Assembly (NCBI RefSeq): GCF_001577775.1
Contig: NZ_CP010835.1
Span: forward strand, 1,240,001 to 1,304,000
Source: Pyrococcus kukulkanii
GTDB lineage: Archaea; Methanobacteriota_B; Thermococci; Thermococcales; Thermococcaceae
Direction: 5' to 3'
DNA: 64,000 nucleotides
The translations under genes and the position numbers were made by a program. The notes under the pieces were generated by a model. The model was not told the origin of the DNA. It worked only from the letters and a program-made list of their open reading frames with translations, and searched no databases. Positions within the stretch are counted from its first letter, which is position 1, and each line of letters starts with the position of its first letter. Shown here one piece after another: positions 1-64,000 of the stretch.

Positions 1-1013
1 TTGAGGAGAGGCGTAAGCTACATAGGCGCGGACTTCCAATTCAAACCGAAAGAGTGGCTTAAGATTGATATCCCCTCAATAAACATCATAGGGACCGGAA
101 AGAGGGTGGGGAAACTTCCGTTGGGGCCTTTGTAGGCAGGACATTGAAGGATCTGTACAGGGTCGTGATAGTCACGATGGGCAGAGGAGGGCCTGAAAAG
201 CCCGAGATTATAAGGGGTGACCTCATGGAGATAACCCCTGAGTTCCTCCTAAAAGTTGCTGAAGAAGGCAGACATGCGGCATCTGACCACTTTGAAGATG
301 CCTTAATGGCAGGAGTTGCCACAGTTGGCTGTAGAAGGTGCGGAGGAGGGCTGGCTGGTTTCTCCTTCTTTGACGTTATAGAAGAGGGAATAGAAGTTGC
401 GAAATCCCTAAATCCCGACTTAATAATATTCGAGGGCTCAGGGGCAACGTTCGCCAACGTCCTAGCTGAAGGTTTTATAACGGTCGTGAGCGCTAAGCAG
501 GGAGTATCTAAGGTTAGGGACTACTTTGGGCCCTTTAGGATCTCCTTGGCTGATATAGTCGTAATCACGATGGCAGATTCCGTTAAGGAGAATGAGCTTA
601 GGGAACTTCTCAAGGTTGTTAGGGAAATCAATCCATCAGCTGACGTCCACGTTACAAGGTTCGCCCCCAGGCTCATAGGTAGGGTAGAGGGCAAGGCAAT
701 AGTCGTCACTACCTCCCCAGAATCAGCGAGGAAAGTCGCCGAGGAGTTAAAAAGGAATGGAATTGATGTCATTGGTTACTCGGGTAGCTTAGCCAACAGG
801 AAAAAGTTGAGAGAAGAGCTTTCGAACTTTGACTATGAGACAGCCATAGTGGAGCTTAAGGCTGGGGCGGTTGACGTCGTCGTTAAAGATACCCTAAGCA
901 GGGGCAAAAATGTCGTATTCCTTGACAACGAGCCAAGGAACATCGACGGTAAGGACTTTGCAAAGGCAGTTAAGGAGCTTGCGAGGAGGGTGATAAATGA
1001 TAAGGGTGATTGA
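1..1013 (+). pseudogene. cpgS: cyclic 2,3-diphosphoglycerate synthetase, frameshifted and 5'-truncated by the window
   Basis: The family closes 2,3-diphosphoglycerate to cyclic 2,3-DPG using ATP, a thermoprotectant pathway in archaea. The reading frame from base 1 gives an N-terminal part ending in the P-loop start GTGKRVGK (about 91-114), then hits a stop at 133. The downstream frame continues with [17 protein letters not shown] and the conserved VTMGRGGPEKPEIIRGD. One base is missing in the GGGGAAA run near 108-114; restoring an A gives GKRVGKTS in one frame. The TTG at 144 is therefore not a natural start. The 3' end overlaps the 2-phosphoglycerate kinase gene by 17 bases, and that enzyme makes this one's substrate. 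Identity is fairly sure; whether the frameshift is real or a sequencing error is open. Confidence 0.8.
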
Positions 1014-1902
1014 GAAAGGAGGCAAAGTCTCTCTTCCCTTTTCGAGGGGAATACTCACGAGGTCAATTACCTCAGTGGGGATAGATGTTGACTTAGCTTA
1101 CACCATAGCGATAGAGGTTCAAGAGGAACTGAGGAGGAAAGGAAAAACTGTGGTTACCAAGGATGAGATAAGGAGATTAACCTATCAAAAGCTCGTTGAG
1201 AGGGGGTTTAAGGAGGAGGCGAAGAGGTATCTCTTCTGGAGGAGATTCCGAAAGATGAAGATACCCCTCATAATCCTCCTGGGTGGACCTACTGGAGTTG
1301 GAAAGTCTACCATAGCTACTGAACTCGCCTTCAGACTTGGTATAAGGAGCGTCATAGGGACTGACACTATAAGGGAGGTTCTGAGGAAGATAATTACTCC
1401 TGAGCTACTCCCCACAATCCATACATCCACGTTTCTGGCTTGGAAGGAGCTCAGGGGAACCATAGAGGGGTCGCCAGTAATAGCTGGATTTGAAAGCCAA
1501 GTGAGCGCTGTTTCCGTTGGAATAAACGCCGTGATTCAGAGAGCCAGAAGGGAAGGATTGAACGCGATAATCGAGGGAATTCACGTAGTTCCTGGGTTCG
1601 TTGACATGAAGCATGAGATGACTTTTATGTACATGATAGTTGCGAGAAGCAGGGAAGAACTCGAGGCGAGGTTCTACGAGAGGACCAGGTACAGCAAGAG
1701 ATCCGCTGAGTACTACATAGCTAACCTCGATGCTATACTCGAGATACAGGACTATCTTATAGAGAGGGCGAAGAGCTTTGGGATACCTATTATAGAAAAC
1801 ATAGAGCTTGAAGAGACCGTTGGGAAGATAATGCAGGACATAATGGAAAAAACAGTGAAGATAATGAAAAGGAAGGGGCTTGACATGCTAGAGGAACCTT
1901 AA
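997..1902 (+). CDS. pgk2: 2-phosphoglycerate kinase
   Basis: ATP-dependent kinase converting 2-phosphoglycerate to 2,3-diphosphoglycerate, the precursor of cyclic 2,3-DPG. The 301-residue protein has an ATP-cone-like N-terminal segment (about 1-85, with [18 protein letters not shown]) followed by a P-loop kinase domain with [10 protein letters not shown] near residue 96-105 and a Walker-B-like IIEGIH further on. Its ATG lies inside the 3' end of the upstream cyclic-DPG synthetase gene (17-base overlap), so the two are translationally coupled and work in one pathway. It converges with the biotin ligase gene, overlapping it by 15 bases. Assignment rests on family recognition and the pathway neighbour. 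Confidence 0.85.
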
Positions 1903-2595
1903 GGACACGTCACCGTAGATAATTTTCCTTATTTCTCCGTTCCCAAGCCTTAAGACGAGTCTTCCGTCCTCATCTATATCCTCAGCAATTCCAACGACCT
2001 CTCCATTTCCAAGAACTTTAACTGGAACGTTAAGTATCATGAGCTCCCTTGCAAGTTCCACTATAGTTCCTGGGGACTTCAAGTAAATCTCGTACAGCTC
2101 GTCGAGATTCTCTAATAGGATTTTGAAGACATGAACTAAACTAACTTCCTTACCCAGGACATTCTTCACGGCTATCCCGTTTTCCGGGGTGTTGTTGTTC
2201 ACGTTAATTCCGATGCCTAGAATGACTTTCTCCCCAACCTTCTCGGTTAGAATTCCTGATATTTTCCTGAAGTTCACTAGAACGTCATTTGGCCACTTAA
2301 TCCTTCCGGGGATTGATAATTCTTCAAGTGTTCTAACTACCCCTATGGCCCCCAGGAAAACTATCTTTGGAATGTCCTGGGGAGCAACCTTCGGCTTTAA
2401 AACTACTGAAAGCCATAATCCTCCCTCTGGAGATATCCATTTTCTGTTGAGTCTTCCCCTTCCCTTTGTTTGCCTATCAGCAACTATAACTGTTCCTTCT
2501 TCAACATCGAGGGATTTTGCCACATCATTGGTAGAAGAAATTTCCTGGTAGTAGATTACCTTTTTGCCAATTATAGAGGTTTTCAAGCTGAGCAT
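1888..2595 (-). CDS. birA: biotin--[acetyl-CoA-carboxylase] ligase
   Basis: Attaches biotin to the lysine of the biotin carrier protein through a biotinyl-AMP intermediate. The 235-residue length equals that of the structurally known P. horikoshii enzyme. Visible motifs are STNDVAKSL, the adenylate-binding loop GRGRLNRKW (45-53), [17 protein letters not shown] and GIGINVNN. There is no N-terminal helix-turn-helix, so it is a ligase without the bacterial BirA repressor function. The ATG lies about 57 bases from the tRNA-Phe gene, which is transcribed the other way; the two promoters must share 2596-2652. Confidence 0.95.
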
Positions 2596-2613
2596 ATCTT
2601 AACATAACCGCAA

Positions 2614-2622
2614 GGTTTATAA
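2614..2622 (+). promoter_or_regulatory. TATA box of the tRNA-Phe/tRNA-Gly unit
   Basis: TTTATAAAA preceded by a purine-rich BRE-like stretch, about 31 bases before the mature tRNA-Phe 5' end. This is the normal archaeal spacing for a start just upstream of the tRNA. Confidence 0.6.
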
Positions 2623-2652
2623 AAATCATACTTCACCATAACTTTCGAGGGT

Positions 2653-2726
2653 GGGGCGGTAGCTCAGCCTGGGAGAGCACCGGACTGAAGATCCGGGTGT
2701 CGGGGGTTCAAATCCCCCCCGCCCCA
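2653..2726 (+). tRNA. tRNA-Phe (GAA)
   Basis: The acceptor strands GGGGCGG and CCGCCCC pair. The anticodon loop CTGAAGA between CCGGA and TCCGG gives anticodon GAA. The T arm is GGGGG-TTCAAAT-CCCCC. The discriminator is A and the CCA tail is encoded (2727-2729). No intron is seen. It lies 8 bases before tRNA-Gly and is probably co-transcribed with it. Confidence 0.97.
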
Positions 2727-3053
2727 CCACTGTTTGTGCGGTGGTAGTCTAGCCTGGTCTAGGACGCCGGCCTTCCGAGCCGGCGACCCGGGTTCAAATC
2801 CCGGCCACCGCACCATTCTTCTCTCCTTTTCAAGAACAGAGCCCAGAGCAGGCCCCTTTTTGGGAGAAAAGTCAGAAAGGGGTAGATTTTCATGAGAAAT
2901 ACTATCGGGCATGTCGAGCTGGGCGAGAAAATATTCTACAGCTAAATTCACGAACTGGCTGATAGTGTATCCTCTCGCTTGGATGGCCTCCTTCAGGTCT
3001 TTTCTCAATACTATGTGCACTCGGTCAAAACGAGTGGGTTTTGAGTGGGCCAT
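2664..3053 (-). CDS. intN: integrase N-terminal fragment (intN), ribbon-helix-helix
   Basis: Residues 1-79 come from the element: a ribbon-helix-helix fold (about 8-46, RVHIVLRKDLKEAIQARGYT then a helix ISQFVNLAVEYFLAQL) and a linker. The frame then runs through the attachment repeat (MVRWPGFEPGSPARKAG) and on, meaninglessly, antisense to tRNA-Gly and tRNA-Phe until a stop. In the excised circle these 79 residues join intC in frame, giving an integrase of about 390 residues. This splitting is the hallmark of SSV1-type (suicidal) integrases. A GGTGG ribosome site precedes the ATG at 3053. The RHH part may also bind the palindrome at 3087-3108. Confidence 0.85.
   Translation of the reverse strand: MAHSKPTRFDRVHIVLRKDLKEAIQARGYTISQFVNLAVEYFLAQLDMPDSISHENLPLSDFSPKKGPALGSVLEKERRMVRWPGFEPGSPARKAGVLDQARLPPHKQWWGGGDLNPRHPDLQSGALPG
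2738..2812 (+). tRNA. tRNA-Gly (TCC), integration site of the element
   Basis: The acceptor GCGGTGG pairs with CCACCGC. The anticodon stem CCGGC/GCCGG encloses CTTCCGA, giving anticodon TCC. The T arm is CCGGG-TTCAAAT-CCCGG, and CCA is encoded at 2813-2815. The gene stays complete because the element carries a copy of its 3' half; the second copy of that half lies at 10860-10916. Bases 2766-2822 are the left attachment repeat. Confidence 0.97.
2766..2822 (+). repeat. attL: 57-bp direct repeat, left copy
   Basis: From the anticodon stem of tRNA-Gly to 7 bases past its CCA, identical base for base to 10860-10916 and differing on both sides. It is the crossover region of a tRNA-targeting integrase. 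On the minus strand it encodes the integrase residues MVRWPGFEPGSPARKAG. Confidence 0.95.
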
Positions 3054-3086
3054 TGTGGACCACCTTCATAAGGTCGGCGGCCTCAA

Positions 3087-3108
3087 TATATCAATATTGT
3101 GATATATG
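3087..3108 (-). promoter_or_regulatory. palindrome in the integrase promoter
   Basis: Perfect inverted repeat ATATATCA - 6 bases - TGATATAT, 34 bases upstream of the intN ATG, over the AT-rich stretch where the TATA box must be. Ribbon-helix-helix proteins commonly bind such sites, so autoregulation by the integrase's own N-terminal domain is plausible; that is inference. Confidence 0.5.
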
Positions 3109-3712
3109 GACCTGGGCCGGGAACACAATGTTGTTCCCCCGCCGCCCTCTTCTATGCTTTGAAGATCTTTTCTCGTGTGGTCCCGGGTGCCCACCCGAGG
3201 TGACCCATATGAACACAATGTGTTTCCAGCTACGTGGACGAGATGCAAGCTCGAAAACACATTGTAGTTCCTGGGGAACTTCTTGTGTTTCCCAGGGAGA
3301 GCCACACCGAGTGGCTGGTCGCTACCCAGATTTGGGTAATAGTGCTGGAAGGTGGACATGGTATCCCGGAGGCAGGGCTTTTCTGCGGAGAAAAGTCTGC
3401 ACAGATTTGAGTAGTAGTGCACGCTTACATGCATGAAATTTTCTTCACATGAAAAGCGGGCCCGAGAGAGCCTTTTCTGGGGTTCTACTGTAGAACAAAC
3501 CAGGGCCGAGAAATTTTTGCTGAAGAATTTGGGGCCCGCTTGAGGAAAAAAACTCAATCCAAGCCCTTGCTAGGGCTGGGAGAATTTTCTCCGTGCACGA
3601 AAAGGGCAGAATTGCTTGGAGTTTGCCTGTCGAGGGCGAGCTAGTCAAAACGAGGGCGGAGGTTGTTGGAGTTGGTGGTAAGTTATCGTGAAAAAGTTAG
3701 AAAAGCAGGGGG
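3109..3712. other. no convincing gene; G+C-rich, repeat-bearing stretch
   Basis: Open frames here have no protein-like composition and no ribosome sites. Short related words (AACACAATGT, AAACACATTGT) occur several times in both orientations between 3119 and 3290, next to the integrase promoter. They may be protein-binding sites; nothing further is supported. Confidence 0.4.
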
Positions 3713-3913
3713 TCACAGGTCTCGTATCCTCCTGTATCGGCCCGAGGGCCGGAACTTGATACTAGTATCGACGGGATATGTTGCCACCTTCCAGAGGGCT
3801 TTCTTTGGGTTGGAGACTAATTCCTCATCGAACCTGTCGAGCCTCTCCAAGAGTTCCTCTCCTCTGCCTGCTAATTTTGCAATAAGTCCTAACAACCCGG
3901 CCACTTTCATCAC
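3713..3913 (-). CDS. possible small element protein (about 62-66 aa)
   Basis: The product is helical and charged (LLGLIAKLAGRGEELLERL then DRFDEELVSNPKKALWKV). A strong GGGGGTG ribosome site sits at the start, where GTG, ATG and a third GTG (3904) compete; the last has the best spacing. An AT-rich GTATAAC lies about 20 bases further upstream as a possible TATA box. The ribosome site and start region are repeated in decayed form at about 4010-4045, where a stop follows after five codons. I do not recognise a family. Composition and signals favour a real gene, but its size keeps confidence low. Confidence 0.45.
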   Translation of the reverse strand: MMKVAGLLGLIAKLAGRGEELLERLDRFDEELVSNPKKALWKVATYPVDTSIKFRPSGRYRRIRDL

Positions 3914-5087
3914 CCCCTTCGAGCCACCGTGTTATACTACGTGGTTTGGAAGAATAAATCCTGGGACCGGAGCAATCCTTATATATCACCTAATAGGAGT
4001 ATGTTATGACCCGGCCACCATCACCCCCTTCGGGCCCACCGCTCCTTACTTCTCCCTCTCCGCCCCCTCGTTTTGGCCCAGCCCCAGGAATTGAGCTGGG
4101 TCAAAGTGAGGTGGGAGGGTTTCGAGCAACTTGTTTGCTCGGTTTGTCGAGGGAAATCGAGCTGGAGAGATATTCTTTCGGGCTCGGAGAAGTTTGCTCG
4201 AAGGTTCGCTATGGTTGCGAACTTTCGAACAAGACCATATCGAGGAGATTTAGTATCAAAGCGGGGCGGGGAGATTTAGAGCCCAGAGCGGGCTTGCGAC
4301 TCTTCGAGCAAGACTTCTCCTTGCTTTATTTGTCAAGTAAAGCCTTTGGGGAGGAGTAATAGAGGCAGGAGATTGCCTGCGACGCTTCGAGCAAGACTTC
4401 TCAACGGATTATTTTGCCTAAAAAGCCCTCAGCAGGAAGTAATGGAGGCACGAGAAGTCTTGCGACTCTTCGAGCAAAGCATCTTATGACTTCTTTGGGT
4501 CGTAAGGAGCTGTTAGAGGGGACTTTGTTTGCTCGAAGGTTCGCAAAAGGGGGCCGAAAAAATACCCCCTTTTTATTGCGAATCTTCGAACATAGTTTTC
4601 CGGCCCGATTTTTTGAAAAAATCCTCTCAAAGGGATTGTTCGAAGGTGCGTGAGGGCTTGCGACTCTTCGAGCAAGACCTCTCGTGCTTTCTTTCGGGTC
4701 TTCGAGCAAACCTCTGAGGGCTTCGAACAAACCCTAAGGGTCAGGCCCTCGCACTATACCCTCGTTCCAATCCTGGGGCCTTGAGGTTGGTGGGTTCGGT
4801 CCCACATATACACCTTATTATGATTAGTAAGAGGGCCGGCCCCAGGATGTGTGGGCTGGGGGTGCACTTGGGTGTGGGTTGGCTCGGGCCCTGTATAGGG
4901 GCCGTATTCGGCACCATGCATAAATACCCTTACCTCAACACTTTGCTCGAAGGCTGGTCTCCGAGCGGGGGGTTGGTGTAAGGGGAGGTTCTGGAGGGTT
5001 AGGGGCGTAAGTGGTGTTCTGGGGATGGGTTGGTGTTGGTTGTTAGCCTTGGGTCTAGGTAAGGGGTTACTACTTGCAGGGGTAAGA

Positions 5088-5095
5088 TTTATACC
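5088..5095 (+). promoter_or_regulatory. TATA box of the element operon
   Basis: TTTATACC about 25 bases before a start predicted near 5118, inside the 22-bp palindrome at 5101-5122. This is the only good promoter ahead of the four-gene operon. Confidence 0.55.
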
Positions 5096-5100
5096 ACCTT

Positions 5101-5122
5101 GCTTCGAGCATATGCTCGAAGC
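5101..5122 (+). promoter_or_regulatory. 22-bp perfect palindrome, operator of the element operon
   Basis: GCTTCGAGCAT followed by its exact reverse complement, between the TATA box and the GGAGGTGAT ribosome site (from 5129) of the first gene. It is two face-to-face copies of the half-site that fills the region to the left. Its place at the transcription start suggests repression by an element-encoded protein, most simply the tandem winged-helix product just downstream. Confidence 0.75.
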
Positions 5123-5141
5123 AAACAGGAGGTGATGTAAG

Positions 5142-5723
5142 ATGCCCGAGGTCGAGGCCCAAACCCAAACTAAGATCGAGACCTCGAAGAGGAAAACCGA
5201 ATACGACCTCGAAGTAGTAGTCCCCCATAGGAAGCTAGTCCTTGCAGGGAGTTTGCTTGCTAAGGCGATGCCTCCCGTCGCAGTATTATCACCCGAGGAC
5301 GTGGAGGAGATGGCAAGGAAGATGAAGAGGACTTCAAGGACGGTCTTGGCCGCTCTGAGGTATTCTGGCCTCGTTTTGCTCCTCAGGAAGGATGGGAAGA
5401 AGCACTGGATATATCTCAAAGGTATGGACGTGGACACGATGAAGCGTGTGCTCTCGAAGAAGGCCAAGAGCTTGAACCCCTGGGCGAAGAAAGTTCTCGA
5501 GTATTCTCAGGAGGAAATCCACAGGATGGCCGAGGAGAAGGGTGTCAGCGTGAGGAAACTCCTCGCCAACCTCAAGGAAGACTATCTTGTAATCCGTCTC
5601 AAATACCCTCGAGAGATCAAGTATGTCATCTTCAAGGGCGTCAAGCTCTCGGAGGCCCTCAAGGCTCTAGAAGAGTTCACGAGAGTGCTCAATGGTCAGC
5701 CCCCAGAGGAGGTGAAAAACTAA
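5142..5723 (+). CDS. tandem winged-helix protein, candidate initiator/regulator
   Basis: 193 residues with an internal duplication: residues 49-95 and 121-167 align without gaps, sharing the pattern S.E...MA.......R..LA.L....LV..L followed by ..KG. Each unit reads as helix-helix-wing, that is, two winged-helix-like domains. The N-terminal 20 residues are charged and probably disordered. The gene is first in its operon, has a strong GGAGGTGAT ribosome site, and lies 20 bases after a perfect palindrome of the half-site repeated through 4121-5122. Two winged helices are also the architecture of bacterial iteron-binding Rep proteins. Binding of these repeats by this protein is inference; I recognise no named family. 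Confidence 0.7.
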   Translation: MPEVEAQTQTKIETSKRKTEYDLEVVVPHRKLVLAGSLLAKAMPPVAVLSPEDVEEMARKMKRTSRTVLAALRYSGLVLLLRKDGKKHWIYLKGMDVDTMKRVLSKKAKSLNPWAKKVLEYSQEEIHRMAEEKGVSVRKLLANLKEDYLVIRLKYPREIKYVIFKGVKLSEALKALEEFTRVLNGQPPEEVKN

Positions 5724-5756
5724 AGCTAAGAGCACGGCCCGGGGAGGTGATCCAAG

Positions 5757-7223
5757 ATGGTGTTCTCAAGTGCTCAAATAAAGCTTGCGGCTCGGGCCCT
5801 CAAGGACTTGGCCGGCAAGCACGAGTTTGTGATTGTTGTCCCTGGGGACAGGCCGGGCCTGCAGGTTATGAGGGAGCACTCCGAGGAGGAGGTTGAGGAA
5901 ATAATCAAACAGGCCCTCCGGCAGGCCCAGGACCCGAGCAAGATATTTGTCTTCCACGACGATGAAATTGGCTGGGAGAAAGTGAATCTTGTTGAGCTCA
6001 TTGGCGGGGCAGGTAGCATATATGATGTATCAGGAGACATGAGACAGTCCGAGAACGAGGCCGAGGCCAAGCCCGAGGTTGAGGCTGGGGTCAAAACTGT
6101 TCCTGGGGCCGGGCCTGGGGGAGAACCTGAGGTCGAGGATGTCGAACTAGAGAAATCACTCGGGCCCGATGCTGGAGAGGTTAGTGAGGAGGAGATAAAA
6201 GTTGAGGGTGAGATTGGGGTTGTTAGTGAGGTTGGAGAAGTTCCTGGGGCTGGAGAGGTTGAGGGGGAGACTAGCGAAAGTGGTGAGAATGGCGGGAGTG
6301 AGGTCAAATCAGAGGGTGAAATGGTCATCGAGCTCGGGAAAACGAAGCTCACTAGGACTCACGTTGATTATGCTGAATACGACGTGAGCAGTTACGTTGT
6401 GAGCCTCCTCGCTCTGGTGGTGCACCGGGTTGCAAATGCTAAACAGGTAGTCTATGTAGAGGATATTGCGGCTACCATCAGCTACATCCTTAGTGTTGAG
6501 TATGGCATCGAGGACGATGCCCTCATCAGATTTTACATCAAGAAAGTGCTTGAACGGCTTAGGGACTTTGGCTGGGGCGTTGCCGAGCCCCAAACGACGG
6601 GGGACGTTGATGAAGATATCGTGAAGGAGTTCAAGGTTCTTGCAAGGGAGTGGGGCAAGACACTCACCGAGGCCGTGAAAGTGCTGTCGAGGAGGCCTTT
6701 TGAGTTTCTATTAGCAGACCAGATCTTCAGGCCGGGCAGGACTGACATCAAGCGTGAGGGTAACATGCTCGTCGTCTCTGAGAAGTTTATTCAGGACATA
6801 GAAACAGCCACGGGCTTGAAGCTCGACCCGGATGAGTTCTCCATTGTGCTCAAATACAAGCTCACCACAGCTCAGGGCGATGAAATGACTCTTTACGAGG
6901 CTGTCGCTGAGTTGAGAAAGGCCCTCATACAGTATAGGATTTACGAGGGAGTTCCACCAGAGACAGTTGCCCTTTCAAAACTTATGACTTATGGAGGGCC
7001 CTGGCTGAGGAAAGCTTTGAAGGTGCTTGAAGCCAAGAAGCTCCTGAGAGTTTCAAAAGGAAAGGCAAGGTTCACAGAGGAGCTTGTCGAGATGCTCGAT
7101 CTACCCCAGCAGGTCAGTCTATTCGATAATCTCGAGCAGGTCGTAGAGAAGAAGGCGGCATCGAAAGCATCCCTTGCAGACCTTGCTAGGGAGGAGGACG
7201 AGGAAGGGGGTGAGGAGCAATGA
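5757..7223 (+). CDS. unknown 488-aa element protein with acidic linker
   Basis: Three parts are visible. Residues 1-90 form a compact alpha/beta domain (KHEFVIVVPGDRPG, then a helix EEEVEEIIKQALRQA). Residues 91-188 are a low-complexity Glu/Gly/Val/Pro linker. Residues 190-488 are mostly helical with two to three possible winged-helix units (for example YGGPWLRKALKVLEAKKLLRVSKG near 405-428). The tail is acidic. The gene has a GGAGGTGAT ribosome site and overlaps the next gene by 4 bases. Its place beside a helicase and an origin-like region suggests a replication accessory or DNA-binding scaffold, but no catalytic motif is visible. Confidence 0.65.
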   Translation: MVFSSAQIKLAARALKDLAGKHEFVIVVPGDRPGLQVMREHSEEEVEEIIKQALRQAQDPSKIFVFHDDEIGWEKVNLVELIGGAGSIYDVSGDMRQSENEAEAKPEVEAGVKTVPGAGPGGEPEVEDVELEKSLGPDAGEVSEEEIKVEGEIGVVSEVGEVPGAGEVEGETSESGENGGSEVKSEGEMVIELGKTKLTRTHVDYAEYDVSSYVVSLLALVVHRVANAKQVVYVEDIAATISYILSVEYGIEDDALIRFYIKKVLERLRDFGWGVAEPQTTGDVDEDIVKEFKVLAREWGKTLTEAVKVLSRRPFEFLLADQIFRPGRTDIKREGNMLVVSEKFIQDIETATGLKLDPDEFSIVLKYKLTTAQGDEMTLYEAVAELRKALIQYRIYEGVPPETVALSKLMTYGGPWLRKALKVLEAKKLLRVSKGKARFTEELVEMLDLPQQVSLFDNLEQVVEKKAASKASLADLAREEDEEGGEEQ

Positions 7224-7735
7224 AAGTCATTGATGACGTGAACGCTCTCAAGAAGGCCCTCACGGCCCTCCTACTCAAATACTACCCTCAAGGCCGGGTC
7301 GAGGTTGAAACAAGAGTCGCAGCGGTGGCGAAGCACTTGCAGGACGCTGGCTTCGAGCTCCTCGACAATAATACCAGTAATGTAATATACAGACTGAGGA
7401 GCCGCCCCCTCATCGAAGACCCTACCTCGGTAGAAATTGCAATCAGCCTGCTTGAGGGCGGGTTTGTTGATAGGATATGGGTCGAAGTCCCCATTGTGAG
7501 GCCTAGGTGGAATGTGCTGCATGTGGGTGAGGACGAGGGGATTTTCACTAGGAAAGTGGCGATGAAGGCATCGAGGGCTGGAACCGTTGTGAGGGTTGAA
7601 ATACTACCAAAAAGCACGATTGGCGTCGTCCTAGGAGAGCTCGTTGTTGATACGGCAATCTTTCCACGCCGCCAAGTTACCCTCGAAACAGTCCTCTCAA
7701 TCTACTTGAAGCCGGAGGTGGTGCAGGATGCCTGA
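7220..7735 (+). CDS. unknown 171-aa element protein
   Basis: A soluble alpha/beta protein without recognised motifs: an N-terminal helical part (INDVN-like ALKKALTALLLKY), then several beta segments. It overlaps its upstream neighbour by 4 bases (ATGA) and the helicase gene by 8, with a GGTG ribosome site, so its synthesis is coupled to both. Strict co-expression suggests it acts with the helicase, perhaps as a loader or partner; that is inference from position only. Confidence 0.6.
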   Translation: MKVIDDVNALKKALTALLLKYYPQGRVEVETRVAAVAKHLQDAGFELLDNNTSNVIYRLRSRPLIEDPTSVEIAISLLEGGFVDRIWVEVPIVRPRWNVLHVGEDEGIFTRKVAMKASRAGTVVRVEILPKSTIGVVLGELVVDTAIFPRRQVTLETVLSIYLKPEVVQDA

Positions 7736-9284
7736 GTTCCTGAAAAAGCTAATCGGGCCCCCGGGGACAGGGAAAACCCGCTGGATAATGACCCAAATCC
7801 TCGGCCTTCACGAGGGCAAGAAAAAGGTGTTAGAAGAATACGGGCTGGAGGGGGCGCTCTGGGGCGAGGAGCTTGCATTCGCCACGCTTGAAAACTCGGC
7901 CTTGAGAGAGCTCCTCGGCAGGATAGGCTATGAGGACAGGGCTGGCTGGATGAGGACTGTGGACGGGATAGTTATTCGTGCATTAGCGATTGCGGGGAGG
8001 GTCGAGAACCCTCCCAACCCTCTCATCTTTGAAAGTGTGCTCTTGAAGGTGGCGAGGCGGTTTAGACTAAACTTGGAGCTGGTCAAGGAACGCATCAACA
8101 ATTTCACCTATTTGATAAACAACTTGAGGGTCGAAGAGGCAAAGGAATACGCTCAAAGCGACCTCATTGTTGGGGAATGGCTAAAATTGCTGGCTGAGAA
8201 GGGTGTAAAACCCTTTGAGTTGTATAAGCTCGATCTCCTCAATGATGTGGAGGCGGTCAGGGATGAGATAGTGCACGCCAAGACACCTCACCTGCTACCC
8301 AAGCTCATGTTTGTAGACGAGGCGCAGGATCTTAGCAGGCTCGACTGGCTCGTTTTGACGAGGCTGTTCGCTGAGAGCAAGTTTGTCATCGTCGGAGACG
8401 ACCTGCAGGCGATTTTCTCCTTCAGAGGGGCTGACTACAGGGTTTTCGAGAGCATCAAGGCCGGGCGGGTCGAAGTGCTTGACAAGTCCTATCGCCTGCC
8501 CCAAGATATTATCGATGTCGCCAAGGCATATATCAAGCGGATGGTAGGGAAATACTATGACTTCAGAGCGGTGGATGAGAGCAAGCAGGCTGAGTTCTAC
8601 ATCCTACCCCCTAACCAGGCCCTCAGGTTCGCAATCGAGCTGGCACGCAAGGGGTTCAGCGTGCAGATACTCACAAGGACTTCTAAGACTGCTTCGGAGC
8701 TAAGACTGTTACTTTGGAGTGCGGGGATATTTGCTGATGACTTGGCGGGCTCGGTGCTGGAGAAGGTCGAGCGGTTCAGAGAGCTCCTTAGGCTCCTCGC
8801 CGTGGCCCGGAAGAAAAAGGCGTTCACTGAAGAACAGGAGAAGAAGTTCCAGAAGCTGGCGTGGGAGTTTCTAAGACCTGACGCCCGTCAAAGAGTAAAC
8901 GAAATCTTCAAGCAACCGGCCTTACTTAGGCAGGGGAGGCTCGACCAACTCCTCGACCTCAAGAACGATGACGTTTGGCCTGACGTATTGGTCGCCTACT
9001 TGGCCTACAAGCAGACACCGCTGAAGCTCTACGTGGACACGATGCATGCGGCGAAAGGGACAGAGAGCGACTACACTGTGATCTGGGGTGATTTCCACAG
9101 AAGAGCCCCTGACCCCGGGGAAGAGGCAAGGGTGGTCTATGTGGCGATCACTCGTGCCAGAAAGGGCATCATCATAGACAATATCATGAACCCCTACCTA
9201 ATCCCCCTGCTCGATATCCTCAATGAGAAGGTGGACGTGAAGACCCAGCCGGCCCGGCCTGTGGAGGCCGAGGCCTCGCCCTGA
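7728..9284 (+). CDS. UvrD/Rep-like superfamily 1 DNA helicase
   Basis: ATP-driven DNA strand separation, presumably for element replication. The 518-residue protein has Walker A GPPGTGKT (10-17), Walker B FVDEAQD (about 195-201), motif III VGDDLQAIFSFRG (about 220-232), motif IV-like LDKSYRLPQ, motif V TMHAAKGTESD (about 437-447) and motif VI VYVAITRARKG (about 470-480). It is shorter than bacterial UvrD and keeps only small inserts. Last gene of the operon. Plasmids of the pTN2 type in Thermococcales also carry an SF1 helicase, but their primase-polymerase is missing here. Confidence 0.92.
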   Translation: MPEFLKKLIGPPGTGKTRWIMTQILGLHEGKKKVLEEYGLEGALWGEELAFATLENSALRELLGRIGYEDRAGWMRTVDGIVIRALAIAGRVENPPNPLIFESVLLKVARRFRLNLELVKERINNFTYLINNLRVEEAKEYAQSDLIVGEWLKLLAEKGVKPFELYKLDLLNDVEAVRDEIVHAKTPHLLPKLMFVDEAQDLSRLDWLVLTRLFAESKFVIVGDDLQAIFSFRGADYRVFESIKAGRVEVLDKSYRLPQDIIDVAKAYIKRMVGKYYDFRAVDESKQAEFYILPPNQALRFAIELARKGFSVQILTRTSKTASELRLLLWSAGIFADDLAGSVLEKVERFRELLRLLAVARKKKAFTEEQEKKFQKLAWEFLRPDARQRVNEIFKQPALLRQGRLDQLLDLKNDDVWPDVLVAYLAYKQTPLKLYVDTMHAAKGTESDYTVIWGDFHRRAPDPGEEARVVYVAITRARKGIIIDNIMNPYLIPLLDILNEKVDVKTQPARPVEAEASP

Positions 9285-9974
9285 CCTTTCCCTTTTCATA
9301 ATCATAAACAGGTATATATGGGCCGGCCTGGTGTGAGCAATACTTCGGGGGTATAGTTTTTGTGGTCTTGGGACTGAAGAAGTTCCAGCCCTGCCTTGAC
9401 TTTTGTCAAAAAGAGAGCAGGCCTAAGGGAGCTTCTCTTGCTGAAGCGAGCCCTCTCGGGAGACTTTCCGGGCCCAGGATATGACACGTATCATATCATG
9501 AGGCCAACTTTGTTATCCCCCGGCCAGGCCTCGGGTCTATACAATACTACATATGTGGAATATATGAAGGGCCCAAGCTGGTGATACATTGTCCCCTGGG
9601 GACAAGAACTTGCTATCGGCCCCTCTCTTTGGGCTTGCTACTGATAACAGGTCTTGTTATTTTTGCCCCTGCCTCATGCAGGGGCGGGCCTGCACGGGAA
9701 ATCATCCTTGATAGGCAGAAGGGCCAGCCCCAGGGACAAGATATTGTTGCCAGAAAAATGAAAAAGGAAAAAACAGCGAGGCAAATCAGCCGGCTTTCTA
9801 TCTCGACTACCACGATTGCACCACCGAAATGAACTACTACTTATAGTGGTAATAAAACTGGCCCTGGGGTTAGTTCTCGGCGAACTTGTAATACCAAGCC
9901 CTGACGAGGGTATTATCCTCCCACACGAGTATTATCAGCTACCCCTTGACTTCCACCACTACCACCTCCTGGGA
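9285..9974. other. element noncoding stretch with doubtful small ORF
   Basis: No recognisable gene. A 66-codon minus-strand frame (9613-9813) starts at a GTG with GGTGGTG upstream and has a hydrophobic N-terminus, but its remainder is not protein-like. Short inverted and direct repeats occur: ATATGA/TCATAT at about 9479-9496, and GTATTAT words near 9910-9935. The stretch separates the helicase operon from intC, which ends at 9975. Confidence 0.35.
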
Positions 9975-10910
9975 TCATGGTAGATGGGAATAAACCTCAC
10001 CCTTGAGCCAGCTCAAATACTCCTTCATGGTCTCGAGGGAGAGCGTGAAGAGGTTCAGGTAGTGTCTCGCAAGGATAGAACGTGCAGTCCGGCCCTGCAC
10101 GTAATCTATGACCTCAGGAGATACCCCCAGCCGAGCTAGATACGTTGCTTGGGTCTTCCTCAGCTTGTGCCACTTTATCCCGTGCTCTCTCGAATACTTC
10201 TCCAGCACGACAGTCGAAACATAAGGCTTTGACCTTATGAAGTAGTCAGCCGTCTCCTTGAGGCAAAAACAGTAGAAAGCCCGCTTGGTCTTGTTATCCT
10301 TCTGTAGCACTACCCACGAGACTTCGCCCTCGGTCTGATACTTCTTTTTATGGAGCATGCTGACGGCAAGGGCGAGCTCGCTCCTCCTCAGCCCGCTCTC
10401 TATTCCGAGCCTGATAAGGTAGTATAATCTCTCATCCCGCCTCCTGAACTTCCTGAGTAATCTTGTAAGTTCCTCAGGAGTGTAAAACTCGACGAGCCCT
10501 CCGCCCTCGCTTTGGGACGGCACCTTGACAGTAGATAGCCAAAACTCGGTCTCTTCTGGCAGTAGAAGATTTCTTTCTGCCAGAAATCGCACGAAGACCC
10601 TCAAGGCCTTGGCTTGGTTCTTGGACTTGAATTCTCTAAGCTCGCCGAGGGCGAGCTTAGTTATCACATTGCAATATATGTTGTAAGTCTTCTTGGAGGA
10701 GAGCTGGCCCGCCAAATACTTGCAAAAGTCTTCTATTTGAGTTTGGGCCAGCCATACTAGCCGCTTATAGAGATAGCACCGGACGCCTTTGTTTTGCGAG
10801 TAGTCCTCCCCCCGGCTTTCTTTTGCTGTTTGGGGCGGTAGTCTGCTCCTATTTGCCCAGCCGGCCTTCCGAGCCGGCGACCCGGGTTCAAATCCCGGCC
10901 ACCGCACCAT
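9975..10910 (-). CDS. intC: integrase C-terminal fragment (intC), tyrosine recombinase
   Basis: The catalytic part of an SSV1-type integrase. Residues 1-17 (MVRWPGFEPGSPARKAG) are encoded by the attachment repeat and also appear in intN. A core-binding helical domain follows (about 45-110), then the catalytic domain with Arg175/176 (SGLRRSEL), a likely Lys near 204-208, the HKLR box (His258, Arg261) and the nucleophile Tyr294 in ARHYLNL. The active-site set looks complete. In the integrated state it has lost its promoter and N-terminal 79 residues, so it is probably not made. Excision would then need integrase from elsewhere. Confidence 0.92.
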   Translation of the reverse strand: MVRWPGFEPGSPARKAGWANRSRLPPQTAKESRGEDYSQNKGVRCYLYKRLVWLAQTQIEDFCKYLAGQLSSKKTYNIYCNVITKLALGELREFKSKNQAKALRVFVRFLAERNLLLPEETEFWLSTVKVPSQSEGGGLVEFYTPEELTRLLRKFRRRDERLYYLIRLGIESGLRRSELALAVSMLHKKKYQTEGEVSWVVLQKDNKTKRAFYCFCLKETADYFIRSKPYVSTVVLEKYSREHGIKWHKLRKTQATYLARLGVSPEVIDYVQGRTARSILARHYLNLFTLSLETMKEYLSWLKGEVYSHLP

Positions 10911-10916
10911 TCTTCT
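10860..10916 (+). repeat. attR: 57-bp direct repeat, right copy
   Basis: Exact copy of 2766-2822 (tRNA-Gly 3' half plus 7 bases past CCA). Upstream of it the element sequence only loosely resembles the tRNA 5' half, so no second functional tRNA is formed. Chromosomal DNA resumes at 10917. Confidence 0.95.
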
Positions 10917-11395
10917 AAAAATTTTAGAAACTCTTCCTAGAGTAGCTGTTTTTCTTAGATTCCCTGATCCTTCCTCAGATTTGTTAATCCTCTACTCTTT
11001 GGTCTTTGGAGGGTTTTAGTAATATGTTGTGAAAATATCACTAAATGTTCAAATTTTGGTCATATTATGTAACGAATTTTCTTCAAATTTACCTGTTAAA
11101 TCAGTAGATATCTTGGTTATATACTGACGCACGATGTATTCTGAGTTTTTGGCATAATGAAATGTGAAATGGAGGCAGCATATAAGAGAGGGCCTCAGAA
11201 CCTTTTGGAGTTTGTGGGGGTTGTCCAACTGTTGGATATTTTGGGGCTGTATCTCCTTTATACATTGAATTACAAGGTTTGTAGCCCGAGCTTAGATTTG
11301 CCTTATTGAGTAGGATAAATACCCTTCATCGAAAGGCTTATAATATTGGAGCTTTCTTAGGGAATATTGGGAGAATTGCACGAAAAATTGTGCCT
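10917..11395 (+). promoter_or_regulatory. CRISPR leader
   Basis: 479 bases of AT-rich DNA without genes directly before the first repeat. The intact side of the array and the degenerate last repeat at the far end show that this is the leader side. A TATA-like CTTATAATATTG lies at about 11337-11348, which would start pre-crRNA near 11372. GCAC...GTGC just before the first repeat can form a small hairpin. Because the element inserted at tRNA-Gly, this leader originally followed the tRNA directly. Confidence 0.75.
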
Positions 11396-13649
11396 GTTCC
11401 AATAAGACTAAAAGAGAATTGAAAGACAAGAACATAGAAGCTGTAGCGCGGTTTGGCCAAGGTTCCAATAAGACTAAAAGAGAATTGAAAGCCCGTGCTC
11501 AGGGCCCTGGGCGTGGAGGACGTGAAGGTTCCAATAAGACTAAAAGAGAATTGAAAGCATCGACGATTCTGAGGACTAACGCTATCGTTACCGCGTTCCA
11601 ATAAGACTAAAAGAGAATTGAAAGATCATGGCTAAAGTTGCCTTTTAGCTCGGGGATTAGTGTTCCAATAAGACTAAAAGAGAATTGAAAGAGGGCATTA
11701 TTGGTACCGCACCGACAAGATCCAGTTCAGTTCCAATAAGACTAAAAGAGAATTGAAAGGTGTTGGTTCTGACAAGTCCAGTTGAGTCAAAACGCGTTCC
11801 AATAAGACTAAAAGAGAATTGAAAGGTGGGTTCCTGACCACATCCTCTGGGTCAAAACCCCAGTTCCAATAAGACTAAAAGAGAATTGAAAGTTAGTCGT
11901 GTCCACCGAGTCGGGAGCGTAGAAGAGGAGTTCCAATAAGACTAAAAGAGAATTGAAAGACGCTCAACGTGTTCTGCTTCACCCTGATACTTTGCAAGTT
12001 CCAATAAGACTAAAAGAGAATTGAAAGACACCTTCTTCATCTCGGCATCGCTCATTCTCCTCGCGAGTTCCAATAAGACTAAAAGAGAATTGAAAGAGAC
12101 TCTTTCCAGCCAGTTGTGAATCCCTTCTCGAAGGTTCCAATAAGACTAAAAGAGAATTGAAAGGGATTTCCCCGACCCGGGGTCCCCTGTCAGGGTAATT
12201 GTTCCAATAAGACTAAAAGAGAATTGAAAGTCTTCAGCTCCAACGGAGTTATAGGCTCTGAATCGTAGGTTCCAATAAGACTAAAAGAGAATTGAAAGAT
12301 GGATAGATTGCCCAAATGGGTGTAATAGTGTTGTAAGAACGAGTTCCAATAAGACTAAAAGAGAATTGAAAGGGTGCAGCACTACTTCAAGAAGATGTTT
12401 CCCGCTCCTGGTTCCAATAAGACTAAAAGAGAATTGAAAGTTATCATGCATCTCAAAGCAAATCCAGAAATGTGGAGAGTTCCAATAAGACTAAAAGAGA
12501 ATTGAAAGTCTTGTTCTAGCTCTCTTAGCACTTCATAGAGCTTCGTTCCAATAAGACTAAAAGAGAATTGAAAGGTGGTTTTACTGGCAAATAGTGGTTC
12601 CTTGGCCACTGTTCCAATAAGACTAAAAGAGAATTGAAAGACCAGACTGCGGGATTTAGGACGGCAACAATACCAGGTTCCAATAAGACTAAAAGAGAAT
12701 TGAAAGTCATATAAGGGTTGGGTGTTGAGGATGTCAAGGATGTGTTCCAATAAGACTAAAAGAGAATTGAAAGCGTCGCGGGGTCAGAAAGGGCTTTTAG
12801 CGAGGGCTTGCGGTTCCAATAAGACTAAAAGAGAATTGAAAGACCTATCAAGAACACGCCTCATCTCCTCCGCCTCCCCGTTCCAATAAGACTAAAAGAG
12901 AATTGAAAGTCACGAGCTTTCTATCTCCCTGCGTCGTAATGTCTCGTGTTCCAATAAGACTAAAAGAGAATTGAAAGAGAGGCTCTTCCTGCAAGTGGTC
13001 CTTCCCTCAGTATGTTCCAATAAGACTAAAAGAGAATTGAAAGACGTATCCCCACACCTCGCCGGCAATCGCTTCTATAGGTTCCAATAAGACTAAAAGA
13101 GAATTGAAAGTGTCAAAAATCACCTGGCCCTCCGTCACGGCTTCCTCGTTCCAATAAGACTAAAAGAGAATTGAAAGAGGGTTCGTAGTGGCCGAACTGT
13201 GCCATTCTGTCGAGTTCCAATAAGACTAAAAGAGAATTGAAAGTATATGGACAAAACGGTCTTAACAGAAAACAATATAAGGGTTCCAATAAGACTAAAA
13301 GAGAATTGAAAGGAGGGCAAGGAGTACACCATAGAGTCCCGCAACCTCACGTTCCAATAAGACTAAAAGAGAATTGAAAGCTCTTGTCATACCAGATGCC
13401 GTTTGCTGGGTCAATTGGTTCCAATAAGACTAAAAGAGAATTGAAAGAGAATCTTCTTCGCCTGCATTTCCTCCAGGACTTTGTTGGTGGCGTTCCAATA
13501 AGACTAAAAGAGAATTGAAAGCAAGAAAAACTACGATACCATAACGGACGATGAGTTGTTCCAATAAGACTAAAAGAGAATTGAAAGATAACTGCACATG
13601 ATACAAAACCTATAACAAAGCCAGGTTCCAATAAGACTAAAAGAGAATT
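11396..13649 (+). CRISPR. CRISPR array, 34 repeats / 33 spacers
   Basis: A 30-base repeat starting GTTCCAATAAGACTAAAAGA and ending GAATTGAAAG occurs 33 times in full from 11396; the 34th (13625-13649) loses its last bases, marking the distal end. Spacers are mostly 35-39 bases, with two of 44 (12299-12342 and 13448-13491). The repeat end ATTGAAAG is the 8-base crRNA 5' tag known from P. furiosus, giving transcription to the right. No cas genes lie in the window, so processing depends on Cas6 and effectors encoded elsewhere. Many spacers read as open protein-coding fragments in one frame. Confidence 0.98.
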
Positions 13650-13658
13650 AAGTAGGGA

Positions 13659-14738
13659 TTAAATCCTACCATACTTCCTCATTATCTCTATAAGCTTGTC
13701 CTTTGGGAGTTCATACCTCACGTGGTTGTCCCTCCCATCCATCGTCCTCGCGTTCAGCAAGGAATTGACTATGGCCTCCTCTACGGCTTCTGCCGTTGCC
13801 TTAAACAGGGGCGAAAGAACTGAATCAGGTAGCGCTTTAACCTCTAGGGTCTCCTTTCCGTAGTGCTTGATCTTGTTTGCAGTCGAGAAAGCAACAGCTA
13901 TGTCTCCACTCCCGTTGTACGCATAACCTCCAGTTCTCGCCAATCCTACTGTTGCCCTCTTGGCCAGTCTGTTCAGTTGTCTTGAGGTTAAGGGTGCATC
14001 AGTAGCTACAACCATTATTATACTTCCTTTCCCTTCTCCTCCCTTCCCTGGCCAGTCCTTTAACTCAATACCTACGGGCACTCCCGCTATCGTTAAATCC
14101 TCCCTTCTTCCAAAGTTGCTGAGGACTAATGCTCCAACCGTGTACCTCCTTCCCTCTATCTCTACCACCCTTGATGCTGACCCTATACCTCCCTTAAACT
14201 CGAAGGCGCTCATTCCCGTTCCAGCTCCAACTGCTCCCTCTTCAAAATCCTCGCTGGCGTTCTTGATGGCCTCGACAACGTGCTCTCTCTTCACGTGCCT
14301 TCCTCGTATGTCGTTAAGGTAAGAATCGTTACACTCCAGAACGAGGGGATTCACGGATCCAGTTTTCACGCCGATGTCACCGTTCTCCCTCAAAACGTAG
14401 TCAAGCAAGCCATCAATGGCCGTTCCTATGCTGAGGGTGTTCGTTAATATTATCGGGGTTTCTATGACCCCAAGCTCCCAGAGCTGTATTAACCCTACTG
14501 GCTTGGAGTAGCCGTTCATAACGAAAGCTCCGGCTAGAACCTTCTCCTTGTATATATTTCCTTCATGGGGAAGTATTGCCGTGACCCCAGTTCTTACTGG
14601 CCCTTTCCCAGGAATCAGCTTTCCTTTTCCCTTTATCAAGGTCACATGGCCTACTTTGACTCCTTTTACGTCCGCTATTGAGTCCCTCTTGCCCTTCTTG
14701 AAGACACCTATCTCGATTCCTAACTCATGGGCTTTCAT
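13659..14738 (-). CDS. S58 (DmpA-like) self-processing aminopeptidase
   Basis: N-terminal-nucleophile aminopeptidase of the L-aminopeptidase/D-esterase (DmpA, BapA) family, made as one chain and self-cleaved. 359 residues. Family marks are GVKVGHVTL near the start, the CNDSYLNDI segment, GAVGAGTG and the stretch before VVATDAPLTSRQLNRLAKRA. By alignment with DmpA the nucleophile should be Ser239 (GKGS-II). A P. horikoshii homologue has a known structure. It ends 9 bases after the last, degenerate CRISPR repeat, so the array probably reads into its 3' end from the other strand. Confidence 0.9.
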   Translation of the reverse strand: MKAHELGIEIGVFKKGKRDSIADVKGVKVGHVTLIKGKGKLIPGKGPVRTGVTAILPHEGNIYKEKVLAGAFVMNGYSKPVGLIQLWELGVIETPIILTNTLSIGTAIDGLLDYVLRENGDIGVKTGSVNPLVLECNDSYLNDIRGRHVKREHVVEAIKNASEDFEEGAVGAGTGMSAFEFKGGIGSASRVVEIEGRRYTVGALVLSNFGRREDLTIAGVPVGIELKDWPGKGGEGKGSIIMVVATDAPLTSRQLNRLAKRATVGLARTGGYAYNGSGDIAVAFSTANKIKHYGKETLEVKALPDSVLSPLFKATAEAVEEAIVNSLLNARTMDGRDNHVRYELPKDKLIEIMRKYGRI

Positions 14739-14763
14739 GTTCCATCCTAGCTACCTAGACCTT

Positions 14764-15594
14764 TTAGCTTTCTTCCCTAGCCTTCATCCTTAGCTTCTCT
14801 AGGGGTTCGAGCTCGGATGTTAGGAAGTTGTAAGCTTTCTCTGATAGAGCCTCCTTTTCAATGCTCACTATCAATATCCCCCTGTTAAGGGTTGCGAAGT
14901 CCTTTAATGTAGTTATGAACTTAAACACGGCATCTTCTCCGTTTTCTAATATTAAGTAGTCCACACAATCTATTAAAATAACCTTATCCACATCAACACT
15001 CTTCAAAAAGTCCGCCAATCTCTGAGTTAGGTACTCTAACCTTGTGGGGCTTACCGCATCTTCATGCTGTACCTTCGATATCCAGATAACGGGGGTTAGC
15101 TTTAGTCCAAGTTTTTCCCTGAATATATTTGGGGGATCTCGGGTTATTGCTATCCCTGGGAGTCTCATTTCTAAGAGCTTCTTAAATGCTGCATAACATT
15201 CCTCCTTCCTGCACCAGTAGCCTCCCCATGCCTCTATCGTTGGCTCTGTAACCACCTTGAGAACCATATACTTTCCACTTCCAAAGGGAAGGTAGAACAT
15301 CATGACTGAGAAAAGAAGGAGGAACGCTGCTATTGTTAGCATGACTGACCTTATGGCCTGCCAGTAGTCTTTCTCAGCATACAAGACTGTGGTGTTTATC
15401 AAGGCTCCAATTATTTGAGCTATGGTTATCAAGAGGAAGCTTATGAATCCTGAAAAGGATGCTAGTGCAAAAGGCCTGTACCGGAGAGTAGCCCTAGCCC
15501 TTCGTCTCAGCATGAGGATTATTACTGCCGCTGTTAAAGTTGTTGCCATAACTAGTAGGTCTCTAACAAAATAGCCCAGGTGAACAATTTCCAT
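14764..15594 (-). CDS. membrane-anchored DUF835 family protein
   Basis: 276 residues with three predicted membrane helices in the first 105 (about 8-28, 42-66, 84-102), then a cytosolic domain of DUF835 type. Recognisable parts are an opening YMVLKVVTEPTIEAWGGYWC, the PPNIFREKLGLKLTPVIWIS segment, and a Walker-B-like strand VDKVILIDCVDYLILENG. DUF835 domains are frequent in Thermococcales, have a RecA-like appearance without a P-loop, and no known function. The gene diverges from a C/D-box sRNA and CobO. Confidence 0.75.
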   Translation of the reverse strand: MEIVHLGYFVRDLLVMATTLTAAVIILMLRRRARATLRYRPFALASFSGFISFLLITIAQIIGALINTTVLYAEKDYWQAIRSVMLTIAAFLLLFSVMMFYLPFGSGKYMVLKVVTEPTIEAWGGYWCRKEECYAAFKKLLEMRLPGIAITRDPPNIFREKLGLKLTPVIWISKVQHEDAVSPTRLEYLTQRLADFLKSVDVDKVILIDCVDYLILENGEDAVFKFITTLKDFATLNRGILIVSIEKEALSEKAYNFLTSELEPLEKLRMKAREES

Positions 15595-15641
15595 AGGGTA
15601 ACCCAGAAATTTTAATTTGTTTTAGACTTTATATCCTTTGT

Positions 15642-15696
15642 CCCGTGATGAATCTCGCTCGGCTGATTGGTGATGAAGGGCATACTGGCTGAGGTG
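15642..15696 (+). ncRNA. C/D-box sRNA
   Basis: Box C GTGATGA (15645-15651), 11-base guide, box D' CTGA (15663-15666), box C' TGATGA (15671-15676), 12-base guide, box D CTGA (15689-15692). Spacing is that of archaeal 2'-O-methylation guides. A TATA-like TTTATATCC lies at 15628-15636. The cobO start is only 10 bases downstream. Confidence 0.85.
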
Positions 15697-15701
15697 GTCT
15701 T

Positions 15702-16226
15702 ATGTGGAGGGAAAAGCTTGGTCTAGTCCACATATACACTGGAAACGGGAAGGGCAAGACGACAGCTGCTATAGGACTAGCAGTTAGAATGCTTGGTTCC
15801 GGCGGTAGGGTGATTGTGGTACAGTTCATGAAGGCTCCCAAGGTCTACGGGGAATACCACATGGCCGAGAGATGTGGCTTTGTTATAGAGTCTTACGGCC
15901 TTCCAAAGTTCGTCCATGGAAAGCCCGAGCAGGATGATATAGAGGCCGCAAAGAGGGCCCTTGATAGGGCTAAAGAGGTAGTTAAGAGCGGAGAGTGGGA
16001 TCTCGTGATCTTGGACGAGATATGCGTTGCCCTTGGCTTTGGAATGATAAGCATTGACGAGGTTAAGGAGCTCATAAGGAGCAAGGCCCCAAATACTGAG
16101 CTTGTTCTCACGGGCAGGTACTGTCCAGAGGAACTATATGAGCTAGCTGACTACGTTACGGAGATGAGGGAGATAAAGCATCCCTACCAGAGGGGAATTC
16201 TCGCTAGAAGAGGTGTTGAGTACTAG
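15702..16226 (+). CDS. cobO: cob(I)yrinic acid a,c-diamide adenosyltransferase
   Basis: Transfers the adenosyl group of ATP to cobalt of corrinoids in cobalamin synthesis and salvage. The 174-residue protein is close to the CobA/BtuR length. It opens GLVHIYTGNGKGKTTAAIGLA with the unusual P-loop GNGKGKTT (residues 14-21). WDLVILDEICVAL, ELVLTGRYCPEELYELADYVTEM and the C-terminal HPYQRGILARRGVEY are family marks. It lies directly after a C/D-box sRNA and converges with a NYN gene (4-base overlap). A CobY-like enzyme of the same pathway is at 52655. Confidence 0.92.
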   Translation: MWREKLGLVHIYTGNGKGKTTAAIGLAVRMLGSGGRVIVVQFMKAPKVYGEYHMAERCGFVIESYGLPKFVHGKPEQDDIEAAKRALDRAKEVVKSGEWDLVILDEICVALGFGMISIDEVKELIRSKAPNTELVLTGRYCPEELYELADYVTEMREIKHPYQRGILARRGVEY

Positions 16227-16702
16227 TCCTCTCCTTTCCTCTCCATCTTAATTATGTAGTCAGCGGCATTTTGAAGTGCCACAGAAAAGCCGGGTTCAAT
16301 TCCAATTATAATTGTCTCCTTTCCTCTTCTCTTGGCTTCACTTATGAGGGGGAGAAAGTCTGCATCCCTCGTGGCCAGGGCGAGGACATCTATATCTGCG
16401 TTGTATATCAGCTCCATGGCCTCTATTGCAACCCTTACATCTGTGTCTCCGGCCACTATTATAGGCTCGAATCCTTGGTTGACCACGGCTTCAATTAGTC
16501 CCTGGGGTGCGTACTGATTGAGGACGACTTTGGCTACCCTTATCTTTCCTATCTTCTCTAGAGCGGCCTTTATGTCCTCAAGCTTTATCCCGAACTCCTT
16601 CCTTAGGATGTTGGGACCATCGATGATCAATCCTATCGTTTTCTCTCCTTCCTCTTCTTCCCTCTTCAGTATCTTCGCTATAACATTCCTCAACGCCCTC
16701 AC
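16223..16702 (-). CDS. NYN-domain protein (predicted ribonuclease)
   Basis: 159 residues, LabA/DUF88-type NYN fold related to PIN nucleases. All acidic positions expected for metal binding are present: IIDGPN, VAGDTDVRVA and TRDADFLPL. The start is a GTG at 16702. It lies downstream of a paralogue whose reading frame overlaps this gene by 125 bases, an unusually long overlap. RNA cleavage is inferred from the family only; the substrate is unknown. Confidence 0.8.
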   Translation of the reverse strand: MRALRNVIAKILKREEEEGEKTIGLIIDGPNILRKEFGIKLEDIKAALEKIGKIRVAKVVLNQYAPQGLIEAVVNQGFEPIIVAGDTDVRVAIEAMELIYNADIDVLALATRDADFLPLISEAKRRGKETIIIGIEPGFSVALQNAADYIIKMERKGED

Positions 16703-17195
16703 CCCTTGGCGTAAGGATTATTACATAGTCAGCGGCGTGCTTGAGCGCTGAGCTTAATCCGGGCTCAACTCCTATAATCGCTGTTTCTTTTCCCTTTTCC
16801 TTGGCCTTGAGGATTATTGGGACGAACTCGGTATTCCTCGTTGCTAGGGCAATCATGTCTATGTTTGGATTGTAGACTTCCCTCATGGCCTCAACTGCCA
16901 GCTTCACTCCTATTTCTCCAGCCACTATTACGGGTTCAAACCCCTGATTTGATACTGCTTCAATTAAGCTTTGGGGTGCGTACTGATTTAATATTACCTT
17001 AGCAACTCTAATGTTTCCAAGTTTGCTCAAGGCTTCAACTATATCCTCAAGATGAATCCCGAGGTCTTTCCTCAAAATATTTGGACCATCAACGAGAAGT
17101 GCTATCCTTTTTCCCCTAGTTATTATCTTACTTTTTATCAAAGCTATACTCTTAACTCCTTCAACGATCCTCTCCCATCTTGCCATCGTTGCCAC
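16578..17195 (-). CDS. NYN-domain paralogue lacking catalytic acids
   Basis: 205 residues, clearly a duplicate of the downstream NYN protein (shared VDGPNILRK, RVAKVILNQYAPQ, NQGFEPVIVAG, KGKETAIIGVEPG). Two of its catalytic-site motifs are changed: GDTD has become GEIG and RDADF has become RNTEF. It may therefore be a non-catalytic partner. The last 40 or so residues (VEECYSEDTEEGRRGRREND and on) are read from within the next gene and may be an extension produced by loss of the original stop. The natural domain ends near YVIILTPRGEG. Confidence 0.75.
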   Translation of the reverse strand: MATMARWERIVEGVKSIALIKSKIITRGKRIALLVDGPNILRKDLGIHLEDIVEALSKLGNIRVAKVILNQYAPQSLIEAVSNQGFEPVIVAGEIGVKLAVEAMREVYNPNIDMIALATRNTEFVPIILKAKEKGKETAIIGVEPGLSSALKHAADYVIILTPRGEGVEECYSEDTEEGRRGRRENDRIDHRWSQHPKEGVRDKA

Positions 17196-17276
17196 CTAGC
17201 TATCGATGTAATCTTAATATAACACTAATGAAGTATGCCAAATAATAATGGACTAACAGGTATTTTTGCTTTTCTA

Positions 17277-17864
17277 TTATACAAGTCCGCTAAGCAGAAC
17301 TTTCCTAAGGTCTTCCGACGTTTTAACGCTAAAAAAGCTCCACCATACCTTTTCATTTTTGCCTATAAGCCCCTCAATGTCAAGGAATTCTGCGTCTATG
17401 TATTCTGGTAGCTTTCTTATATCTCTTTCCCCTTCGGCCTTCATACCCTCTAGGGCGTTTCTTAGTGCCCTTGCATTGTAAACCGCGTGAAATATCTCTG
17501 GATCCCCATTTCTCCATTTTGGTATTAGGGCATCAAGGAGTTCCTCCAAGTATAATGATGTCATATAATTAACTAAGAACGGCATCACTAGAGGTTTGTT
17601 TCCCTTAATGAGGAAAATATCCCCTCCAGGTGGCAAACCTTCGAGCAACGTATCGATGATGCTTTTTCCTTTCACGGGCTTAACGTTACTAACGTGTAAT
17701 GAATATTTCTTTTCTTGTCCTTTTTTGACAAGTGTAACGACATCTTCTATTCTTTTTGCCTGCCTTAACCTCTCTTCTATCATCTTGACCATTGGCTCGT
17801 CATTTATTGGGATAAGATAGTTGTCAGCTCTTCTCAACTTTACGGCAAATATTACACCAAGCAT
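17277..17864 (-). CDS. unknown 195-aa protein
   Basis: Start ATG at 17864 is set by a GGAGG ribosome site seven bases upstream; the longer open frame runs over the divergent DUF99 gene and is not real. The product is soluble, alpha/beta, opening [19 protein letters not shown], with a Gly/Pro loop [17 protein letters not shown] in the middle and a helical C-terminal half. I do not recognise a family. It is divergent from the DUF99 gene with only 28 bases between start codons. Confidence 0.65.
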
Positions 17865-17892
17865 TTTAACCTCCTCCACTGAATCTACTGTG

Positions 17893-18474
17893 ATGATAAG
17901 GAAGGTCAAGAGGGAGATAAGGGTCATTGGATTTGACGATGGGACTTTTAAATTTAAGGCTAGGGGAGCGAAGGTTATATTGGTTGGCGTGATTATGAAG
18001 GGCTCTTCTGATATTCTTGGGGTTGTTACAAGGTGGATAACTATAGATGGTCTCGACGTTACTGATGCAATGATAGATGCTATCCTATCCTCAAGATTCA
18101 AGGATGTAAGAGTTATACTCCTTAAAGGGGTCACATACGCTGGTTTTAATATTGTGGATGTTTCTAAGTTATTTGAGGCTACGGGACTACCTGTAATCGT
18201 TGTTATAAGGAAAAGACCAAACTTTAAGGCTATTGAGGAGGCTTTAAGAAAACACTTCCCTGATTACTCAGTTAGGTTATCCCTACTGAGGAAAGGTGGG
18301 TTAATAAGGGAACTGATCCCAGGGAGGCTGTATTACCAGGCTATAGGTCTTAGCGATGAGACTGCTAGAGAAATAATTTCAGTAACGAGAAGGAATTCCA
18401 TGATTCCTGAGGCTTTGAGAATAGCCCACATGATAGCTTCGGCCGTCATGACTGGCGAGAGTAAGAAGGAGTAA
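17893..18474 (+). CDS. DUF99 (UPF0215) family protein, endonuclease V-like fold
   Basis: 194 residues from the ATG at 17893 (a GTG directly before it is possible). The opening [16 protein letters not shown] is the family signature, with [23 protein letters not shown] and the [16 protein letters not shown] segment following. DUF99 proteins are related to endonuclease V, and Asp13-14 of IGFDDG matches a metal ligand; their substrate is unknown. The gene diverges from an unknown gene with 28 bases between starts and converges with a transporter gene, overlapping it by 29 bases. Confidence 0.85.
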
Positions 18475-19294
18475 TTTGAACCAGGACAGCTCCGCTGATT
18501 ATTAATCCTGCCCCCATGATCTGTAGTGATGTGAGGTGCTCTCCAAATATTATGAACGCTAGGGTCATTGCAACTACAGGTTCTATCGTTGCAATTACGG
18601 AGGCCTTGCTTATTTCTACCGTTTTAAGGGCTGTGTTGTAGAGTATATATCCCAAGAATGTTGGGAAGAACGCTAGTGCTATTAAATATGGGACTGCCCT
18701 TATTGGAACCCTAAAGTCTGTAAGTGGAAGCAAGAATATCATCCCAATAAGGAGAACATTAAATAGGACTTTTTCAGGTGGCTCTTCTCTTACAGCAATC
18801 TTTGAAAAAACTCCATAGAGAGAGTACGTAAGCCCACTTGCAAGTCCCGTTACAATGGCCAGGGTCGAGAACTTCATTGAACTTGAATTTAACATGAGTA
18901 CTCCAATTATTACGAGGGCAACTGCAAGCAGCTTTGTTGGCGTAATTTCCTCCTTGAATATTAACTTTCCAAGTATTACGGAATATGCGGGTGCAGTGTA
19001 TAGCATTAGAACTGCGAAGGACACTGAAGATATTTTGACCGTGTAAAAATAGAGAGCATAAAACAAGAATATGCTGAAAAACCCATAAGCGATATAAAAT
19101 TTCAGCTTACTCTTAGGGATTAGGGGTTTAATCCCTCTTGCCCTTAGATAGATGAAGAGGAATATCACCGCGAATAGAACCCTATAAAACACTATCGTGT
19201 ACGTTGAGAGGTTATACTCATACAGGAACTTTGCAAATATTCCCAAAGTTCCCCACATTGTAGCGGCAAGGAAAACAAGGACGTATCCTCTCAT
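18446..19294 (-). CDS. EamA/DMT-superfamily transporter
   Basis: 282 residues with ten hydrophobic helices in two EamA repeats (each about 140 residues). The first begins [20 protein letters not shown] and the second [39 protein letters not shown] is the typical end of the second repeat. Such proteins export metabolites or amino acids across the cytoplasmic membrane; the substrate cannot be told. The ATG at 19294 lies in GCGATGAGAGG without a strong ribosome site. Neighbouring glycogen synthase is divergent. Confidence 0.88.
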
Positions 19295-19377
19295 CGCTCA
19301 GCCATTCTTTCTTGGCCTTATTAACTTTGCGAGAAACTCCTTTAAAGAGCCCCTAGGATATCCTATTGGTGTTGAAC

Positions 19378-20721
19378 ATGAAAGTGTTACTTCTAGGCTT
19401 TGAGTACCTCCCCATAAAGGTTGGTGGACTTGCCGAGGCTCTAACCTATATATCAAGGGCACTTGCGAGCTTAGGTCATGAAGTGATAGTCTTTACCCCT
19501 TCCCACGGAAAGTTTCAGGGTGAAGTCGTTGGGAGCGTGAGGGCATTTGGAGAGAGAGTTGACATTAAGGCTCACTTAGAGGAGAATGAGAATCTTAGGA
19601 TTTATAGAATCGGTGGAGGGCTTCTTGACTCAACAGATGTATACGGCCCAGGGTGGGATGGTTTACTCAGGAAGTCCGTGCTTTTTGGAAAGGCAAGTGT
19701 TATCTTACTAAATGAGCTATTAAAAAGGGAGAAATTGCCCGGGGTAGTTCACTTCCATGATTGGCATACTGTCTTTGCTGGAGCCTTGATAAAGAAATAC
19801 TTCAAGATTCCGGCCATTTTCACTATCCATAGGCTTAATAAAGCTAAGATACCAGCTTATTACTTCCATGAGGCCAATTTATCAGAACTAGCCCCCTATC
19901 CTGACCTAGACCCTGAGCATACTGGAGGCTATATTGCGGACATGGTAACGACCGTCAGTAGGGGATATCTCCTTGATGAATGGGGCTTTTTTAGGAATTT
20001 TGATGGCAAAGTAACTTATGTTTTCAATGGAATAGATTGTAGCTTTTGGAGTGAGAAATTCCTAGAGGGGTCAAGGGATGAAAGACGTGAGAAAATATTG
20101 TCAAAATTTGGAATGGAGGATGGAATAACGTTCATGTTTATAGGGAGGTTCGATAGGGGGCAGAAGGGAGTGGATGTATTGTTAAGGGCGATAGAAATTC
20201 TTTCCTCAAGGGAGGAATTCAAAGGCATGAGGTTTATAATTGTGGGAAAAGGTGACCCTGAGCTCGAAGATTGGGCCAGAAAACTAGCTAACTCGCATGG
20301 GAACATAGTGGTTTTGACTCAAATGCTCTCAAGGGAATTCGTTAGGGAGCTCTATGGTTCCGTTGATTTCGTGGTCATACCTTCGTATTTCGAGCCCTTT
20401 GGCCTCGTTCAGTTAGAGGCGATGTGTCTCGGTGCTGTACCTATAGCATCTTCTGTTGGAGGCTTAAGGGATACGATAATAAGCCTCGACAGGGAACCTC
20501 ATACGGCCACCGGCCTGCTAGTTCCGCCGGGCGATCCCTGGGCATTAGCCAATGCAATGGTGAAGATGTTCAACATAGCTAAGAATAACCCAGGATTGCT
20601 TGGGGAGCTCAGGGAGAACTGTAAGAGAAGAGCGAGAAGCTTTTCCTGGGAAAAAGCTGCAGAGAGATATATAAGGGTCTATAAAGGGGACGTAGACAGA
20701 TTTTTTGACTTTGCCCTGTGA
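19378..20721 (+). CDS. glgA: glycogen synthase (GT5)
   Basis: Retaining glucosyltransferase using ADP- or UDP-glucose to lengthen alpha-1,4-glucan. From the ATG at 19378 the protein has 447 residues and is very like the structurally known P. abyssi enzyme. Marks: KVGGLAEAL at the donor-binding N-terminus, HFHDWHTVFAGAL, FTIHRLNKAKIPAYY, IGRFDRGQKGVDVL, and ESFG-type catalytic segment PSYFEPFGLVQLEAMCLG near the C-terminus. It carries a slightly longer loop after GGLRDTIISLDREPH than the P. abyssi protein. An upstream TTG (19366) is less likely because homologues begin MKVLLLGFE. Confidence 0.95.
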   Translation: MKVLLLGFEYLPIKVGGLAEALTYISRALASLGHEVIVFTPSHGKFQGEVVGSVRAFGERVDIKAHLEENENLRIYRIGGGLLDSTDVYGPGWDGLLRKSVLFGKASVILLNELLKREKLPGVVHFHDWHTVFAGALIKKYFKIPAIFTIHRLNKAKIPAYYFHEANLSELAPYPDLDPEHTGGYIADMVTTVSRGYLLDEWGFFRNFDGKVTYVFNGIDCSFWSEKFLEGSRDERREKILSKFGMEDGITFMFIGRFDRGQKGVDVLLRAIEILSSREEFKGMRFIIVGKGDPELEDWARKLANSHGNIVVLTQMLSREFVRELYGSVDFVVIPSYFEPFGLVQLEAMCLGAVPIASSVGGLRDTIISLDREPHTATGLLVPPGDPWALANAMVKMFNIAKNNPGLLGELRENCKRRARSFSWEKAAERYIRVYKGDVDRFFDFAL

Positions 20722-20774
20722 TCAGCACCGGAGTTACTCCCTCATCGCTCGGGTAGCGGCCAAGCTCATCATCT
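20719..20774 (-). ncRNA. C/D-box sRNA between convergent genes
   Basis: On the minus strand: box C TGATGA (20771-20766), 13-base guide, box D' CCGA, box C' GCGATGA, 16-base guide, box D CTGA (20725-20722). Box C includes the TGA stop of the 151-aa gene at 20769, so the RNA is probably made by processing of, or a promoter inside, that gene. Confidence 0.8.
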
Positions 20775-21224
20775 CATTCTATTCCTATTCCTTAAATGTT
20801 CCTCTAAATAAGTTGATGCTACCTCACTCTCTTCCTCAACAGTCCAAAGCTTTTCTTCTTCAATAATATCCCTAAGGAGTTTAATAACTTCCTTGGGTGC
20901 TTTTAGCTTTAACACAACGGAGGCATCAAACTTTTCAAGAGCTCCATGGGGTTCTATATAGATTGAATCCTTCATAATATGAGTCTTAGTTAGTGCCGTC
21001 CTAACGAAGGCTTCGTGTTCAACTCCTTTGTCCCTCCAGAATGCATAAAATGTTAGGTGCCCATCCCTTAGGAAGACCTGAATCGTTGGGGGTATTATTC
21101 CCTCAATTAGGGGGTATTCCTTATCACCAATTACGAGATATGCTACCCCTTTAAAAGTTGCAATTCTTATGCCTTCACAGAGATCCCTTACATAAGTTCC
21201 TATAACAAACTTCACGGTCTCCAT
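20769..21224 (-). CDS. unknown 151-aa protein
   Basis: Soluble protein with a beta-rich N-terminal half (KFVIGTYVRDL, IATFKGVAYLVIGDKEYPL, IQVFLRDGHLTFYAFW) and a charged helical C-terminus rich in Glu and Arg. No family is recognised; probably restricted to Thermococcales. The stop codon forms part of box C of a C/D-box sRNA. It is divergent from the DUF4152 gene with about 73 bases between. Confidence 0.6.
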   Translation of the reverse strand: METVKFVIGTYVRDLCEGIRIATFKGVAYLVIGDKEYPLIEGIIPPTIQVFLRDGHLTFYAFWRDKGVEHEAFVRTALTKTHIMKDSIYIEPHGALEKFDASVVLKLKAPKEVIKLLRDIIEEEKLWTVEEESEVASTYLEEHLRNRNRMR

Positions 21225-21297
21225 AGCTAACCATCAATTCTTATACCCTTGAAAATGCTTAAGTAATTCCCAATTAACGCTTTCAGGGGGTGATTGA

Positions 21298-21987
21298 ATG
21301 AGAATCGTAGCTGCTGATACTGGAGGAGCAGTACTTGATGATACTTTCCAGCCCTTAGGATTAATAGCGACGGTGGCAGTTCTCGTTGAAAAGCCGTATA
21401 AAACCGCAAGTGAAGTTATGGTTCGTTTTGCGAACCCCTATGATTACGATCTTAGTGGAAGACAGGCAATTAAGGATGAGATGGAGTTGGCAATAGAGCT
21501 CGCTAAGAAAGTTAAACCTGATGTTATCCATTTAGACTCCACATTGGGTGGAATAGAAGTTAGGAAGCTTGATGAGCCGACAATAGATGCCCTTGGAATA
21601 TCCGATAGGGGCAAAGAAGTCTGGAAAGATCTTTCAAAGGAACTTCAGCCCTTAGCTAGAAGGTTCTGGGAGGAAACTGGAATAGAGATAGTGGCAATAG
21701 GGAAAAGTAGCGTTCCTATAAGGATAGCAGAGATATATTCTGGAATATACTCGGCTATATGGGCTCTTAAAGAGGCTCAGGAGAAAGGTCACGTGCTTGT
21801 AGGCCTCCCACGGTATATGGAGGTTAGTATAGAGGGGAATAAAGTGATAGGGAAAAGTCTAGATCCCAGGGAGTACGGCCTTTTTGGGGTAGTTGAGTTC
21901 GAACCTCCAGAGGGCTTAAGATGGGAAGTGTATCCAAATCCCTTGGTTAGAAGGTTTCTTATATTCGAAGTTACATCTAAACATTGA
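21298..21987 (+). CDS. DUF4152 family protein, RNase H-like
   Basis: 229 residues with an opening MRIVAADTGGAVLDD that looks like the first strand and aspartate of an RNase H-like fold. Further acidic residues follow in VIHLDSTLGGIEVR. A strong GGGGGTGAT ribosome site precedes the ATG. The P. furiosus homologue lies beside asparaginase and glycogen synthase as here, and its structure has been reported as RNase H-like. Nuclease activity is a family-level inference. Confidence 0.8.
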   Translation: MRIVAADTGGAVLDDTFQPLGLIATVAVLVEKPYKTASEVMVRFANPYDYDLSGRQAIKDEMELAIELAKKVKPDVIHLDSTLGGIEVRKLDEPTIDALGISDRGKEVWKDLSKELQPLARRFWEETGIEIVAIGKSSVPIRIAEIYSGIYSAIWALKEAQEKGHVLVGLPRYMEVSIEGNKVIGKSLDPREYGLFGVVEFEPPEGLRWEVYPNPLVRRFLIFEVTSKH

Positions 21988-22073
21988 CGTATCGCCAATT
22001 TTCATTTAAAATTTTTATAAACAATTTGCCAAAAATTCTAAATTTGAATCATTGTAGTAGGTATGGTGATTAA

Positions 22074-23060
22074 ATGAAGTTCCTCATGATTGGGATGGGA
22101 GGAACTATTGCGAGCGTGAAGGGAAGTGAAGGTTACGAGAGCGTTCTTTCCGCGGAAGACATCTTAAAGATTTCACGCATAAAGGTTGAGCACGAGATTG
22201 AATTTTTGGATTTGATGAACATAGATAGTACTTTAATTCAGCCCTCAGATTGGGTTAAGTTGGCCAAAGAGATATACAAGAGATCGAGTGAGTTTGACGG
22301 AATTCTGGTAACTCATGGGACGGACACCCTTGCGTACACGGCATCAATGTTGTCTTTTATGGTTAGGGGTATTAGTATACCTGTAGTTATAACTGGCTCG
22401 ATGATTCCGCTTACAGAGAGAAACAGTGACGCTCCTTTAAACCTTCTAACGTCAATAAAATTCCTTGAAAAAGGCATAGGCGGTATCTTTGTATCCTTTA
22501 ATGGGAAGATAATGCTTGGGGTTAGAACGTCAAAAGTTAGAACTATGAGCAAGGACGCTTTTGAGAGCATAAACTATCCAGTGATAGCGAAGCTTGAGAA
22601 CAACGAAATAAAGGTTCTCCATAAGCCAAATCTCACAATTTCAGATCTAACATTAGACACGAGACATGAACCAAAAGTTCTCGTTCTCAAGTTGATTCCT
22701 GGACTATCGGGGGATATAATATCTAAGGCCATAGAAGTAGGATACAAGGGAATAATAATAGAGGGGTATGGAGCTGGAGGTATTCCCTATAGGAATAGCG
22801 ATCTACTGGAAACGATATCGGAGGTTTCGACTACCGTGCCAGTTGTGATGACGACTCAAGCAGTTTACGATGGGGTTGATCTAATGAGGTACAAGGTTGG
22901 GAGGATGGCCCTTAGGGCCGGTATAATTCCAGCGGGAGACATGACAAAGGAGGCTACCGTTACAAAGTTGATGTGGATCCTGGGGCATACAAGAAAAGTT
23001 GAGGAAGTTAGAGAGTTAATGAGGAAGAATATAGCCGGAGAGCTTACTCGAGTTTCTTAA
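22074..23060 (+). CDS. L-asparaginase
   Basis: Hydrolyses L-asparagine to aspartate and ammonia. The 328-residue length equals that of the characterised P. horikoshii enzyme. Active-site residues are all present: Thr11 in GGTIAS, Thr83-Asp84 in HGTDTL and Lys154 in RTSKVR. No signal peptide is seen, so it is cytosolic (type I). TTTTTATAA near 22011-22020 may serve as TATA box. The 3' end overlaps a small convergent gene by 17 bases. Confidence 0.95.
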
Positions 23061-23250
23061 TTTCTTCTTCTCCTATCATTAGGGGTCTTGTTGCCTCGTA
23101 AACGTCTGCAAGTTCCCACTTTACTTCCCCCTTGTTCATTAGCTCTGCATACTTCTTTGCAAGCTCAACCGCTTTTTCATAACTATCAGCTTCAACTATC
23201 CTTCTAACGTACCACTTTCTGTTCCCAAATCTTAGCTTAAACTCTGCCAT
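23044..23250 (-). CDS. small unknown protein (68 aa)
   Basis: Product begins [21 protein letters not shown] and is highly charged: beta hairpin, helix [16 protein letters not shown], then a strand. Two further in-frame ATGs lie just upstream (23256, 23262) behind a GGTGAT ribosome site, so the N-terminus may be two to four residues longer. Composition is protein-like in this frame. It is convergent with asparaginase. No function is known to me. Confidence 0.6.
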
Positions 23251-23301
23251 GTACATAAGCATCACCATTAAGAGGTTATTTTGTGGGAATAAAACTTTTC
23301 C

Positions 23302-23362
23302 TCCTCAGTCTGGAACGGCTTCCTCATCAACTCGGCAGCTACCCTGTTACCATCATCGGACA
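23302..23362 (-). ncRNA. C/D-box sRNA (minus member of a divergent pair)
   Basis: Minus strand: box C CGATGAT (about 23358-23352), 16-base guide, box D' CCGA, box C' TTGATGA, 15-base guide, box D CTGA (23308-23305). A second sRNA on the other strand begins about 36 bases away. Confidence 0.78.
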
Positions 23363-23397
23363 TCGTTTTATACCTGACTGGGCTTAAATAATTTCAC
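23363..23397. promoter_or_regulatory. shared promoter region of two divergent sRNAs
   Basis: TTTTATAC (23366-23373) is correctly placed for the plus-strand sRNA. On the other strand, TTATTTAAG (about 23392-23384) is correctly placed for the minus-strand sRNA. The two core promoters lie within 30 bases of each other. Confidence 0.5.
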
Positions 23398-23453
23398 CCG
23401 ATGATGATGGATCAACCGGCTGATTCATGATGAGGTCCGCATCACCTGAGGGA
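23398..23453 (+). ncRNA. C/D-box sRNA (plus member of a divergent pair)
   Basis: Box C ATGATGA (23401-23407), 12-base guide, box D' CTGA (23420-23423), box C' ATGATGA (23427-23433), 12-base guide, box D CTGA (23446-23449). It overlaps the 3' end of the antisense 68-aa gene by a few bases. Confidence 0.85.
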
Positions 23454-23648
23454 TCTCAAGTGGTTTAGTAGTATCCTTATATCTGTTTTAAATGGCTCTT
23501 CGCTCTGCTTTTCAATGTCCTCAAGCTTGATTATTAACTCTTCTATCGTGGAGGATTCTTTTGATATTGATTCTACAAGCTCTTTTAGCCTCTGATAATA
23601 TTCAACGTAGGGTCTTACCTCTAAGAGAGCATTGGTAACATCTACCAT
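23442..23648 (-). CDS. small coiled-coil protein (68 aa)
   Basis: Heptad-like, Glu/Lys/Leu-rich helices throughout (YYQRLKELVESISKES, EELIIKLEDIEKQ, then DIRILLNHLRSLR). It overlaps the 3' end of the PrsW-like gene by 7 bases on the same strand, so it is translated from the same message. It could be a partner of the protease; that is only positional inference. No family recognised. Confidence 0.55.
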   Translation of the reverse strand: MVDVTNALLEVRPYVEYYQRLKELVESISKESSTIEELIIKLEDIEKQSEEPFKTDIRILLNHLRSLR

Positions 23649-24355
23649 CTCCTACCACCCAGCAACCAATACCACCAATACCTTTGCATATCTTCAATCT
23701 TACCTAAGGTTATCAATCTCCTCAGGATTAAGAAGTTCAGTAATAGTAGTAGCCAGACCATTATAGAATATAGGGGAACTATTGTAGAGAGGAACGCGAA
23801 GTAATCCCATAAGAAGTGTAGTAGCATTGCCATGATGAAATAAGGAGCAACCGTGTGGATCTTTCCCTCCGCCTTTAGTCCGTATCCTACCCCAACTATG
23901 GCACTCCACGTTGCATGCGCAAAAGGTGTTAAGAGGGCCCTTGAAATCGTAGTTCCAAGTCCGTATCCCAGGCCATATAATAAGTTTTCCGTGGCTGCAA
24001 AGCCTAATCCAGCAGCAACTCCATAAATTACTCCGTCCATTATGCCAAATAAGTTGCCTGTATTATATGCATACTTTATTGCTACTGCTTTGGCTGGTTC
24101 CTCAACTATTCCAGCTACTAGTGCAGTGTAAAAGAATGTTGCTGGGAGAAGAGCAGGAAGGTTCTGGAACCATCTTGGCACTAAGATGCTCTCAAGGACT
24201 ATTGCAATAGCTATTGAGAGACTACCCCCCAGTATAAAAGTATTCATCACTATTCTCTTCGGTTCCGGCTCGAGTCTATCCTGATGGTAGAAGTACCATA
24301 GTAAAGCTAGGGCAGGCGCATATGCGAAGAATATGAGATAGGTGAGGAGGGGCAC
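23642..24355 (-). CDS. PrsW-family intramembrane protease
   Basis: 237 residues with about eight membrane helices. Family motifs are all visible: EEPAKA in an early helix, DGVIYGVAAGLGFAATEN, the histidine motif HATWSAIVGVGYG, and LLHFLWDYFAF near the end. PrsW-type enzymes are glutamic or CAAX-related membrane proteases that cut anti-sigma factors in Bacillus; the archaeal substrate is unknown. The gene is followed by an overlapping small coiled-coil gene and preceded by a C/D-box sRNA. Confidence 0.88.
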   Translation of the reverse strand: MPLLTYLIFFAYAPALALLWYFYHQDRLEPEPKRIVMNTFILGGSLSIAIAIVLESILVPRWFQNLPALLPATFFYTALVAGIVEEPAKAVAIKYAYNTGNLFGIMDGVIYGVAAGLGFAATENLLYGLGYGLGTTISRALLTPFAHATWSAIVGVGYGLKAEGKIHTVAPYFIMAMLLHFLWDYFAFLSTIVPLYSIMVWLLLLLNFLILRRLITLGKIEDMQRYWWYWLLGGRRW

Positions 24356-24365
24356 TCTATCACCA

Positions 24366-24421
24366 CCGGTCGGCGAAGCGAAGAGTCATCACCGCTCAGG
24401 TGTCCTCGGCTTCATCATCCC
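24366..24421 (-). ncRNA. C/D-box sRNA between two co-directional genes
   Basis: Minus strand: box C ATGATGA (24418-24412), 12-base guide, box D' CTGA (24399-24396), box C' TGATGA (24391-24386), 12-base guide, box D CCGA (24373-24370). Box C includes the stop codon of the DUF2666-like gene, and the RNA ends just before the PrsW-like start, so it is probably cut out of the joint transcript. Confidence 0.83.
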
Positions 24422-25167
24422 GCTTTCTCGAGATACTTTTCAAGATTTTTTGCTGGGGGATCAATCGTTAGATTTAGCTTTGATAACATAACATTTACTG
24501 CGTATCTTGCCTCGAGCTCATCTCCTCTGAATTCTTTGAATTTTTCAATTAGCCTTGTTATGTCCTCGGCTTTCTTAACCTTCTTAAACTCTGAGAAGTG
24601 GCTTTCTATTCTGCTTATATCAACTCCTGCAAACTCTCGTATTTTATTAACAGCGGTCTCATTTATGCTCGCAAGTAATCTTGCTATCTCAAGCATTGGG
24701 GTTTTCTCGTCGATTATAAGTCTCTTGACGACAATCCACTTTCCATACTTTGCCGTAAAGTTTACGTGCTCCTCCTTATATCTTGGTTCAATCTTTAGCT
24801 CCTCTATCCTACCCCCAGGAAACTCTAGTGGCAGTTCATCCTTTAGGGCTTCTCTCGTAAGTATGACCTTTGCAACTTCAACTAACAATTTCTTTAACTT
24901 TTTGTCTTCTTCTATCACGTAGTTTCCTATTTTCCTTGATGTCCCTGGAGACTTTAAGGCTTTGAGCTTCTCATCGAGGTTTCCTTGGGGAATTAGGGTT
25001 AGTAATCCTTTAACATCTATAACATCTCCCACGTATTCAGGGAATTTCGTTAAAACGGTGTTTGAAACCCTTGCAAGAAACATTGCTATATTATCATCCG
25101 TGAGCTCGTGAACGCTTTCACCTACAGTAAATCCCCTATGTTTCATTGTGAACTCTACAACATCCAC
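24415..25167 (-). CDS. DUF2666-like protein
   Basis: 250 residues with two related halves: VEFTMKHRGFTVGESV...FLARVSNTVLTKFPEYV (about 4-47) and VNFTAKYGKWIVVKRLIIDE...LLASINETAVNKIREF (about 134-180), the pattern of archaeal DUF2666 repeats. It is soluble and mixed alpha/beta, with no catalytic motif visible. Function unknown. Its TGATGA end is shared with a C/D-box sRNA. Confidence 0.7.
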   Translation of the reverse strand: MDVVEFTMKHRGFTVGESVHELTDDNIAMFLARVSNTVLTKFPEYVGDVIDVKGLLTLIPQGNLDEKLKALKSPGTSRKIGNYVIEEDKKLKKLLVEVAKVILTREALKDELPLEFPGGRIEELKIEPRYKEEHVNFTAKYGKWIVVKRLIIDEKTPMLEIARLLASINETAVNKIREFAGVDISRIESHFSEFKKVKKAEDITRLIEKFKEFRGDELEARYAVNVMLSKLNLTIDPPAKNLEKYLEKAG

Positions 25168-25286
25168 CTTCTTCCCCTCCCTTAGTTCTTGGCTTCTCCT
25201 CTTGAAAAACCTTTTTGGATTGCAATGAATTCAGATGAAACAAATTTTTTATACCTTTGGTTACACACTATACGTTGGTGAAAGTA

Positions 25287-25694
25287 ATGAAGGTTAGGGA
25301 GCTCATTGAAAGGCTAAGTGAAAGGCAGAAGAAAACTGTTATGGGATGCCTTGAGAGGTGTGGTATCTTGGACTTGGACGAGGAAATAGAAGTTTATCCA
25401 AGCGACAATATTAGTAGGTTCTTGAAGATACTCTCAAACCCGATAAGGTATGGGATACTGAAAATGCTTATGAATAGATGGATGTGCGTATGCTTAATTG
25501 CTGAAGCTCTAGAGGTTGATCAAACTTTGGTTAGTCACCACTTAAGAATCTTGAAAGAGCTTGGCATACTAGAGGAAAAGAAGGAGGGTAAACTTAGGTT
25601 TTATAGAACGAAGAAGGATAAGCTTAGAGAATACCTAAATGCCCTGCTGGAGGATTTGGGATATGAACCTTCAGAAACTTCAGAAAGAAGTTGA
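25287..25694 (+). CDS. ArsR/SmtB-family transcriptional regulator
   Basis: 135 residues from ATG 25287, which follows GTTGGTGAAAGTA. Winged helix-turn-helix: LSNPIRYGILKMLMNRWMCVCLIAEALEVDQTLVSHHLRILKELGILEEKKEGKLRFYRT. The CVC pair in the third helix matches the metal or arsenite site of ArsR sensors, though without the preceding ELCVCDL context. A TTTTTATAC box lies at about 25247-25255. The 3' end overlaps the MazG-like gene by 32 bases, so the two are coupled. Confidence 0.85.
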   Translation: MKVRELIERLSERQKKTVMGCLERCGILDLDEEIEVYPSDNISRFLKILSNPIRYGILKMLMNRWMCVCLIAEALEVDQTLVSHHLRILKELGILEEKKEGKLRFYRTKKDKLREYLNALLEDLGYEPSETSERS

Positions 25695-25947
25695 TGAATT
25701 GATAAAGAAAATGGGTGGCTATTGGACCCCCTCCCAGATGCTAGCGGCATTAGTTGAGGAAGTAGGCGAGCTTGCTGATATAATTTTATCTTTTGAAGGC
25801 GTTAAGGGGGAAAAGGATCCCCTAAGGCTAAAGGAAGAATTAGGAGACGTTCTCTTTGCACTAATCTGCATTGCTAATTATTTCGGAATTGACATGGAGG
25901 ACGCCCTAAGGGATACAATTAGAAAATATTCAACAAGAGACTTGTGA
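25663..25947 (+). CDS. MazG-like nucleotide pyrophosphohydrolase
   Basis: 94 residues starting at ATG 25663, after a GGAGGATTTGG ribosome site within the regulator gene. It has the all-alpha NTP-PPase signature: LAALVEEVGELADIIL (EExxE), then LRLKEELGDVLFALICIANYFGID (ExxD). Such small enzymes hydrolyse (d)NTPs to monophosphates, often house-cleaning damaged nucleotides. Coupled to an ArsR-type regulator by 32-base overlap. Confidence 0.88.
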   Translation: MNLQKLQKEVDELIKKMGGYWTPSQMLAALVEEVGELADIILSFEGVKGEKDPLRLKEELGDVLFALICIANYFGIDMEDALRDTIRKYSTRDL

Positions 25948-26026
25948 CGCTGTAATAACCTTGGAATATTGGAAATCATCCGAAACGTTTTTATAGAGCC
26001 AATTCTTCATGAGAAAGGGTGGGCGC

Positions 26027-26473
26027 ATGAGGAAACTTGATAAGGTTGATTTGCAATTGATTAAGATATTATCCCAGAATTCTCGCCTTACCTATAGAGA
26101 ATTAGCGGAAATGTTAGGCACTACAAGGCAGAGAATTGCAAGGAGAATGGAGAAGTTAAAAAAATTAGGAATAATCAGAAAATTTACAGTACTTCCAGAT
26201 CTTGAAAAATTAGGTTACATGTATGCAGTAGTACTCATAAAGCTTAAGCCGATGGCAACTGTTGATGATATTATCAACGATATTGCGGGTATTGAGTACG
26301 TTAAGATAATAGAAAAGGGAATTGGAAAGTATAATCTACTTGTGCACATGCTAGTTCCAAAAGACTTAAGCGAAGCTGAGAGCAGGGTTAACGAATTCTT
26401 GTCTCATATCAAAGATATAGAAAATGTGGAAGTCGTGTTTATAAGTAAAGTGCCAAAATTTGAAATAATTTAA
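26027..26473 (+). CDS. Lrp/AsnC-family transcriptional regulator
   Basis: 148 residues from ATG 26027, preceded by GGGTGGGC. N-terminal helix-turn-helix ([26 protein letters not shown], then [19 protein letters not shown]) and a C-terminal ligand-binding RAM-like domain ([34 protein letters not shown]). A TTTTTATAG box is at 25987-25995. Convergent with rps3ae, overlapping by 4 bases. Its effector is not predictable. Confidence 0.9.
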
Positions 26474-27072
26474 GCGGCAACTTCTGGTTCCCCAAGAACT
26501 TTTATCTTTCTTATTTCTGCCTTCTTAAGTGGGTATATCTTCTTTGCTTCCTTGGCTATTTCTGCAGCTATCTTTCCGTTCACGGCTTCGAGAACGAAGT
26601 CCTTGAAGTTAAGTTCTTCAGCCTTCTTGTAGATTATCTCCTGCATGATCTTCCTTATGGCTCTCTCTTGGCTCGTCTGGATCCTCCTCATTGCTATAGC
26701 CATAGCCATAACCCTGAGCCTGTAGCCATCCTTGGTCGTTATGTTAAATATTCCATCGATCCTTGTGGTTCTCCTCCTTACAAGTGACCTTATGTAGCTC
26801 CTTGCAAGCTTCATGCCCTTGAACTTAGTGTATGCGTTCTGCCCCTTAACGTCATAAACCTGGAAGTAAAGCTTGACGTGGCCCTTAGTGAAGTCTCCAG
26901 TGACGTCCTTGAGTGTTACCTCAACGACCCTGTTGAGCACCTTTTCAGGATCGTCAGCTGGGGTCAATCCAACTTCAACGCTCCCGAAGAAGTCTGGAGC
27001 GTAAATAATGTACCACTGCTTTAGCTTCCATTTATCCCTAGTTGCACTAACTCTCCTCTTAGCTGCCATCAT
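26470..27072 (-). CDS. rps3ae: 30S ribosomal protein S3Ae (eS1)
   Basis: 200-residue archaeal homologue of eukaryotic eS1/S3a. Recognisable from [17 protein letters not shown]-like opening ([15 protein letters not shown]), the [15 protein letters not shown] strand and [17 protein letters not shown]. It lies last in the operon S15 - RecJ - Pcc1 - S3Ae, overlapping the Pcc1 stop by 4 bases. A second ATG follows the first immediately. Confidence 0.97.
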
Positions 27073-27320
27073 AACACCTCCTCAGCAACTTTGATCGCGA
27101 ATATCAAATCATCGAGAGCGACTATGAGGGTTTCAATCTCTCCTTCATATTTAACTTTTGTTATTACCTTCGCTCCTTCGGGGAAGGTAACAAGATTTAA
27201 ACTTTTCTTAAGCCCCTCAGGGATAGAGATGTTATCAACGTTTACGGCGTTGGCTATAGCCTTTGCAACCTCCTCATCCTCATATTCCCACACCATCTCG
27301 ACCTCAGCCCTGATCTTCAT
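27069..27320 (-). CDS. pcc1: KEOPS complex subunit Pcc1
   Basis: 83-residue subunit of the KEOPS complex that makes N6-threonylcarbamoyl-adenosine in tRNA. The small alpha/beta fold is visible as [25 protein letters not shown], then [24 protein letters not shown] with the typical late helix. Length and composition fit the family. It overlaps both the RecJ-like gene (17 bases) and rps3ae (4 bases). Confidence 0.88.
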
Positions 27321-28743
27321 TCCCTCTCACCTGCTCTCCAAGCAATCTATCGATAAGCTTCCTGAACTCTGCAAACCTTGCCTTGGGTATCCTAATTCCT
27401 GCAGCAATGGCATGTCCTCCTCCTTCTCCTCCAACTATTTCTGCCGCCTTCCTAAGGGCCTCTCCAAGGTGGTATCCTTTGGCCAAGGCCTTTTCGGTGG
27501 TTCTCGCTGACCCCTTCAGGAGGTTTGGATCCTCTGGGGTATTGGCAAATACTATAACTGGTTTTTCTGGTTTTGCAAGTCCTGCATTTATGGCCATGCT
27601 GGCTGCGATCCCAACGAGGGTGTCCCTGATGTTGTTACCGACGTAGAGAACGTAGACGTTTTCTCCTTCCCACACCTCACTGCTCCAGTTCTGTATCAGC
27701 CACTTTCTTGCCTCTATCTGCTCCCTCTTGTAGTCCTCGACCATCTTCATTGCCTTCTTAAATGCCTCCTCATTCCCCAAACATACCGCAACACCTAAGT
27801 TTCCTAGGTTGAGCCTTCCGGTTGCGTTAAGAAGAGTTGCGAATTCTCTGGCTTCATGCCTTGGATCTCCTTCCGGATATAATGGGCTTATGACTACGTC
27901 CCCAATTAGCCTGTCTATCTCCTCCTTTCCCGCTCCATGCTTTATCATATGGATAACTAAGAGGTCGTGGAGCCTCTTTTTCTCCTCCTCAGTCAGCTCC
28001 CAGTACTTCTTATCTGGATTGAATCCCTTGTTTCTCAGCCACTCCATTGCCTTCCTTTCATCACCCGTAATTTCAGGTATCTCCGGGTTTGTTGCGTAAG
28101 CTAGCATTTGATATAGGGGCCTGGTTTCCCTGCCGAAGAGCCTCAACTCTTTCCTCACCTCGAGGATCCCCAGGGACTTGCCGTCCTCTAGGATGTCAAT
28201 GTTCATTCCGTGGAACACTCCATCGTTCTCTTGCATGTCGCCTACGGCACCTACTATCGCTATGTAAGCAAGATCCTTGTTCTTCTCGTTAAGTTCCTTG
28301 GCGAAGAAGTACGTAACCCCAGAACCGCTCAAATCCCTAACGCTATTGGCTCCAAAGGGGACTGGATTTACGAGGACATGTTTTTCGTGGGTCTCCATTG
28401 TTTCTGGAGGGTGGTGGTCTAAAATAACGACCGTTCTATCGCTTAAATGCTCCTTAATCAAGCTTATCGATCCGCTACCAAGATCTGAAAATATAATAAT
28501 TCTGTAGTCTTCATCCCTAAGTTGCTTAACTAGTTCCTCACTAACCTGCTTTACTATTGAAACATGAACTTTGGCTCCTTCCCTAGAAAGGGCTTTAACG
28601 AGAATTGCTCCCGCCGTGATGCCGTCAGCATCCCTATGGGAGATTATCCTTATAGTATGGCCTAACTCAATGTGAACTTTAACGGTCTCAACGGCCTCCC
28701 TAACCTTATCCAAGAATCCCTCCTTGTCCATGAAAAACACCAA
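27304..28743 (-). CDS. recJ: RecJ-like DHH-family single-strand exonuclease
   Basis: 479 residues, orthologous by position and look to the P. furiosus RecJ protein near its asparaginase/glycogen synthase region. DHH motifs: [15 protein letters not shown] (I), IFSDLGSGS (II), LDHHPPE (III), VGAVGDMQ (IV), and the DHHA1 end [17 protein letters not shown]. Archaeal relatives act on single-stranded DNA or RNA, in part together with GINS at the replication fork (GAN) or as proofreading 3'-5' nuclease; which role applies here cannot be decided. It lies between rps15 and pcc1. Confidence 0.9.
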
Positions 28744-28758
28744 AGGAAATAATGGAGA

Positions 28759-29238
28759 TCAGCGAACGAGAAGCTTTGCTTGCTCTGGGTCGTACCTCCA
28801 GTCCTTTGGAAGCTTACCCTTCCTCTTGTAGTACTTGACTAGCCTCCTGATTTTGCTCTCTATTAGCTGGAGACCGCGCATTGAGTGCAGATCTTTGGGG
28901 TGTTGCTCAAGGTGCTTTCTAAGGTTGACGGCCCTCCTAATGAGGAACATCAAATCCTCTGGGATCTCTGGGGCGAGGCCGTGCTTCTCAAGGATCCTGG
29001 TTATCGTTAGGTTCCTGTTCGGGTTGTCTGGATCCTTGAAGAGCTTGACCGTGGGTATCCCGTACTGGTCCCTAAGGATAGTTCCTATCATTGCGGTGCT
29101 GTAACCTTCCTTCCTTAGCTTAACTACGAGGTTCTCAATCTCCTCAACGGTTATGTGCTCGAGCCAGATTGGAGGAGCAGTCCTTGGAGGCCTCTTTGAA
29201 CCGCTCTTACCCCTCTTCCTAGCGTGCATCCTCGCCAT
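28759..29238 (-). CDS. rps15: 30S ribosomal protein S15 (uS15)
   Basis: 159 residues with the archaeal N-terminal extension [17 protein letters not shown] followed by the S15 helices ([47 protein letters not shown]). First gene of the operon. Its leader from about 29290 is strikingly G+C-rich and has GGCCAGCC twice; a TATA-like TTTTAAATC lies at about 29320-29312 on the minus strand. Confidence 0.97.
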
Positions 29239-29374
29239 TTACACCACCTCCAATGGTGACGGCCAGCCCAGGCCAGCCGCCCCTTCGCGTCATGCTTAAT
29301 GAATTGATTTAAAAGGTTTGTGCACATGGCTAAAGCTTTTAAAAATTCCTTTCAGTCCCTAATTGGGTGGTGAG

Positions 29375-29881
29375 ATGAAGATACTATGGGCCCCATGGAG
29401 GATTGAATATATAAGATCGCCCAAATACGAGGGCTGTATCTTCTGCGACTTCCCGAAGGAGAACAGGGATAAGGAAAGGCTCATTCTGTATCGTGGAAAG
29501 CACGCCTTCATAATAATGAACAACTATCCTTACAATCCTGGTCACGTCATGGTTGCGCCGTACAGGCACGTGAAGAGCATAGAGGATCTAACGGATGAGG
29601 AGATGCTTGAGATAATGAAGCTGGCGGCATTAGTGATGAAGGCCATAAGGAAGGTCATGAAGCCCGATGGCTTTAACTTGGGGTTTAACATAGGGAAGGT
29701 TGCAGGCGCTGGGATAGACGGACACGTTCACCTCCACATAGTGCCAAGGTGGAACGGAGACACAAACTTTATGCCCGTAATCGCCGATACTAAAGTAATT
29801 CCTGAATCGCTTGAACAAGCCTACGATGAAATCAAGCAGGCGATAGAGGAGATCGAAAATGCTGAGCGAGAGGGAGCTTGA
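29375..29881 (+). CDS. HIT-family nucleotide hydrolase/transferase
   Basis: 168 residues from ATG 29375 (after GGTGAG). N-terminal CIFC (Cys pair of zinc-bearing HIT proteins), long HIT core with [18 protein letters not shown], and the catalytic triad motif [11 protein letters not shown]. Related proteins are Ap4A phosphorylases/hydrolases. It overlaps the ThiF-like gene by 23 bases, suggesting translational coupling. Confidence 0.9.
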
Positions 29882-30551
29882 GAGGTATGATAGACAGATA
29901 ATGCTCTTCGGTGTTGAGGGACAGGAAAAGCTGAAGAAGGCCAAGGTTGCGGTAGTTGGGGTCGGCGGTTTAGGAAGTCCCGTTGCCTACTATCTCACGG
30001 CAGCTGGTGTCGGAACCATCCTGCTGATAGACGAGCAGACGCCAGAGCTCAGCAACTTAAACAGGCAGATACTCCACTGGGAGGAGGACCTTGGCAAGAA
30101 CCCAAAGCCCCTCTCGGCTAAGTGGAAGCTTGAGAGGTTCAACCCTGATGTAAGGATAGAGACATTCGTAGGTAGGCTCACTCAGGAAAATATACACGAA
30201 GTACTGAGGGGTGTTGATGTTATAGTTGACTGCCTCGACAACTTTGAGACAAGGTACCTCCTGGACGATTACGCCCATGAGAGGGGAATCCCCTTGGTTC
30301 ATGGAGCCGTTGAAGGGTTATATGGTCAAGCAACGACGATAATCCCAGGAAAAACGAGAAGGCTAAGGGAGATATTCCCTAAAGTCAGGAAAAAGGATAA
30401 GTTCCCAATTTTAGGAGCTACTGCTGGCGTAATTGCAAGCATTCAAGTCGCTGAAGTCGTTAAGCTCATTACGGGTTACGGTAAGCCTTTGGCCAACAAG
30501 CTTCTCATAGTTGATTTAGCGAACAATGCCTATGAGGTTATAGAGCTGTAG
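29859..30551 (+). CDS. ThiF/MoeB/E1-like adenylyltransferase
   Basis: 230 residues that adenylate the C-terminus of a ubiquitin-like sulfur carrier or modifier. ATP-binding [19 protein letters not shown] (about 32-50), the arginine finger region [21 protein letters not shown], and [14 protein letters not shown] with the metal-binding Asp. The two CxxC zinc pairs of MoeB/ThiF are absent and the usual catalytic cysteine position (CPVLGP in MoeB) reads FPILGA, so it may stop at adenylation. Overlaps the HIT gene by 23 bases. Confidence 0.85.
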
Positions 30552-30614
30552 GCTCGGCCACTCTGGGGTCAATCATCGCCTTAGCTCAGCATTGGATTCA
30601 GTCGTCATCGCCTA
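30550..30614 (-). ncRNA. C/D-box sRNA
   Basis: Minus strand: box C GCGATGA (30611-30605), 15-base guide, box D' CTGA (30589-30586), box C' GCGATGA (30579-30573), 15-base guide, box D CCGA (30557-30554). Lies antisense to the last base or two of the ThiF-like gene. Confidence 0.8.
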
Positions 30615-30840
30615 TTTCTCTTAGCTTGTTTACATTTTTAAGCAATTATCCTGTTAAAATTTATGTAGCATGTTAGAAGTTCTACATTCGAACATAATTT
30701 CAGAACATATTTTTGTCAAAATCTTGATTTGAGGGTGGCTGATTTTAGCATATACATGTAAGTTGATTAATCCGTCCTTACCTCAATAGGTACAAGTCTT
30801 TAAAAGTATTTTGCACAAGATTTTGTAAAATTCTTAACTA
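30615..30840. other. AT-rich intergenic DNA, no gene seen
   Basis: No open frame with protein-like content and no further boxed RNA was found. It holds the upstream side of the SRP RNA promoter. Confidence 0.5.
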
Positions 30841-30857
30841 ACCAAACCTTTATAAAT
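30841..30857 (+). promoter_or_regulatory. SRP RNA promoter (BRE + TATA)
   Basis: ACCAAACC followed by TTTATAAAT (30849-30857), about 23-27 bases ahead of the predicted RNA start. A textbook strong archaeal promoter. Confidence 0.8.
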
Positions 30858-30877
30858 CAGGAGAAAGAAACCCTCGT

Positions 30878-31200
30878 TTGGCGGCGGGCTAGGCCGGGGG
30901 GTTCGGCGTCCCCTGTAACCGGAAACCGCCGATATGCCGGGGCCGAAGCCCGGGGGGCGGTTCCCGAAGCCGCTCCCGGAAGCCGGGGCCGAACGATGAG
31001 TCCTCGTCCCGCGGGGTGCCCGGTGGGGGAGGCACGGCTGAAGGGCCGTGCTAACCCCCTTTGGGCCCTGAACCCCGCAAGGCCCGGAAGGGAGCAGCGG
31101 TAGGGGCCACGGAGCACGCTCGCGGGGGTGCGGGGATGAGGTAGGGCCCGGTGAAAGGGAGCGGTGGAGGGTTCCCACCTCCGGGCGCGCCCGCCGCCGC
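30878..31200 (+). ncRNA. signal recognition particle 7S RNA
   Basis: Very G+C-rich. The 5' GGCGGCGGGC (30880-30889) pairs with 3' GCCCGCCGCC (31189-31198), giving the archaeal helix 1. The S domain carries the SRP54-binding signature GGAAGGGAGCAGCGGTAG near 31086-31103 and the CCTGAACC side of helix 8. About 320 bases, normal for Thermococcales. A T-run (31208-31226) follows as terminator. Confidence 0.95.
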
Positions 31201-31655
31201 TAGAATCTCTTTTTAAGTCTTTTTTCTCCCCTAGCTATTGCGATTAAAACCTTTCTTTGATTTGGGGTTAGTGAGTCCCAAATTTCTTCAAATAGTTCAG
31301 ATGCTTCGTTTAAAGCTTCATTAAGTGTTATTCCTAAATCCTCCCTGCTAATCCTCCTTTTTTCCTTGGATTACTGCATTGAGCCACAACTTCTGGCAGA
31401 GCATTTGGGTATGGTGTGGATGGCCCTTTGTGATGTTCAATATCTCGCCGATAACTTCTCCCTCAACTCTTCGAACTTCTTTAGGATAAATTTAGCGAAT
31501 TCATCCCCCGGAATCCTCTTTTTTAATTTTTCAAGTTCCTCTTCTCGGTCTGCGAAGTGTTCTTTATCCACTATTCTGCCGTATATGAACGGAGGCCTCA
31601 TTACACCTTTACCTGTAACAGTTTTTAGTCTTGTATTGTATTTTTGGAAAGCCAT
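31200..31655 (-). pseudogene. archaeal ATPase remnant
   Basis: Decayed copy of the archaeal AAA ATPase family. The minus-strand frame from 31655 keeps the N-terminal FIYGRIVDKEHFADREEELEKL, then jumps, by an internal deletion removing the P-loop region, to C-terminal-type sequence DEFAKFILKKFEELREKL. After a frameshift it reads ITKGHPHHTQMLCQKLW, and after another ISREDLGITLNEALNEA...WDSLTPNQRKVLIAIARG, ending with a stop at 31200-31202. That end touches the last base of the SRP RNA gene. Not functional. Confidence 0.8.
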
Positions 31656-31703
31656 TTCAAAATATTTAAATAATCAGATAGCCATCTAAACGTGGTGACG
31701 CTC

Positions 31704-32702
31704 ATGCACCCAAAGATTAGGACACTTCTTGCGAAGTTCTCCCGGGTTGAATTAATCCCCTGGGAAACACCAATCCAGTACCTTCCCAGGATAAGTGAAA
31801 TGCTTGGTGTTGAGGTCTATGTAAAGAGAGATGACCTCACGGGCCTAGGGATAGGAGGAAACAAGGTGAGAAAGCTTGAGTTCCTCCTGGGAGATGCATT
31901 AGCTAAGGGTGCAGACACGATAATAACTATGGGTGCTGTCCACTCGAATCATGCATTCGTAACGGCCTTAGCCGCTAAGAAGCTTGGACTTGATGTCATC
32001 TTAGTGTTGAGAGGAAAAGAGACCCTGAAAGGTAACTATCTCTTGGACAAGCTGATGGGAATAGAGACGAGGGTTTACGATGTTGAGAAAACTCCCGATT
32101 TGATTCCATATGCTGAGAAAGTTGCTAAGGAATTAGAAGAGCAGGGAAAGAAGCCATACATAATCCCAATAGGTGGTGCTTCTCCAGTTGGAACCCTGGG
32201 CTACGTCAGGATGGTGGGGGAGTTATCAACTCAGATAAGCTCGCTAGGCCTAAAGTTTGATACTATAGTTGATGCAGTGGGAAGCGGCGGCACTTTAGCT
32301 GGAATACTCCTGGGCCTTGAGCTGGCAGGTCTTGAAGTGGAGCCAGTTGGTATGGCCGTGGGGATCTTTGGTGAGAAGATGACACAGAAGGTCGTTGACT
32401 TAGCTAAGGAAACTGCAAAGCTTTTAGACGTGAGTGTAGAGCTTAAGGAGCCCAGGATTTATGATTACAGCTTTGGCGCTTACGGTAGGATAGTTAGGGA
32501 GGTTGCAGAGCTAATAAGACTTGTTGGAACTAAGGAGGGAATCCTCCTTGACCCGGTGTACACAGGTAAGGCTTTCTATGGCTTAATGGATCTCGCGAAG
32601 AGGGGAGAGTTAGGCGAGAGAATTCTATTCGTACACACGGGCGGAATGCCCGGAATATTCCACTACGGCGAGGATATGCTTAGGCTGTTAAATCTTCAAT
32701 AG
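31704..32702 (+). CDS. ACC deaminase/D-cysteine desulfhydrase homologue (PLP)
   Basis: 332 residues from ATG 31704 (GGTGACGCTC upstream); relatives start MHPK. PLP fold-type II: Lys in GIGGNKVRKLEFLLGDAL, HSNHAFVTALAA with the substrate-binding Ser, and the phosphate-binding GSGGTLAG. The P. horikoshii homologue has a known structure; in Thermococcales it probably acts on D-cysteine or other D-amino acids rather than on 1-aminocyclopropane-1-carboxylate. Substrate not decided by sequence. Confidence 0.9.
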   Translation: MHPKIRTLLAKFSRVELIPWETPIQYLPRISEMLGVEVYVKRDDLTGLGIGGNKVRKLEFLLGDALAKGADTIITMGAVHSNHAFVTALAAKKLGLDVILVLRGKETLKGNYLLDKLMGIETRVYDVEKTPDLIPYAEKVAKELEEQGKKPYIIPIGGASPVGTLGYVRMVGELSTQISSLGLKFDTIVDAVGSGGTLAGILLGLELAGLEVEPVGMAVGIFGEKMTQKVVDLAKETAKLLDVSVELKEPRIYDYSFGAYGRIVREVAELIRLVGTKEGILLDPVYTGKAFYGLMDLAKRGELGERILFVHTGGMPGIFHYGEDMLRLLNLQ

Positions 32703-32722
32703 CAAGAGAGATACCACTCCTG

Positions 32723-32938
32723 CTATCGCAAACCTACCCTCATGATTCCTGATTTTTCTTCTCCTATAGCTTCGCCCAAGAGGAGGAAAGATAATCCGAC
32801 AACGCCCATATCGTAGATTACGTAGCCAATCTTTGTGAGGATTGATGCAGGCACTCCTATTGCGGAAATCATTGCTCCAAGTAGCGTTGTGTCTAGAACT
32901 CCAGCAACGACACCATTTTTGGTCCCTTCCAGTGCCAT
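32723..32938 (-). CDS. small membrane protein, possibly frameshifted at the C-terminus
   Basis: 71 residues with two hydrophobic helices (GVVAGVLDTTLLGAMISAIG and VIYDMGVVGLSFLLLGEAI). After GEEKSG another frame continues naturally as NHEGRFAIAGVVSLLLLKI and ends at about 32689, opposite the end of the ACC-deaminase-like gene, so one base may be missing near 32745. Unknown function. Confidence 0.5.
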   Translation of the reverse strand: MALEGTKNGVVAGVLDTTLLGAMISAIGVPASILTKIGYVIYDMGVVGLSFLLLGEAIGEEKSGIMRVGLR

Positions 32939-33037
32939 AACTGGCCTTTTTGGTTAGTTAATCAATTTAAACTTTTAACTTTTTGATCATAACCTTTATG
33001 GGAAGAGTTATAATGTTCTTCTTTAAAAGGGGTGTCG

Positions 33038-33850
33038 ATGGGTGTGAGGAAGCTTTTGTTGATAATTTTCTCTTTAATAATCCTCCTTGTCCTTCTTACC
33101 CACAGTAGCGAGCACAGCGTCGATAACTCTGCTATGCGGGAGTTTCTGGAATCTCAGTATGTGCCTGAGGTGGGCTCCTTAGGGCTTCCATAGCTTCATA
33201 TCCGGACAACGAGACTATATGGCTTGCCAACGATAATGTTCTCGCTGAGAGGGCTTTAAGGTTGCTTGGCTCTCCCCTTTGGGGGAACGTCAGCGAAGCC
33301 CTTAGGAGGTACAATATCTCCTATAACGGGAGAATTGATCCTCTCCTGGGTAAGCCCTTAAATGAATTTTTCTGTCCAGAAGTAATCACGATTGGAAATG
33401 TTTACTCGAAAAAGTTCAATACGACCCTTCTTCTAAAGCTCGAGCGAGCTAACGAATCCTGTAGGATGGATGACTGGCAGGAGTACGCTGACCTTCTAGC
33501 CTATGGAGCCTTGAGCGATCTCTTAGTTGGAAACGAAACTGGTGCCTTTACCATGTACTTAAAGGCTACTAAAAATGTGAGATGGTTACGGTTTTAGGGA
33601 TAAGGCATTTTCTGGAGTGTATCAGACTTACAAATGCGCCCTGTTCATATACCTGTATAAGTCCCTGGGGATGCCGAAAGAAGGGAGACATGTTTATGGG
33701 GCATGCATTCAGATAATAAGTGAGCTTCAAGCGGATAATGGGGGAATAATCACGGGTTATAGGGTGGTTGATGGAAATGTTGTCCCGGTTGGGGATGCAA
33801 ATACTGAGACGACATCTATCGTTGCCATATCCCTCCTCGGTGACCGGTAA
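33038..33850 (+). pseudogene. anchored extracellular protein, two frameshifts
   Basis: ATG 33038 begins a signal/anchor peptide (VRKLLLIIFSLIILLVLLT) and a hydrophilic region ending early at 33194. The next frame continues ASIASYPDNETIWLANDNVLAERALRLLG to 33597 and a third frame gives YGFRDKAFSGVYQTYKCALFIYLY up to 33850. The three pieces together form one plausible cell-surface protein of about 270 residues, rich in Asn-X-Ser/Thr sites. Unknown function. Two single-base indels, near 33185 and 33575. Confidence 0.75.
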
Positions 33851-33906
33851 GCTTTTCTATTTCCTTAAGTCTTTTATACAATAAACCAAAGCTCCATTTG
33901 GTGAGG

Positions 33907-35118
33907 ATGATGAAGGCGTTCATAGCTGAAAACGTTCGAGGCATCTATGCCTTCGACGAAAACGGCAAGCTCATAGCTAAGAGGTACTACACGGATAGGC
34001 CCGAGAGGGTTCTTGACAAGCTCCTTAAGGGAGAGTTCGTTGAGGATCTTGAGGTTTTACTGAAGGAGCTCAAGGAGAAAGGATACAGCGAATTCGTCTT
34101 TGAGCACCCAGAGCTCAGCAGGAAGGCAAAGGAGCTTGGCTACAATGCCACAACCGAGTTTCCCAACCTTGCAGGTGAGAGGCTCAGGAGCAACCCTGAG
34201 GAGTTCCTGGGGGAGAACTGGTTCGAGGACTACTACAAGGTTGGCGTTGACCTTACAAGGCTCAGAATTCAGGAGCAGAGCGGTGCGAGGGACAAGATGG
34301 TTATTCAAGCTATTGAGGCCTTGGACGATATTGACAAGGTGATAAACCTCCTCGTGTCGAGGCTTAGGGAGTGGTACTCGCTTCACTTTCCCGAGCTCGA
34401 TGAGATCCTTCCAAGGCATCCACAGTACGTTGCCTTCGTGAAGACGATAGGCCACAGGGACAACGTCGATGAGGAGAAGCTTAGGGAGCTCGGCCTAAGT
34501 GAGGAAAAGATAAAGAAGATCCTCGAGGCTAAGGAGAAGACGATGGGCGCTTGGATGGATGAGACTGATATAAAGGTCGTTCAGGACTTTGCCGAGGAGA
34601 TAGACAGGCTCTACAAGCTCAGGAGGGAATTAGAGGACTACATCGACAGGGCGATGGATGACGTCGCTCCCAACCTCAAGGCCCTCGTTGGCGCGAAGCT
34701 CGCCGCTCGTCTGATAAGCTTGGCTGGTGGATTGAAAGAGTTGGCAATGATGCCATCCTCAACTATACAGGTCTTGGGTGCTGAGAAAGCTCTGTTCAGG
34801 CACTTAAGGACCGGAGCTAAGCCTCCAAAGCACGGTGTCATCTATCAGTACCCAGCGATAAACCGCTCTCCGTGGTGGCAGAGGGGTAAGATAGCAAGAG
34901 CCTTAGCAGGTAAGCTGGCAATAGCGGCTAGAGTCGACTACTTCTCAGGTGAGTACATAGCTGAGGAACTCAAAAAGGAGCTTGAGGCCAGGATAAGGGA
35001 GATCAAGGAGAAGTATCCGAAGCCGCCAAAGAGGAAGAGGGAGGAAAGGAAGGGCAAGAGGTGGAAGGATAAGAAAAAGAAGAAGAAAAAGAAGAAGGAG
35101 AAGCCAAGGAGGAGGTGA
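33907..35118 (+). CDS. nop5: Nop5/Nop56-like C/D sRNP core protein
   Basis: Scaffold of the archaeal box C/D RNP: binds fibrillarin through its N-terminal domain, dimerises through the coiled coil and binds L7Ae-RNA through the NOP domain. About 403 residues from ATG 33907-33910. NOP domain AMDDVAPNLKALVGAKLAARLISLAGGLKELAMMPSS-like region lies near 255-290, GAEKALFRHLRTGAKPPKHGVI follows, and there is a long Lys/Arg tail. TTTTATACA (33870-33878) is the promoter. Operon with fibrillarin, 5 bases downstream; six C/D guides lie in the window. Confidence 0.97.
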   Translation: MMKAFIAENVRGIYAFDENGKLIAKRYYTDRPERVLDKLLKGEFVEDLEVLLKELKEKGYSEFVFEHPELSRKAKELGYNATTEFPNLAGERLRSNPEEFLGENWFEDYYKVGVDLTRLRIQEQSGARDKMVIQAIEALDDIDKVINLLVSRLREWYSLHFPELDEILPRHPQYVAFVKTIGHRDNVDEEKLRELGLSEEKIKKILEAKEKTMGAWMDETDIKVVQDFAEEIDRLYKLRRELEDYIDRAMDDVAPNLKALVGAKLAARLISLAGGLKELAMMPSSTIQVLGAEKALFRHLRTGAKPPKHGVIYQYPAINRSPWWQRGKIARALAGKLAIAARVDYFSGEYIAEELKKELEARIREIKEKYPKPPKRKREERKGKRWKDKKKKKKKKKEKPRRR

Positions 35119-35123
35119 TTTGA

Positions 35124-35807
35124 ATGGTTGAGGTTAAGAAGCACAAGTTCCCTGGAGTTTACATTGTCATTGACGATGACGGTAGCGAGAAGATAGCGAC
35201 CAAGAACCTAGTCCCAGGACAGAGGGTCTACGGTGAGAGGGTAATCAAGTGGGAGGGGGAAGAGTACAGGATATGGAACCCTCACCGCTCAAAGCTTGGA
35301 GCTGCGATAATGAATGGCCTCAAGAACTTCCCAATAAAGCCCGGGAAGACCGTGCTTTACCTTGGAATAGCGAGCGGAACCACGGCATCTCACGTGAGTG
35401 ATATAATAGGCTGGGAAGGGAAAATCTACGGAATTGAGTTCTCCCCAAGGGTTCTCAGGGAGCTCGTTCCCATAGTTGAGGAGAGGAAAAACATAGTGCC
35501 AATACTGGGGGATGCTACTAAGCCTGAAGAGTACAGGGCCTTGGTTACAAAGGTCGATGTAATATTCGAGGACGTTGCCCAGCCAACGCAGGCCAAGATA
35601 CTAATAGACAACGCCGAGGCCTACCTCAAGAGGGGCGGCTATGGAATGATAGCGGTTAAGAGCAGGAGCATAGACGTTACCAAGGAGCCAGAGCAGGTGT
35701 TCAGGGAAGTTGAGAGGGAATTGGGCGAGTACTTTGAAGTCATTGAGAGGCTGAACCTTGAACCCTACGAGAAGGATCATGCACTTTTCGTGGTTAGGAA
35801 ACCTTAA
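35124..35807 (+). CDS. flpA: fibrillarin, rRNA/tRNA 2'-O-methyltransferase
   Basis: 227 residues. SAM-dependent enzyme of the box [23 protein letters not shown] (SAM-binding motif I), [43 protein letters not shown], and [11 protein letters not shown] (catalytic Lys). It follows nop5 by 5 bases with a GGAGGTGAT ribosome site overlapping the nop5 stop. Guides are provided by sRNAs such as those at 15.6, 20.7, 23.3, 23.4, 24.4 and 30.6 kb. Confidence 0.97.
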
Positions 35808-35905
35808 CCTTCTCAATTTTTAGTTTAGAAACCTGAAAGCGAGTGTTCCTTAGGAGTTAGAAAGTCTTAAATTTTCTTCCCTTTATTCCTCCTGGGGCTC
35901 TAATA

Positions 35906-36961
35906 ATGAGGGTATCGATAATAGTGCCAACATATAATGAGAGGGAGAACCTTGAGGAGCTGTTCTCTAGAATTGACGATGCTCTCAGGAATTATGATTA
36001 TGAGATAATTATTGTTGATGACGATTCCCCGGATAGAACCTGGGAAAAGGCCCAGGAACTTTCATCTAAATATCCTGTAAAAGTTATTAGGAGGGTAAAC
36101 GAGAGGGGTCTTTCTTCTGCCGTGATAAGGGGATTTAGAGAGGCTAGTGGTGAGATATTTGTTGTGATGGATGCGGATCTTCAGCACCCTCCCGAAGTTC
36201 TCCCCGAGCTCCTGAAGAGGATAGAGGAAGGAGCCGACATAGTCATAGCGAGTAGGTACGTTAAAGGTGGAAAAGTTGAGAACTGGGCTTTCTATCGTAA
36301 GTTAATCTCGAAAGGTGCTATCATGATAGGTAGGGTTGCACTACCAAAGATAAGGGATATAAAGGATCCTGTCAGTGGGTTCTTTGCCCTCAGAAGGGAA
36401 GTTGTTGAGGGGGTGAAGCTGAACCCCGTGGGCTTTAAGATACTCATGGAGATTCTTATCAAGGGAAACTACTCAAAAGTCGTGGAGGTTCCCTTTACCT
36501 TTGGAACTAGGCTAGCGGGAAAGAGCAAACTTAGGGGCAAAACGATGATCAACTATCTAAGGCATCTTTACAGGCTGATGAAGTGGGAGGGTGAAATCGA
36601 CAGATTAGTTAAGTTCTCCGTCGTTGGACTCTCCGGAGTACTAGTGAACGAGTTCTTTTTATGGCTCTTCGTTCACCTTGGCCTGAGTAAGGAGATCGCG
36701 GTTATTCCCTCGACCGAGCTCTCGATTATAAACAACTTTGTATGGAACGACCTCTGGACTTTCAAAGATGTAAGAAGAGGAAAGCTGTGGGAGAGACTTT
36801 TAAAGTTCCACATGGCAGCGCTTACCGGGGCTATAGTTCAGTTCGTCATCTACTGGGTCTTAGTGTTCCTGGGGCTCCATTACCTTCTCGCTAACCTGGT
36901 CGGAATAGGGTTCTCGTTCATAGTGAGGTACATAGTGAATAGGCACGTCACCTGGGGTTGA
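35906..36961 (+). CDS. dolichyl-phosphate mannose synthase with GtrA-type membrane domain
   Basis: 351 residues, like the structurally characterised P. furiosus enzyme. GT2 domain (1-230): IIVPTYNERENLEELF, IIVDDDSPDRTWEKA, the DXD segment VMDADLQHPPE, and the amphipathic acceptor region FGTRLAGKSKLRG. Four membrane helices of GtrA type follow (about 232-350). It moves mannose from GDP-mannose to dolichyl phosphate at the cytoplasmic membrane for N-glycosylation. The 3' end overlaps the M28 peptidase gene by 14 bases. Confidence 0.95.
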   Translation: MRVSIIVPTYNERENLEELFSRIDDALRNYDYEIIIVDDDSPDRTWEKAQELSSKYPVKVIRRVNERGLSSAVIRGFREASGEIFVVMDADLQHPPEVLPELLKRIEEGADIVIASRYVKGGKVENWAFYRKLISKGAIMIGRVALPKIRDIKDPVSGFFALRREVVEGVKLNPVGFKILMEILIKGNYSKVVEVPFTFGTRLAGKSKLRGKTMINYLRHLYRLMKWEGEIDRLVKFSVVGLSGVLVNEFFLWLFVHLGLSKEIAVIPSTELSIINNFVWNDLWTFKDVRRGKLWERLLKFHMAALTGAIVQFVIYWVLVFLGLHYLLANLVGIGFSFIVRYIVNRHVTWG

Positions 36962-38615
36962 CTATCCTGAATTCTCTTAGAATTTCGACGGCTTTCCTAA
37001 TTTTCTCCCCCTTTACCTCTCCGTACTCATCCTTCAGGGCCTTCCAAGCCTTCTCTTCGCTGAGCTTTTCGCTCAGCATCAAGAACTCATACGTGTGGAC
37101 AACTAGCATTCTTTCTTCTTCCATGATTTCCTTGAACTTCCTTCCAAGCTCCTCGTTTACGCTTATTAGCTTCTTGTTGCTTATTATCCCCTTCTCCTTC
37201 CACTCAAGCCATCCCTCTTCCTCTATTTGGTTGCCCATATTAAGCCCTAGGAACTTGGAATCCCTTGCGAGCCCATCCATGACGAGCGATTCCGCAACCT
37301 CAACCTTTCTCTGCATACCGAGCTCTCCAAGGTACTTCATGGTGTAGCCCCTTGCAACTCTCTCTAATTCGGATTTTTCGGCCGTAGCTATGAACACCGC
37401 GGTGGAGAGGACAGCCTTTCCGATTATTAATAGGCTCTCCAAGCTCAGCTTTTCAGGAGTATCAGCTGAGGTGTGGTAGTAGCTGTCAGGCCATGTTATG
37501 GGCATCGTCCCAGGAACGCCGAAGAAGTTGAATATGTCATGATCACTCCCCATTTCATATGGATAGGCCCCCAGCTTCATCTTAGGTAAAATTGATCCGG
37601 AGAAGCTTTTTCCTCCGGAGTTGTACTTCTCAAGATAGAGCTCAAGAATTCCCGGGACTAGTGAAAATCTTGAGAGCGGTGACCTTACCAGCATTATCGT
37701 TGACTTCGCTCTATCTTCGCTCCCACCGACCATATCTAGGTTTATGTTGGCGTAGAAATCCTCCACCTTTACCTTTGGAATGAACGCTTGGGTTCCGTGG
37801 TACTCTGGGATCCACACGAACGCAAAACCCACTCTGCCTTTCACTTTGTTTAAAACCCTTGCAAGTTCTATGAGCATTGCACTTCCACTCGCGTTGTCAT
37901 TTGCTCCCGGCTTTGGATGACATATGTGGGCTGAGAAAACTAGGTACGGGGGATCTCCAACCTTGGCGTACACTATGGGTAGTGTTTCCCTGTTCTTTAT
38001 CTCGGTCTCAACCTTTATTTCTACCTCTACTCCTCCTTTCTTTGCTTTCCCTATTAAATCATTGGCAACTGTTTCCGGAACTGCCACTGCGGGAATTTTG
38101 GCCCACTCAAGATCTTTCTTTGTAAGGAATAGTCCTATATAGGGAAACGCACTACCTGTTCCCTTTCTGTAAGCTATGAATGCCTTCGCTCCGGCTTTGT
38201 TAGCCTTTTCATAAGCGTCCCTCCACTTCTCGCCAACGAGAACTACCTTTCCCTCAGCCTTCTCCCAGTCCTCTTCCCTTAAAATTGGAAGAACTTCACC
38301 CTTTGCTTCTCCTGAGGGAGAGTGTGCCATCACGAGTAGTGGAGAATCTTTCGTTGTTAGCGTTTTATCTTTGAGCTTTAGCTCCCCATAAATGACTTCC
38401 CAAGCTATTGGTGAGGGCAACGTTAGGTGCTCTCTTACGCCATCGTACTCGTCCTTGAGTATCTTTGCTTCTACTCCTTCTTCCTCAAGCCTTCTAAGTA
38501 CGTACTCTGCGGCATTTACAATTTCCTTTGATCCTTGGATTCTGTGGTACTTGGCTATGTTAACAATGTCCCTAAACACGTTTTCAACGCTGAACTCTTG
38601 GGCATGTTTTTCCAT
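36948..38615 (-). CDS. M28-family aminopeptidase-like protein with PA insert
   Basis: 555 residues from ATG 38615 (after a GGTGATATAT leader). Zinc ligands of the M28 type are visible: HICHPKPGANDNASGSAML (His, Asp), IPEYHGTQAF (Glu), INLDMVGG (Asp) and YYHTSADTP (His). A protease-associated (PA) insert occupies roughly 90-210. The C-terminal 130 residues are helical. No signal peptide, so probably cytosolic. Exact specificity unknown. Confidence 0.82.
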   Translation of the reverse strand: MEKHAQEFSVENVFRDIVNIAKYHRIQGSKEIVNAAEYVLRRLEEEGVEAKILKDEYDGVREHLTLPSPIAWEVIYGELKLKDKTLTTKDSPLLVMAHSPSGEAKGEVLPILREEDWEKAEGKVVLVGEKWRDAYEKANKAGAKAFIAYRKGTGSAFPYIGLFLTKKDLEWAKIPAVAVPETVANDLIGKAKKGGVEVEIKVETEIKNRETLPIVYAKVGDPPYLVFSAHICHPKPGANDNASGSAMLIELARVLNKVKGRVGFAFVWIPEYHGTQAFIPKVKVEDFYANINLDMVGGSEDRAKSTIMLVRSPLSRFSLVPGILELYLEKYNSGGKSFSGSILPKMKLGAYPYEMGSDHDIFNFFGVPGTMPITWPDSYYHTSADTPEKLSLESLLIIGKAVLSTAVFIATAEKSELERVARGYTMKYLGELGMQRKVEVAESLVMDGLARDSKFLGLNMGNQIEEEGWLEWKEKGIISNKKLISVNEELGRKFKEIMEEERMLVVHTYEFLMLSEKLSEEKAWKALKDEYGEVKGEKIRKAVEILREFRIVNPR

Positions 38616-38710
38616 ATATATCACCATGTTAAGATTCTCGTCAAATTAATAGAAAAGAATTGCGAAGCATTTAAATACATCCATCCGAAGGCATGCATCG
38701 GTGATGAATG

Positions 38711-39076
38711 ATGTACATTGGACATGTTAAGGACACCCCGGAAAAGGATACTGGATTTGAGGGAGTTACGATAAGGTGGCTTATAAGCCCCAAAGTCGGG
38801 GCCAAGAACTTCGCAATGAGGTACTTTGTCATGAAGAAAGGTAGCGAGATACCAATTCACCAGCACGATTGGGAGCATGAGATCTTTGTTGTTAAGGGAG
38901 AGGGTTACCTAACTAAGGATGGAAAGAACTGGTTTAAGGTCGTTCCCGGGAGCTACATCTACATTCCTCCAAATGAGCCTCATGGCTACAAGAACGAGGA
39001 TTCTGAGACTTTTGAATTTGTCTGTCTAATTCCAGCGAAGAAAGAAGCTATTCCCGAGGACGAGTGGGCCAAGTGA
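38711..39076 (+). CDS. cupin-domain protein
   Basis: 121 residues from the second of two adjacent ATGs (38708, 38711). Single beta-barrel cupin with PIHQHDWEHEIFVVKGEGYL (metal-binding His-X-His...Glu) and YIYIPPNEPHGYKN (second motif with His). ATTTAAATAC at 38668-38677 is the probable TATA box. It could be an isomerase, a small-molecule dioxygenase or a sensor; no specific reaction can be assigned. Confidence 0.85.
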   Translation: MYIGHVKDTPEKDTGFEGVTIRWLISPKVGAKNFAMRYFVMKKGSEIPIHQHDWEHEIFVVKGEGYLTKDGKNWFKVVPGSYIYIPPNEPHGYKNEDSETFEFVCLIPAKKEAIPEDEWAK

Positions 39077-39143
39077 CCTTAACCTTTATTAATTCTTTAC
39101 ACGTATTTGGGTATGTAGGTTAAGTTTCGTAGGTGAGAAACTA

Positions 39144-39473
39144 ATGGATTCAAGGGATGCAATAGAGAAACTTGAGTCCCTATTGAGGGTTATAGGACTA
39201 AAAAAGAATGAAATAAGGATATATAAACTTCTGGTCGAAAAGAAAAAAGGAATGAGGATTAGAGAGATTCAAAAGGAGCTCGGCATTAGTGAGAGGAGTG
39301 TTAGAGCTCATGTTCTTAGTCTTTACCGAAAAGGGCTTTTGAAGAGGGAGCTAATTCAAAAGGGGTGGCTAGGATACATTTATACCCCAGTTCCTCCTGC
39401 TGAAATACTAAAAAAGATAAAGCTGAGCATAATTCAGAAAATAGAGGAGCTTGAAAAAGAATTTAGGGAGTAG
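39144..39473 (+). CDS. winged-helix transcriptional regulator
   Basis: 109 residues: an N-terminal helix, the HTH IRIYKLLVEKKKGMRIREIQKELGISERSVRAHVLSLYRKGLLKRE, a wing ending YIYTPV, and a C-terminal helix that looks like a dimerising coiled coil (LKKIKLSIIQKIEELEKEF). The form recalls TrmB/BlaI-like archaeal regulators without a ligand domain. Upstream of an Lrp-type gene, 37 bases apart. Confidence 0.8.
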   Translation: MDSRDAIEKLESLLRVIGLKKNEIRIYKLLVEKKKGMRIREIQKELGISERSVRAHVLSLYRKGLLKRELIQKGWLGYIYTPVPPAEILKKIKLSIIQKIEELEKEFRE

Positions 39474-39510
39474 AGTAACTTTTTAAAGTCACTATCAGTG
39501 GGTTTTAGCC

Positions 39511-39978
39511 ATGCCTGGTGTTGATGAAATAGATGAAATAATAGCAAGGGAACTCAGAAAGAACGGTAGGGTGACTTTAACTGAGCTAGGGAAGAAAGTT
39601 GGCCTAACGCCTTCTGCCATAAAAAACAGAATAGAAAAACTGGAAAAGCTTGGCGTGATAAAGGGATACTCTGCTATAATTGACCCATCTTTCTTTGGTG
39701 AGTTCATAACTGCCGTGATTGAAGTAGAGCTTGTGGAACCGGATTCTCATGAATTAGAGGTATTGTTAAGGCCAATACTTAAGATGAGAAATGTAATCGA
39801 TGTATACAAAAAGACTGGCGAATTCCAGCTCGTAATTAGGGGGACATTTAGGGATGTGGAAGCTTTAAATAGTTTTCTCCGGGACATAAGAAGGGTCTAT
39901 CTTAAGAACTTTGCGAGGAGAACTAGGGTTTCGATAGTCCTAGAGAACTTTAAAGAGAGTGGGGTTATTTTGAAGTAG
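39511..39978 (+). CDS. Lrp/AsnC-family transcriptional regulator
   Basis: 155 residues. HTH DEIDEIIARELRKNGRVTLTELGKKVGLTPSAIKNRIEKLEKLGVIKGY (about 4-53), then a RAM-type domain (FITAVIEVELVEPDSHELEVLL; VYKKTGEFQLVIRGTFRDVEALN). Promoter-like TTTTTAAAG at about 39480-39488. It precedes the Ski2-like helicase by 8 bases and may be co-transcribed with it. Target genes unknown. Confidence 0.9.
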   Translation: MPGVDEIDEIIARELRKNGRVTLTELGKKVGLTPSAIKNRIEKLEKLGVIKGYSAIIDPSFFGEFITAVIEVELVEPDSHELEVLLRPILKMRNVIDVYKKTGEFQLVIRGTFRDVEALNSFLRDIRRVYLKNFARRTRVSIVLENFKESGVILK

Positions 39979-39986
39979 GTGGTGGG

Positions 39987-42551
39987 ATGCTCTTTGTAAT
40001 TAAGAGGGGAAGGAAAAGAAGTGAACTTGAGGCTTTCGTTATTGAAAATCCCCCGGAGAAGATATCTCGAATAAGGAACGTTAAAGCTGATCGTGTTTTA
40101 AGGCTAATAATGCGTGACAATAGGTTATTTAAAGTTCTCGAGGGTAGCCAGTACAGGAATCCCAAAGAGATAGAGAAGATGTTGAGAAACTCTAGGATAA
40201 TTCTAGCAGATGCCCAGGAATGGGAGGAGTACTTCAAGAGGAAGCTCATGAACAAGAACGTTGAGAAGGCAAGTCTATGCAGGCTGTGCTTAATAAGGGG
40301 GGAGATAACAGTCCTCACAGAGGGCAACAGGATAAAGTATAGGGATGAATACATCTGTGAGCGTTGCGCTGAGGAAGAGCTTAAGGCAGAGCTTAGAATG
40401 AGGTTCAACTCAATTGGAATGTTTGAACAGGCAAAAAAGTTACTTGAAAAGTTCAGGGATCTAGATAAGGTCCTCTATGCTTTTGATCCTCGGTTTGATC
40501 CAACGGATCATCCGGAAGTTACCAAGTGGGACGAGCTTAAGGCCAAGCATATTAAGGTTGAGAGGATGAGCATTGACGACTTGAACATTCCTGAGAGGTT
40601 AAAGGATGTCCTTAAACTTGAGGGCATAAGGGAGCTCTTGCCTGTTCAGGTTCTCGCAGTAAAGAGGGGCCTCCTTGAGGGGGAAAACCTCCTTGTGGTT
40701 TCAGCCACGGCGAGCGGCAAAACGCTTATAGGTGAGCTGGCTGGAATTCCTAAGGCTCTTGAAGGCAAGAAGATGCTGTTCTTGGTTCCTTTGGTTGCTC
40801 TGGCCAACCAGAAGTACGAGGACTTTAAGAGGAGGTACTCTAAGCTTGGTCTTAAAGTGGCGATAAGGGTTGGAATGAGCAGGATCAAAACAAAGGAAGA
40901 GCCAATAGTAGTTGACACTGGAATAGATGCGGACATAATAGTGGGAACTTATGAGGGAATTGACTACCTTCTAAGGGCTGGAAAAAGGATAGGCAATGTT
41001 GGAACGGTGGTTATAGATGAGATCCATATGATAGATGATGAGGAGAGAGGGCCCCGTTTGGATGGTCTCATCGCGAGGCTCAGGAGGCTCTATCCAAAGG
41101 CCCAGTTCATAGGGCTCTCCGCTACAATAGGAAACCCCGAGGAGCTTGCAAAGTCCCTGGGGATGAAGCTCGTCCTTTATGATGAGAGGCCCGTCGACCT
41201 GGAGAGGCACATAATAATAGCTAGGAACGAGAGCGAGAAGTGGAGGTATATAGCAAAGCTATGTAAGGCTGAAGCGATGAGAAAGAGCGAGAAAGGCTTC
41301 AAAGGGCAGACGATAGTTTTTACGTTCTCAAGGAAGAGGTGCCACGAACTGGCCTCTTTCCTAACCGGTAAAGGCCTAAAAGCTAGGCCCTACCACTCAG
41401 GATTGCCATACAAGCAGAGGAAGATAACGGAGATGGAGTTTCAGGCTCAGATGATAGATGTCGTCGTTACAACCGCAGCCCTGGGAGCCGGGGTTGACTT
41501 CCCCGCGAGCCAAGTGGTATTTGAAAGCCTTGCGATGGGCAACAAGTGGTTAACCGTTAGGGAGTTCCACCAGATGCTTGGGCGAGCGGGAAGGCCTATG
41601 TACCACGAGAAGGGTAAGGTCTACTTAATAGTCGAGCCCGGGAGAAAGTATTCGGCCCAGATGGAAGGTACTGAAGATGAGGTGGCATTAAAGTTGCTCA
41701 CCTCCCCTATAGAGCCCGTGGTCGTTGAGTGGGGAGAGGAACTTGAGGAAGACAACGTTCTAGCCCACGCCTGCGTTTTCAACAACCTTAGGGTCATAGA
41801 GGAAGTCCACTCACTAACGTTAGGGGCCAGTCAGAGTGCCTCTGAGGTGCTTAAGAGGCTCGAGGAAAAGGATATGGTTCGGGTTAGAGGTTCAAAAGTT
41901 GAAGTTACGCCCTATGGAAGAGCCGTGAGCATGAGCTTCCTTCTTCCAAGTGAAGCGGAATTCATAAGGGAAAACCTTGGAAAGAGTGATCCTTTAGGCA
42001 TCGCGATAAAGCTCTTCCCCTTCGAGAACGTCTACCTTCCTGGCTTCCTTCAGAGGGAGATAGAATCCGCAGTAAGGGGCAGGATAAGCTCTAACCTGTT
42101 CTCCAGTTCATTCGCAGCTGTCCTTGAGGAGCTCGACAAGATAATCCCGGAGATCAGTCCAAACGCGGCGGATAGACTGTTCTTGATATATCAAGACTTT
42201 TTCAACTGCCCCGAGCAGGACTGCACGGAGTTTGCAATGGAGAGGATAGCGAGAAAAATCGTGGATCTAAGGATTGAGGGAAGGGAGCCGTCAAAGATAT
42301 CAGAGTACTTCAGGAAGATCTACGGTTTAATAGTCTACCCAGGGGATGTTTTCACGTGGCTGGACGGAATAATTAGAAAACTCGAAGCAATCGAAAGGAT
42401 TGCGAAAGTTTTCAATGCGAGAGATGTCCTCAACGAGGCCTCGCTGATTAAGAGGGAAATTGAGGAGGGAAGAAGGTTTAAAGTTAGTGGTAGAGATAAA
42501 ATGGTGGGAGGGAGAGGAAGTTGGATGAGGAGCAAAAGAGGAGGACAGTGA
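39987..42551 (+). CDS. Ski2-like RNA helicase (ASH-Ski2 type)
   Basis: 854 residues. N-terminal extension with a zinc finger (CRLCLIRGE...YICERCAEEEL, about 93-130) typical of the euryarchaeal ASH-Ski2 helicase, which has been found with ribosomes and the exonuclease aRNase J. SF2 core: ATASGKT (Walker A, about 240), DEIHMIDDEERGPRLDG, GLSATIGNPEE, TIVFTFSRKRCHELA, and QMLGRAGRP. The C-terminal part is winged-helix and helical. Position before the exosome subunit Csl4 (31-base overlap) fits a role in RNA decay. Confidence 0.88.
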   Translation: MLFVIKRGRKRSELEAFVIENPPEKISRIRNVKADRVLRLIMRDNRLFKVLEGSQYRNPKEIEKMLRNSRIILADAQEWEEYFKRKLMNKNVEKASLCRLCLIRGEITVLTEGNRIKYRDEYICERCAEEELKAELRMRFNSIGMFEQAKKLLEKFRDLDKVLYAFDPRFDPTDHPEVTKWDELKAKHIKVERMSIDDLNIPERLKDVLKLEGIRELLPVQVLAVKRGLLEGENLLVVSATASGKTLIGELAGIPKALEGKKMLFLVPLVALANQKYEDFKRRYSKLGLKVAIRVGMSRIKTKEEPIVVDTGIDADIIVGTYEGIDYLLRAGKRIGNVGTVVIDEIHMIDDEERGPRLDGLIARLRRLYPKAQFIGLSATIGNPEELAKSLGMKLVLYDERPVDLERHIIIARNESEKWRYIAKLCKAEAMRKSEKGFKGQTIVFTFSRKRCHELASFLTGKGLKARPYHSGLPYKQRKITEMEFQAQMIDVVVTTAALGAGVDFPASQVVFESLAMGNKWLTVREFHQMLGRAGRPMYHEKGKVYLIVEPGRKYSAQMEGTEDEVALKLLTSPIEPVVVEWGEELEEDNVLAHACVFNNLRVIEEVHSLTLGASQSASEVLKRLEEKDMVRVRGSKVEVTPYGRAVSMSFLLPSEAEFIRENLGKSDPLGIAIKLFPFENVYLPGFLQREIESAVRGRISSNLFSSSFAAVLEELDKIIPEISPNAADRLFLIYQDFFNCPEQDCTEFAMERIARKIVDLRIEGREPSKISEYFRKIYGLIVYPGDVFTWLDGIIRKLEAIERIAKVFNARDVLNEASLIKREIEEGRRFKVSGRDKMVGGRGSWMRSKRGGQ

Positions 42552-43117
42552 AGGAGGGAGATTTCGTTCTTCCTGGGGACTACCTGGGTGTAATAGAGGA
42601 GTACCTTCCTGGAGATGGCGTCATAGTCGAGGACGGCAACCTCTATTCGGCAAGGGCCGGCTGGGTTAAGATAGACAAGGACAAGATAGAGATAAGCCTC
42701 AAGCCAGCCTCCTCAACACCGCCAATTCCAAAAGTGGGGGACATAGTGTACGCGAGGGTTATAGACGTTAAGCAACAGGCTGTCCTTCTGAGGATGATAA
42801 AGATTGAGGGCAGGGACAACAGGGAGATAGCGACATCAAAGCTCGCTGGAATACACATCTCTCAGGTCAAGGATGGCTTCGTTGAGGATTTGAGGAACGA
42901 GTTCAAGATAGGGGACATAGTAAGGGCGAGAGTTATAACCGATGAAAAAAGCCCGATCCAACTTACGACAAAGGATCCCGACCTTGGCGTTGTCTATGCC
43001 CTCTGCTCGAAGTGTAGGACTCCGCTGGTTAGAAAGGGCAACCAGCTCGTCTGCCCGAAGTGCGGGAACGTTGAGACGAGAAAGCTTTCCACACTCTACA
43101 GGAAGGTGAAACTATGA
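42521..43117 (+). CDS. csl4: exosome RNA-binding subunit Csl4
   Basis: 198 residues from a TTG start with GGGAGGGAGAGGAAG upstream, inside the helicase gene. Three parts: N-terminal beta domain (GDFVLPGDYLGVIEEYLPGDG), S1 RNA-binding domain (GDIVYARVIDVKQQAVLLRM...GIHISQVKDGFVEDLRNEFKIGD) and C-terminal zinc ribbon (CSKCRTPL...CPKCGNVETR). It caps the RNA-degrading Rrp41/42 ring and recruits substrates. Confidence 0.95.
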   Translation: MDEEQKRRTVKEGDFVLPGDYLGVIEEYLPGDGVIVEDGNLYSARAGWVKIDKDKIEISLKPASSTPPIPKVGDIVYARVIDVKQQAVLLRMIKIEGRDNREIATSKLAGIHISQVKDGFVEDLRNEFKIGDIVRARVITDEKSPIQLTTKDPDLGVVYALCSKCRTPLVRKGNQLVCPKCGNVETRKLSTLYRKVKL

Positions 43118-43773
43118 GGGCCAAGAAGGTCATAGTCATTCATGTAAGGGATGACGTCGAGAAGGAGGAGTTCATGAAGGAGGTTCAAAGATTAAATCTC
43201 CCTGCATTCGTCTACATCCACGGCAAGCTAAACTCCCTTAAGGTCAACGTTCAGGGAACCAAGGATGAGATAAGAGAAGCTTTAAGGGCCATTAGGGAGG
43301 CCCACAAGAGAGTCAGGGGGAGGCTCTACCCTGACAGACAGGGGCTCTTCACGTACTCTCCTGACGATATATTCAGGGAGGCTAGTGCCAACGTTTCCCT
43401 TCCTATTCTGATAAGGGCCCTGGAGCTGATGGGGGAGAGGGTCGAAGTAAAGGATGAGTACATAAAGACTTCAATGCCTTGGAGGGAGATCGTCGAGCTC
43501 GTGAAGAAGCTCAGCGAGGTTGTGAATCAGATAGCCCTACAGACTACAAGGCAGATCAGGGAGGTAGTTGCTCCGGTCTCTGTGGTTTACGACATCGACC
43601 CCGAAGAGCTCCTCGACCTTCTCGTCGATTTGGGGTTGGCAGAGTACAAGGAGGATAAGTTTAAATACGAACTAATAAAGAACAAGGAGCAGGCCTTAGA
43701 GGAACTCTTAAGGCACCTTGAGGGTGAGGAGGATGAAGATAGAGGTCATAAAGAAAGAGGAGAACTTGCTTGA
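43114..43773 (+). CDS. DUF2067-like conserved archaeal protein
   Basis: 219 residues, overlapping csl4 by 4 bases (ATGA) and rpoL by 41. Opens [25 protein letters not shown] with a KH-like alpha/beta look ([29 protein letters not shown]), then helical. The genes csl4 - this gene - rpoL are a fixed archaeal neighbourhood. An RNA-binding role is likely from neighbours and the fold impression but not demonstrated. The acidic C-terminal residues read through the rpoL start. Confidence 0.75.
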
Positions 43774-44020
43774 ATTTTACTTGGAGGGTGAGGATCACAC
43801 GTTCGCCAACTTGCTAGTGGAGACCCTTAGAGAGAACCCTCACGTCAAGTTCACGGCTTACACGATAGAGCACCCGATAACAATGGCAAGGAAGCCGAGA
43901 TTCAGGGTGGTCACGGACGGGAAGGTTACCCCTGAGCAGGCCCTAGAGGAGGCGGCAAAGAAGATATTCGAGAGGGCCAAGGAAGTCCTTGATGCCTGGG
44001 AAAAGGCGATAAAGAAATGA
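43733..44020 (+). CDS. rpoL: DNA-directed RNA polymerase subunit L
   Basis: 95 residues from ATG 43733 behind GAGGGTGAGGAGG. Homologue of eukaryotic Rpb11/AC19: [39 protein letters not shown] is the alpha-like dimerisation core, binding RpoD. C-terminal helix with Glu/Lys. It overlaps the DUF2067-like gene by 41 bases and the methyltransferase by 4. Confidence 0.96.
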
Positions 44021-44913
44021 AGGTTTTGGATTTATTTGCCGGAGCTGGGGGCTTTTCTCTCGGCTTTAAACTTTCTGGGTTCGAGATCGTTGGTGCGGTG
44101 GAGAACTTCAAGCCCAAGGCCAAGACTTACTCCTATAACTTCCCTGGGGTTAAAGTTGTAGCCCAGGATATAAAGCTGGTAGATCCCAGGGAGTTTGAGG
44201 AGGTAGATGTTGTAATTGGAGGGCCTCCATGCGAGCCGTTTACTGCTATAAGCCAGAGGAGAATGGAAGAGCCTAGGGACAGGCTGTACAGGGATCCCAT
44301 GGGAAGGCTAGTTTTGGAGTTCATCAGGTTCGTTAAAGTCCTAAAGCCCAAGGTCTTCGTCATGGAGAATGTTCCTCAGATCATGGAAGTCGAGAAGTAC
44401 TTAAGGAAGGAATTTGAGAAGGCTGGGTACGATGTTTACTTCAACGTCCTGAACGCTTTAGATTACGGTGTTCCCCAGATCAGGAGGAGAGTATTTATAT
44501 CAAACATAGAGCTCAAGCCAAGGAAGGTTAAGGGTCCCAGGAAGGTTTGGGACGTTCTCAAGGACGTTCCCATAGATGCCCCAAACAACGAGCTCTGGAA
44601 CCCTCCGGGAAAGGTCAGAAGGAAGATACCCTACCTGAGATGGGGCCAGGCTGCACAGAGGTTCGGAAGGTTCCAGAACTGGATTAGGCTTCATCCCTAC
44701 AAGCCTGCACCGACCGTCAGGGGAAACAGCAGGTTCGTTCATCCATTCGAGGACAGGCCGTTAACCGTTAGGGAGCAGGCGAGGCTGATGGGCTTTCCCG
44801 ATGACTTCGTTTTCCTGGGAGGGAGAAGGGTTCAGTTCGACAGCGTCGGTGAGGCCGTCCCTCCTCCCCTTGCGAAGGCTATAGCTGAATTCATTCTTCG
44901 AGAAGGTGTTTGA
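44017..44913 (+). CDS. DNA (cytosine-5)-methyltransferase, orphan
   Basis: 298 residues. Motif [14 protein letters not shown], motif [11 protein letters not shown] (catalytic Cys; Glu where most enzymes have Gln or Ser), motif [11 protein letters not shown], motif [13 protein letters not shown], a short target-recognition region, then motif [20 protein letters not shown] and motif [17 protein letters not shown]. It is fused into the rpoL operon by an ATGA overlap. No restriction endonuclease gene is adjacent. Could also be a Dnmt2-like tRNA methyltransferase, but the Dnmt2 CFT motif is not evident. Confidence 0.88.
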
Positions 44914-45199
44914 TCCGTTCAAAAATTTGTTCTGCTAGATAAATTGCCTTTTGAACTTCAAAATCTTTAAAAGGGCTTATTGGCTTGTCCCAGTATCTCC
45001 CATAAAAATAACCTTCATGCAATCTTTCAATAAACTCCTCGTCATTTAAGAGCTCTGTTATGTCTGAAAATTCTTCAAGAAGACTTTTCAAGAACAGTAT
45101 ATCATGGGTTCTAACGTATTTCCCCATTTTCTCCTCAAGCAGAAGCTTAAGGCTCTTTTCAATGGCTTGCTGAGAGTGAAATACTGCCATTTCTAAGTA
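44891..45199 (-). pseudogene. HEPN-domain protein, C-terminal fragment (IS-interrupted)
   Basis: Reads YLEMAVFHSQQAIEKSLKLLLEEKMGKYVRTHDILFL-type HEPN sequence in the frame that joins exactly to the N-terminal fragment at 46624-46701. The 1,424-bp IS lies between. Removing it restores a 128-residue HEPN protein reading AYEKG-YLEMAVFHSQQ. A start at ATG 45190 could make a 99-residue stub lacking the first helix. It is the partner of the nucleotidyltransferase upstream (MNT/HEPN toxin-antitoxin type). Confidence 0.88.
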
Positions 45200-45420
45200 C
45201 CGTTTCCTCCTGCACCTACTGTCGTTGCAAACACTGGCTAATCACTATCAAGGAGTTTTTGTGGTGCAGGAGGTTGGCTTCAGCCACCAGCGTCATTGGG
45301 AACACCGTCCCCTCAGCTGGCGGTTCATCAGCCTTTGGGCTGAACGGAAACAGCCCCACCAAGTTCAATACAGCAGTAAAATCCCTATCAAGATTAAACC
45401 CGCAAACAGGACACTCAAAA
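45200..45420 (-). ncRNA. predicted omegaRNA scaffold at the IS right end
   Basis: In TnpB elements the guide RNA spans the tnpB 3' end and right end, with the guide read from the adjoining host DNA. Here the minus strand has a stem CCTCCTGCACC (45273-45263) with GGTGCAGGAGG (45216-45206) ending just before the boundary at 45200, plus a hairpin around GGGCTGTTTCC/GCCCAAAGGCTG. The remnant at 55923-56184 has the same stem with a compensating base-pair change. The 5' limit is a guess; guide would be HEPN sequence beginning TACTTAGAAATGGC. Confidence 0.55.
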
Positions 45421-46535
45421 ACCCTCCGACGCAGTGCGTCGTCATCGGGTCTAACCCCAAACGCGCCACAATTAGGGCAAACTTGTGAGGAGTATGCAGG
45501 GTTTATGAAAACAACTGGAACACCAGATTCAACAGCCTTTTCAAAAACAAACCTCTGGAAACTGCTCATCCCAATATTGTGCAGAGTATTCCTTAACCTC
45601 TTCTCATTCTTCTTCCTTCTTTTAGTTACTCGCTGGTTGAAATTCTTTGGAATTGCTTCAAGGATTATTGTTGAATTGGTTTCCCTTGCAACTTCAACTA
45701 GCCTCTTTGCCATTTTTCTCTGTAAATCAACCCTCCTGTTCATCTTCCTTTGACCGAATTTTTTGAGGAGTTTTCTCCCCTTCCTCGATGGAAGTTTCCT
45801 CCTCCAACCAGTGAGGTGAGACTCCTGAACATTCTTTCTTACATCAGAATAAAACCTCGTTAATCTCCCCAATTCTGTTCGCACTTGGATTAAGAACTCG
45901 TGATTGCCAAAGGAAACATTATCAGCATTGTAGTCCACTGCAATAAAGCTTCCCGTAACTTCGGGTTCATCAAACTCCTTCTCAAAGGTGAAGTATGCAA
46001 GAACTTTCCTCTCCTCTTCAACTAACTTGAGTTTCACTCCCGCCTTGACCCTCCACCCCTCACTCAAGTACTTGAAGAATAGCTTGTGCGGTTTTAGGGG
46101 GAGTTTTATTGGTCCTCTTTTGGTCGTTAACCTGATTATCAATATCTTCCTCCCGTTTTTTAGAGTGTTGAACTGTGGGAACCTCTTATAATCCCACAAG
46201 ACGTCATCCAGCCATACCGAGACTCTCCTGATTACTGGTTTTTCTGTTTTGGCTTTACCCTTCCTCTTCTTTCCAAGAAAACCCTTGACTCTAGCAACTG
46301 CATCCTGGCAAACAGTGTAATAATAGTGGCTTGGCAATTCGTACTTTACCTTCAGTTCGGGTGGTATGGAACTCCTAAGCTTGACTGGGTTCCTAATCTT
46401 ATTTTCAAAGGCATGCTCGGTCAGGATTAGTAATAATCCAGAATAATCCGTGTAAACCTCCTTTACAGCCTCAAACTTTCTCCTCGTTAGTGGGCAACTT
46501 TCAAGGACTACTGTTCTCGTTAGTTTTACACGCAT
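45216..46535 (-). CDS. tnpB: TnpB RNA-guided nuclease
   Basis: 439 residues from ATG 46535 (a TTG two codons earlier is possible); AT-rich TTTAAATAATTC upstream suggests a near-leaderless message. RuvC-like nuclease with all three acidic motifs: FIAVDYNADN (Asp), TIILEAIPK (Glu) and NLDRDFTAVLNL (Asp). The zinc ribbon CPNCG...CPVCGFN lies between the last two. It should be active. The last 60 codons overlap the predicted omegaRNA. It cuts DNA matching the guide next to a motif like that at the left flank (AGGC here), promoting retention of the IS. Confidence 0.93.
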   Translation of the reverse strand: MRVKLTRTVVLESCPLTRRKFEAVKEVYTDYSGLLLILTEHAFENKIRNPVKLRSSIPPELKVKYELPSHYYYTVCQDAVARVKGFLGKKRKGKAKTEKPVIRRVSVWLDDVLWDYKRFPQFNTLKNGRKILIIRLTTKRGPIKLPLKPHKLFFKYLSEGWRVKAGVKLKLVEEERKVLAYFTFEKEFDEPEVTGSFIAVDYNADNVSFGNHEFLIQVRTELGRLTRFYSDVRKNVQESHLTGWRRKLPSRKGRKLLKKFGQRKMNRRVDLQRKMAKRLVEVARETNSTIILEAIPKNFNQRVTKRRKKNEKRLRNTLHNIGMSSFQRFVFEKAVESGVPVVFINPAYSSQVCPNCGAFGVRPDDDALRRRVFECPVCGFNLDRDFTAVLNLVGLFPFSPKADEPPAEGTVFPMTLVAEANLLHHKNSLIVISQCLQRQ

Positions 46536-46623
46536 CAACAAGAGTATCCAGGAGAATTATTTAAACATTTAACCCCTGAAGCGAAAGTACACGAAAACAA
46601 CAAAACACACAAACAAAAGAACA

Positions 46624-46701
46624 GCCTTTTTCATAAGCTACCTTTGCTAAGTCTATATCTGCCTTAATAAGTCTCAGTTTATAATCTCTGCCAATTTCCA
46701 C
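46624..46701 (-). pseudogene. HEPN-domain protein, N-terminal fragment
   Basis: 26 codons from a GTG with GAAGAGGTG upstream: VEIGRDYKLRLIKADIDLAK then VAYEKG, first HEPN helix. It stops at the IS left end and continues at 45199. It overlaps the 3' end of the nucleotidyltransferase frame by 28 bases, the normal MNT-HEPN arrangement. Confidence 0.85.
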
Positions 46702-47098
46702 CTCTTCACACGCTCCCCTTTCTTTTCAATGTACTCAAGGTTTCTTTCCTTGGCAATCTGCTTTATCTTGCTCTTTAGAGCATTCCATTCGCTGGAAGAG
46801 TACAGAATTTCTCCAAATGCAACAGCGGTGTAAACAATGGGCTTATCAAATTCTCGGGACTAATTATGTTTAGATCTATGAACCTCCCTACCTCCTTCCT
46901 GTATTTTAGTCTAATACCCCTTATTTTTTCCATGTACTTCTGGGGATTCTTTGCGATAACGAGTACATCAACGTCATCAAAGTTCTTGGACTTTAGAACA
47001 GATCCAAATATGATAACGGCTACTAGATCATCTCCCAACATGCTTTTCAGTTCCTCTGCGAATTTTTGGAGTTTTATAATTACCTCCCTGTTCATCAC
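46674..47098 (-). pseudogene. MNT nucleotidyltransferase, frameshifted
   Basis: Minimal nucleotidyltransferase with FGSVLKSKNFDDVDVLVI (G-S...D-x-D). The open frame ends at 46775, but the natural C-terminus continues in another frame as FDKPIVYTAVAFGEILYSSS, then EWNALKSKIKQIAKERN and ...RWKLAEIIN, stopping at 46674. One base is lost or gained near 46850-46858. MNT proteins neutralise HEPN ribonuclease partners by AMPylation; both genes of the pair are damaged here. Confidence 0.82.
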
Positions 47099-47928
47099 TT
47101 AAGGTTTAGCCAGACCTTTTATACCAATTATGGTGAACAGAGCAATACCAATAACCACAAAAACCCAATATTTGTTGCTTTCCTTGCACGTGGGGATTTC
47201 TCTAAGTTCCGTATCAAGCTTTACTGCCTTTCCCTGATAGAACAGCAGGGGTGGAATTCCCGAGCCAAGTTTCGTCTTTATGGGCTCAGTGTAGTATACC
47301 AAGGATTTGGGGGTAAGGAGCACGCTTCGGAATTTCTTAGGATTATAGTTCGAGTAAGTGAATGTAGTTTGAACACCGGGCATCTCTGTTTTTATCGAGC
47401 TTGGCCAGTTCTTTGGGCAGTTGGAAGTTGCAGATCCATTCTCGAACTTCAAAACTGTGCAGTTCCAAACGGGCTTGAAGCATTCTCCTTTGAGCCTGTA
47501 CGCTTTGAGCTCTATTTTCTTGGCCATAATTGTGAAGTTTTTGGGTGATCCTCCAACCGTTAGCGTGATGTTTTTGTAGGGGATAAGCCTCTCCCTGCGC
47601 TGGAGCACGTAAAAACTTCCGTTGATCTCAGCCACTACCGGAGGATCTTCGAGGAGCATATAACTTTTCCCCAGGAACGTGGCTTTCCCGTTTTCGTCCA
47701 AGAAATAAAAGAAATAGTAATCCCCCTCCGGGGAATTCCTCCTGAGAACCCACTCATCAGCTATCTTCTCGCAGATTAATTCGGAGTGTTTTATGACTAC
47801 AAAGGTTCGCTTCCAGCTGGTATAACCGAGGCTATGGAGTACTCCTCGTAGGGTGTGTAGGAGTTCGCAAGTACGAACGTTGAAAGGAATATTAAGGCCA
47901 AAATCAGCAGGAAGTTACGGTTAAGCAC
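47099..47928 (-). pseudogene. secreted/anchored protein, one frameshift
   Basis: GTG 47928 starts a signal peptide LNRNFLLILALIFLSTFVLA. The frame stops at about 47804; the next frame takes over as GYTSWKRTFVVIKHSELICE and continues through the 200-residue open frame to 47099, ending in a membrane helix WVFVVIGIALFTIIGIKG. A G is missing near 47829. The gene start overlaps the 3' end of an archaeal ATPase gene by 8 bases. Thermococcal surface protein of unknown function. Confidence 0.75.
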
Positions 47929-49285
47929 TTTCTCTCCCCCGCATTAACCCTTCTATATCCCTTAGGTCAAAGACCAGTTCAAATTCTTCCTTACCTCCAG
48001 CTCTCTTCGCAATTATGCTAAAATGTATCTCATAGTCGTCAAGTCCTAGAAGGATTGCCTTTCTCTCGAGCTCCCTAAGTATTTTCTTTATCCTTCTCTT
48101 TGTCAGGTCACTCCACTTGACTTCAACGAGGAGTGCCTTCCTATCCCTTTCATTTAGTGCAACTATGTCAATCTCCTCCCCTCTATGCCACCATCTGCCT
48201 AGTTTTGTGAATTGGAAAGGGAGTAGTCCCTTCCTGTTTGCTTCAATTAAGAACTCCCTTGCAATTCCCTCAAAGGGCTTGCCCAGGAATGAGTTGAAGT
48301 TCCTGGTGAAGTCCTCTATTGCACTCTCGGGGAAGTTGCTTTCAATTTCTTCGTAGTATGGGCTAACGAACCTTGACCAAAATAGGAAGTAATTGTCGGA
48401 GATCTCATATATCCCCCTCTTGCCGAAGAGGGGAACGACCTTCCGAATTATTCCAAGCTCGCTGAGGGTTCTGAGGTAAGGCATTATTTGATTCTCCTTC
48501 ATATAACAGAAGTTTGCTATCTGGGTTATTCTTGTGTTTCCCCTCGCTATCGCCTCTAAGATCGTGAGATAAACCGACAGTTCCCTTAACTCTTCACTAA
48601 GCAGGGCTTTGGCTTCTCTAAAGAGAAATGAGGAGGGATTGAAGAAGTTGTTTTTTATTTCCTCCTCAGTGTTATCCCCTTTGAAGAATTCTAGGTACTT
48701 TGGTGTGCCCCCGGTTACGGAGTATATCTTTACCAGTTCCTCAGCATTTGCATCAAACCACTCAAACAGGTGCTTAAATTTTAGGGGCTGAACCTTTATG
48801 TTTGCATCGCTCCTTCCGTAGATGGGGCTCGAATACCTGAACAGTTCCCTTTCGAGTAGCGAGACGTAGGAGCCGGAAACAACTACCATTGCATTTAGAT
48901 CTTTATTCTCCTCTATGGCCCTTGCAAATTCGCTCAAGATTTCTCCTTCCTTTTTTATTAAGTATGAGAACTCATCCAAGATTATGAGGATCCTCCTATT
49001 TGTTAACCGTTTTAGAAGACTGAAAAGCGAGGGAAAGTCTGGTATATTCACGTTAATTCCGATGAATTCCGAAACTTTCCTTGATATCAGCTTGAAGTTG
49101 TATTCCCTAGGTTTGTCCTCGAACATAATGAATATTCTGTCTTTTCCCTTTGAAAACTCATCTAAGAGTCTAGTTTTTCCAACCCTTCTCCTTCCATATA
49201 TCAAAACAAATGTCAGGCCCTCCTTCCCCCACAACCCCTCAAGGATCTCTAGCTCCTCTTTTCTGTTCACAAATTTTCTAATCAT
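47921..49285 (-). CDS. archaeal AAA ATPase (DUF234-type C-terminus)
   Basis: 454 residues from ATG 49285; the longer open frame upstream crosses the operator and is not real. MIRKFVNRKEELEILEGLWG opening, Walker A GRRRVGKTRLL (about 30-40), Walker B RILIILDEFSYL (about 105-116), sensor VVVSGS, winged helix in the middle, and C-terminal nuclease-like DUF234 region with GRWWHRGEEIDIVALNERDRKALLVEVKW (restriction-endonuclease-fold E/D...E-x-K pattern). A paralogue is at 56187. Start codon lies inside a 27-bp palindrome. Function unknown; often near toxin or mobile genes. Confidence 0.88.
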   Translation of the reverse strand: MIRKFVNRKEELEILEGLWGKEGLTFVLIYGRRRVGKTRLLDEFSKGKDRIFIMFEDKPREYNFKLISRKVSEFIGINVNIPDFPSLFSLLKRLTNRRILIILDEFSYLIKKEGEILSEFARAIEENKDLNAMVVVSGSYVSLLERELFRYSSPIYGRSDANIKVQPLKFKHLFEWFDANAEELVKIYSVTGGTPKYLEFFKGDNTEEEIKNNFFNPSSFLFREAKALLSEELRELSVYLTILEAIARGNTRITQIANFCYMKENQIMPYLRTLSELGIIRKVVPLFGKRGIYEISDNYFLFWSRFVSPYYEEIESNFPESAIEDFTRNFNSFLGKPFEGIAREFLIEANRKGLLPFQFTKLGRWWHRGEEIDIVALNERDRKALLVEVKWSDLTKRRIKKILRELERKAILLGLDDYEIHFSIIAKRAGGKEEFELVFDLRDIEGLMRGRESA

Positions 49286-49305
49286 GATTATTATAATCAT
49301 GATTA
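49279..49305. promoter_or_regulatory. 27-bp perfect palindrome over the ATPase start codon
   Basis: TAATCATGATTAT, one T, then its exact reverse complement. The ATG of the ATPase gene (49285-49283 on the minus strand) is within one arm. A TATA-like TTAAAAAC lies about 25 bases upstream, so the message is probably leaderless and the palindrome covers the transcription start. Nearly the same sequence sits at the same place in the paralogue (57560-57585). Confidence 0.75.
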
Positions 49306-49367
49306 TAGTTTTTAAGGATTTCGAAGAATTAATAAGCCAGATGCTACATCCACCCTTGGTGATAAAC

Positions 49368-50600
49368 GTGCAGAGGAAGGGAATTCTCATAATTATAGAT
49401 GGCCTTGGAGACAGGCCCATAAAGGAATTCAACGGTAAAACGCCCCTTGAATACGCCAACACTCCGAACATGGATAAGCTCGCTAAAATCGGAATTCTCG
49501 GCCAGCAGGATCCAATAAAGCCCGGACAGCCGGCTGGAAGTGATACCGCCCACTTGAGCATCTTCGGCTACGATCCCTACAAGACGTATAGGGGAAGGGG
49601 CTTCTTTGAGGCATTGGGTGTTGGCCTCGACTTGGATGAAGACGATCTCGCTTTCAGAGTAAACTTTGCAACCATAGAGAACGGCATAATAGTTGACAGG
49701 AGGGCAGGCAGGATTAGCACTGAAGAGGCCCACGAGCTCGCCAAGGCCATTCAGGAGCAGGTTGACATTGGCGTTGACTTCATATTTAAGGGTGCAACCG
49801 GCCACAGGGCCGTCCTCGTCTTAAAGGGAATGGCTAAGGGCTACAAGGTTGGAGAGAACGATCCTCACGTTGAAGGAAAGCCTCCTCACAAGTTCGACTG
49901 GGAAGACGAGGAGAGCAAGAAGGTTGCCGAAATCCTTGAGGAGTTCGTAAAGAAGGCTCACGAGGTTTTGGAGAGGCACCCGATAAACGAGAAGAGAAGG
50001 AAGGAAGGGAAGCCAGTCGCAAACTACCTCCTGATTAGGGGGGCTGGAACTTATCCCGATATTCCTATGAAGTTCACAGGGCAGTGGAAGGTTAAGGCAG
50101 GGGCAGTTGTTGCAGTGGCGTTAGTGAAGGGAGTTGCGAGGGCCATAGGCTTCGATGTGTACACTCCTGAGGGCGCAACGGGAGAGTATAACACCGATGA
50201 GATGGCGAAGGCTAAGAAGGCCGTGGAGTTACTGAAGGACTACGACTTCGTGTTCGTCCACTTCAAGCCTACTGATGCTGCTGGCCACGATAACAATCCA
50301 AAGCTTAAAGCTGAAATGATAGAGAAGGCCGACAGGATGATAGGTTACATAGTTGACCACGTCAACCTTGACGAGGTCGTTATAGCAATAACTGGAGACC
50401 ACTCGACACCTTGTGAGGTTAAGAACCACAGCGGTGATCCGGTGCCCCTCCTGATCGCGGGAGGTGGAGTTAGGGCAGACTACACGGAGAGCTTTGGTGA
50501 GAGGGAGGCAATGCGCGGAGGGCTTGGAAGGATAAGGGGCCACGATATAGTGCCCATAATGATGGATCTTATGAACAGAACCGAGAAGTTTGGGGCTTGA
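49368..50600 (+). CDS. apgM: 2,3-bisphosphoglycerate-independent phosphoglycerate mutase
   Basis: 410 residues from GTG 49368, preceded by TTGGTGAT; the homologous P. furiosus protein has 411 residues and the same start. Glycolytic enzyme interconverting 3- and 2-phosphoglycerate with a phosphoserine intermediate. Marks: ILIIIDGLGDRP (metal), AGSDTAHLSIFGYDP (catalytic Ser), GRGFFEALGVGLDL, FKPTDAAGHDNN, ITGDHSTP and IRGHDIVPIMMDL. Divergent from the archaeal ATPase; the palindrome at 49279-49305 lies between. Confidence 0.95.
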   Translation: MQRKGILIIIDGLGDRPIKEFNGKTPLEYANTPNMDKLAKIGILGQQDPIKPGQPAGSDTAHLSIFGYDPYKTYRGRGFFEALGVGLDLDEDDLAFRVNFATIENGIIVDRRAGRISTEEAHELAKAIQEQVDIGVDFIFKGATGHRAVLVLKGMAKGYKVGENDPHVEGKPPHKFDWEDEESKKVAEILEEFVKKAHEVLERHPINEKRRKEGKPVANYLLIRGAGTYPDIPMKFTGQWKVKAGAVVAVALVKGVARAIGFDVYTPEGATGEYNTDEMAKAKKAVELLKDYDFVFVHFKPTDAAGHDNNPKLKAEMIEKADRMIGYIVDHVNLDEVVIAITGDHSTPCEVKNHSGDPVPLLIAGGGVRADYTESFGEREAMRGGLGRIRGHDIVPIMMDLMNRTEKFGA

Positions 50601-50667
50601 TCCTTTATCTGTTTTTAATGTCAGGAGAAAATTTTGAGAGCCATCTGTAAGGGTTTATAAGGGGAAA

Positions 50668-50868
50668 TTAAACCTCTTCAAGCTTCTTTCTGGTTTCCTC
50701 TGTATCCTTCTTCACGTCTTCAAGCATGTTCTTGAGGTTGTTGAGTTCAAGCTTGAGCTCATTTAAAGTTTTGTTGGCCTGATAAACTGCGAATATCAAG
50801 ACGATGAGAATTATCAGCTCGATAGCTACAGAAACCCAACCGCTTGGGGTTGAACCTTCCCAAGCCAT
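50668..50868 (-). CDS. membrane-anchored coiled-coil peptide (66 aa)
   Basis: One membrane helix (VSVAIELIILIVLIFAVY) followed by a regular coiled coil LNELKLELNNLKNMLEDVKKDTEETRKKLEEV. The ATG 50868 follows GGAGATGTGAAC, directly after the stop of the regulator gene. Always paired with an HTH gene in such loci by my recollection of Thermococcales genomes; probably modulates or anchors it. Confidence 0.65.
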   Translation of the reverse strand: MAWEGSTPSGWVSVAIELIILIVLIFAVYQANKTLNELKLELNNLKNMLEDVKKDTEETRKKLEEV

Positions 50869-50870
50869 GT

Positions 50871-51161
50871 TCACATCTCCAGCTCTTTTATCGTTTCATT
50901 GTCTATAACTATCCTAAACTTCTTTGCCCTATAATACTTCTTCGCCCTGGGATCTCCCTCTTCCAATCTAAGCTTGCTCTCCACCAACCCTGCCTTTTCA
51001 AGCTTCCTTAAATGGAGGTACAGGAGTTGCCTAGAAATGCCGAGAACCTTGGCTAGCTCATAAACGTACCACTCCTTCTCGCAGAGAAGCTTTAGAATTT
51101 TAAGTCTGACCGGGTTTGCCAATGCATCTGCGATCGTCACTAGCTCCTCCGCTTTTACCAT
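50871..51161 (-). CDS. ArsR-type winged-helix regulator
   Basis: 96 residues from ATG 51161 (GGGAATGATAACC upstream). HTH core ADALANPVRLKILKLLCEKEWYVYELAKVLGISRQLLYLHLRKLEKAGLVESKLRLEEGDPRAKKYYRAKKF with wing, then a short tail. No metal-binding cysteines. Operon with the small coiled-coil membrane peptide, possibly a transmembrane regulatory pair. Confidence 0.85.
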   Translation of the reverse strand: MVKAEELVTIADALANPVRLKILKLLCEKEWYVYELAKVLGISRQLLYLHLRKLEKAGLVESKLRLEEGDPRAKKYYRAKKFRIVIDNETIKELEM

Positions 51162-51220
51162 GGTTATCATTCCCCCCTATACTGCTCTCCTTATTATTTT
51201 TTAGGAAAAGAAGAAAAGGG

Positions 51221-51827
51221 TTATCCACGAAGTTCATTGATTACCTCTTCAAGAAGCATTGCCTTTAGCTCTCCCCTGTCCATCTCATACTTGTACTCTA
51301 TCTCCGCAAGCTTGGTTTCGGGTGTGCACTCAATGTCCCTCTCCCTTAGTTTTTCTACTAGTGCATCAACTGAAACGTTGAAGTAGTCCGCGAGCTCTTG
51401 AACCGTATGGTACTTCAGCATTTGGCCGGTTATCAGGCTTTCTTCCTCGTATGAGTCTGAGGTATCTTCGCTTTCTTTAGCTGTATAGTTGGCGAAGGCT
51501 ACGTACCCGGCTGACAGCACAATTAAGGATAGAAATATCCCAGCTATCCTCTATCTTTGACTTTTTCAGACCCATTCTGAGCATCGTTATCATGCTGTTG
51601 AACCCTATGAGCGGGTGGAGGCCGACTAAGCCGATCATCACGAAGCCTAGGTAGGTATGTATGGTTTCCCAGGAGTCCTTACTTAGTCCCAGGAAAGTCC
51701 AGCCTATGGATTCAGCAATTCTACCACTCGGGGCTAAATAAAGAGCTACCCCAGAGATTGCAATTATGATGAACGTTATGGTGAGCAAAAGATCGATTAT
51801 ACCTCTAATTAATGCAGAAGCTTTCAT
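51221..51827 (-). pseudogene. DUF4405-like membrane protein, one frameshift
   Basis: Start ATG 51827 after an AGGTGAGG site. Three to four helices with His residues (ETIHTYLGFVMIGLVGLHPLIG), like cytochrome-b561-type DUF4405 proteins. After LKKSKIED the frame changes and continues as AGIFLSLIVLSAGYVAFANY (fourth helix) and a hydrophilic C-terminal domain with two HTH-like helices (VQELADYFNVSVDALVEKLRE) to 51221. One base indel near 51555. Operonic with the DUF2202 gene by orientation. Confidence 0.75.
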
Positions 51828-51938
51828 AAGACCTCACCTCAAATCAAAAATATAATCAGTGGAAGGGGCAGCCTTGGGCCCTCTTCCCCTCTTCATACCT
51901 CCCTTACACATTTCGCAATGTCCATATGCATGCCCATG

Positions 51939-52578
51939 TCACTGACTTGAAAGGATCTCATTTACCTGGTCTTCACTTAACACTTGGGGCTCGTAGCTTA
52001 CTCCCCTAACCTCGAGGTTCCTGACGAAGGCCCTCAAGTGGTTCTCGCTGCCCTTCATGAGGTTCCCGAACACCTGAATTATGTCTTGGTTGTCGACCTT
52101 GGTGAGCCACTCCACTAAATCCTGAATGTCCGTCTCCTCTATCAGCGCTCCAACCTTTAGTGCTTCAACTTTATCTGTTGTCATGCTTATGAGCTTATTA
52201 TAGAGCTCCTGGAGCTCTTGGTTCTCAAATACGCCAACTTCATCCAGCGTTGATGGTGTTGTTAGGTTGCACTTCTCTATTAACATTAGCACGGCATCCA
52301 TATGTCTCTGCTCGCTCTGGGCTATCATCTCAAATACCGTGAGGTTGCACTTCTCGTACAGGGTTAAGTAAACGTCCCTCGCGAGCTTCTCCTCTTCAAC
52401 TATGTAGAGTAGGGCTTCCTTTTCTTCTTCGCTCAGCTCACCGGTGTAGGTGAGGTTCAGCTGAAGAGCCCCTGGGTAGGGCTCAGGCTCCCCTGTACGC
52501 TACTACGCTACCAACTACAAATCCAAGGAGTGCTAGCAGGAGCACCCCAATACCTATCAACTTCTTCCTTATGTTCAT
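51939..52578 (-). pseudogene. DUF2202 ferritin-like extracellular protein, one frameshift
   Basis: ATG 52578 begins a signal/anchor sequence RKKLIGIGVLLLALLGFVVG. After VVAYRG the frame meets TGA, but EPEPYPGALQLNLTYTGELS in the next frame leads into LSEEEKEALLYIVEEEKLARDVYLTLYEKCNLTVFEMIAQSEQRHMDAV, the four-helix DUF2202 core with E...ExxH iron-type ligands, to 51939. The indel lies in GGGG near 52493. Probable role in metal or oxidative stress at the surface; inferred. Confidence 0.8.
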
Positions 52579-52654
52579 AACTTTCCTTCATATGTAAGCT
52601 TTATGTTACATATGCATGCTGAAGTTTATAAAGCTTTCTGTCTTAGGTTGGGTG

Positions 52655-53248
52655 ATGATAGTAGTAATGGCGGGTGGAAGGTCAAGCAGAATGGGGAAGG
52701 AAAAGCCCATTTTGGAAGTTGGCGGAGTGCCGATGGTGCTGAGGGTTTACGAAGAGGTTAGCAAGGTTGATGAGAGCATTGTAGCGGTTTCTAGGCACAC
52801 TCCCAAAACTAAGGAGCTGTGCATTAAGGAGGGAATTGAATTCATCGAAACTCCTGGGGCCGGATACGTTGAAGATATTAATTACCTATTAAGGGAACTT
52901 GGGCCTTTCATAAGCGTTTCCTCTGATTTACCCTTCATTAAGGCCTCAGACGTCTATGAAATGAAGAAGGAGTTTGATGGAAGGGTAAGCTTGACCGGTG
53001 TTTTGCCCTTGAGTTTAGTTCCCAGGGATCTAAATCCCGTCGTGTACAGGGGATATGCAATAGTTGGCGTGAACGCGGTGGGAATTGAGGGTGAAGAATT
53101 CTTCATCTTACACAACCCGTTGCTCGCTTTGAACGTTAACGCACCCTGGGATCTTGAGTTTGCTAATAGAATAACTAAAATACTTGGAAGCAAGGTATTG
53201 TTAGAGGGGAGTGATCTCCATGAAGGATCTCAAGGTTATAGGGGATGA
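52655..53248 (+). CDS. cobY: CobY-like GTP:adenosylcobinamide-phosphate guanylyltransferase
   Basis: 197 residues from ATG 52655 (GGTTGGGTG upstream). Nucleotidyltransferase signature MIVVMAGGRSSRMGKEKPIL, then features shared with archaeal CobY: TPKTKELCIKEGIEF, the TPGAGYVEDINYL loop, and PFISVSSDLPFI; Pro-Val-Val...GYAIVGVNAVG near the end. Would activate adenosylcobinamide phosphate in cobalamin salvage, matching cobO in this window. A MobA-like role is the alternative. Overlaps the aldo/keto reductase gene by 29 bases. Confidence 0.75.
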   Translation: MIVVMAGGRSSRMGKEKPILEVGGVPMVLRVYEEVSKVDESIVAVSRHTPKTKELCIKEGIEFIETPGAGYVEDINYLLRELGPFISVSSDLPFIKASDVYEMKKEFDGRVSLTGVLPLSLVPRDLNPVVYRGYAIVGVNAVGIEGEEFFILHNPLLALNVNAPWDLEFANRITKILGSKVLLEGSDLHEGSQGYRG

Positions 53249-54038
53249 CAGGGTTACCGCGATAGGAATGGGAACCTGGGGAATTGGAGGGAAGGAAATT
53301 CCCGACTACTCCCACGACAAGGAGGCAGTTGAAGCGTTGAGGTTTGGGATAGAGCTGGGCATTAACCTCATCGACACGGCAGAGTTTTATGGGGCCGGCC
53401 ACAGCGAGGAGTTGGTTGGAGAGGCCATAAAGCCCTACGACAGGGACGAGCTTTTCATAGTCAGCAAGGTCTGGCCAACTCATTTTGGCTATGAATCGGC
53501 TAAAAAAGCTGCAAGGGCAAGCGCAAAGAGGCTCGGGACTTACATAGACCTCTACCTTCTTCACTGGCCCGGAACTGACTGGAGGAAAATAGAGGAAACC
53601 CTTCACGCGCTGGAGGATCTCGTGGATGAGGGACTCATCAGGTACATTGGGGTGAGCAACTTCGACTTGGAACTCCTTAAGCGCTCTCAGGAAGCCATGA
53701 GGAAGTACGAGATAGTTGTAAACCAAGTGAAGTACTCGCTTATGGACAGGACTCCCGAGGAAACTGGCTTGCTTGATTACATGAAGAGGGAAAAGATAAC
53801 GCTCATGGCCTACACCCCTCTCGAGAAGGGCATTTTGGCGAGAAATAAGTGCCTGGCGGAGATAGGGAGGAAGTACGACAAGACTGCAGCCCAGGTCGCC
53901 CTGAACTATTTGATATGGGAGGAGAATGTTGTGGCTATTCCAAAGGCCGTGAAGAAGGAGCACATAGAGGAGAACTTTGGGGCGATGGGCTGGAGATTGA
54001 GTAGGGAGGATAGGGAGAAGGCTAAGATGTGTGTTTAA
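53220..54038 (+). CDS. aldo/keto reductase
   Basis: 272 residues, NAD(P)H-dependent TIM-barrel oxidoreductase. Catalytic tetrad: Asp in INLIDTAEFYGAGHSEELVG with Tyr, Lys in FIVSKVWPTH, His in LYLLHWPGTDW. Cofactor-binding end IPKAVKKEHIEENFGAMGWRLS. ATG 53220 follows GTGATCTCC within the preceding gene. Substrate unknown. Confidence 0.92.
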   Translation: MKDLKVIGDDRVTAIGMGTWGIGGKEIPDYSHDKEAVEALRFGIELGINLIDTAEFYGAGHSEELVGEAIKPYDRDELFIVSKVWPTHFGYESAKKAARASAKRLGTYIDLYLLHWPGTDWRKIEETLHALEDLVDEGLIRYIGVSNFDLELLKRSQEAMRKYEIVVNQVKYSLMDRTPEETGLLDYMKREKITLMAYTPLEKGILARNKCLAEIGRKYDKTAAQVALNYLIWEENVVAIPKAVKKEHIEENFGAMGWRLSREDREKAKMCV

Positions 54039-54056
54039 GAATTGGGTGGTGATTTC

Positions 54057-54440
54057 GTGGCCTATTTGGTCGAGTTCGGTTACATCTGTCCCCACTGCGG
54101 TAAAGCTGTAGAGGAAGACCCAATACAGTTCTTGGAAAGCGAAAAATGTGAGGTTGAAGTCTTTAAATGTCCGTACTGTGGAGGGAAGTTCAAAGTCGTG
54201 GCCGTGGAGATTAAGGATATAAACACTGAAACGGGGGATGTAGAAACCTTTGAGTGTGATATTGACGTTAAGTACGAGCCTGGAGATTTTGGCCCTTATT
54301 GTCCCAAGTGTCTCAACTTCATTCCCTGGGATGTCCTTCCGGACGAGGGGCTTTTTAAGTGCCCGCACTGTGGTGCTGAGTTGAAAGTTGAGTGGATAAG
54401 CCTTGAGGAGTTCAAAGAGATGCTTGATTCTCAAGATTGA
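54057..54440 (+). CDS. zinc-ribbon protein
   Basis: 127 residues from GTG 54057 with GGTGGTGAT upstream. Four CxxC knuckles in two tandem ribbons: CPHCG...CPYCG (residues about 11-47) and CPKC...CPHCG (about 82-108), separated by an acidic beta segment. No catalytic motif. 18 bases after the aldo/keto reductase and probably in one operon with it. Nucleic-acid or protein binding is likely but not specified. Confidence 0.75.
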   Translation: MAYLVEFGYICPHCGKAVEEDPIQFLESEKCEVEVFKCPYCGGKFKVVAVEIKDINTETGDVETFECDIDVKYEPGDFGPYCPKCLNFIPWDVLPDEGLFKCPHCGAELKVEWISLEEFKEMLDSQD

Positions 54441-54487
54441 GAAATTGCTTAAATATAGCATTTGCGGAGGTTTTAATGTGAGGGTTT

Positions 54488-55069
54488 ATGGGAATTGAAG
54501 TTCAGAACAACAAAATAATAATTAGGCGTGAACTCAGCGAACTTGATAAGTTCGTGCTTGACGTGGTGAATTTAGTGGGAAGGTATGCTAGGTACGTCAT
54601 AGTTAGTGGGTACGTCATGATATTGCTTGGTCGTTCTCGAGGTACCGAGGACGTTGACTTCATAATTGAAGAACTACCCAGGGAGAAATTCCTTAAAATG
54701 TGTGAGGAGGCAGAAAGGCATGGCTTTGAATTTCTGAACCCTGAGGACTGTGGCGGGCTTTATGGAATGCTTAGGGAAAAATTGGGAATAAGATTGGCCA
54801 GAAAAGGGGAGATAATACCCAATGCAGAGATAAAGTTTCCTAAGGATGAGTTTCATAGGGAGGCCCTTGAGAATAGGCTTCTAGCTGAGCTCAATGGCAG
54901 GGCAATTTACATATCTCCGATAGAGCTTCAGATAGCCTACAAGCTTTACTTGGGCACGGACAAGGATTTTGAAGATGCCTTCTTCTTATATGAGCTCTTC
55001 AAAGAGAAAATTAACAGGAGGGCCCTCGATGAATATGCAAGAAGGCTCGGAGTTAAAATCAAATTTTAA
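54488..55069 (+). CDS. nucleotidyltransferase-fold protein (AbiEii-like)
   Basis: 193 residues. Core YVIVSGYVMILLGRSRGTEDVDFIIEELPREKF matches the G-[SG]-x...R-x-T-x-D-x-D of Pol-beta nucleotidyltransferases of the AbiEii/DUF6036 type. The later SPIELQIAYKLYLGTDKDFEDAFFLYELF (with K...D-x-x-D) is the usual second motif. Such proteins serve as toxins in type IV toxin-antitoxin or abortive-infection pairs. It overlaps a small gene by 41 bases downstream. Confidence 0.82.
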   Translation: MGIEVQNNKIIIRRELSELDKFVLDVVNLVGRYARYVIVSGYVMILLGRSRGTEDVDFIIEELPREKFLKMCEEAERHGFEFLNPEDCGGLYGMLREKLGIRLARKGEIIPNAEIKFPKDEFHREALENRLLAELNGRAIYISPIELQIAYKLYLGTDKDFEDAFFLYELFKEKINRRALDEYARRLGVKIKF

Positions 55070-55247
55070 GCGGGATATGGAGGAAAGACTGGCCTTCATA
55101 AGGCTTTACGTTAAAAGGCTGAAGGAAAATCCTGACGAGGTTTTTAAACAACAGGTAAAGCTAGTAAATTCCTTTTTAGAATCTGCTAAAAACTTTCCGC
55201 TGAGTAAAGAAGAGTACTTGAGAATGAAGGGAGAATTACGGGATTAA
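55029..55247 (+). CDS. small partner of the nucleotidyltransferase (72 aa)
   Basis: Helical, charged protein MNMQEGSELKSNFKRDMEER followed by IRLYVKRLKENPDEVFKQQVKLVNSFLESA and FPLSKEEYLRMKGELRD. Start ATG 55029 lies within the nucleotidyltransferase gene (41-base overlap), a tight coupling typical of toxin-antitoxin genes, though here the presumed partner comes second. Role inferred from position only. Confidence 0.6.
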   Translation: MNMQEGSELKSNFKRDMEERLAFIRLYVKRLKENPDEVFKQQVKLVNSFLESAKNFPLSKEEYLRMKGELRD

Positions 55248-55657
55248 ACCATCCTAACAGCCTCGTTCAGGGGGAGTATCTTTACCTTATCCTTAATAGT
55301 TAACTTTTTATCACCTATCAGAATCGGCGTTGCTGTGGCCATAGCTAGGGCAACATAAGGAACGTCCTTGGGATTAGGACATATTCTTTTTGCTTCTTCT
55401 AGGAAGTCCTCGTAAACCTCCCTATCAATTGTAATTATCTGTTCTCTGATTTTCTCTAAGAGGAATTCAACTTCTTCGTGACTGAGACGAGTGATCTTGA
55501 CTAATTTAGTATGGAGCCTCTTCAGTTCCTCCCAAAAGTAATCTGGTACAAGGAATTCAAAAGTCCTTGATATGTGATTTTTCACAAAAAGTTCTTGAGC
55601 GGTTCCTCTGTTGTGGAGGGCTGAGAAAACGACGTTGTAGTCGGGAACTACCTTCAT
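55244..55657 (-). CDS. PIN-domain ribonuclease toxin (VapC-like)
   Basis: 137 residues. PIN acidic residues: Asp6 in VVPDYNVVFSAL, Glu in FWEELKRL, Asp in PKDVPYVALAMA and Asp in ILIGDKKL. Metal-dependent RNase probably acting on tRNA or rRNA. Its start overlaps the antitoxin stop by one base. Convergent with the preceding small gene (4-base overlap). Confidence 0.88.
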   Translation of the reverse strand: MKVVPDYNVVFSALHNRGTAQELFVKNHISRTFEFLVPDYFWEELKRLHTKLVKITRLSHEEVEFLLEKIREQIITIDREVYEDFLEEAKRICPNPKDVPYVALAMATATPILIGDKKLTIKDKVKILPLNEAVRMV

Positions 55658-55893
55658 TACAACACACCATGTCTTCTCGCAATTGCCTCTGCTAGCTCCT
55701 CCGCTAGTTTTCTCCCATCTTCCTCAGACATCTGGGATTTTTGAAAAATTTCCATGAGCCTCTCGATTTCTCTTATTCTCTCCTCTATTTTCTTAGTTAC
55801 TTCCACAGCTATCATGCGTCTGACAATTTCCTCAAAATCTTTTCCGAGACCTTCCGGAATTTTTACCTTAATCACGACCTCAACCTCTCCCAT
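55657..55893 (-). CDS. VapB-like antitoxin
   Basis: 78 residues from ATG 55893 (GGAGGTAAC upstream). N-terminal strand-helix EVEVVIKVKIPEGLGKDFEEIVRRMIAVEV, then helices with a C-terminal tail EELAEAIARRHGVL that would wrap the PIN protein. First gene of the pair; one-base overlap with the toxin. A TnpB-element remnant ends 30 bases upstream, so the promoter may be partly IS sequence. Confidence 0.75.
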   Translation of the reverse strand: MGEVEVVIKVKIPEGLGKDFEEIVRRMIAVEVTKKIEERIREIERLMEIFQKSQMSEEDGRKLAEELAEAIARRHGVL

Positions 55894-55922
55894 CCCGTTA
55901 CCTCCCAATAGGAAGTGTGAAT

Positions 55923-56184
55923 CCGTTTCCTTCCGCACCTATTCTCGTTTTAATGAGTGATCACTATCAACGTGGTGCGGGTGGTTGGCTTCAAGTGTTG
56001 GGTTCATTGGAACCACCGGTTCCTCACCCAACACTTCATCAGCCTTCGGGCTGAACGGAGACAGCCCCCAAATACTGTTTAGTCTTCCAGACCCTCCGAC
56101 GCAGAGCGTCGTCATCGGGCTTAACCACCACACTTCACTGAGCTTAGTATTTAAAATATTACAACTGTAACAACCCAGAGAACA
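55923..56184 (-). mobile_element. remnant of a TnpB-type IS (262 bp)
   Basis: Both ends of the IS at 45200-46623 are kept: right end CCGTTTCCTTCCGCACC (plus strand) and left end TGTTCT after AGGC. Inside remain codons for PDDDALRRRV and SPFSPKADEVLGEEPVVPM, homologous to the TnpB C-terminus, with most of tnpB deleted. It sits exactly at the stop codon of the ATPase gene (GAATAGGC). The predicted omegaRNA stem survives with a compensating change. Confidence 0.85.
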
Positions 56185-56186
56185 GC

Positions 56187-57566
56187 CTATTCAAATACCT
56201 TTCTCCCTACTTTGAAATCATTCAACTCAAAAATTGTATAACCTCTTTCCCTTAACGTTTCCTTTTTCTCAATCTTTTTGGCAATTAAACCGTAGAATTT
56301 GTTCCACTCCTTCAAATCAACAAGTTCGGCTTTCCTTTCCAGTTTTTCCAGTATCCTCTTTGCATCCCTCTCACTTAGCTCTTTCCACTTCACTTCAATG
56401 AAGAGAGCTTTCTTCTCCCTCTCATTCAGAGCAACAATGTCAATTTCCTCGTTTTTGTGCCACCATCTCCCGATTTTGGTGAATCTAAAGGGCAACTTTC
56501 CAGCCTTATTCAGGTCGATCAATAGTTGTCTAGCAATCTTTTCGAAGATCCATCCAAGATATCTGTTGAAATTTCTTTCAAAGTTTCCAATGGCTTCATC
56601 AGGAAGTCCAATCTCTATCTCTTCCTTAAAGGGATGCACAAAGGTGTAGTAAAAGGTGAAATAGTTGTCGCTGATATAGTAGCGGGAGTTCCTAAATTTT
56701 CTCTTTGGCTTTTCCGTTACTGGTGCTTCTCTGCCAACTATTCCGAGGTTTAGGAGTATGCTGAGGTATCGCGTTAGTTTTGAGCTCTCGAGCTCTGTTG
56801 CATTCTTCAGCTCGTTGAACGAGCGATAGCCGTAGCTTATCGCCTCGAGTATTGTATTGTAAGTGCTGAGGTCGCGAAGCTCATAGCGGAGCAGATACTC
56901 GGCTTCCTCGTAGAGAAATCCCCTATTGAAGAACTCCTCTTTTGCATTCTCCTCTGGCGATAATGAAGGATCTAAGCGAAGTAGGTACTCTGGGATTCCA
57001 TCGACCATTCCGTAAACTTTCACAAGATCTTCAAGGCTGTAGCCCGGGAAGAATTCGTAGATGTTGTGGAACTTAAGCGGTTCTACCTTCAGGGAGAGAG
57101 TTCTCCTTCCATAGAGTGGACTGCCGTATGATATCAAATCCTCCATCATTGAGATGCTGGAACCACAGAGGACTATGCTCCCTTTTCCTCTGAAGTCTAG
57201 ATGTTCCTGTATTACACCAAGGATGCGAGGATAGTTCTTGGCCAAAATCTGGAATTCATCAAATATTATAACTACATCTTCAGGAAGTCGCTCAAAGAAC
57301 TCATCAAATGACTTAATTGGATGCTTCAGCAGGGAGATGTCGTTTGTAAGTGAGAAGAGCTTCGCGTTGAGTGTCTTTAAAGTTTCGTGGATTTCTTCCT
57401 CCTTGCAGAGGTGATAGAGAGTCCTAAAGTCCTTTGATGCCTCGATTAGGAGCCTTGTCTTTCCGACTCTCCTCCTTCCATATACTATAACGAGGGATCC
57501 TCTCCTGAATGCTTTCCTAAGTGTCCTTAGCTCCTCCTCCCTGTTGACGAACTTTTGTGTAATCAT
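56187..57566 (-). CDS. archaeal AAA ATPase (paralogue of 47921)
   Basis: 459 residues, MITQKFVNREEELRTLRKAF opening, Walker A GRRRVGKTRLLIEA (about 30-43), Walker B VVIIFDEFQIL, sensor VLCGSSISMM, central winged helix, and C-terminal nuclease-like GRWWHKNEEIDIVALNEREKKALFIEVKWKEL. Same architecture as the 47921-49285 protein. The stop codon is formed where the IS remnant begins (TAG|GC), so the natural C-terminus is just kept. Start codon within an imperfect 26-bp palindrome. Confidence 0.88.
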   Translation of the reverse strand: MITQKFVNREEELRTLRKAFRRGSLVIVYGRRRVGKTRLLIEASKDFRTLYHLCKEEEIHETLKTLNAKLFSLTNDISLLKHPIKSFDEFFERLPEDVVIIFDEFQILAKNYPRILGVIQEHLDFRGKGSIVLCGSSISMMEDLISYGSPLYGRRTLSLKVEPLKFHNIYEFFPGYSLEDLVKVYGMVDGIPEYLLRLDPSLSPEENAKEEFFNRGFLYEEAEYLLRYELRDLSTYNTILEAISYGYRSFNELKNATELESSKLTRYLSILLNLGIVGREAPVTEKPKRKFRNSRYYISDNYFTFYYTFVHPFKEEIEIGLPDEAIGNFERNFNRYLGWIFEKIARQLLIDLNKAGKLPFRFTKIGRWWHKNEEIDIVALNEREKKALFIEVKWKELSERDAKRILEKLERKAELVDLKEWNKFYGLIAKKIEKKETLRERGYTIFELNDFKVGRKVFE

Positions 57567-57585
57567 GATTATATAATCAAGGTTA
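57560..57585. promoter_or_regulatory. palindrome over the second ATPase start codon
   Basis: TAATCATGATTAT followed by ATAATCAAGGTTA: inverted repeat with two mismatches. The left arm is identical to that at 49279-49291 and holds the ATG at the same offset. TTTTAAATATATAACC upstream supplies a TATA box about 25 bases away, again implying a leaderless message. Confidence 0.7.
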
Positions 57586-57643
57586 TATATTTAAAACTCT
57601 TCCGATAAACACATCTGTCGAACAATTTTCTTAAACGTCTTAG

Positions 57644-57659
57644 CTTAACCTAGGTTAAG
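57644..57659 (+). promoter_or_regulatory. 16-bp perfect palindrome before the tungsten oxidoreductase
   Basis: CTTAACCT followed by AGGTTAAG, ending 10 bases before the GTG start and touching the AGGTGGG ribosome site. It fits an operator at the transcript start. Confidence 0.55.
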
Positions 57660-57668
57660 GTGGGACTA

Positions 57669-59519
57669 GTGAAAGGTTACAAGGGGAAAATTCTCAGGGT
57701 CGATCTGACAAGCGGTGAGGTTTCAATAGAGCCTCTTGGGGATGATGTTATAGAGAAGTTCGTCGGCGGGAAGGGGCTCGGCTATTATCTCATGTACAAG
57801 GAGGTTCCCCCAGGAACAGACCCTTTTAGCCCGGGGAATAAGTTGCTCTTCGTTCCTGGGGCCCTAACCGGTCTAATCCCAGGATCCAGTAAGGTTATAG
57901 CCGTGAGCAAAAGCCCCGAGACTAGGCTGATAAGTGATTCGAGCGGTGGGGATGCCTTTGGCCCAAAGCTCAAGGGGCACTTTGATGCGGTAATAATAGA
58001 GGGAAGAGCTGAAGAGCCAGTTTACATCTACATCTACGAGGGCCAGGCCGAGATCAGAGATGCTGGGGAGCTGTGGGGAAAGGGAGTTTACGAGGCAACT
58101 AACGAGCTCTGGAGGAAGTATCCAAAGGCCAGCATAGCGATGATAGGGAAGGCCGGGGAAAACAGGGTGAGGATAGCGAACATAGTTTACGACTCAGAGA
58201 GGGCCAGCGGAAGGGGAGGCCTTGGAGCGGTGATGGGTAGCAAGAACCTTAAAGCCGTGGTAGTTGAGCCTGGCGAAAAGCCTGAGGTAGCCAATAGAGA
58301 GGAGTACGAGAGGCTCTGGAAGGAGTACTACGATTCCTATGCCACAGATCCCAAGTACGAGCACACCCGTAATTACGGAACCACGGATGGCCTTAGGAGC
58401 TCAGCCTCCCTGGGAATGAGTCCAGCCTACAACTTCTCGAGGCCATACATTCCCGACGAGCTGGCGAGCAAATTGGCTGGGGATGAGGTTAAGAAGTATG
58501 AGATAGAGCCGGAATGGTTCATCCACGGGAAGAGCTGTCCGATTAAGTGCGCCCGCTATGTAGAGGTTGAGTACAAGGGCAGGAGGATAAGGGTTAAGCC
58601 AGAGTACGAAAGCATAGCCATGCTCGGTGCCGCAGCGGGTGTATTCAACTTTCCGGCGGTGGCGTACTTCAACCACCTTGTCAATGACCTCGGTCTCGAC
58701 AGCATAGCTGCTGGAAACGTCATAGGCTGGTTCTTTGAGCTTGTTGAGAGGGGATTAATAACGGAGGAAGAGATAGGGTTTAAGGTCAAGGGATTTGGCG
58801 ATGAGGAGGCTGAGGAAAAACTGCTCGTGCTAATAGCCGAGAGGAAGGGTATTGGAGCTGTCTTGGCGGAGGGAGTTAAGAGGGCCTGCGAGATCCTAGG
58901 AAGGGGTTGCGAGTTTGCGGTTCACGTTAAGGGCCTAGAAGCCCCGGCCTGGGATCCAAGGGGTAGGAGGACTTACGCCTTAAGCTATGCAACGGCCGAC
59001 GTCGGGGCGAGCCACCTGAGGGGTTGGCCGAGGCCCCATCAGTTACCAAATCAAGGGCCCGCCAAAGAGCTGGTTCCTCCCTTGATTGAGGCTAGGGATG
59101 AGAGCTACATCTTCGATATGCTTGGGGTCTGTAAGTTCGTTCCCTACAAGCTTGATGATCTCGCTAAGTTCTTCTCAATAGTTACAGGAAGGGAGTGGAG
59201 CGTTGAAAAGCTAAGGAGAGTCGCTTGGGCAGTTGAGAGCATAGCAAGGATTCATAATGCTTTGGACTGGGTAACTCCGCCTTTGGATGACGTCATACCA
59301 CCAAGGTGGTGGGAGCCAGAGCCTGATGGACCCGCCAAGGGTAACGCTGCATTCATAGATTACAATGACTTCCTTGAGGCGAGGAGGGAGTTCTACAGGC
59401 TTAGGGGATGGCATGAGGAGCTCGGCGTCCCACTGCCGGAGACCATGGAGAGGCTTGGCTACCCCGAATTCAAGGAGGATGCTAAGAGAGCCTTGGAGGT
59501 CGTGAGGGAGAGGCTTTAA
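57669..59519 (+). CDS. wor4: tungsten-containing aldehyde oxidoreductase, WOR4-like
   Basis: 616 residues from GTG 57669 (AGGTGGGACTA upstream); relatives start M.GYKGKILRVDLT. AOR family: tungstopterin-binding GGKGLGYYL, GALTGLIPGSSK, SDSSGGDAFGPKLK, ERASGRGGLGAVMGSKNLKA, and DVGASHLRG. Iron-sulfur ligands: CPIKC (CxxxC) plus GVCKF near the C-terminus; the first Cys of the usual CxxCxxxC is Gly. P. furiosus WOR4 lies next to apgM as here. Oxidises an unknown aldehyde with ferredoxin. Confidence 0.88.
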   Translation: MKGYKGKILRVDLTSGEVSIEPLGDDVIEKFVGGKGLGYYLMYKEVPPGTDPFSPGNKLLFVPGALTGLIPGSSKVIAVSKSPETRLISDSSGGDAFGPKLKGHFDAVIIEGRAEEPVYIYIYEGQAEIRDAGELWGKGVYEATNELWRKYPKASIAMIGKAGENRVRIANIVYDSERASGRGGLGAVMGSKNLKAVVVEPGEKPEVANREEYERLWKEYYDSYATDPKYEHTRNYGTTDGLRSSASLGMSPAYNFSRPYIPDELASKLAGDEVKKYEIEPEWFIHGKSCPIKCARYVEVEYKGRRIRVKPEYESIAMLGAAAGVFNFPAVAYFNHLVNDLGLDSIAAGNVIGWFFELVERGLITEEEIGFKVKGFGDEEAEEKLLVLIAERKGIGAVLAEGVKRACEILGRGCEFAVHVKGLEAPAWDPRGRRTYALSYATADVGASHLRGWPRPHQLPNQGPAKELVPPLIEARDESYIFDMLGVCKFVPYKLDDLAKFFSIVTGREWSVEKLRRVAWAVESIARIHNALDWVTPPLDDVIPPRWWEPEPDGPAKGNAAFIDYNDFLEARREFYRLRGWHEELGVPLPETMERLGYPEFKEDAKRALEVVRERL

Positions 59520-60235
59520 AGGATCATCCTCAGGGCCACAACTACCAAAAACCCAGCGAAAACCTTTTTGAGGATCTCTGGGTGCGTCCTGTGGGCGGTG
59601 ATGGCTCCAAGGTAGCCTCCCACTATCAGCCCTGGGGCTAGGGTTAGGATTATCCTGGGGTCAACGTGGCCCAACCTGTAGTGCTCTATGCTCCCGGCGA
59701 GCGCCGTAAAGAAAAGGGCAAGGCTTGAAGTTCCTATGGCGTACCTCATTGGTATTCCCGCCAGAGAGTGGAACAGCGGAACGTTTAGAACTCCACCACT
59801 TATCCCCAGGAGACCGCTCATAGTTCCGGACACAATCCCTATTATTGGGATCGCCTTGTAGTTCACACCTCTATACTCCTCACTATTTTCGCTCTTCTTC
59901 AGGAGGGTATAGGAGAGGTACAAGAGCAGAATACCAAACGCTATCCTGAGAGCTTTCTCGGGCAACAGGGACGAGGCGTAGGAGCCTATAATGGCCGAGG
60001 GAACTGAAAACATCTCCTTCAACAAAACAACTTTAGGCAACACTGAATTCCTTCTTAAATGGGTTACGGCTGAGGAGAAGGAGCTTACAGTTATGCACGT
60101 CAAGCTCGTCCCTATTGCAAGGTGAATGGGCTTCCCCAGGATGACTAGGGCGGGAACTATTAGGAAACCCCCTCCTACCCCGAGGAGCCCGGCGAGGAAA
60201 CCTATCCCTAGTCCAAGGACCACGAACTCGAGCAT
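59516..60235 (-). CDS. TauE/SafE-family sulfite/organosulfonate exporter
   Basis: 239 residues, about eight membrane helices. Both halves carry the family glycine motif (FLAGLLGVGGGFLIVPALVILG and GTMSGLLGISGGVLNVPLF). Last of a three-gene unit, starting one base into the preceding stop (TGATG). Converges with the tungsten enzyme, 4-base overlap. Substrate unknown. Confidence 0.9.
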   Translation of the reverse strand: MLEFVVLGLGIGFLAGLLGVGGGFLIVPALVILGKPIHLAIGTSLTCITVSSFSSAVTHLRRNSVLPKVVLLKEMFSVPSAIIGSYASSLLPEKALRIAFGILLLYLSYTLLKKSENSEEYRGVNYKAIPIIGIVSGTMSGLLGISGGVLNVPLFHSLAGIPMRYAIGTSSLALFFTALAGSIEHYRLGHVDPRIILTLAPGLIVGGYLGAITAHRTHPEILKKVFAGFLVVVALRMIL

Positions 60236-60612
60236 CAGTACTGCTCCCTCATCGTCCTTATCACGGGGTCATGAATTAAGGTTGAGGTTATGCTGTCGAC
60301 CATCCTGAAGAACTCCTCTTTCCCCTCCTCCAAGCCTAGATTTTGAGCTTTCATAATCTTTAGTTCTCTACCCAGGATCCACTTCCCCAGGATTATCTTT
60401 TCCCTCCCTCCTTTCCTGGCATCTATTCTAACTAAACCATAGGGAATGTCCGCCGTCCACCAGTTCGCCTTGAAAGTTACCTCCCATCCAGCTTTTTTCA
60501 CGGCATCTTCCAACTTTTCCATGGTGTCTAGAGGGCCGTATGGGGTTTTAAAAGTGATAACGAGCCACAGTCCTTCCTTATCTATATTTTCTCTAACTAC
60601 ATCCTCTAACAT
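60235..60612 (-). CDS. unknown 125-aa protein
   Basis: Soluble alpha/beta protein (LWLVITFKTPYGPLDTMEKLEDAVKKAGWEVTFKANWWTADIPYGLVRIDARK), C-terminal helices. Between DGGGP synthase (3 bases) and the TauE exporter (overlap). No family recognised; operon position does not settle the role. Confidence 0.6.
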   Translation of the reverse strand: MLEDVVRENIDKEGLWLVITFKTPYGPLDTMEKLEDAVKKAGWEVTFKANWWTADIPYGLVRIDARKGGREKIILGKWILGRELKIMKAQNLGLEEGKEEFFRMVDSITSTLIHDPVIRTMREQY

Positions 60613-60615
60613 TCT

Positions 60616-61449
60616 TCATACCCCCTTGGTTAATGCTCCTAACAGGAAGCTTATAACTGCTATGAATGTAGCCATCTTCAAACTCTTCTGTGCTTTGCTG
60701 GCCTTCCTGGGATCCCTTAGGACATCGATGCTTGCTTTAAGTATCATAGCATCAACTATAACCATTGGAGCATATCCCAGCCCTATCCCAACCTTAACCG
60801 GAAGGAATGAAGCTATAACTGTGGCGAAACCAAAGGCTGAAGCTATTATTCCGGCCTTCTTTTCTCCCAGGATTATTGGCAGGGTTTTGGCTCCCATCTT
60901 ACGGTCTCCTTCAACGTCCTCAATATCCTTCATAATCTCCCTCGCAACGTTAACGAGGAACGCGCATATAGCGAGATATCCGGCGAGTCCAATCCTTCCT
61001 ACTCCAACTGCTCCATAAATGGGGGTAACTCCAGTTAGCGTTGCCACGGCTAAGTTCCCCACGAAGGGAAGGGGCTTGAGCTTCCATGCGTACAGGAACG
61101 TTAGGGCGTAAGCTCCTAACGCGAAGAGAAATGCTTCAACCCTTAGGAAATATGCTAGGATTATCCCGATTAAGTACTGAATTAATGCATAGTACAATGC
61201 GACATTCCTGGGAATTGCCCCCCTGGGGATCGGCCTCTTCGGCCTGTTTATCCTGTCTATCTCGTAGTCGAAGTAGTCGTTGATTGTGTTCCCTGCAGAA
61301 CAGCCGAAGTACACGACCAAAAATATCAAGGCCAGCTTATTAATCCTAGGAATTCCTTCGTAGGCAACTAAGGCACCCAAAATACCGACTATTCCAGCTA
61401 GGATGCAGTTGTGGGGTCTCATGATCTCGATGAAAGCTTTGCTCTCCAC
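60616..61449 (-). CDS. digeranylgeranylglyceryl phosphate synthase (UbiA family)
   Basis: 277 residues from GTG 61449 (GGGAGGAAAA upstream; another GTG is four codons earlier). Intramembrane prenyltransferase adding the second geranylgeranyl chain to GGGP in archaeal lipid synthesis. Eight to nine helices. Aspartate motifs NDYFDYEIDRINRPKRPIP and DIEDVEGDRKMGAKTLP bind Mg-diphosphate. First gene of its operon. Confidence 0.93.
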   Translation of the reverse strand: MESKAFIEIMRPHNCILAGIVGILGALVAYEGIPRINKLALIFLVVYFGCSAGNTINDYFDYEIDRINRPKRPIPRGAIPRNVALYYALIQYLIGIILAYFLRVEAFLFALGAYALTFLYAWKLKPLPFVGNLAVATLTGVTPIYGAVGVGRIGLAGYLAICAFLVNVAREIMKDIEDVEGDRKMGAKTLPIILGEKKAGIIASAFGFATVIASFLPVKVGIGLGYAPMVIVDAMILKASIDVLRDPRKASKAQKSLKMATFIAVISFLLGALTKGV

Positions 61450-61517
61450 TTTTCCTCCCACTTTAACATTTGGAAAAGTGTAAATAAGGTTAATGGGAAA
61501 CCTTCCCTGGTGATAAA

Positions 61518-62474
61518 ATGAAGGTTCTGGTAACGGGAGGTGCGGGGTTCATAGGCTCTCATCTAGTGGATGCACTGATGGAGAAGGGATACGAAGTAAG
61601 GGTTCTCGATGACTTGAGCGCTGGAACCCTCGAGAACATAAAGAGGTGGCTCGATCACGAGAGGTTCGAGTTCATAAAGGGGGATATGAGGGATCCTGGG
61701 GTAGTGAAGGAAGCCGTTGAAGACGTTGATATTGTATTCCACCTTGCTGCGAATCCAGAGGTTAGGATAGGCTCCCAAAGTCCCGAGCTCCTTTACGAGA
61801 CGAACGTGCTGATAACGTACAACCTCCTTCAAGCCATGAGGAACTTCAACGTTAAGTACCTGATCTTTACCTCTTCCTCGACGGTCTACGGTGATGCCGA
61901 GAAGCTTCCAACTCCAGAAGACTATGCCCCTCTCGAACCAATAAGCGTTTATGGGGGAGCTAAGCTGGCAGCTGAGGCCTTGATAAGTGGCTACGCTCAC
62001 ACCTTTGACTTCAACGCTCTGATAATTAGGCTCGCAAACATAATAGGGAGGAGATCTAACCATGGAGTTATATATGACTTCATAAACAAGCTGAGGAGGA
62101 ATCCTGAGGAGCTTGAGATTTTAGGGGATGGAACGCAGAGGAAGAGCTACCTTCACGTGAGTGATACAATTGAGGGCATGCTTACGATATTCGAGCACTT
62201 CAGAAAGGAGGGTAAGAGGGTCGACTTCTATAACTTGGGTAACGAGGACTGGATAACCGTTAGGGAGATAGCCGAGATAGTCAGCGAAGAGATGGGCCTA
62301 AGTCCCGAGTTCAAGTTCACGGGCGGTGTCGATGGCGGAAGGGGCTGGAAGGGAGATGTTAAGTTGATGCTCCTCGATATAAGCAAGGCTAAGAGAACTG
62401 GCTGGAGGCCGAGGCTGAACAGCTACGAAGCCGTGAGGAGAACCGTTCGGGAGTTGCTAGGGAAAGATTTATAA
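61518..62474 (+). CDS. NAD-dependent sugar-nucleotide epimerase (GalE-like)
   Basis: 318 residues, SDR fold. GGAGFIGSHLVDAL (NAD binding), DDLSAGTLENI, HLAANPEVR, SSSTVYGD with the catalytic Ser/Thr, and YGGAKLAAEAL (Tyr-x-x-x-Lys). C-terminal GDGTQRKSYLHVSDTIEGM. Probably UDP-glucose/galactose 4-epimerase or a related step for glycans. Divergent from the DGGGP synthase gene. Confidence 0.92.
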   Translation: MKVLVTGGAGFIGSHLVDALMEKGYEVRVLDDLSAGTLENIKRWLDHERFEFIKGDMRDPGVVKEAVEDVDIVFHLAANPEVRIGSQSPELLYETNVLITYNLLQAMRNFNVKYLIFTSSSTVYGDAEKLPTPEDYAPLEPISVYGGAKLAAEALISGYAHTFDFNALIIRLANIIGRRSNHGVIYDFINKLRRNPEELEILGDGTQRKSYLHVSDTIEGMLTIFEHFRKEGKRVDFYNLGNEDWITVREIAEIVSEEMGLSPEFKFTGGVDGGRGWKGDVKLMLLDISKAKRTGWRPRLNSYEAVRRTVRELLGKDL

Positions 62475-62535
62475 GTGCCCTCTTTAACCCGATGACAGTT
62501 AAAAAGAAAAACCTTCCCTTCTGGAGGTGTGGGAG

Positions 62536-62727
62536 TTGGCACAGGCGGTTGAGATGAAGTTTGAGATACCTGTATGTACCTCATGCGGAAGGGAGATCAC
62601 GCCTAGGGAGCATGCCACTCACTTCGTCTGCCCCAACTGCGGCGAAGTGGTAATCTGGAGATGTGAAACCTGCAGGCTTCTAGCGAAGCCTTACAAGTGC
62701 CCGAAGTGCGGATGGGAGGGACCCTGA
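62536..62727 (+). CDS. small zinc-finger protein linked to aEF-1beta
   Basis: 63 residues from TTG 62536 (GGAGGTGTGGGAG upstream), or 57 from ATG 62554. Four CxxC knuckles in short space: CTSCG, CPNCG, CETC, CPKCG, ending CGWEGP. This is the archaeal two-zinc small protein family (HVO_2753-like). Directly followed by aEF-1beta without a gap; a role in translation is likely by this constant association. Confidence 0.85.
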
Positions 62728-63003
62728 ATGAGCGATTTCAACCTTGTTGGAGTTATTAGGGTAATGCCAAGCGATCCGGAGGTAAACCTTGACGAGCTAG
62801 AGGAGAAGCTTAAGGCAGTGATCCCAGAGAAGTACGGCCTTGCAAAGGTCGAGAGGGAACCAATAGCCTTCGGTTTGGTGGCCCTAAAGTTCTACGTTCT
62901 TGGAAAGGATGAAGAGGGCTACTCATTTGATGAGGTCGCAGAGAAGTTCAAAGAAGTAGAGAACGTAGAGAGCGCTGAAGTTGAGACGGTATCGAGGATT
63001 TAG
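62728..63003 (+). CDS. ef1b: translation elongation factor aEF-1beta
   Basis: 91 residues, the nucleotide exchange factor of aEF-1alpha. LVGVIRVMPSDPEVNLDELEEKLKAVIPEKYGLAKVEREPIAFGLVALKF is the conserved ferredoxin-like fold. The final residues ENVESAEVETVSRI close the family pattern. Starts right after the zinc-protein stop and converges with the TPR gene (4-base overlap). Confidence 0.96.
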   Translation: MSDFNLVGVIRVMPSDPEVNLDELEEKLKAVIPEKYGLAKVEREPIAFGLVALKFYVLGKDEEGYSFDEVAEKFKEVENVESAEVETVSRI

Positions 63004-64000
63004 AGACTTAGGCCTAAACTCAGTTTGGGCCTCTTCCACTCGTCGAGCATCGCCTTTAGATCTTCGTTCTCTATTTTTCCATAGAGCTCCTCGAACTCCT
63101 TCTTTGCCTCTTCATTTCCAAGCCTCCACTCTGCAAGCTTTTCTATCGCCTGGAAGAACTGTCTAGTGTCGTCCTCGAATAGTTCAGCAAATACTGGGGC
63201 TACATCTTTTAGGGCCTGATAGTTTGATTCGTTGAAGAGTCCTTCAATGAACTCGATGACAGACTCAAATGCAATCCCATATAGATCCTCATCGCTCTCT
63301 GCCCTCTGGAGGGCCTTTCTTAAGCTTAAGGCAGCTTTCTTATTCTCTCCTCTTCCCGCGTATATCTCGCTCTCGACGAGCCTTGAGTGAACCTCTATCT
63401 CTTCATCTATGGGATTCCTTAGGACTTCCTGTATAAGCTCCATGGCCTTCTCATAATTTCCCAGCTCGTAGTGGAAGTGAGCTAAGTCAATTAGGCTTAT
63501 AAGGTAGTTCTTCTCGTCATTCAGCTTTGCGAATATATCCCTGGCCTTCTCCATTATTCTTATTGCCTCTTCCGTCTCTTCAAGCTCATCCTTAACGATT
63601 GCAATGTTCGCAAGGGTAAGTGCCTTCTCCTTCTCATTTCCTAGTTCTTCCTCTACCCTGAGAAGTTTTTCATAAGTTTTGAGAGCTTCCTCGGGCATTC
63701 CAAAGTGCTCATATGCATCGGCTAGATAATAGAGGGCTTCCGCATATTCCTCTTTATCTCTATCTCTTCTTTTTTCGACGACACTCTTGTATAACTCTAT
63801 TCCTTTTTCTGTTTCTCCTAAGTGCTCGTACGTGTGTGCAATTTCGTGAATTAGCTCGAAGTTCTCGCAGTCTATTGCAACCTGTCCTGCTCTCTCTAGC
63901 TCTCTTTTCAGCTGTTCTTCATCTTCTATTGTGTCTAGGTAATCTTCAATAATCTCAAGAAGCTTTTCACAGTTCTTTTCCTTTATCGCGTTTTCCCACT
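63000..64000 (-). CDS. TPR-repeat protein, 5' end outside the window
   Basis: At least 333 residues in one open frame up to the window edge; the ATG at 63698 is internal, since sequence to 64000 continues the same repeats (for example CENFELIHEIAHTYEHLGETEKGIELY, then EYAEALYYLADAYEHFGMPEEALKTYE). About eight tetratricopeptide units, 34-37 residues each. Cytosolic scaffold of unknown partners. C-terminus EWKRPKLSLGLSL. Confidence 0.88.
   Translation of the reverse strand, partial: WENAIKEKNCEKLLEIIEDYLDTIEDEEQLKRELERAGQVAIDCENFELIHEIAHTYEHLGETEKGIELYKSVVEKRRDRDKEEYAEALYYLADAYEHFGMPEEALKTYEKLLRVEEELGNEKEKALTLANIAIVKDELEETEEAIRIMEKARDIFAKLNDEKNYLISLIDLAHFHYELGNYEKAMELIQEVLRNPIDEEIEVHSRLVESEIYAGRGENKKAALSLRKALQRAESDEDLYGIAFESVIEFIEGLFNESNYQALKDVAPVFAELFEDDTRQFFQAIEKLAEWRLGNEEAKKEFEELYGKIENEDLKAMLDEWKRPKLSLGLSL

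Follow-up and report, generated by a model that had tools for sequence, protein, structure and literature searches.

A small integrated element with a split SSV1-type integrase and a putative primase-free replicon in the tRNA-Gly(TCC) gene of Pyrococcus kukulkanii NCB100

Organization of the element

The stretch of DNA analysed here, referred to as the window, comprises 64 kb (positions 1,240,001–1,304,000) of the single-contig genome of P. kukulkanii NCB100. Within its tRNA-Gly(TCC) gene lies an element of 8,094 bp, as given by the spacing of two 57-bp repeats. A first-pass annotation of this DNA had described identical 57-bp repeats at 2766 and 10860 that encode one peptide in the same frame, and this description is exact: in the window sequence the repeats at 2766–2822 and 10860–10916 are identical over exactly 57 bp, and on the minus strand both copies encode RRMVRWPGFEPGSPARKAG, which corresponds to the peptide given earlier plus two residues. 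The GC content of the element is 52.2%, compared with 45.6% for the remaining window, and recognised genes cover only ~65% of its length. The following features were assigned:

2738–2815, plus strand: tRNA-Gly(TCC), the attB target, complete by way of the left att copy (ARAGORN, Rfam)
2766–2822: left att copy, 57 bp, from the anticodon arm to the 3' end of tRNA-Gly plus 7 bp
2766–3053, minus strand: int(N), with a weak ribbon-helix-helix (RHH)-like N-terminus running into att; the open frame continues to 2664 (129 aa)
3088–3105: inverted repeat with 6-bp arms and 6 bp between them in the upstream region of int(N), read from the sequence and possibly operator-like
4193–4952: iteron-like array, nine TTTGCTCGAAG copies, each with no more than one mismatch, in both orientations; candidate origin
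5099–5124: perfect 26-bp palindrome comprising two more iteron cores; the first operon gene starts 17 bp downstream
5142–5723, plus strand: 193-aa protein with predicted winged-helix repeats; candidate iteron-binding initiator/repressor (AlphaFold)
5757–7223, plus strand: 488-aa putative replication protein; residues 209–314 are related to the downstream part of a sister primase protein
7220–7735, plus strand: 171-aa protein; best match phrog_32517 (unknown function) over 51 residues
7728–9284, plus strand: 518-aa UvrD/Rep-like superfamily 1 (SF1) helicase with conserved motifs (PF00580, E=1.1e-13; phrog_1967, E=3.2e-41; alignment)
9975–10910, minus strand: int(C), a 311-aa frame whose ATG is inside att, containing the core-binding and catalytic domains (PF16795, E=1.5e-20; SSV1 integrase structures, E=2e-15)
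10860–10916: right att copy, the same 57 bp as in the left copy

The right att copy is part of a tRNA remnant (Rfam 38.9 bits, 10835–10906). All four plus-strand operon genes are open frames that are closely spaced or overlap. A conserved minus-strand frame at 3066–3557 was rejected as a gene because its match in a related element (element A, see below) contains stop codons; we regard it as conserved noncoding DNA.

The split integrase

The integrase gene is organised in the SSV1 manner: attP lies within int, the gene is split on integration, and int(N) and int(C) are found at opposite ends of the element. Joining the two parts in silico, as in the excised circle, yielded a single open frame that spans 394 codons between stops and encodes 390 residues from the first ATG. 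The fusion of both halves into a 390-residue enzyme had been proposed in the first-pass annotation, and the frame is indeed restored without a stop. The ATG within att could permit production of int(C).

The Phage_integr_3 profile (PF16795) scores 74.1 bits in int(C) against a cut-off of 27. Tyrosine integrases are characterised by the active-site set R..K..HxxR..Y. The corresponding motifs of the P. kukulkanii enzyme align with those of SSV1 Int and comprise this set, with K in SSV1 where the P. kukulkanii enzyme has H. In the 311-aa int(C) frame the catalytic residues are R175/R176, H248, R251 and Y284, which become R254/R255, H327, R330 and Y363 in the numbering of the fused protein. The arginine pair had been numbered correctly as Arg175/176 before; His258, Arg261 and Tyr294, given for the remaining residues, are 10 too high, positions 258, 261 and 294 being Leu, Leu and Thr.

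The first-pass interpretation depended on the joined int(N)-att-int(C) sequence aligning end to end with full integrases. It does so with the integrase of element A, itself reconstituted, from the Pyrococcus-genus genome G010 (142 identities over 372 aligned columns; for residues 1–79, 17 over 68), and it aligns along nearly all of the intact SSV1 integrase (96/323). Identities to a TGV2-type integrase and to the enzyme of PkuNCB100_IP1 (IP1), a member of the pT26-2 family, amount to 94/330 and 86/332, respectively. The better of the two plasmid matches of the joined integrase is pSSVi.

An RHH domain had also been assigned to int(N). The assignment is plausible and lacks statistical significance: Pfam yielded no match for this domain in int(N), and a profile of five int(N) pieces produced nine matches in the PDB, headed by dihydrofolate reductase (E=0.052) and including CopG (E=0.056) and CcdA (E=0.17). 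Because the chance match to dihydrofolate reductase stands above that to CopG, we rate an RHH in int(N) as plausible. By eye, a similar RHH-like pattern is seen in the int(N) of IP1, and an RHH-like N-terminus may be common among such enzymes.

Two integrase trees were calculated, the first from 33 rows, two partial rows having been dropped beforehand, and the second from 23 rows, consisting of 20 earlier and three new ones. In both trees the P. kukulkanii integrase groups with starred support with those of two G010 elements, apart from the group that holds IP1, and so falls outside the pT26-2 clade; the deepest forks of both trees are poorly supported, and for the first tree the program warned of long-branch meeting for this clade. 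Nor does the enzyme resemble the pTN3 type: the TKV4-like integrase of genome G023 matches over 18 residues only (E=0.02) and sits on a separate, distant long branch. We take G023 to be T. kodakarensis and its SSV1-type integrase to be that of TKV4 (pTN3 family), judging from its four PF16795 places.

The integration site

The flanks of the element were joined at one att copy and compared with the tRNA-Phe/tRNA-Gly locus in five of eight other matched Pyrococcus-genus genomes. An empty site, which the first-pass annotation had proposed to look for, was evident by sequence comparison in three of these five (G010, G009 and G005): the alignment is continuous, with small gaps only, through att up to 3302, the first repeat of a CRISPR array. 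Identical bases numbered 664 of 699 aligned for both G010 and G009 (alignments starting at 2601) and 615 of 694 for G005 (starting at 2605). For G008 and G004 the joined-flank alignments end at or just beyond the end of the tRNA. Element DNA was not found in the five compared stretches at E≤0.001. The empty site in related genomes represents the product of recombination only; site-specific recombination at the tRNA gene itself is predicted.

The CRISPR array adjoins the flank of the element. Self-targeting was considered and rejected, as the 32 spacers of this neighbouring array differ from the element by at least 14 mismatches.

A PF16795 search of the P. kukulkanii genome revealed two places, the present element and PkuNCB100_IP1, and no intact SSV1-type integrase able to excise the element. 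The second integrase, at 456,471–457,205, fits the published position of PkuNCB100_IP1 (456,321–486,708; PMC6972569). Since both of these integrases, the only two found in the genome with PF16795, are split, the element appears to be trapped, and its escape would need a related integrase acting in trans. Excision in trans by a related enzyme has been reported for TKV4 and SSV2 (PMC8371274).

The replication region

With at most one mismatch, TTTGCTCGAAG occurs 14 times in the window; 11 of these matches fall at 4193–5121 and three elsewhere in the 64 kb, compared with 1.45 expected for the whole window. An equally clear array was not found in the two sister elements of G010, which contain scattered repeats only. 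Together with the palindrome, the 4193–5124 region resembles an iteron origin whose initiator may regulate its own expression.

A candidate for the initiator is the 193-aa protein. Its single-sequence model is of low confidence (pLDDT 63.8) and gave winged-helix matches to residues about 30–95, with a best Z of 4.3 for the first repeat; the VIA-align comparison tests mainly residues 29–94. The top Foldseek rows, RepE54 and iteron-Rep proteins, are without significance (E of at least 0.03, TM <0.2). Small proteins occupy the same operon place in sister elements A (128 aa) and B (133 aa) and match each other with E=9e-8. The 193-aa protein weakly matches that of B (E=0.005), and that of A matched it in the genome search (E=0.002) and not in the direct comparison.

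The 488-aa protein has matches at E≤0.001 in three of the 94 genomes of the order: its own, G010 (E=1.7e-18, residues 200–316) and, weakly, G001 (E=1.7e-4). The G010 match sits in element B, downstream of the primase part, with 39% identity over 107 residues. No primase domain was detected in the protein with an AEP profile built from the AEP parts of four elements (−0.4 bits). The same profile yielded 52.1, 48.5, 36.9 and 36.0 bits for the known prim-pol proteins of pIRI48, pTN2, pP12-1 and pCIR10, respectively, and picked out no replicase of pEXT9a, pAMT7 or pMETVU01. For pEXT9a-like plasmids, replicases are described as having no prim-pol domain, a different N-terminal domain and a C-terminal wHTH (PMC3543421). 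A primase-free replicase arrangement therefore has a precedent, though the sequences fail to match: the 488-aa protein found no partner at E≤0.01 among 103 frames of seven plasmids, and neither the prim-pol domain nor the pTN2-type C-terminal domain by which pTN2/pEXT9a replicases are recognised was detected in it. Its single-sequence model (mean pLDDT 48.9) was too poor for a fold search. For the 171-aa protein, no significant relative was found, phrog_32517 being the best match (E=0.0041).

At E≤0.001 the helicase has matches in 13 of the order's 94 genomes, P. kukulkanii among them; the best of the others is the G010 relative (39% identity). A helicase tree of 19 rows joins it to that of element A with full support and places both away from the pTN2, pEXT9a, pIRI48 and TGV2 rows; support for the deeper forks is weak. 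Its identity to the helicases of all seven compared plasmids is 25.5–30.5%. Viral contigs contained 344 relatives, of which 80 were kept; four that were put in the tree fall outside the P. kukulkanii/G010 clade. Genome contigs contributed four distant loci, and phage matches, likewise distant, were obtained in 22 records. No relative of the 488-aa protein or of int(C) was found in the viral contigs.

Related elements

The closest relatives of the element are A and B in G010 (contig C3, about 336.0–355.5 kb and 228.4–237.9 kb). Element A spans 19,434 bp between att starts and targets tRNA-Val(GAC); element B spans 9,532 bp and targets tRNA-Ile(GAT). Both share with the P. kukulkanii element the integrase clade and an integrase gene split by att in a tRNA gene, with int(C)-part identities of 42–47% for A and 39–48% for B. 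The operon of A has a similar order (small wHTH-like protein, replication protein, small protein, SF1 helicase), with about 38–39% identity between the helicases. Unlike the P. kukulkanii element, A carries Hma-like genes and codes for a primase-type (AEP) domain within a 688-aa protein. Motifs like those of AEPs occur in this 688-aa protein, which matches the prim-pol proteins of pIRI48, pP12-1, pTN2 and pCIR10; its Pfam match is of the LigD type and below the cut-off (E=0.0015). The HmaA, HmaB and HmaC relatives were detected by PADLOC with E=4.5e-195, 3.5e-152 and 5.7e-132, respectively. Element B is decayed, with an in-frame TGA in int(C), a primase in two frames and helicase remnants, and differs from the P. 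kukulkanii element in carrying a methyltransferase-like gene.

More distant are the TGV2-type elements of Thermococcus. The one in G018, which we presume to be TGV2 of Thermococcus gammatolerans, has 20,332 bp, a tRNA-Arg target and an AEP-helicase pair; it also has proteins that are 80–87% identical to the HmaA, HmaB and HmaC relatives of element A. This presumed identity fits the TGV1 coordinates in PMC6972569. Like elements are present in G022, G036 and G067, and a case in G059 is known from search matches alone. The target is tRNA-Arg(CCG) in G018, G022 and G036, and an HmaC-like gene lies in the fetched stretch of G022. The TGV2-type elements resemble the P. kukulkanii element in their type I integrase with a short N-terminus (33% identity over 243 residues), the tRNA target and an SF1 helicase after the replication protein. 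They differ from it in size (about 20.3 kb in G018), the AEP-type primase, the Hma-like genes and a helicase outside the P. kukulkanii clade.

The integrases of SSV1 and pSSVi are alike in being type I enzymes of the Phage_integr_3 family with att inside the gene (annotated in SSV1) and a PGFEPG-like peptide encoded by att; they are unlike the present case in their about 30% identity and their unrelated host and replicon. The pTN2/pEXT9a-like plasmids share the SF1 UvrD/Rep-like helicase behind a modular replication protein; an integrase was not found in the feature tables of the seven plasmid records. The first-pass annotation held that the element would not be a distinct one if its proteins were near-identical to those of a named plasmid. 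None proved close to a named plasmid of the collection searched: the helicase is ~25–30% identical to those of pTN2, pEXT9a, pIRI48 and similar plasmids, and a search of 72,556 plasmid records with the 488-aa protein gave nothing at E≤0.1. Finally, the seven frames scanned against Pfam and PHROGs gave no match to the pTN3 major capsid protein or packaging ATPase, a search that a diverged protein could escape.

Discussion

Taken together, the gene content and the att structure indicate that the element is very probably a small plasmid that integrated in tRNA-Gly(TCC) by means of an SSV1-type ('suicidal') tyrosine integrase, replicated as a circle from the iteron region and is now trapped. In the circle form, attP lies inside the int gene. 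The integrated form keeps the whole tRNA gene and has a split int, of which int(N) lies beside the tRNA gene and int(C) at the opposite end of the element. Judging from the kinds of genes present, the circle would be replicated from the iteron region at about 4.1–5.1 kb. The 193-aa winged-helix protein may bind the iterons and repress its own promoter through the palindrome, the 488-aa and 171-aa proteins and the helicase would take part in replication, and the host would supply primase and polymerase.

Alternatively, a larger element, virus-like or a 20-kb plasmid, could have shed its cargo and primase domain after integration, leaving as its remnant a decaying island that no longer replicates. 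Such an origin would suit the G010 sisters, which are 9.5 and 19.4 kb long, carry primase-type proteins and include one that is plainly decayed, as well as the coding density of only about 65% and the report that integrated plasmids of the pT26-2 family tend to lose the ability to replicate (PMC6972569). Decay is, however, not apparent in the four operon genes, which are open and tightly packed, nor in the intact helicase motifs, the identical att copies and an int gene restored without a stop. Moreover, the 488-aa protein seems, in a low-confidence model, to have an N-terminal domain and a linker and no ragged truncation. On balance, we consider such a remnant unlikely.

Dependence on a helper virus, as a satellite or virus-derived element, is called to mind by pSSVi, the 5.7-kb Saccharolobus plasmid with an SSV-type integrase found among the plasmid matches; the seven frames, which contain no capsid, packaging or structural gene recognised by Pfam or PHROGs, and the lack of relatives of the 488-aa protein and int(C) in viral contigs make this origin very improbable. 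That the element is a cargo-free member of the pT26-2 family is hardly credible, because its integrase clusters with those of the G010 elements outside the IP1 group, weak as the deepest forks are, and its replication gene is an SF1 helicase in place of the MCM, t26-22p-like gene or none given in part of Table 3 of PMC6972569, even if the family occurs in several Pyrococcus genomes with the same scheme of tRNA integration, the same integrase class, a reported mean att length of 58 bp (57 bp here; PMC6972569) and a distantly similar integrase in IP1.

Considering the element as an integrated small plasmid, the integrase type and the modular replicon are known already, and the lineage and the primase-free minimal form are apparently new; its interest is the separate lineage and the primase-free minimal replicon. 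The earlier suggestion of a distinct small family is borne out in part: in the integrase trees the element shares a supported clade with both elements of G010, and in the helicase tree it pairs with one of the two. That element is, however, 19.4 kb long and carries Hma-like defence genes, and the lineage is therefore not confined to small, cargo-free elements. A full-text literature search by title and start of the abstract returned no description of the element; the likeliest place, the survey of Badel et al. 2020, lay outside its reach, and we do not claim absence from print.

The element adds a compact, apparently complete member to a little-studied integrase-splitting lineage outside the pT26-2 and pTN3 families, in a host reported in 2017 to be the most thermophilic species of the Thermococcales. 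Its four operon genes and candidate origin offer a convenient minimal replicon for the study of replication without a prim-pol domain. Considered along with the sister elements and a solo int(N) elsewhere in the P. kukulkanii genome, it also provides a way to study how the halves of split integrases are exchanged and how their tRNA target shifts.

A more far-reaching proposal, which we regard as quite improbable, is that the element represents, in minimal form, a third lineage of suicidal-integrase elements in the Thermococcales and needs no self-encoded primase for its replication. The AEP domain seen in its relatives would have given way to an unrelated N-terminal domain with an acidic linker, the tandem winged-helix protein would start replication at the iterons and recruit the host primase, and leftover int(N) halves would be expressed as RHH regulators. 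Elsewhere in the P. kukulkanii genome, the solo int(N) and a chloride-channel-like gene share an ATGA overlap, an arrangement that may show that leftover int(N) halves stay expressed as RHH regulators.

Related elements and their cargo

Element B of the sister Pyrococcus genome, which lies in tRNA-Ile, is a decayed relative of the window element. Its int(C) contains an in-frame TGA, its primase is spread over two frames, and its helicase is present as remnants; the element also carries a methyltransferase-like gene. Related elements that split their integrase gene, in Pyrococcus as well as in Thermococcus, carry Hma-like defence genes, a set comprising an SNF2 helicase, a DUF1156 methylase and a DUF499 ATPase; the Thermococcus genes were recognised through 80-87% identity to the Pyrococcus ones.

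Features of related elements (L numbers denote DNA stretches)
L085:7852-17536, element B
L031:2156-4918, Hma-like defence genes, stretch with element A
L031:6578-9250, Hma-like defence genes, stretch with element A
L081:3372-6683, Hma-like defence genes
L082:6057-16878, Hma-like defence genes

Left region and flanks of the window element

Upstream of int(N), short noncoding blocks (window 3106-3530) are conserved in element A, where their counterparts lie downstream of the helicase (L031 about 9521-9992). Element A contains an additional pair of related blocks, one adjoining these counterparts and the other upstream of its own int(N). The otherwise empty left region also holds a minus-strand frame of 65-66 aa (window 3713-3913) with a plausible ribosome-binding site and no match among the elements and plasmids compared. 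The element is flanked by tRNA-Gly on one side and by a CRISPR array on the other (window 10917-13600); at least three element-free related genomes have the array in the equivalent position.

A solo int(N) in the same genome

A solo int(N), its own element absent, was found at L079:14557-14850 (G000:C1 about 926,556-926,850), at the tRNA-Val/tRNA-Ala pair where element A resides in the sister genome. Its residues 1-53 share 64% identity with int(N) of the window element. The two genes may be co-translated, because the solo int(N) start codon overlaps the stop codon of a chloride-channel-like gene (ATGA).

Follow-up and report, generated by a model that had tools for sequence, protein, structure and literature searches.

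The question raised by this locus is what a gene-free kilobase, crowded with copies of one short motif and lying directly ahead of a gene for a 193-aa putative DNA-binding protein, does in the chromosome of Pyrococcus kukulkanii. The window analysed here is the whole 64,000-nt stretch of DNA that holds the locus. It is apparent from the borders that the 193-aa gene is not an ordinary chromosomal gene; its locus is an 8.09-kb plasmid integrated in tRNA-Gly. The principal features of the element, in window coordinates, are as follows.

2738-2815: tRNA-Gly (ARAGORN)
2766-2822: attL core, a 57-bp direct repeat matching 10860-10916 exactly; inside/after tRNA-Gly
2766-3053, minus strand: int(N), the N-terminal part of the split integrase (rejoins int(C) in frame)
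5142-5723, plus strand: predicted tandem winged-helix protein (self-alignment, profile, AlphaFold2), 193 aa, putative binder of array and operator
5757-7223, plus strand: putative replication protein, 488 aa; residues 184-314 resemble the C-terminal domain of the primase-polymerase encoded by a related element
7220-7735, plus strand: 171-aa protein, no family match at the curated cut-off
7728-9284, plus strand: SF1 (UvrD/Rep-like) helicase, 518 aa, of the pTN2 plasmid family
9975-10910, minus strand: int(C), the catalytic part of the integrase (Pfam Phage_integr_3, E=1.5e-20)
10860-10916: attR core, a 57-bp direct repeat matching 2766-2822 exactly

When joined across the 57-bp att repeat, int(N) and int(C) form one in-frame ORF. 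As in SSV-type integrative elements, the integrase is split by integration and its halves rejoin at att. A tRNA remnant at attR (10835-10906) passed the Rfam tRNA threshold (38.9 bits) and was not called by ARAGORN; the Rfam scan returned tRNAs only. The N-terminus of the integrase (2928-3053, MAHSKPTRFDRVHIVLRKDLKEAIQARGYTISQFVNLAVEYFL) is ribbon-helix-helix-like by eye, for which Pfam gave no confirmation. Three copies of AACACAATGT lie at 3122-3265, immediately 5' of the integrase start at 3053, one of them partly palindromic (AACACAATGTGTT at 3212); they are possibly an operator or integrase arm-type sites. Starting about 480 bp past attR, 11396-13590 of the window holds a CRISPR array with 33 repeats of GTTCCAATAAGACTAAAAGAGAATTGAAAG, and none of its 32 spacers matched the element or those related plasmids that were compared with it.

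Four genes of the element, encoding proteins of 193, 488, 171 and 518 aa, form an operon, in which genes 2 to 4 overlap by 4 bp and then by 8 bp. The sequence-only reading of this DNA had described a replicon 'without a known initiator', and had missed the integrated plasmid with its pTN2-family SF1 helicase and 488-aa protein. The helicase shows about 25-30% identity to the pTN2 family, with pTN2 and pCIR10 leading the plasmid matches (25-26% over 93% of the protein); helicase-based scans of genome and viral contigs returned distant helicases only. The 171-aa gene sits between the 488-aa gene and the helicase gene. Two genes are common to all eight family plasmids, one of them encoding a protein of ~170 aa with a coiled coil plus a winged helix.

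The 488-aa protein matches, at residues 184-314, the C-terminal part of the primase-polymerase of L038, a related element described below (z=27), and its residues 382-437 show a very weak GntR-type similarity (Pfam, E=0.08). Searches of the window's element revealed no primase domain, and comparison of the 488-aa protein with pTN2 or pEXT9a proteins (including pEXT9a gp16, and with profiles) gave no significant link. Its structure model (pLDDT 46) was too poor for use.

Because of its helicase and layout, the element was filed in the pTN2/pEXT9a superfamily, with a tentative replication-protein link. Shared with these plasmids are an SF1 helicase encoded behind a replication protein (a putative one in the window's element), a large repeat-bearing gap with a skew-predicted origin ahead of the operon, and modular replication proteins, some of which lack a primase-polymerase domain. 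Unlike those plasmids, the window's element is integrated via a split integrase.

About a dozen half-sites had been reported in the gap, and this was confirmed: between 4121 and 4951 there are nine exact copies of TTCGAGCAA (4121+, 4194-, 4303+, 4386+, 4469+, 4529-, 4667+, 4701+ and 4943-) and four near copies (TTCGAACAA at 4224+, 4636- and 4722+; TTCGAACAT at 4585+). Half of the 18 exact copies in the whole 1,977,126-bp genome fall within this 0.83-kb array. The commonest 9-mer of 3054-5141 occurs ten times, whereas in 98 other 2-kb stretches of the window the commonest 9-mer reaches four copies at most; in 300 runs of Markov-simulated sequence the commonest 9-mer averaged 2.3 copies, and the largest count was 7.

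The half-sites are real, but the repeat unit is larger. Alignment of the half-sites reveals that most copies of TTCGAGCAA form the right-hand part of a longer, 18-bp composite, TTGCGA-MNY-TTCGARCAA, the left block of which, TTGCGA, stands at a fixed spacing and has a conservation of its own (0.4-1.1 bits per column at -9 to -4), as expected for a two-domain reader. Eight composite copies with no more than one mismatch were found, all in 4194-4675 and six of them in the same direction, and no site elsewhere in the genome has fewer than two mismatches. Allowing up to two mismatches adds two places outside the array in the genome, both with two mismatches; up to three gives ten sites in the array and 12 in the 64-kb window, where 0.8 would be expected. 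The sites and the features associated with them are listed below.

4121-4951: gene-free array of half-sites and 18-bp composite sites, putative iterons/origin
4121-4129, plus strand: half-site without a left partner
4194-4211, minus strand: composite site, one mismatch
4215-4232, plus strand: composite site, exact
4291-4477: 83-bp tandem repeat, 2.3 copies, holding three composite sites
4294-4311, plus strand: composite site, exact
4377-4394, plus strand: composite site, one mismatch
4460-4477, plus strand: composite site, exact
4529-4546, minus strand: composite site, exact
4541-4623: AT-richest stretch of the gene-free region (AT 0.59 in 4541-4620), within the array; candidate melting element
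4576-4593, plus strand: composite site, one mismatch
4636-4653, minus strand: degenerate composite site, three mismatches
4658-4675, plus strand: composite site, exact
4692-4709, plus strand: degenerate composite site, three mismatches
4722-4730, plus strand: half-site TTCGAACAA without a left partner
4943-4951, minus strand: half-site without a left partner, about 150 bp ahead of the operator

Three inverted pairs of sites in the array are capable of forming hairpins, with z scores against shuffled sequence of -4.0 and -6.0 (much better folding) and -2.3 (a modest difference). Helical phasing of the site spacing was not significant (p=0.23), and no strong AT-rich melting element was found in the gene-free region.

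Between the array and the 193-aa gene lie two further features.

5088-5095, plus strand: TATA-like box TTTATACC, putative, identified by its sequence
5099-5124: perfect palindrome of 26 bp, putative operator (TTGCTTCGAGCAT/ATGCTCGAAGCAA)

This palindrome had been described as 22 bp long; it is indeed perfect and situated at the promoter of the 193-aa gene, but extends to 26 bp. No other perfect palindrome of at least 18 bp occurs in the 64 kb. Its halves are two copies of TTCGAGCAT, and in each arm TTGC is fused to TTCGAGCA; both elements recur from the array, at a different spacing. The core CTTCGAGCA is common to array and operator and has few copies elsewhere. The palindrome starts 3 bp past the TATA-like box and stops 17 bp short of the start codon, a position which, given the usual archaeal TATA spacing, should cover the transcription start.

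For pTN2- and pEXT9a-like plasmids, repeats and the GC-skew minimum have led to the prediction that the origin lies in the large gap ahead of the replication operon (PMC3543421). The same check had been proposed for the present locus, and its outcome agrees with an origin there: the detrended GC skew of the element has its minimum at 4086 and switches at the edge of the array. Skew within the gene-free DNA rises from 0.004 (3054-4086) to 0.216 (4087-5141), and since the jump lies inside gene-free DNA, coding direction alone does not explain it. Part of the switch could come from duplication of the array or from transcription. Repeats were confirmed in the same gap of pTN2, pIRI48, pCIR10, pP12-1, pEXT9a and pMETVU01, several of them as 9-10-bp tandems. 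Their motifs are mostly plasmid-specific, pCIR10 and pP12-1 sharing GACAAGACT. None of the eight family plasmids has a perfect palindrome of its own repeat motif at the operon promoter.

The 193-aa protein had been read as an internal duplication (residues 49-95 with 121-167) with each half winged-helix-like; the duplication was upheld, and the winged-helix likeness is backed by a prediction of modest confidence. Its best self-alignment scores 60, as compared with a maximum of 54 in 300 shuffles, and the duplicated stretches are residues about 46-106 and 118-183. A profile made from both halves and two relatives finds two matches in the protein (E about 1e-30, the halves being themselves in the profile) and, when run against the PDB, weakly resembles winged helices of the CRP and MarR types. 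In the AlphaFold2 model, which is modest (mean pLDDT 62, from an alignment of three rows), the order strand-helix-helix-strand-strand-helix is predicted twice: E46-49, H51-60, H65-75, E76-83, E86-93 and H97-106 (block pLDDT about 67-87), and E118-122, H123-132, H137-142, E148-154, E159-165 and H169-183 (block pLDDT 57-76). Both halves are predicted to be winged helices. A recent domain duplication was considered and dropped; each half scores higher against a 128-aa relative than against the other half, so that the duplication is old or the protein is a fusion of paralogues.

The sequence-only reading had compared the locus with bacterial iteron plasmids and their Rep proteins. That logic is supported by the iteron/operator anatomy, by the predicted pair of winged helices and by the position of the gene, beside the array at the head of a replication operon, but the sequence tests for Rep_3 failed: the 193-aa protein has no Rep_3 match in Pfam up to E=1, sequence searches of the PDB found no Rep, and PF01051 matched nowhere in the protein's own genome. 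Membership of the Rep_3/RepE family is not supported by sequence. In the structure comparison, RepE54/Rep chains were the top 13 Foldseek matches of the model in the PDB (E 0.008-0.036), but with a TM-score of about 0.2, so that the domain orientation is unmatched. These matches are best regarded as a weak lead and not as homology; in a weak control, RepE was not among the fold matches of the low-confidence 488-aa model. A search of BFVD for similar folds gave nothing significant. No relatives of the 193-aa protein were found in plasmids, phages or IMG/VR contigs, and no convincing tandem winged-helix homologue in the pTN2/pEXT9a plasmids. At G104:C72:3940-4275, in another genome belonging to this class, the N-terminal part of Rep_3 matched with 23.2 bits, which exceeds the curated cut-off; this is unusual for an archaeon and might be contamination.

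A profile search of 115 genomes of the phylum found matches only in the protein's own genome and in another genome of the genus, G007. The latter carries two related integrated elements, L037 (intact) and L038 (decayed). Like the window's element, they are integrated at a tRNA, carry a tyrosine-type integrase and have a winged-helix homologue upstream of a replication protein; they differ from it in having one winged helix rather than two, in possessing a primase-polymerase and in having no array of an operator motif. L037 encodes, in order, a single-winged-helix protein of 128 aa, a primase-polymerase of 688 aa (pTN2-type profile match, E 2e-14), a 169-aa protein and a helicase with 39% identity to that of the window. 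L038 contains a single-winged-helix gene (133 aa), a 155-aa gene and a primase-polymerase divided by a frame break. In both elements the winged-helix gene thus closely precedes replication genes that include a primase-polymerase. A search of plasmids and phages for relatives of the 128-aa protein found none.

As in the window, a palindrome follows the TATA box of the L037 winged-helix gene: CGGTGCGTAA-CT-TTACGCACCG stands directly past TTTATACC, with a sequence unlike that of the window palindrome, and a degenerate copy is present at a second L037 promoter. The position of the operator is therefore conserved and its sequence changed, and the occurrence of a palindrome at the promoter of a homologous gene fits autoregulation by the encoded protein. 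L037 has few copies of its operator motif and no array, from which it follows that an operator binder need not, in general, be an origin binder. Similar palindromes occur in the gaps of L037 (11661-11678, TTTCCAAAATTTTGGAAA) and L038 (3683-3699, CTTGGAAATTTTCCAAG), and it is possible that they represent a different origin motif.

The explanation that we favour, at roughly even chances, is that the locus is the origin and autoregulated replication operon of an integrative plasmid of the pTN2/pEXT9a type, with the 193-aa protein binding both array and operator. The protein would repress its own operon (193, 488 and 171 aa and the helicase) via the palindrome over the presumed start site. It would also bind the 18-bp composites, one domain on TTGCGA and the other on TTCGARCAA. 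With the array serving as the plasmid origin, the bound protein may shape or melt it, possibly at the AT-rich 4541-4623, and may recruit the 488-aa protein and the SF1 helicase. Re-use of the core in the operator would tie expression of the operon to copy number.

In the F plasmid, the operator is an inverted repeat of the iteron core. The putative operator examined here is likewise an inverted repeat of the array core; directly repeated, iteron-like sites and a core re-used in inverted form, as in Rep_3/RepE-type systems, are both present, at a putative origin. In Rep_3/RepE-type systems a monomer of the initiator binds the iterons and a dimer the operator. Two winged helices per chain (predicted in this case) and iterons of similar size (17-22 bp) are further points in common with RepE/Rep_3 initiators. 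Unlike those of Rep_3 systems, the sites are widely spaced (three of them 83 bp start-to-start) and in both orientations, not in tight tandem. No DnaA is known in archaea. By analogy, the locus looks as though it works like an iteron system.

A rather unlikely alternative is that the 193-aa protein is an autorepressor or copy-number regulator only, the array being extra operator DNA or a titration site, with the 488-aa protein and the helicase as initiator, in the same region or elsewhere. L037, with its operator and single-winged-helix gene yet no array of that motif, is consistent with this, as is the fact that the family replicates by means of proteins of the primase-polymerase type. A precedent is pRN1 of Sulfolobus, in which the first gene of the replication operon encodes a small repressor, Orf56, upstream of the replicase (PMC4234260). 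The window's element resembles pRN1 in that a small DNA-binding repressor, putative here, leads the replication operon; it differs in that Orf56 is a ribbon-helix-helix and not a winged-helix protein, the orf904 replicase keeps primase-polymerase and helicase, and the origin is thought to be a downstream stem-loop, without iterons (PMC4234260). A pure repressor, however, has no need of ten 18-bp composites as far as 1 kb upstream. Moreover, the array is where the GC skew switches, and the published origin predictions for the family use the same gap (PMC3543421).

The sequence-only reading had also entertained partition, and we consider it improbable that the locus is a single-protein segregation or stability locus, in which, with no ParA, the 193-aa protein would occupy both a centromere-like array and the promoter of its own gene. 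Segregation of this kind has been proposed for StbA of R388 and Par of pSK1. The array does adjoin the promoter of a putative DNA-binding protein that is probably autoregulated, and the mixed site orientations and 83-bp spacing are compatible with a centromere. However, a Pfam scan found no ParA/ParM/TubZ-type NTPase among the element's gene products, which also disfavours a module in the ParABS sense, and the 193-aa gene leads a replication operon and its relatives precede primase-polymerase genes; for these reasons partition is the less likely function. It is more doubtful still that the array is the target of some other factor (the 488-aa protein, the integrase or a host protein) which also regulates the operon, hence the operator likeness. 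The very weak GntR-type match in the 488-aa protein and the winged-helix end reported for pEXT9a-like replication proteins speak for such a factor; against it, the two-block composite suits a two-domain reader, and L037 keeps the operator position past the TATA box, together with the winged-helix gene, at a different sequence.

A further proposal, which we advance tentatively and hold to be unlikely as it stands, is that this is an archaeal iteron-type initiator whose origin was independent of bacterial Rep. On a plasmid with a primase-polymerase, an autorepressor with one winged helix would have become an iteron-binding initiator with two, its operator core being amplified into an origin array and the plasmid's own primase domain dispensed with. 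What is new here is the predicted two-winged-helix regulator, the sharing of a core between array and operator, and the existence of a replicon of this kind in which no primase domain is visible. Little is understood about origins and initiators in small archaeal plasmids. Should the 193-aa protein prove to bind the array and to initiate replication, the iteron/operator logic of bacteria would be found in an archaeal replicon seemingly without a primase domain of its own. The element would then provide a compact, heat-stable system of 8 kb and an evolutionary series in which one winged helix becomes two, and the origin predictions for the pTN2/pEXT9a superfamily would become directly testable.
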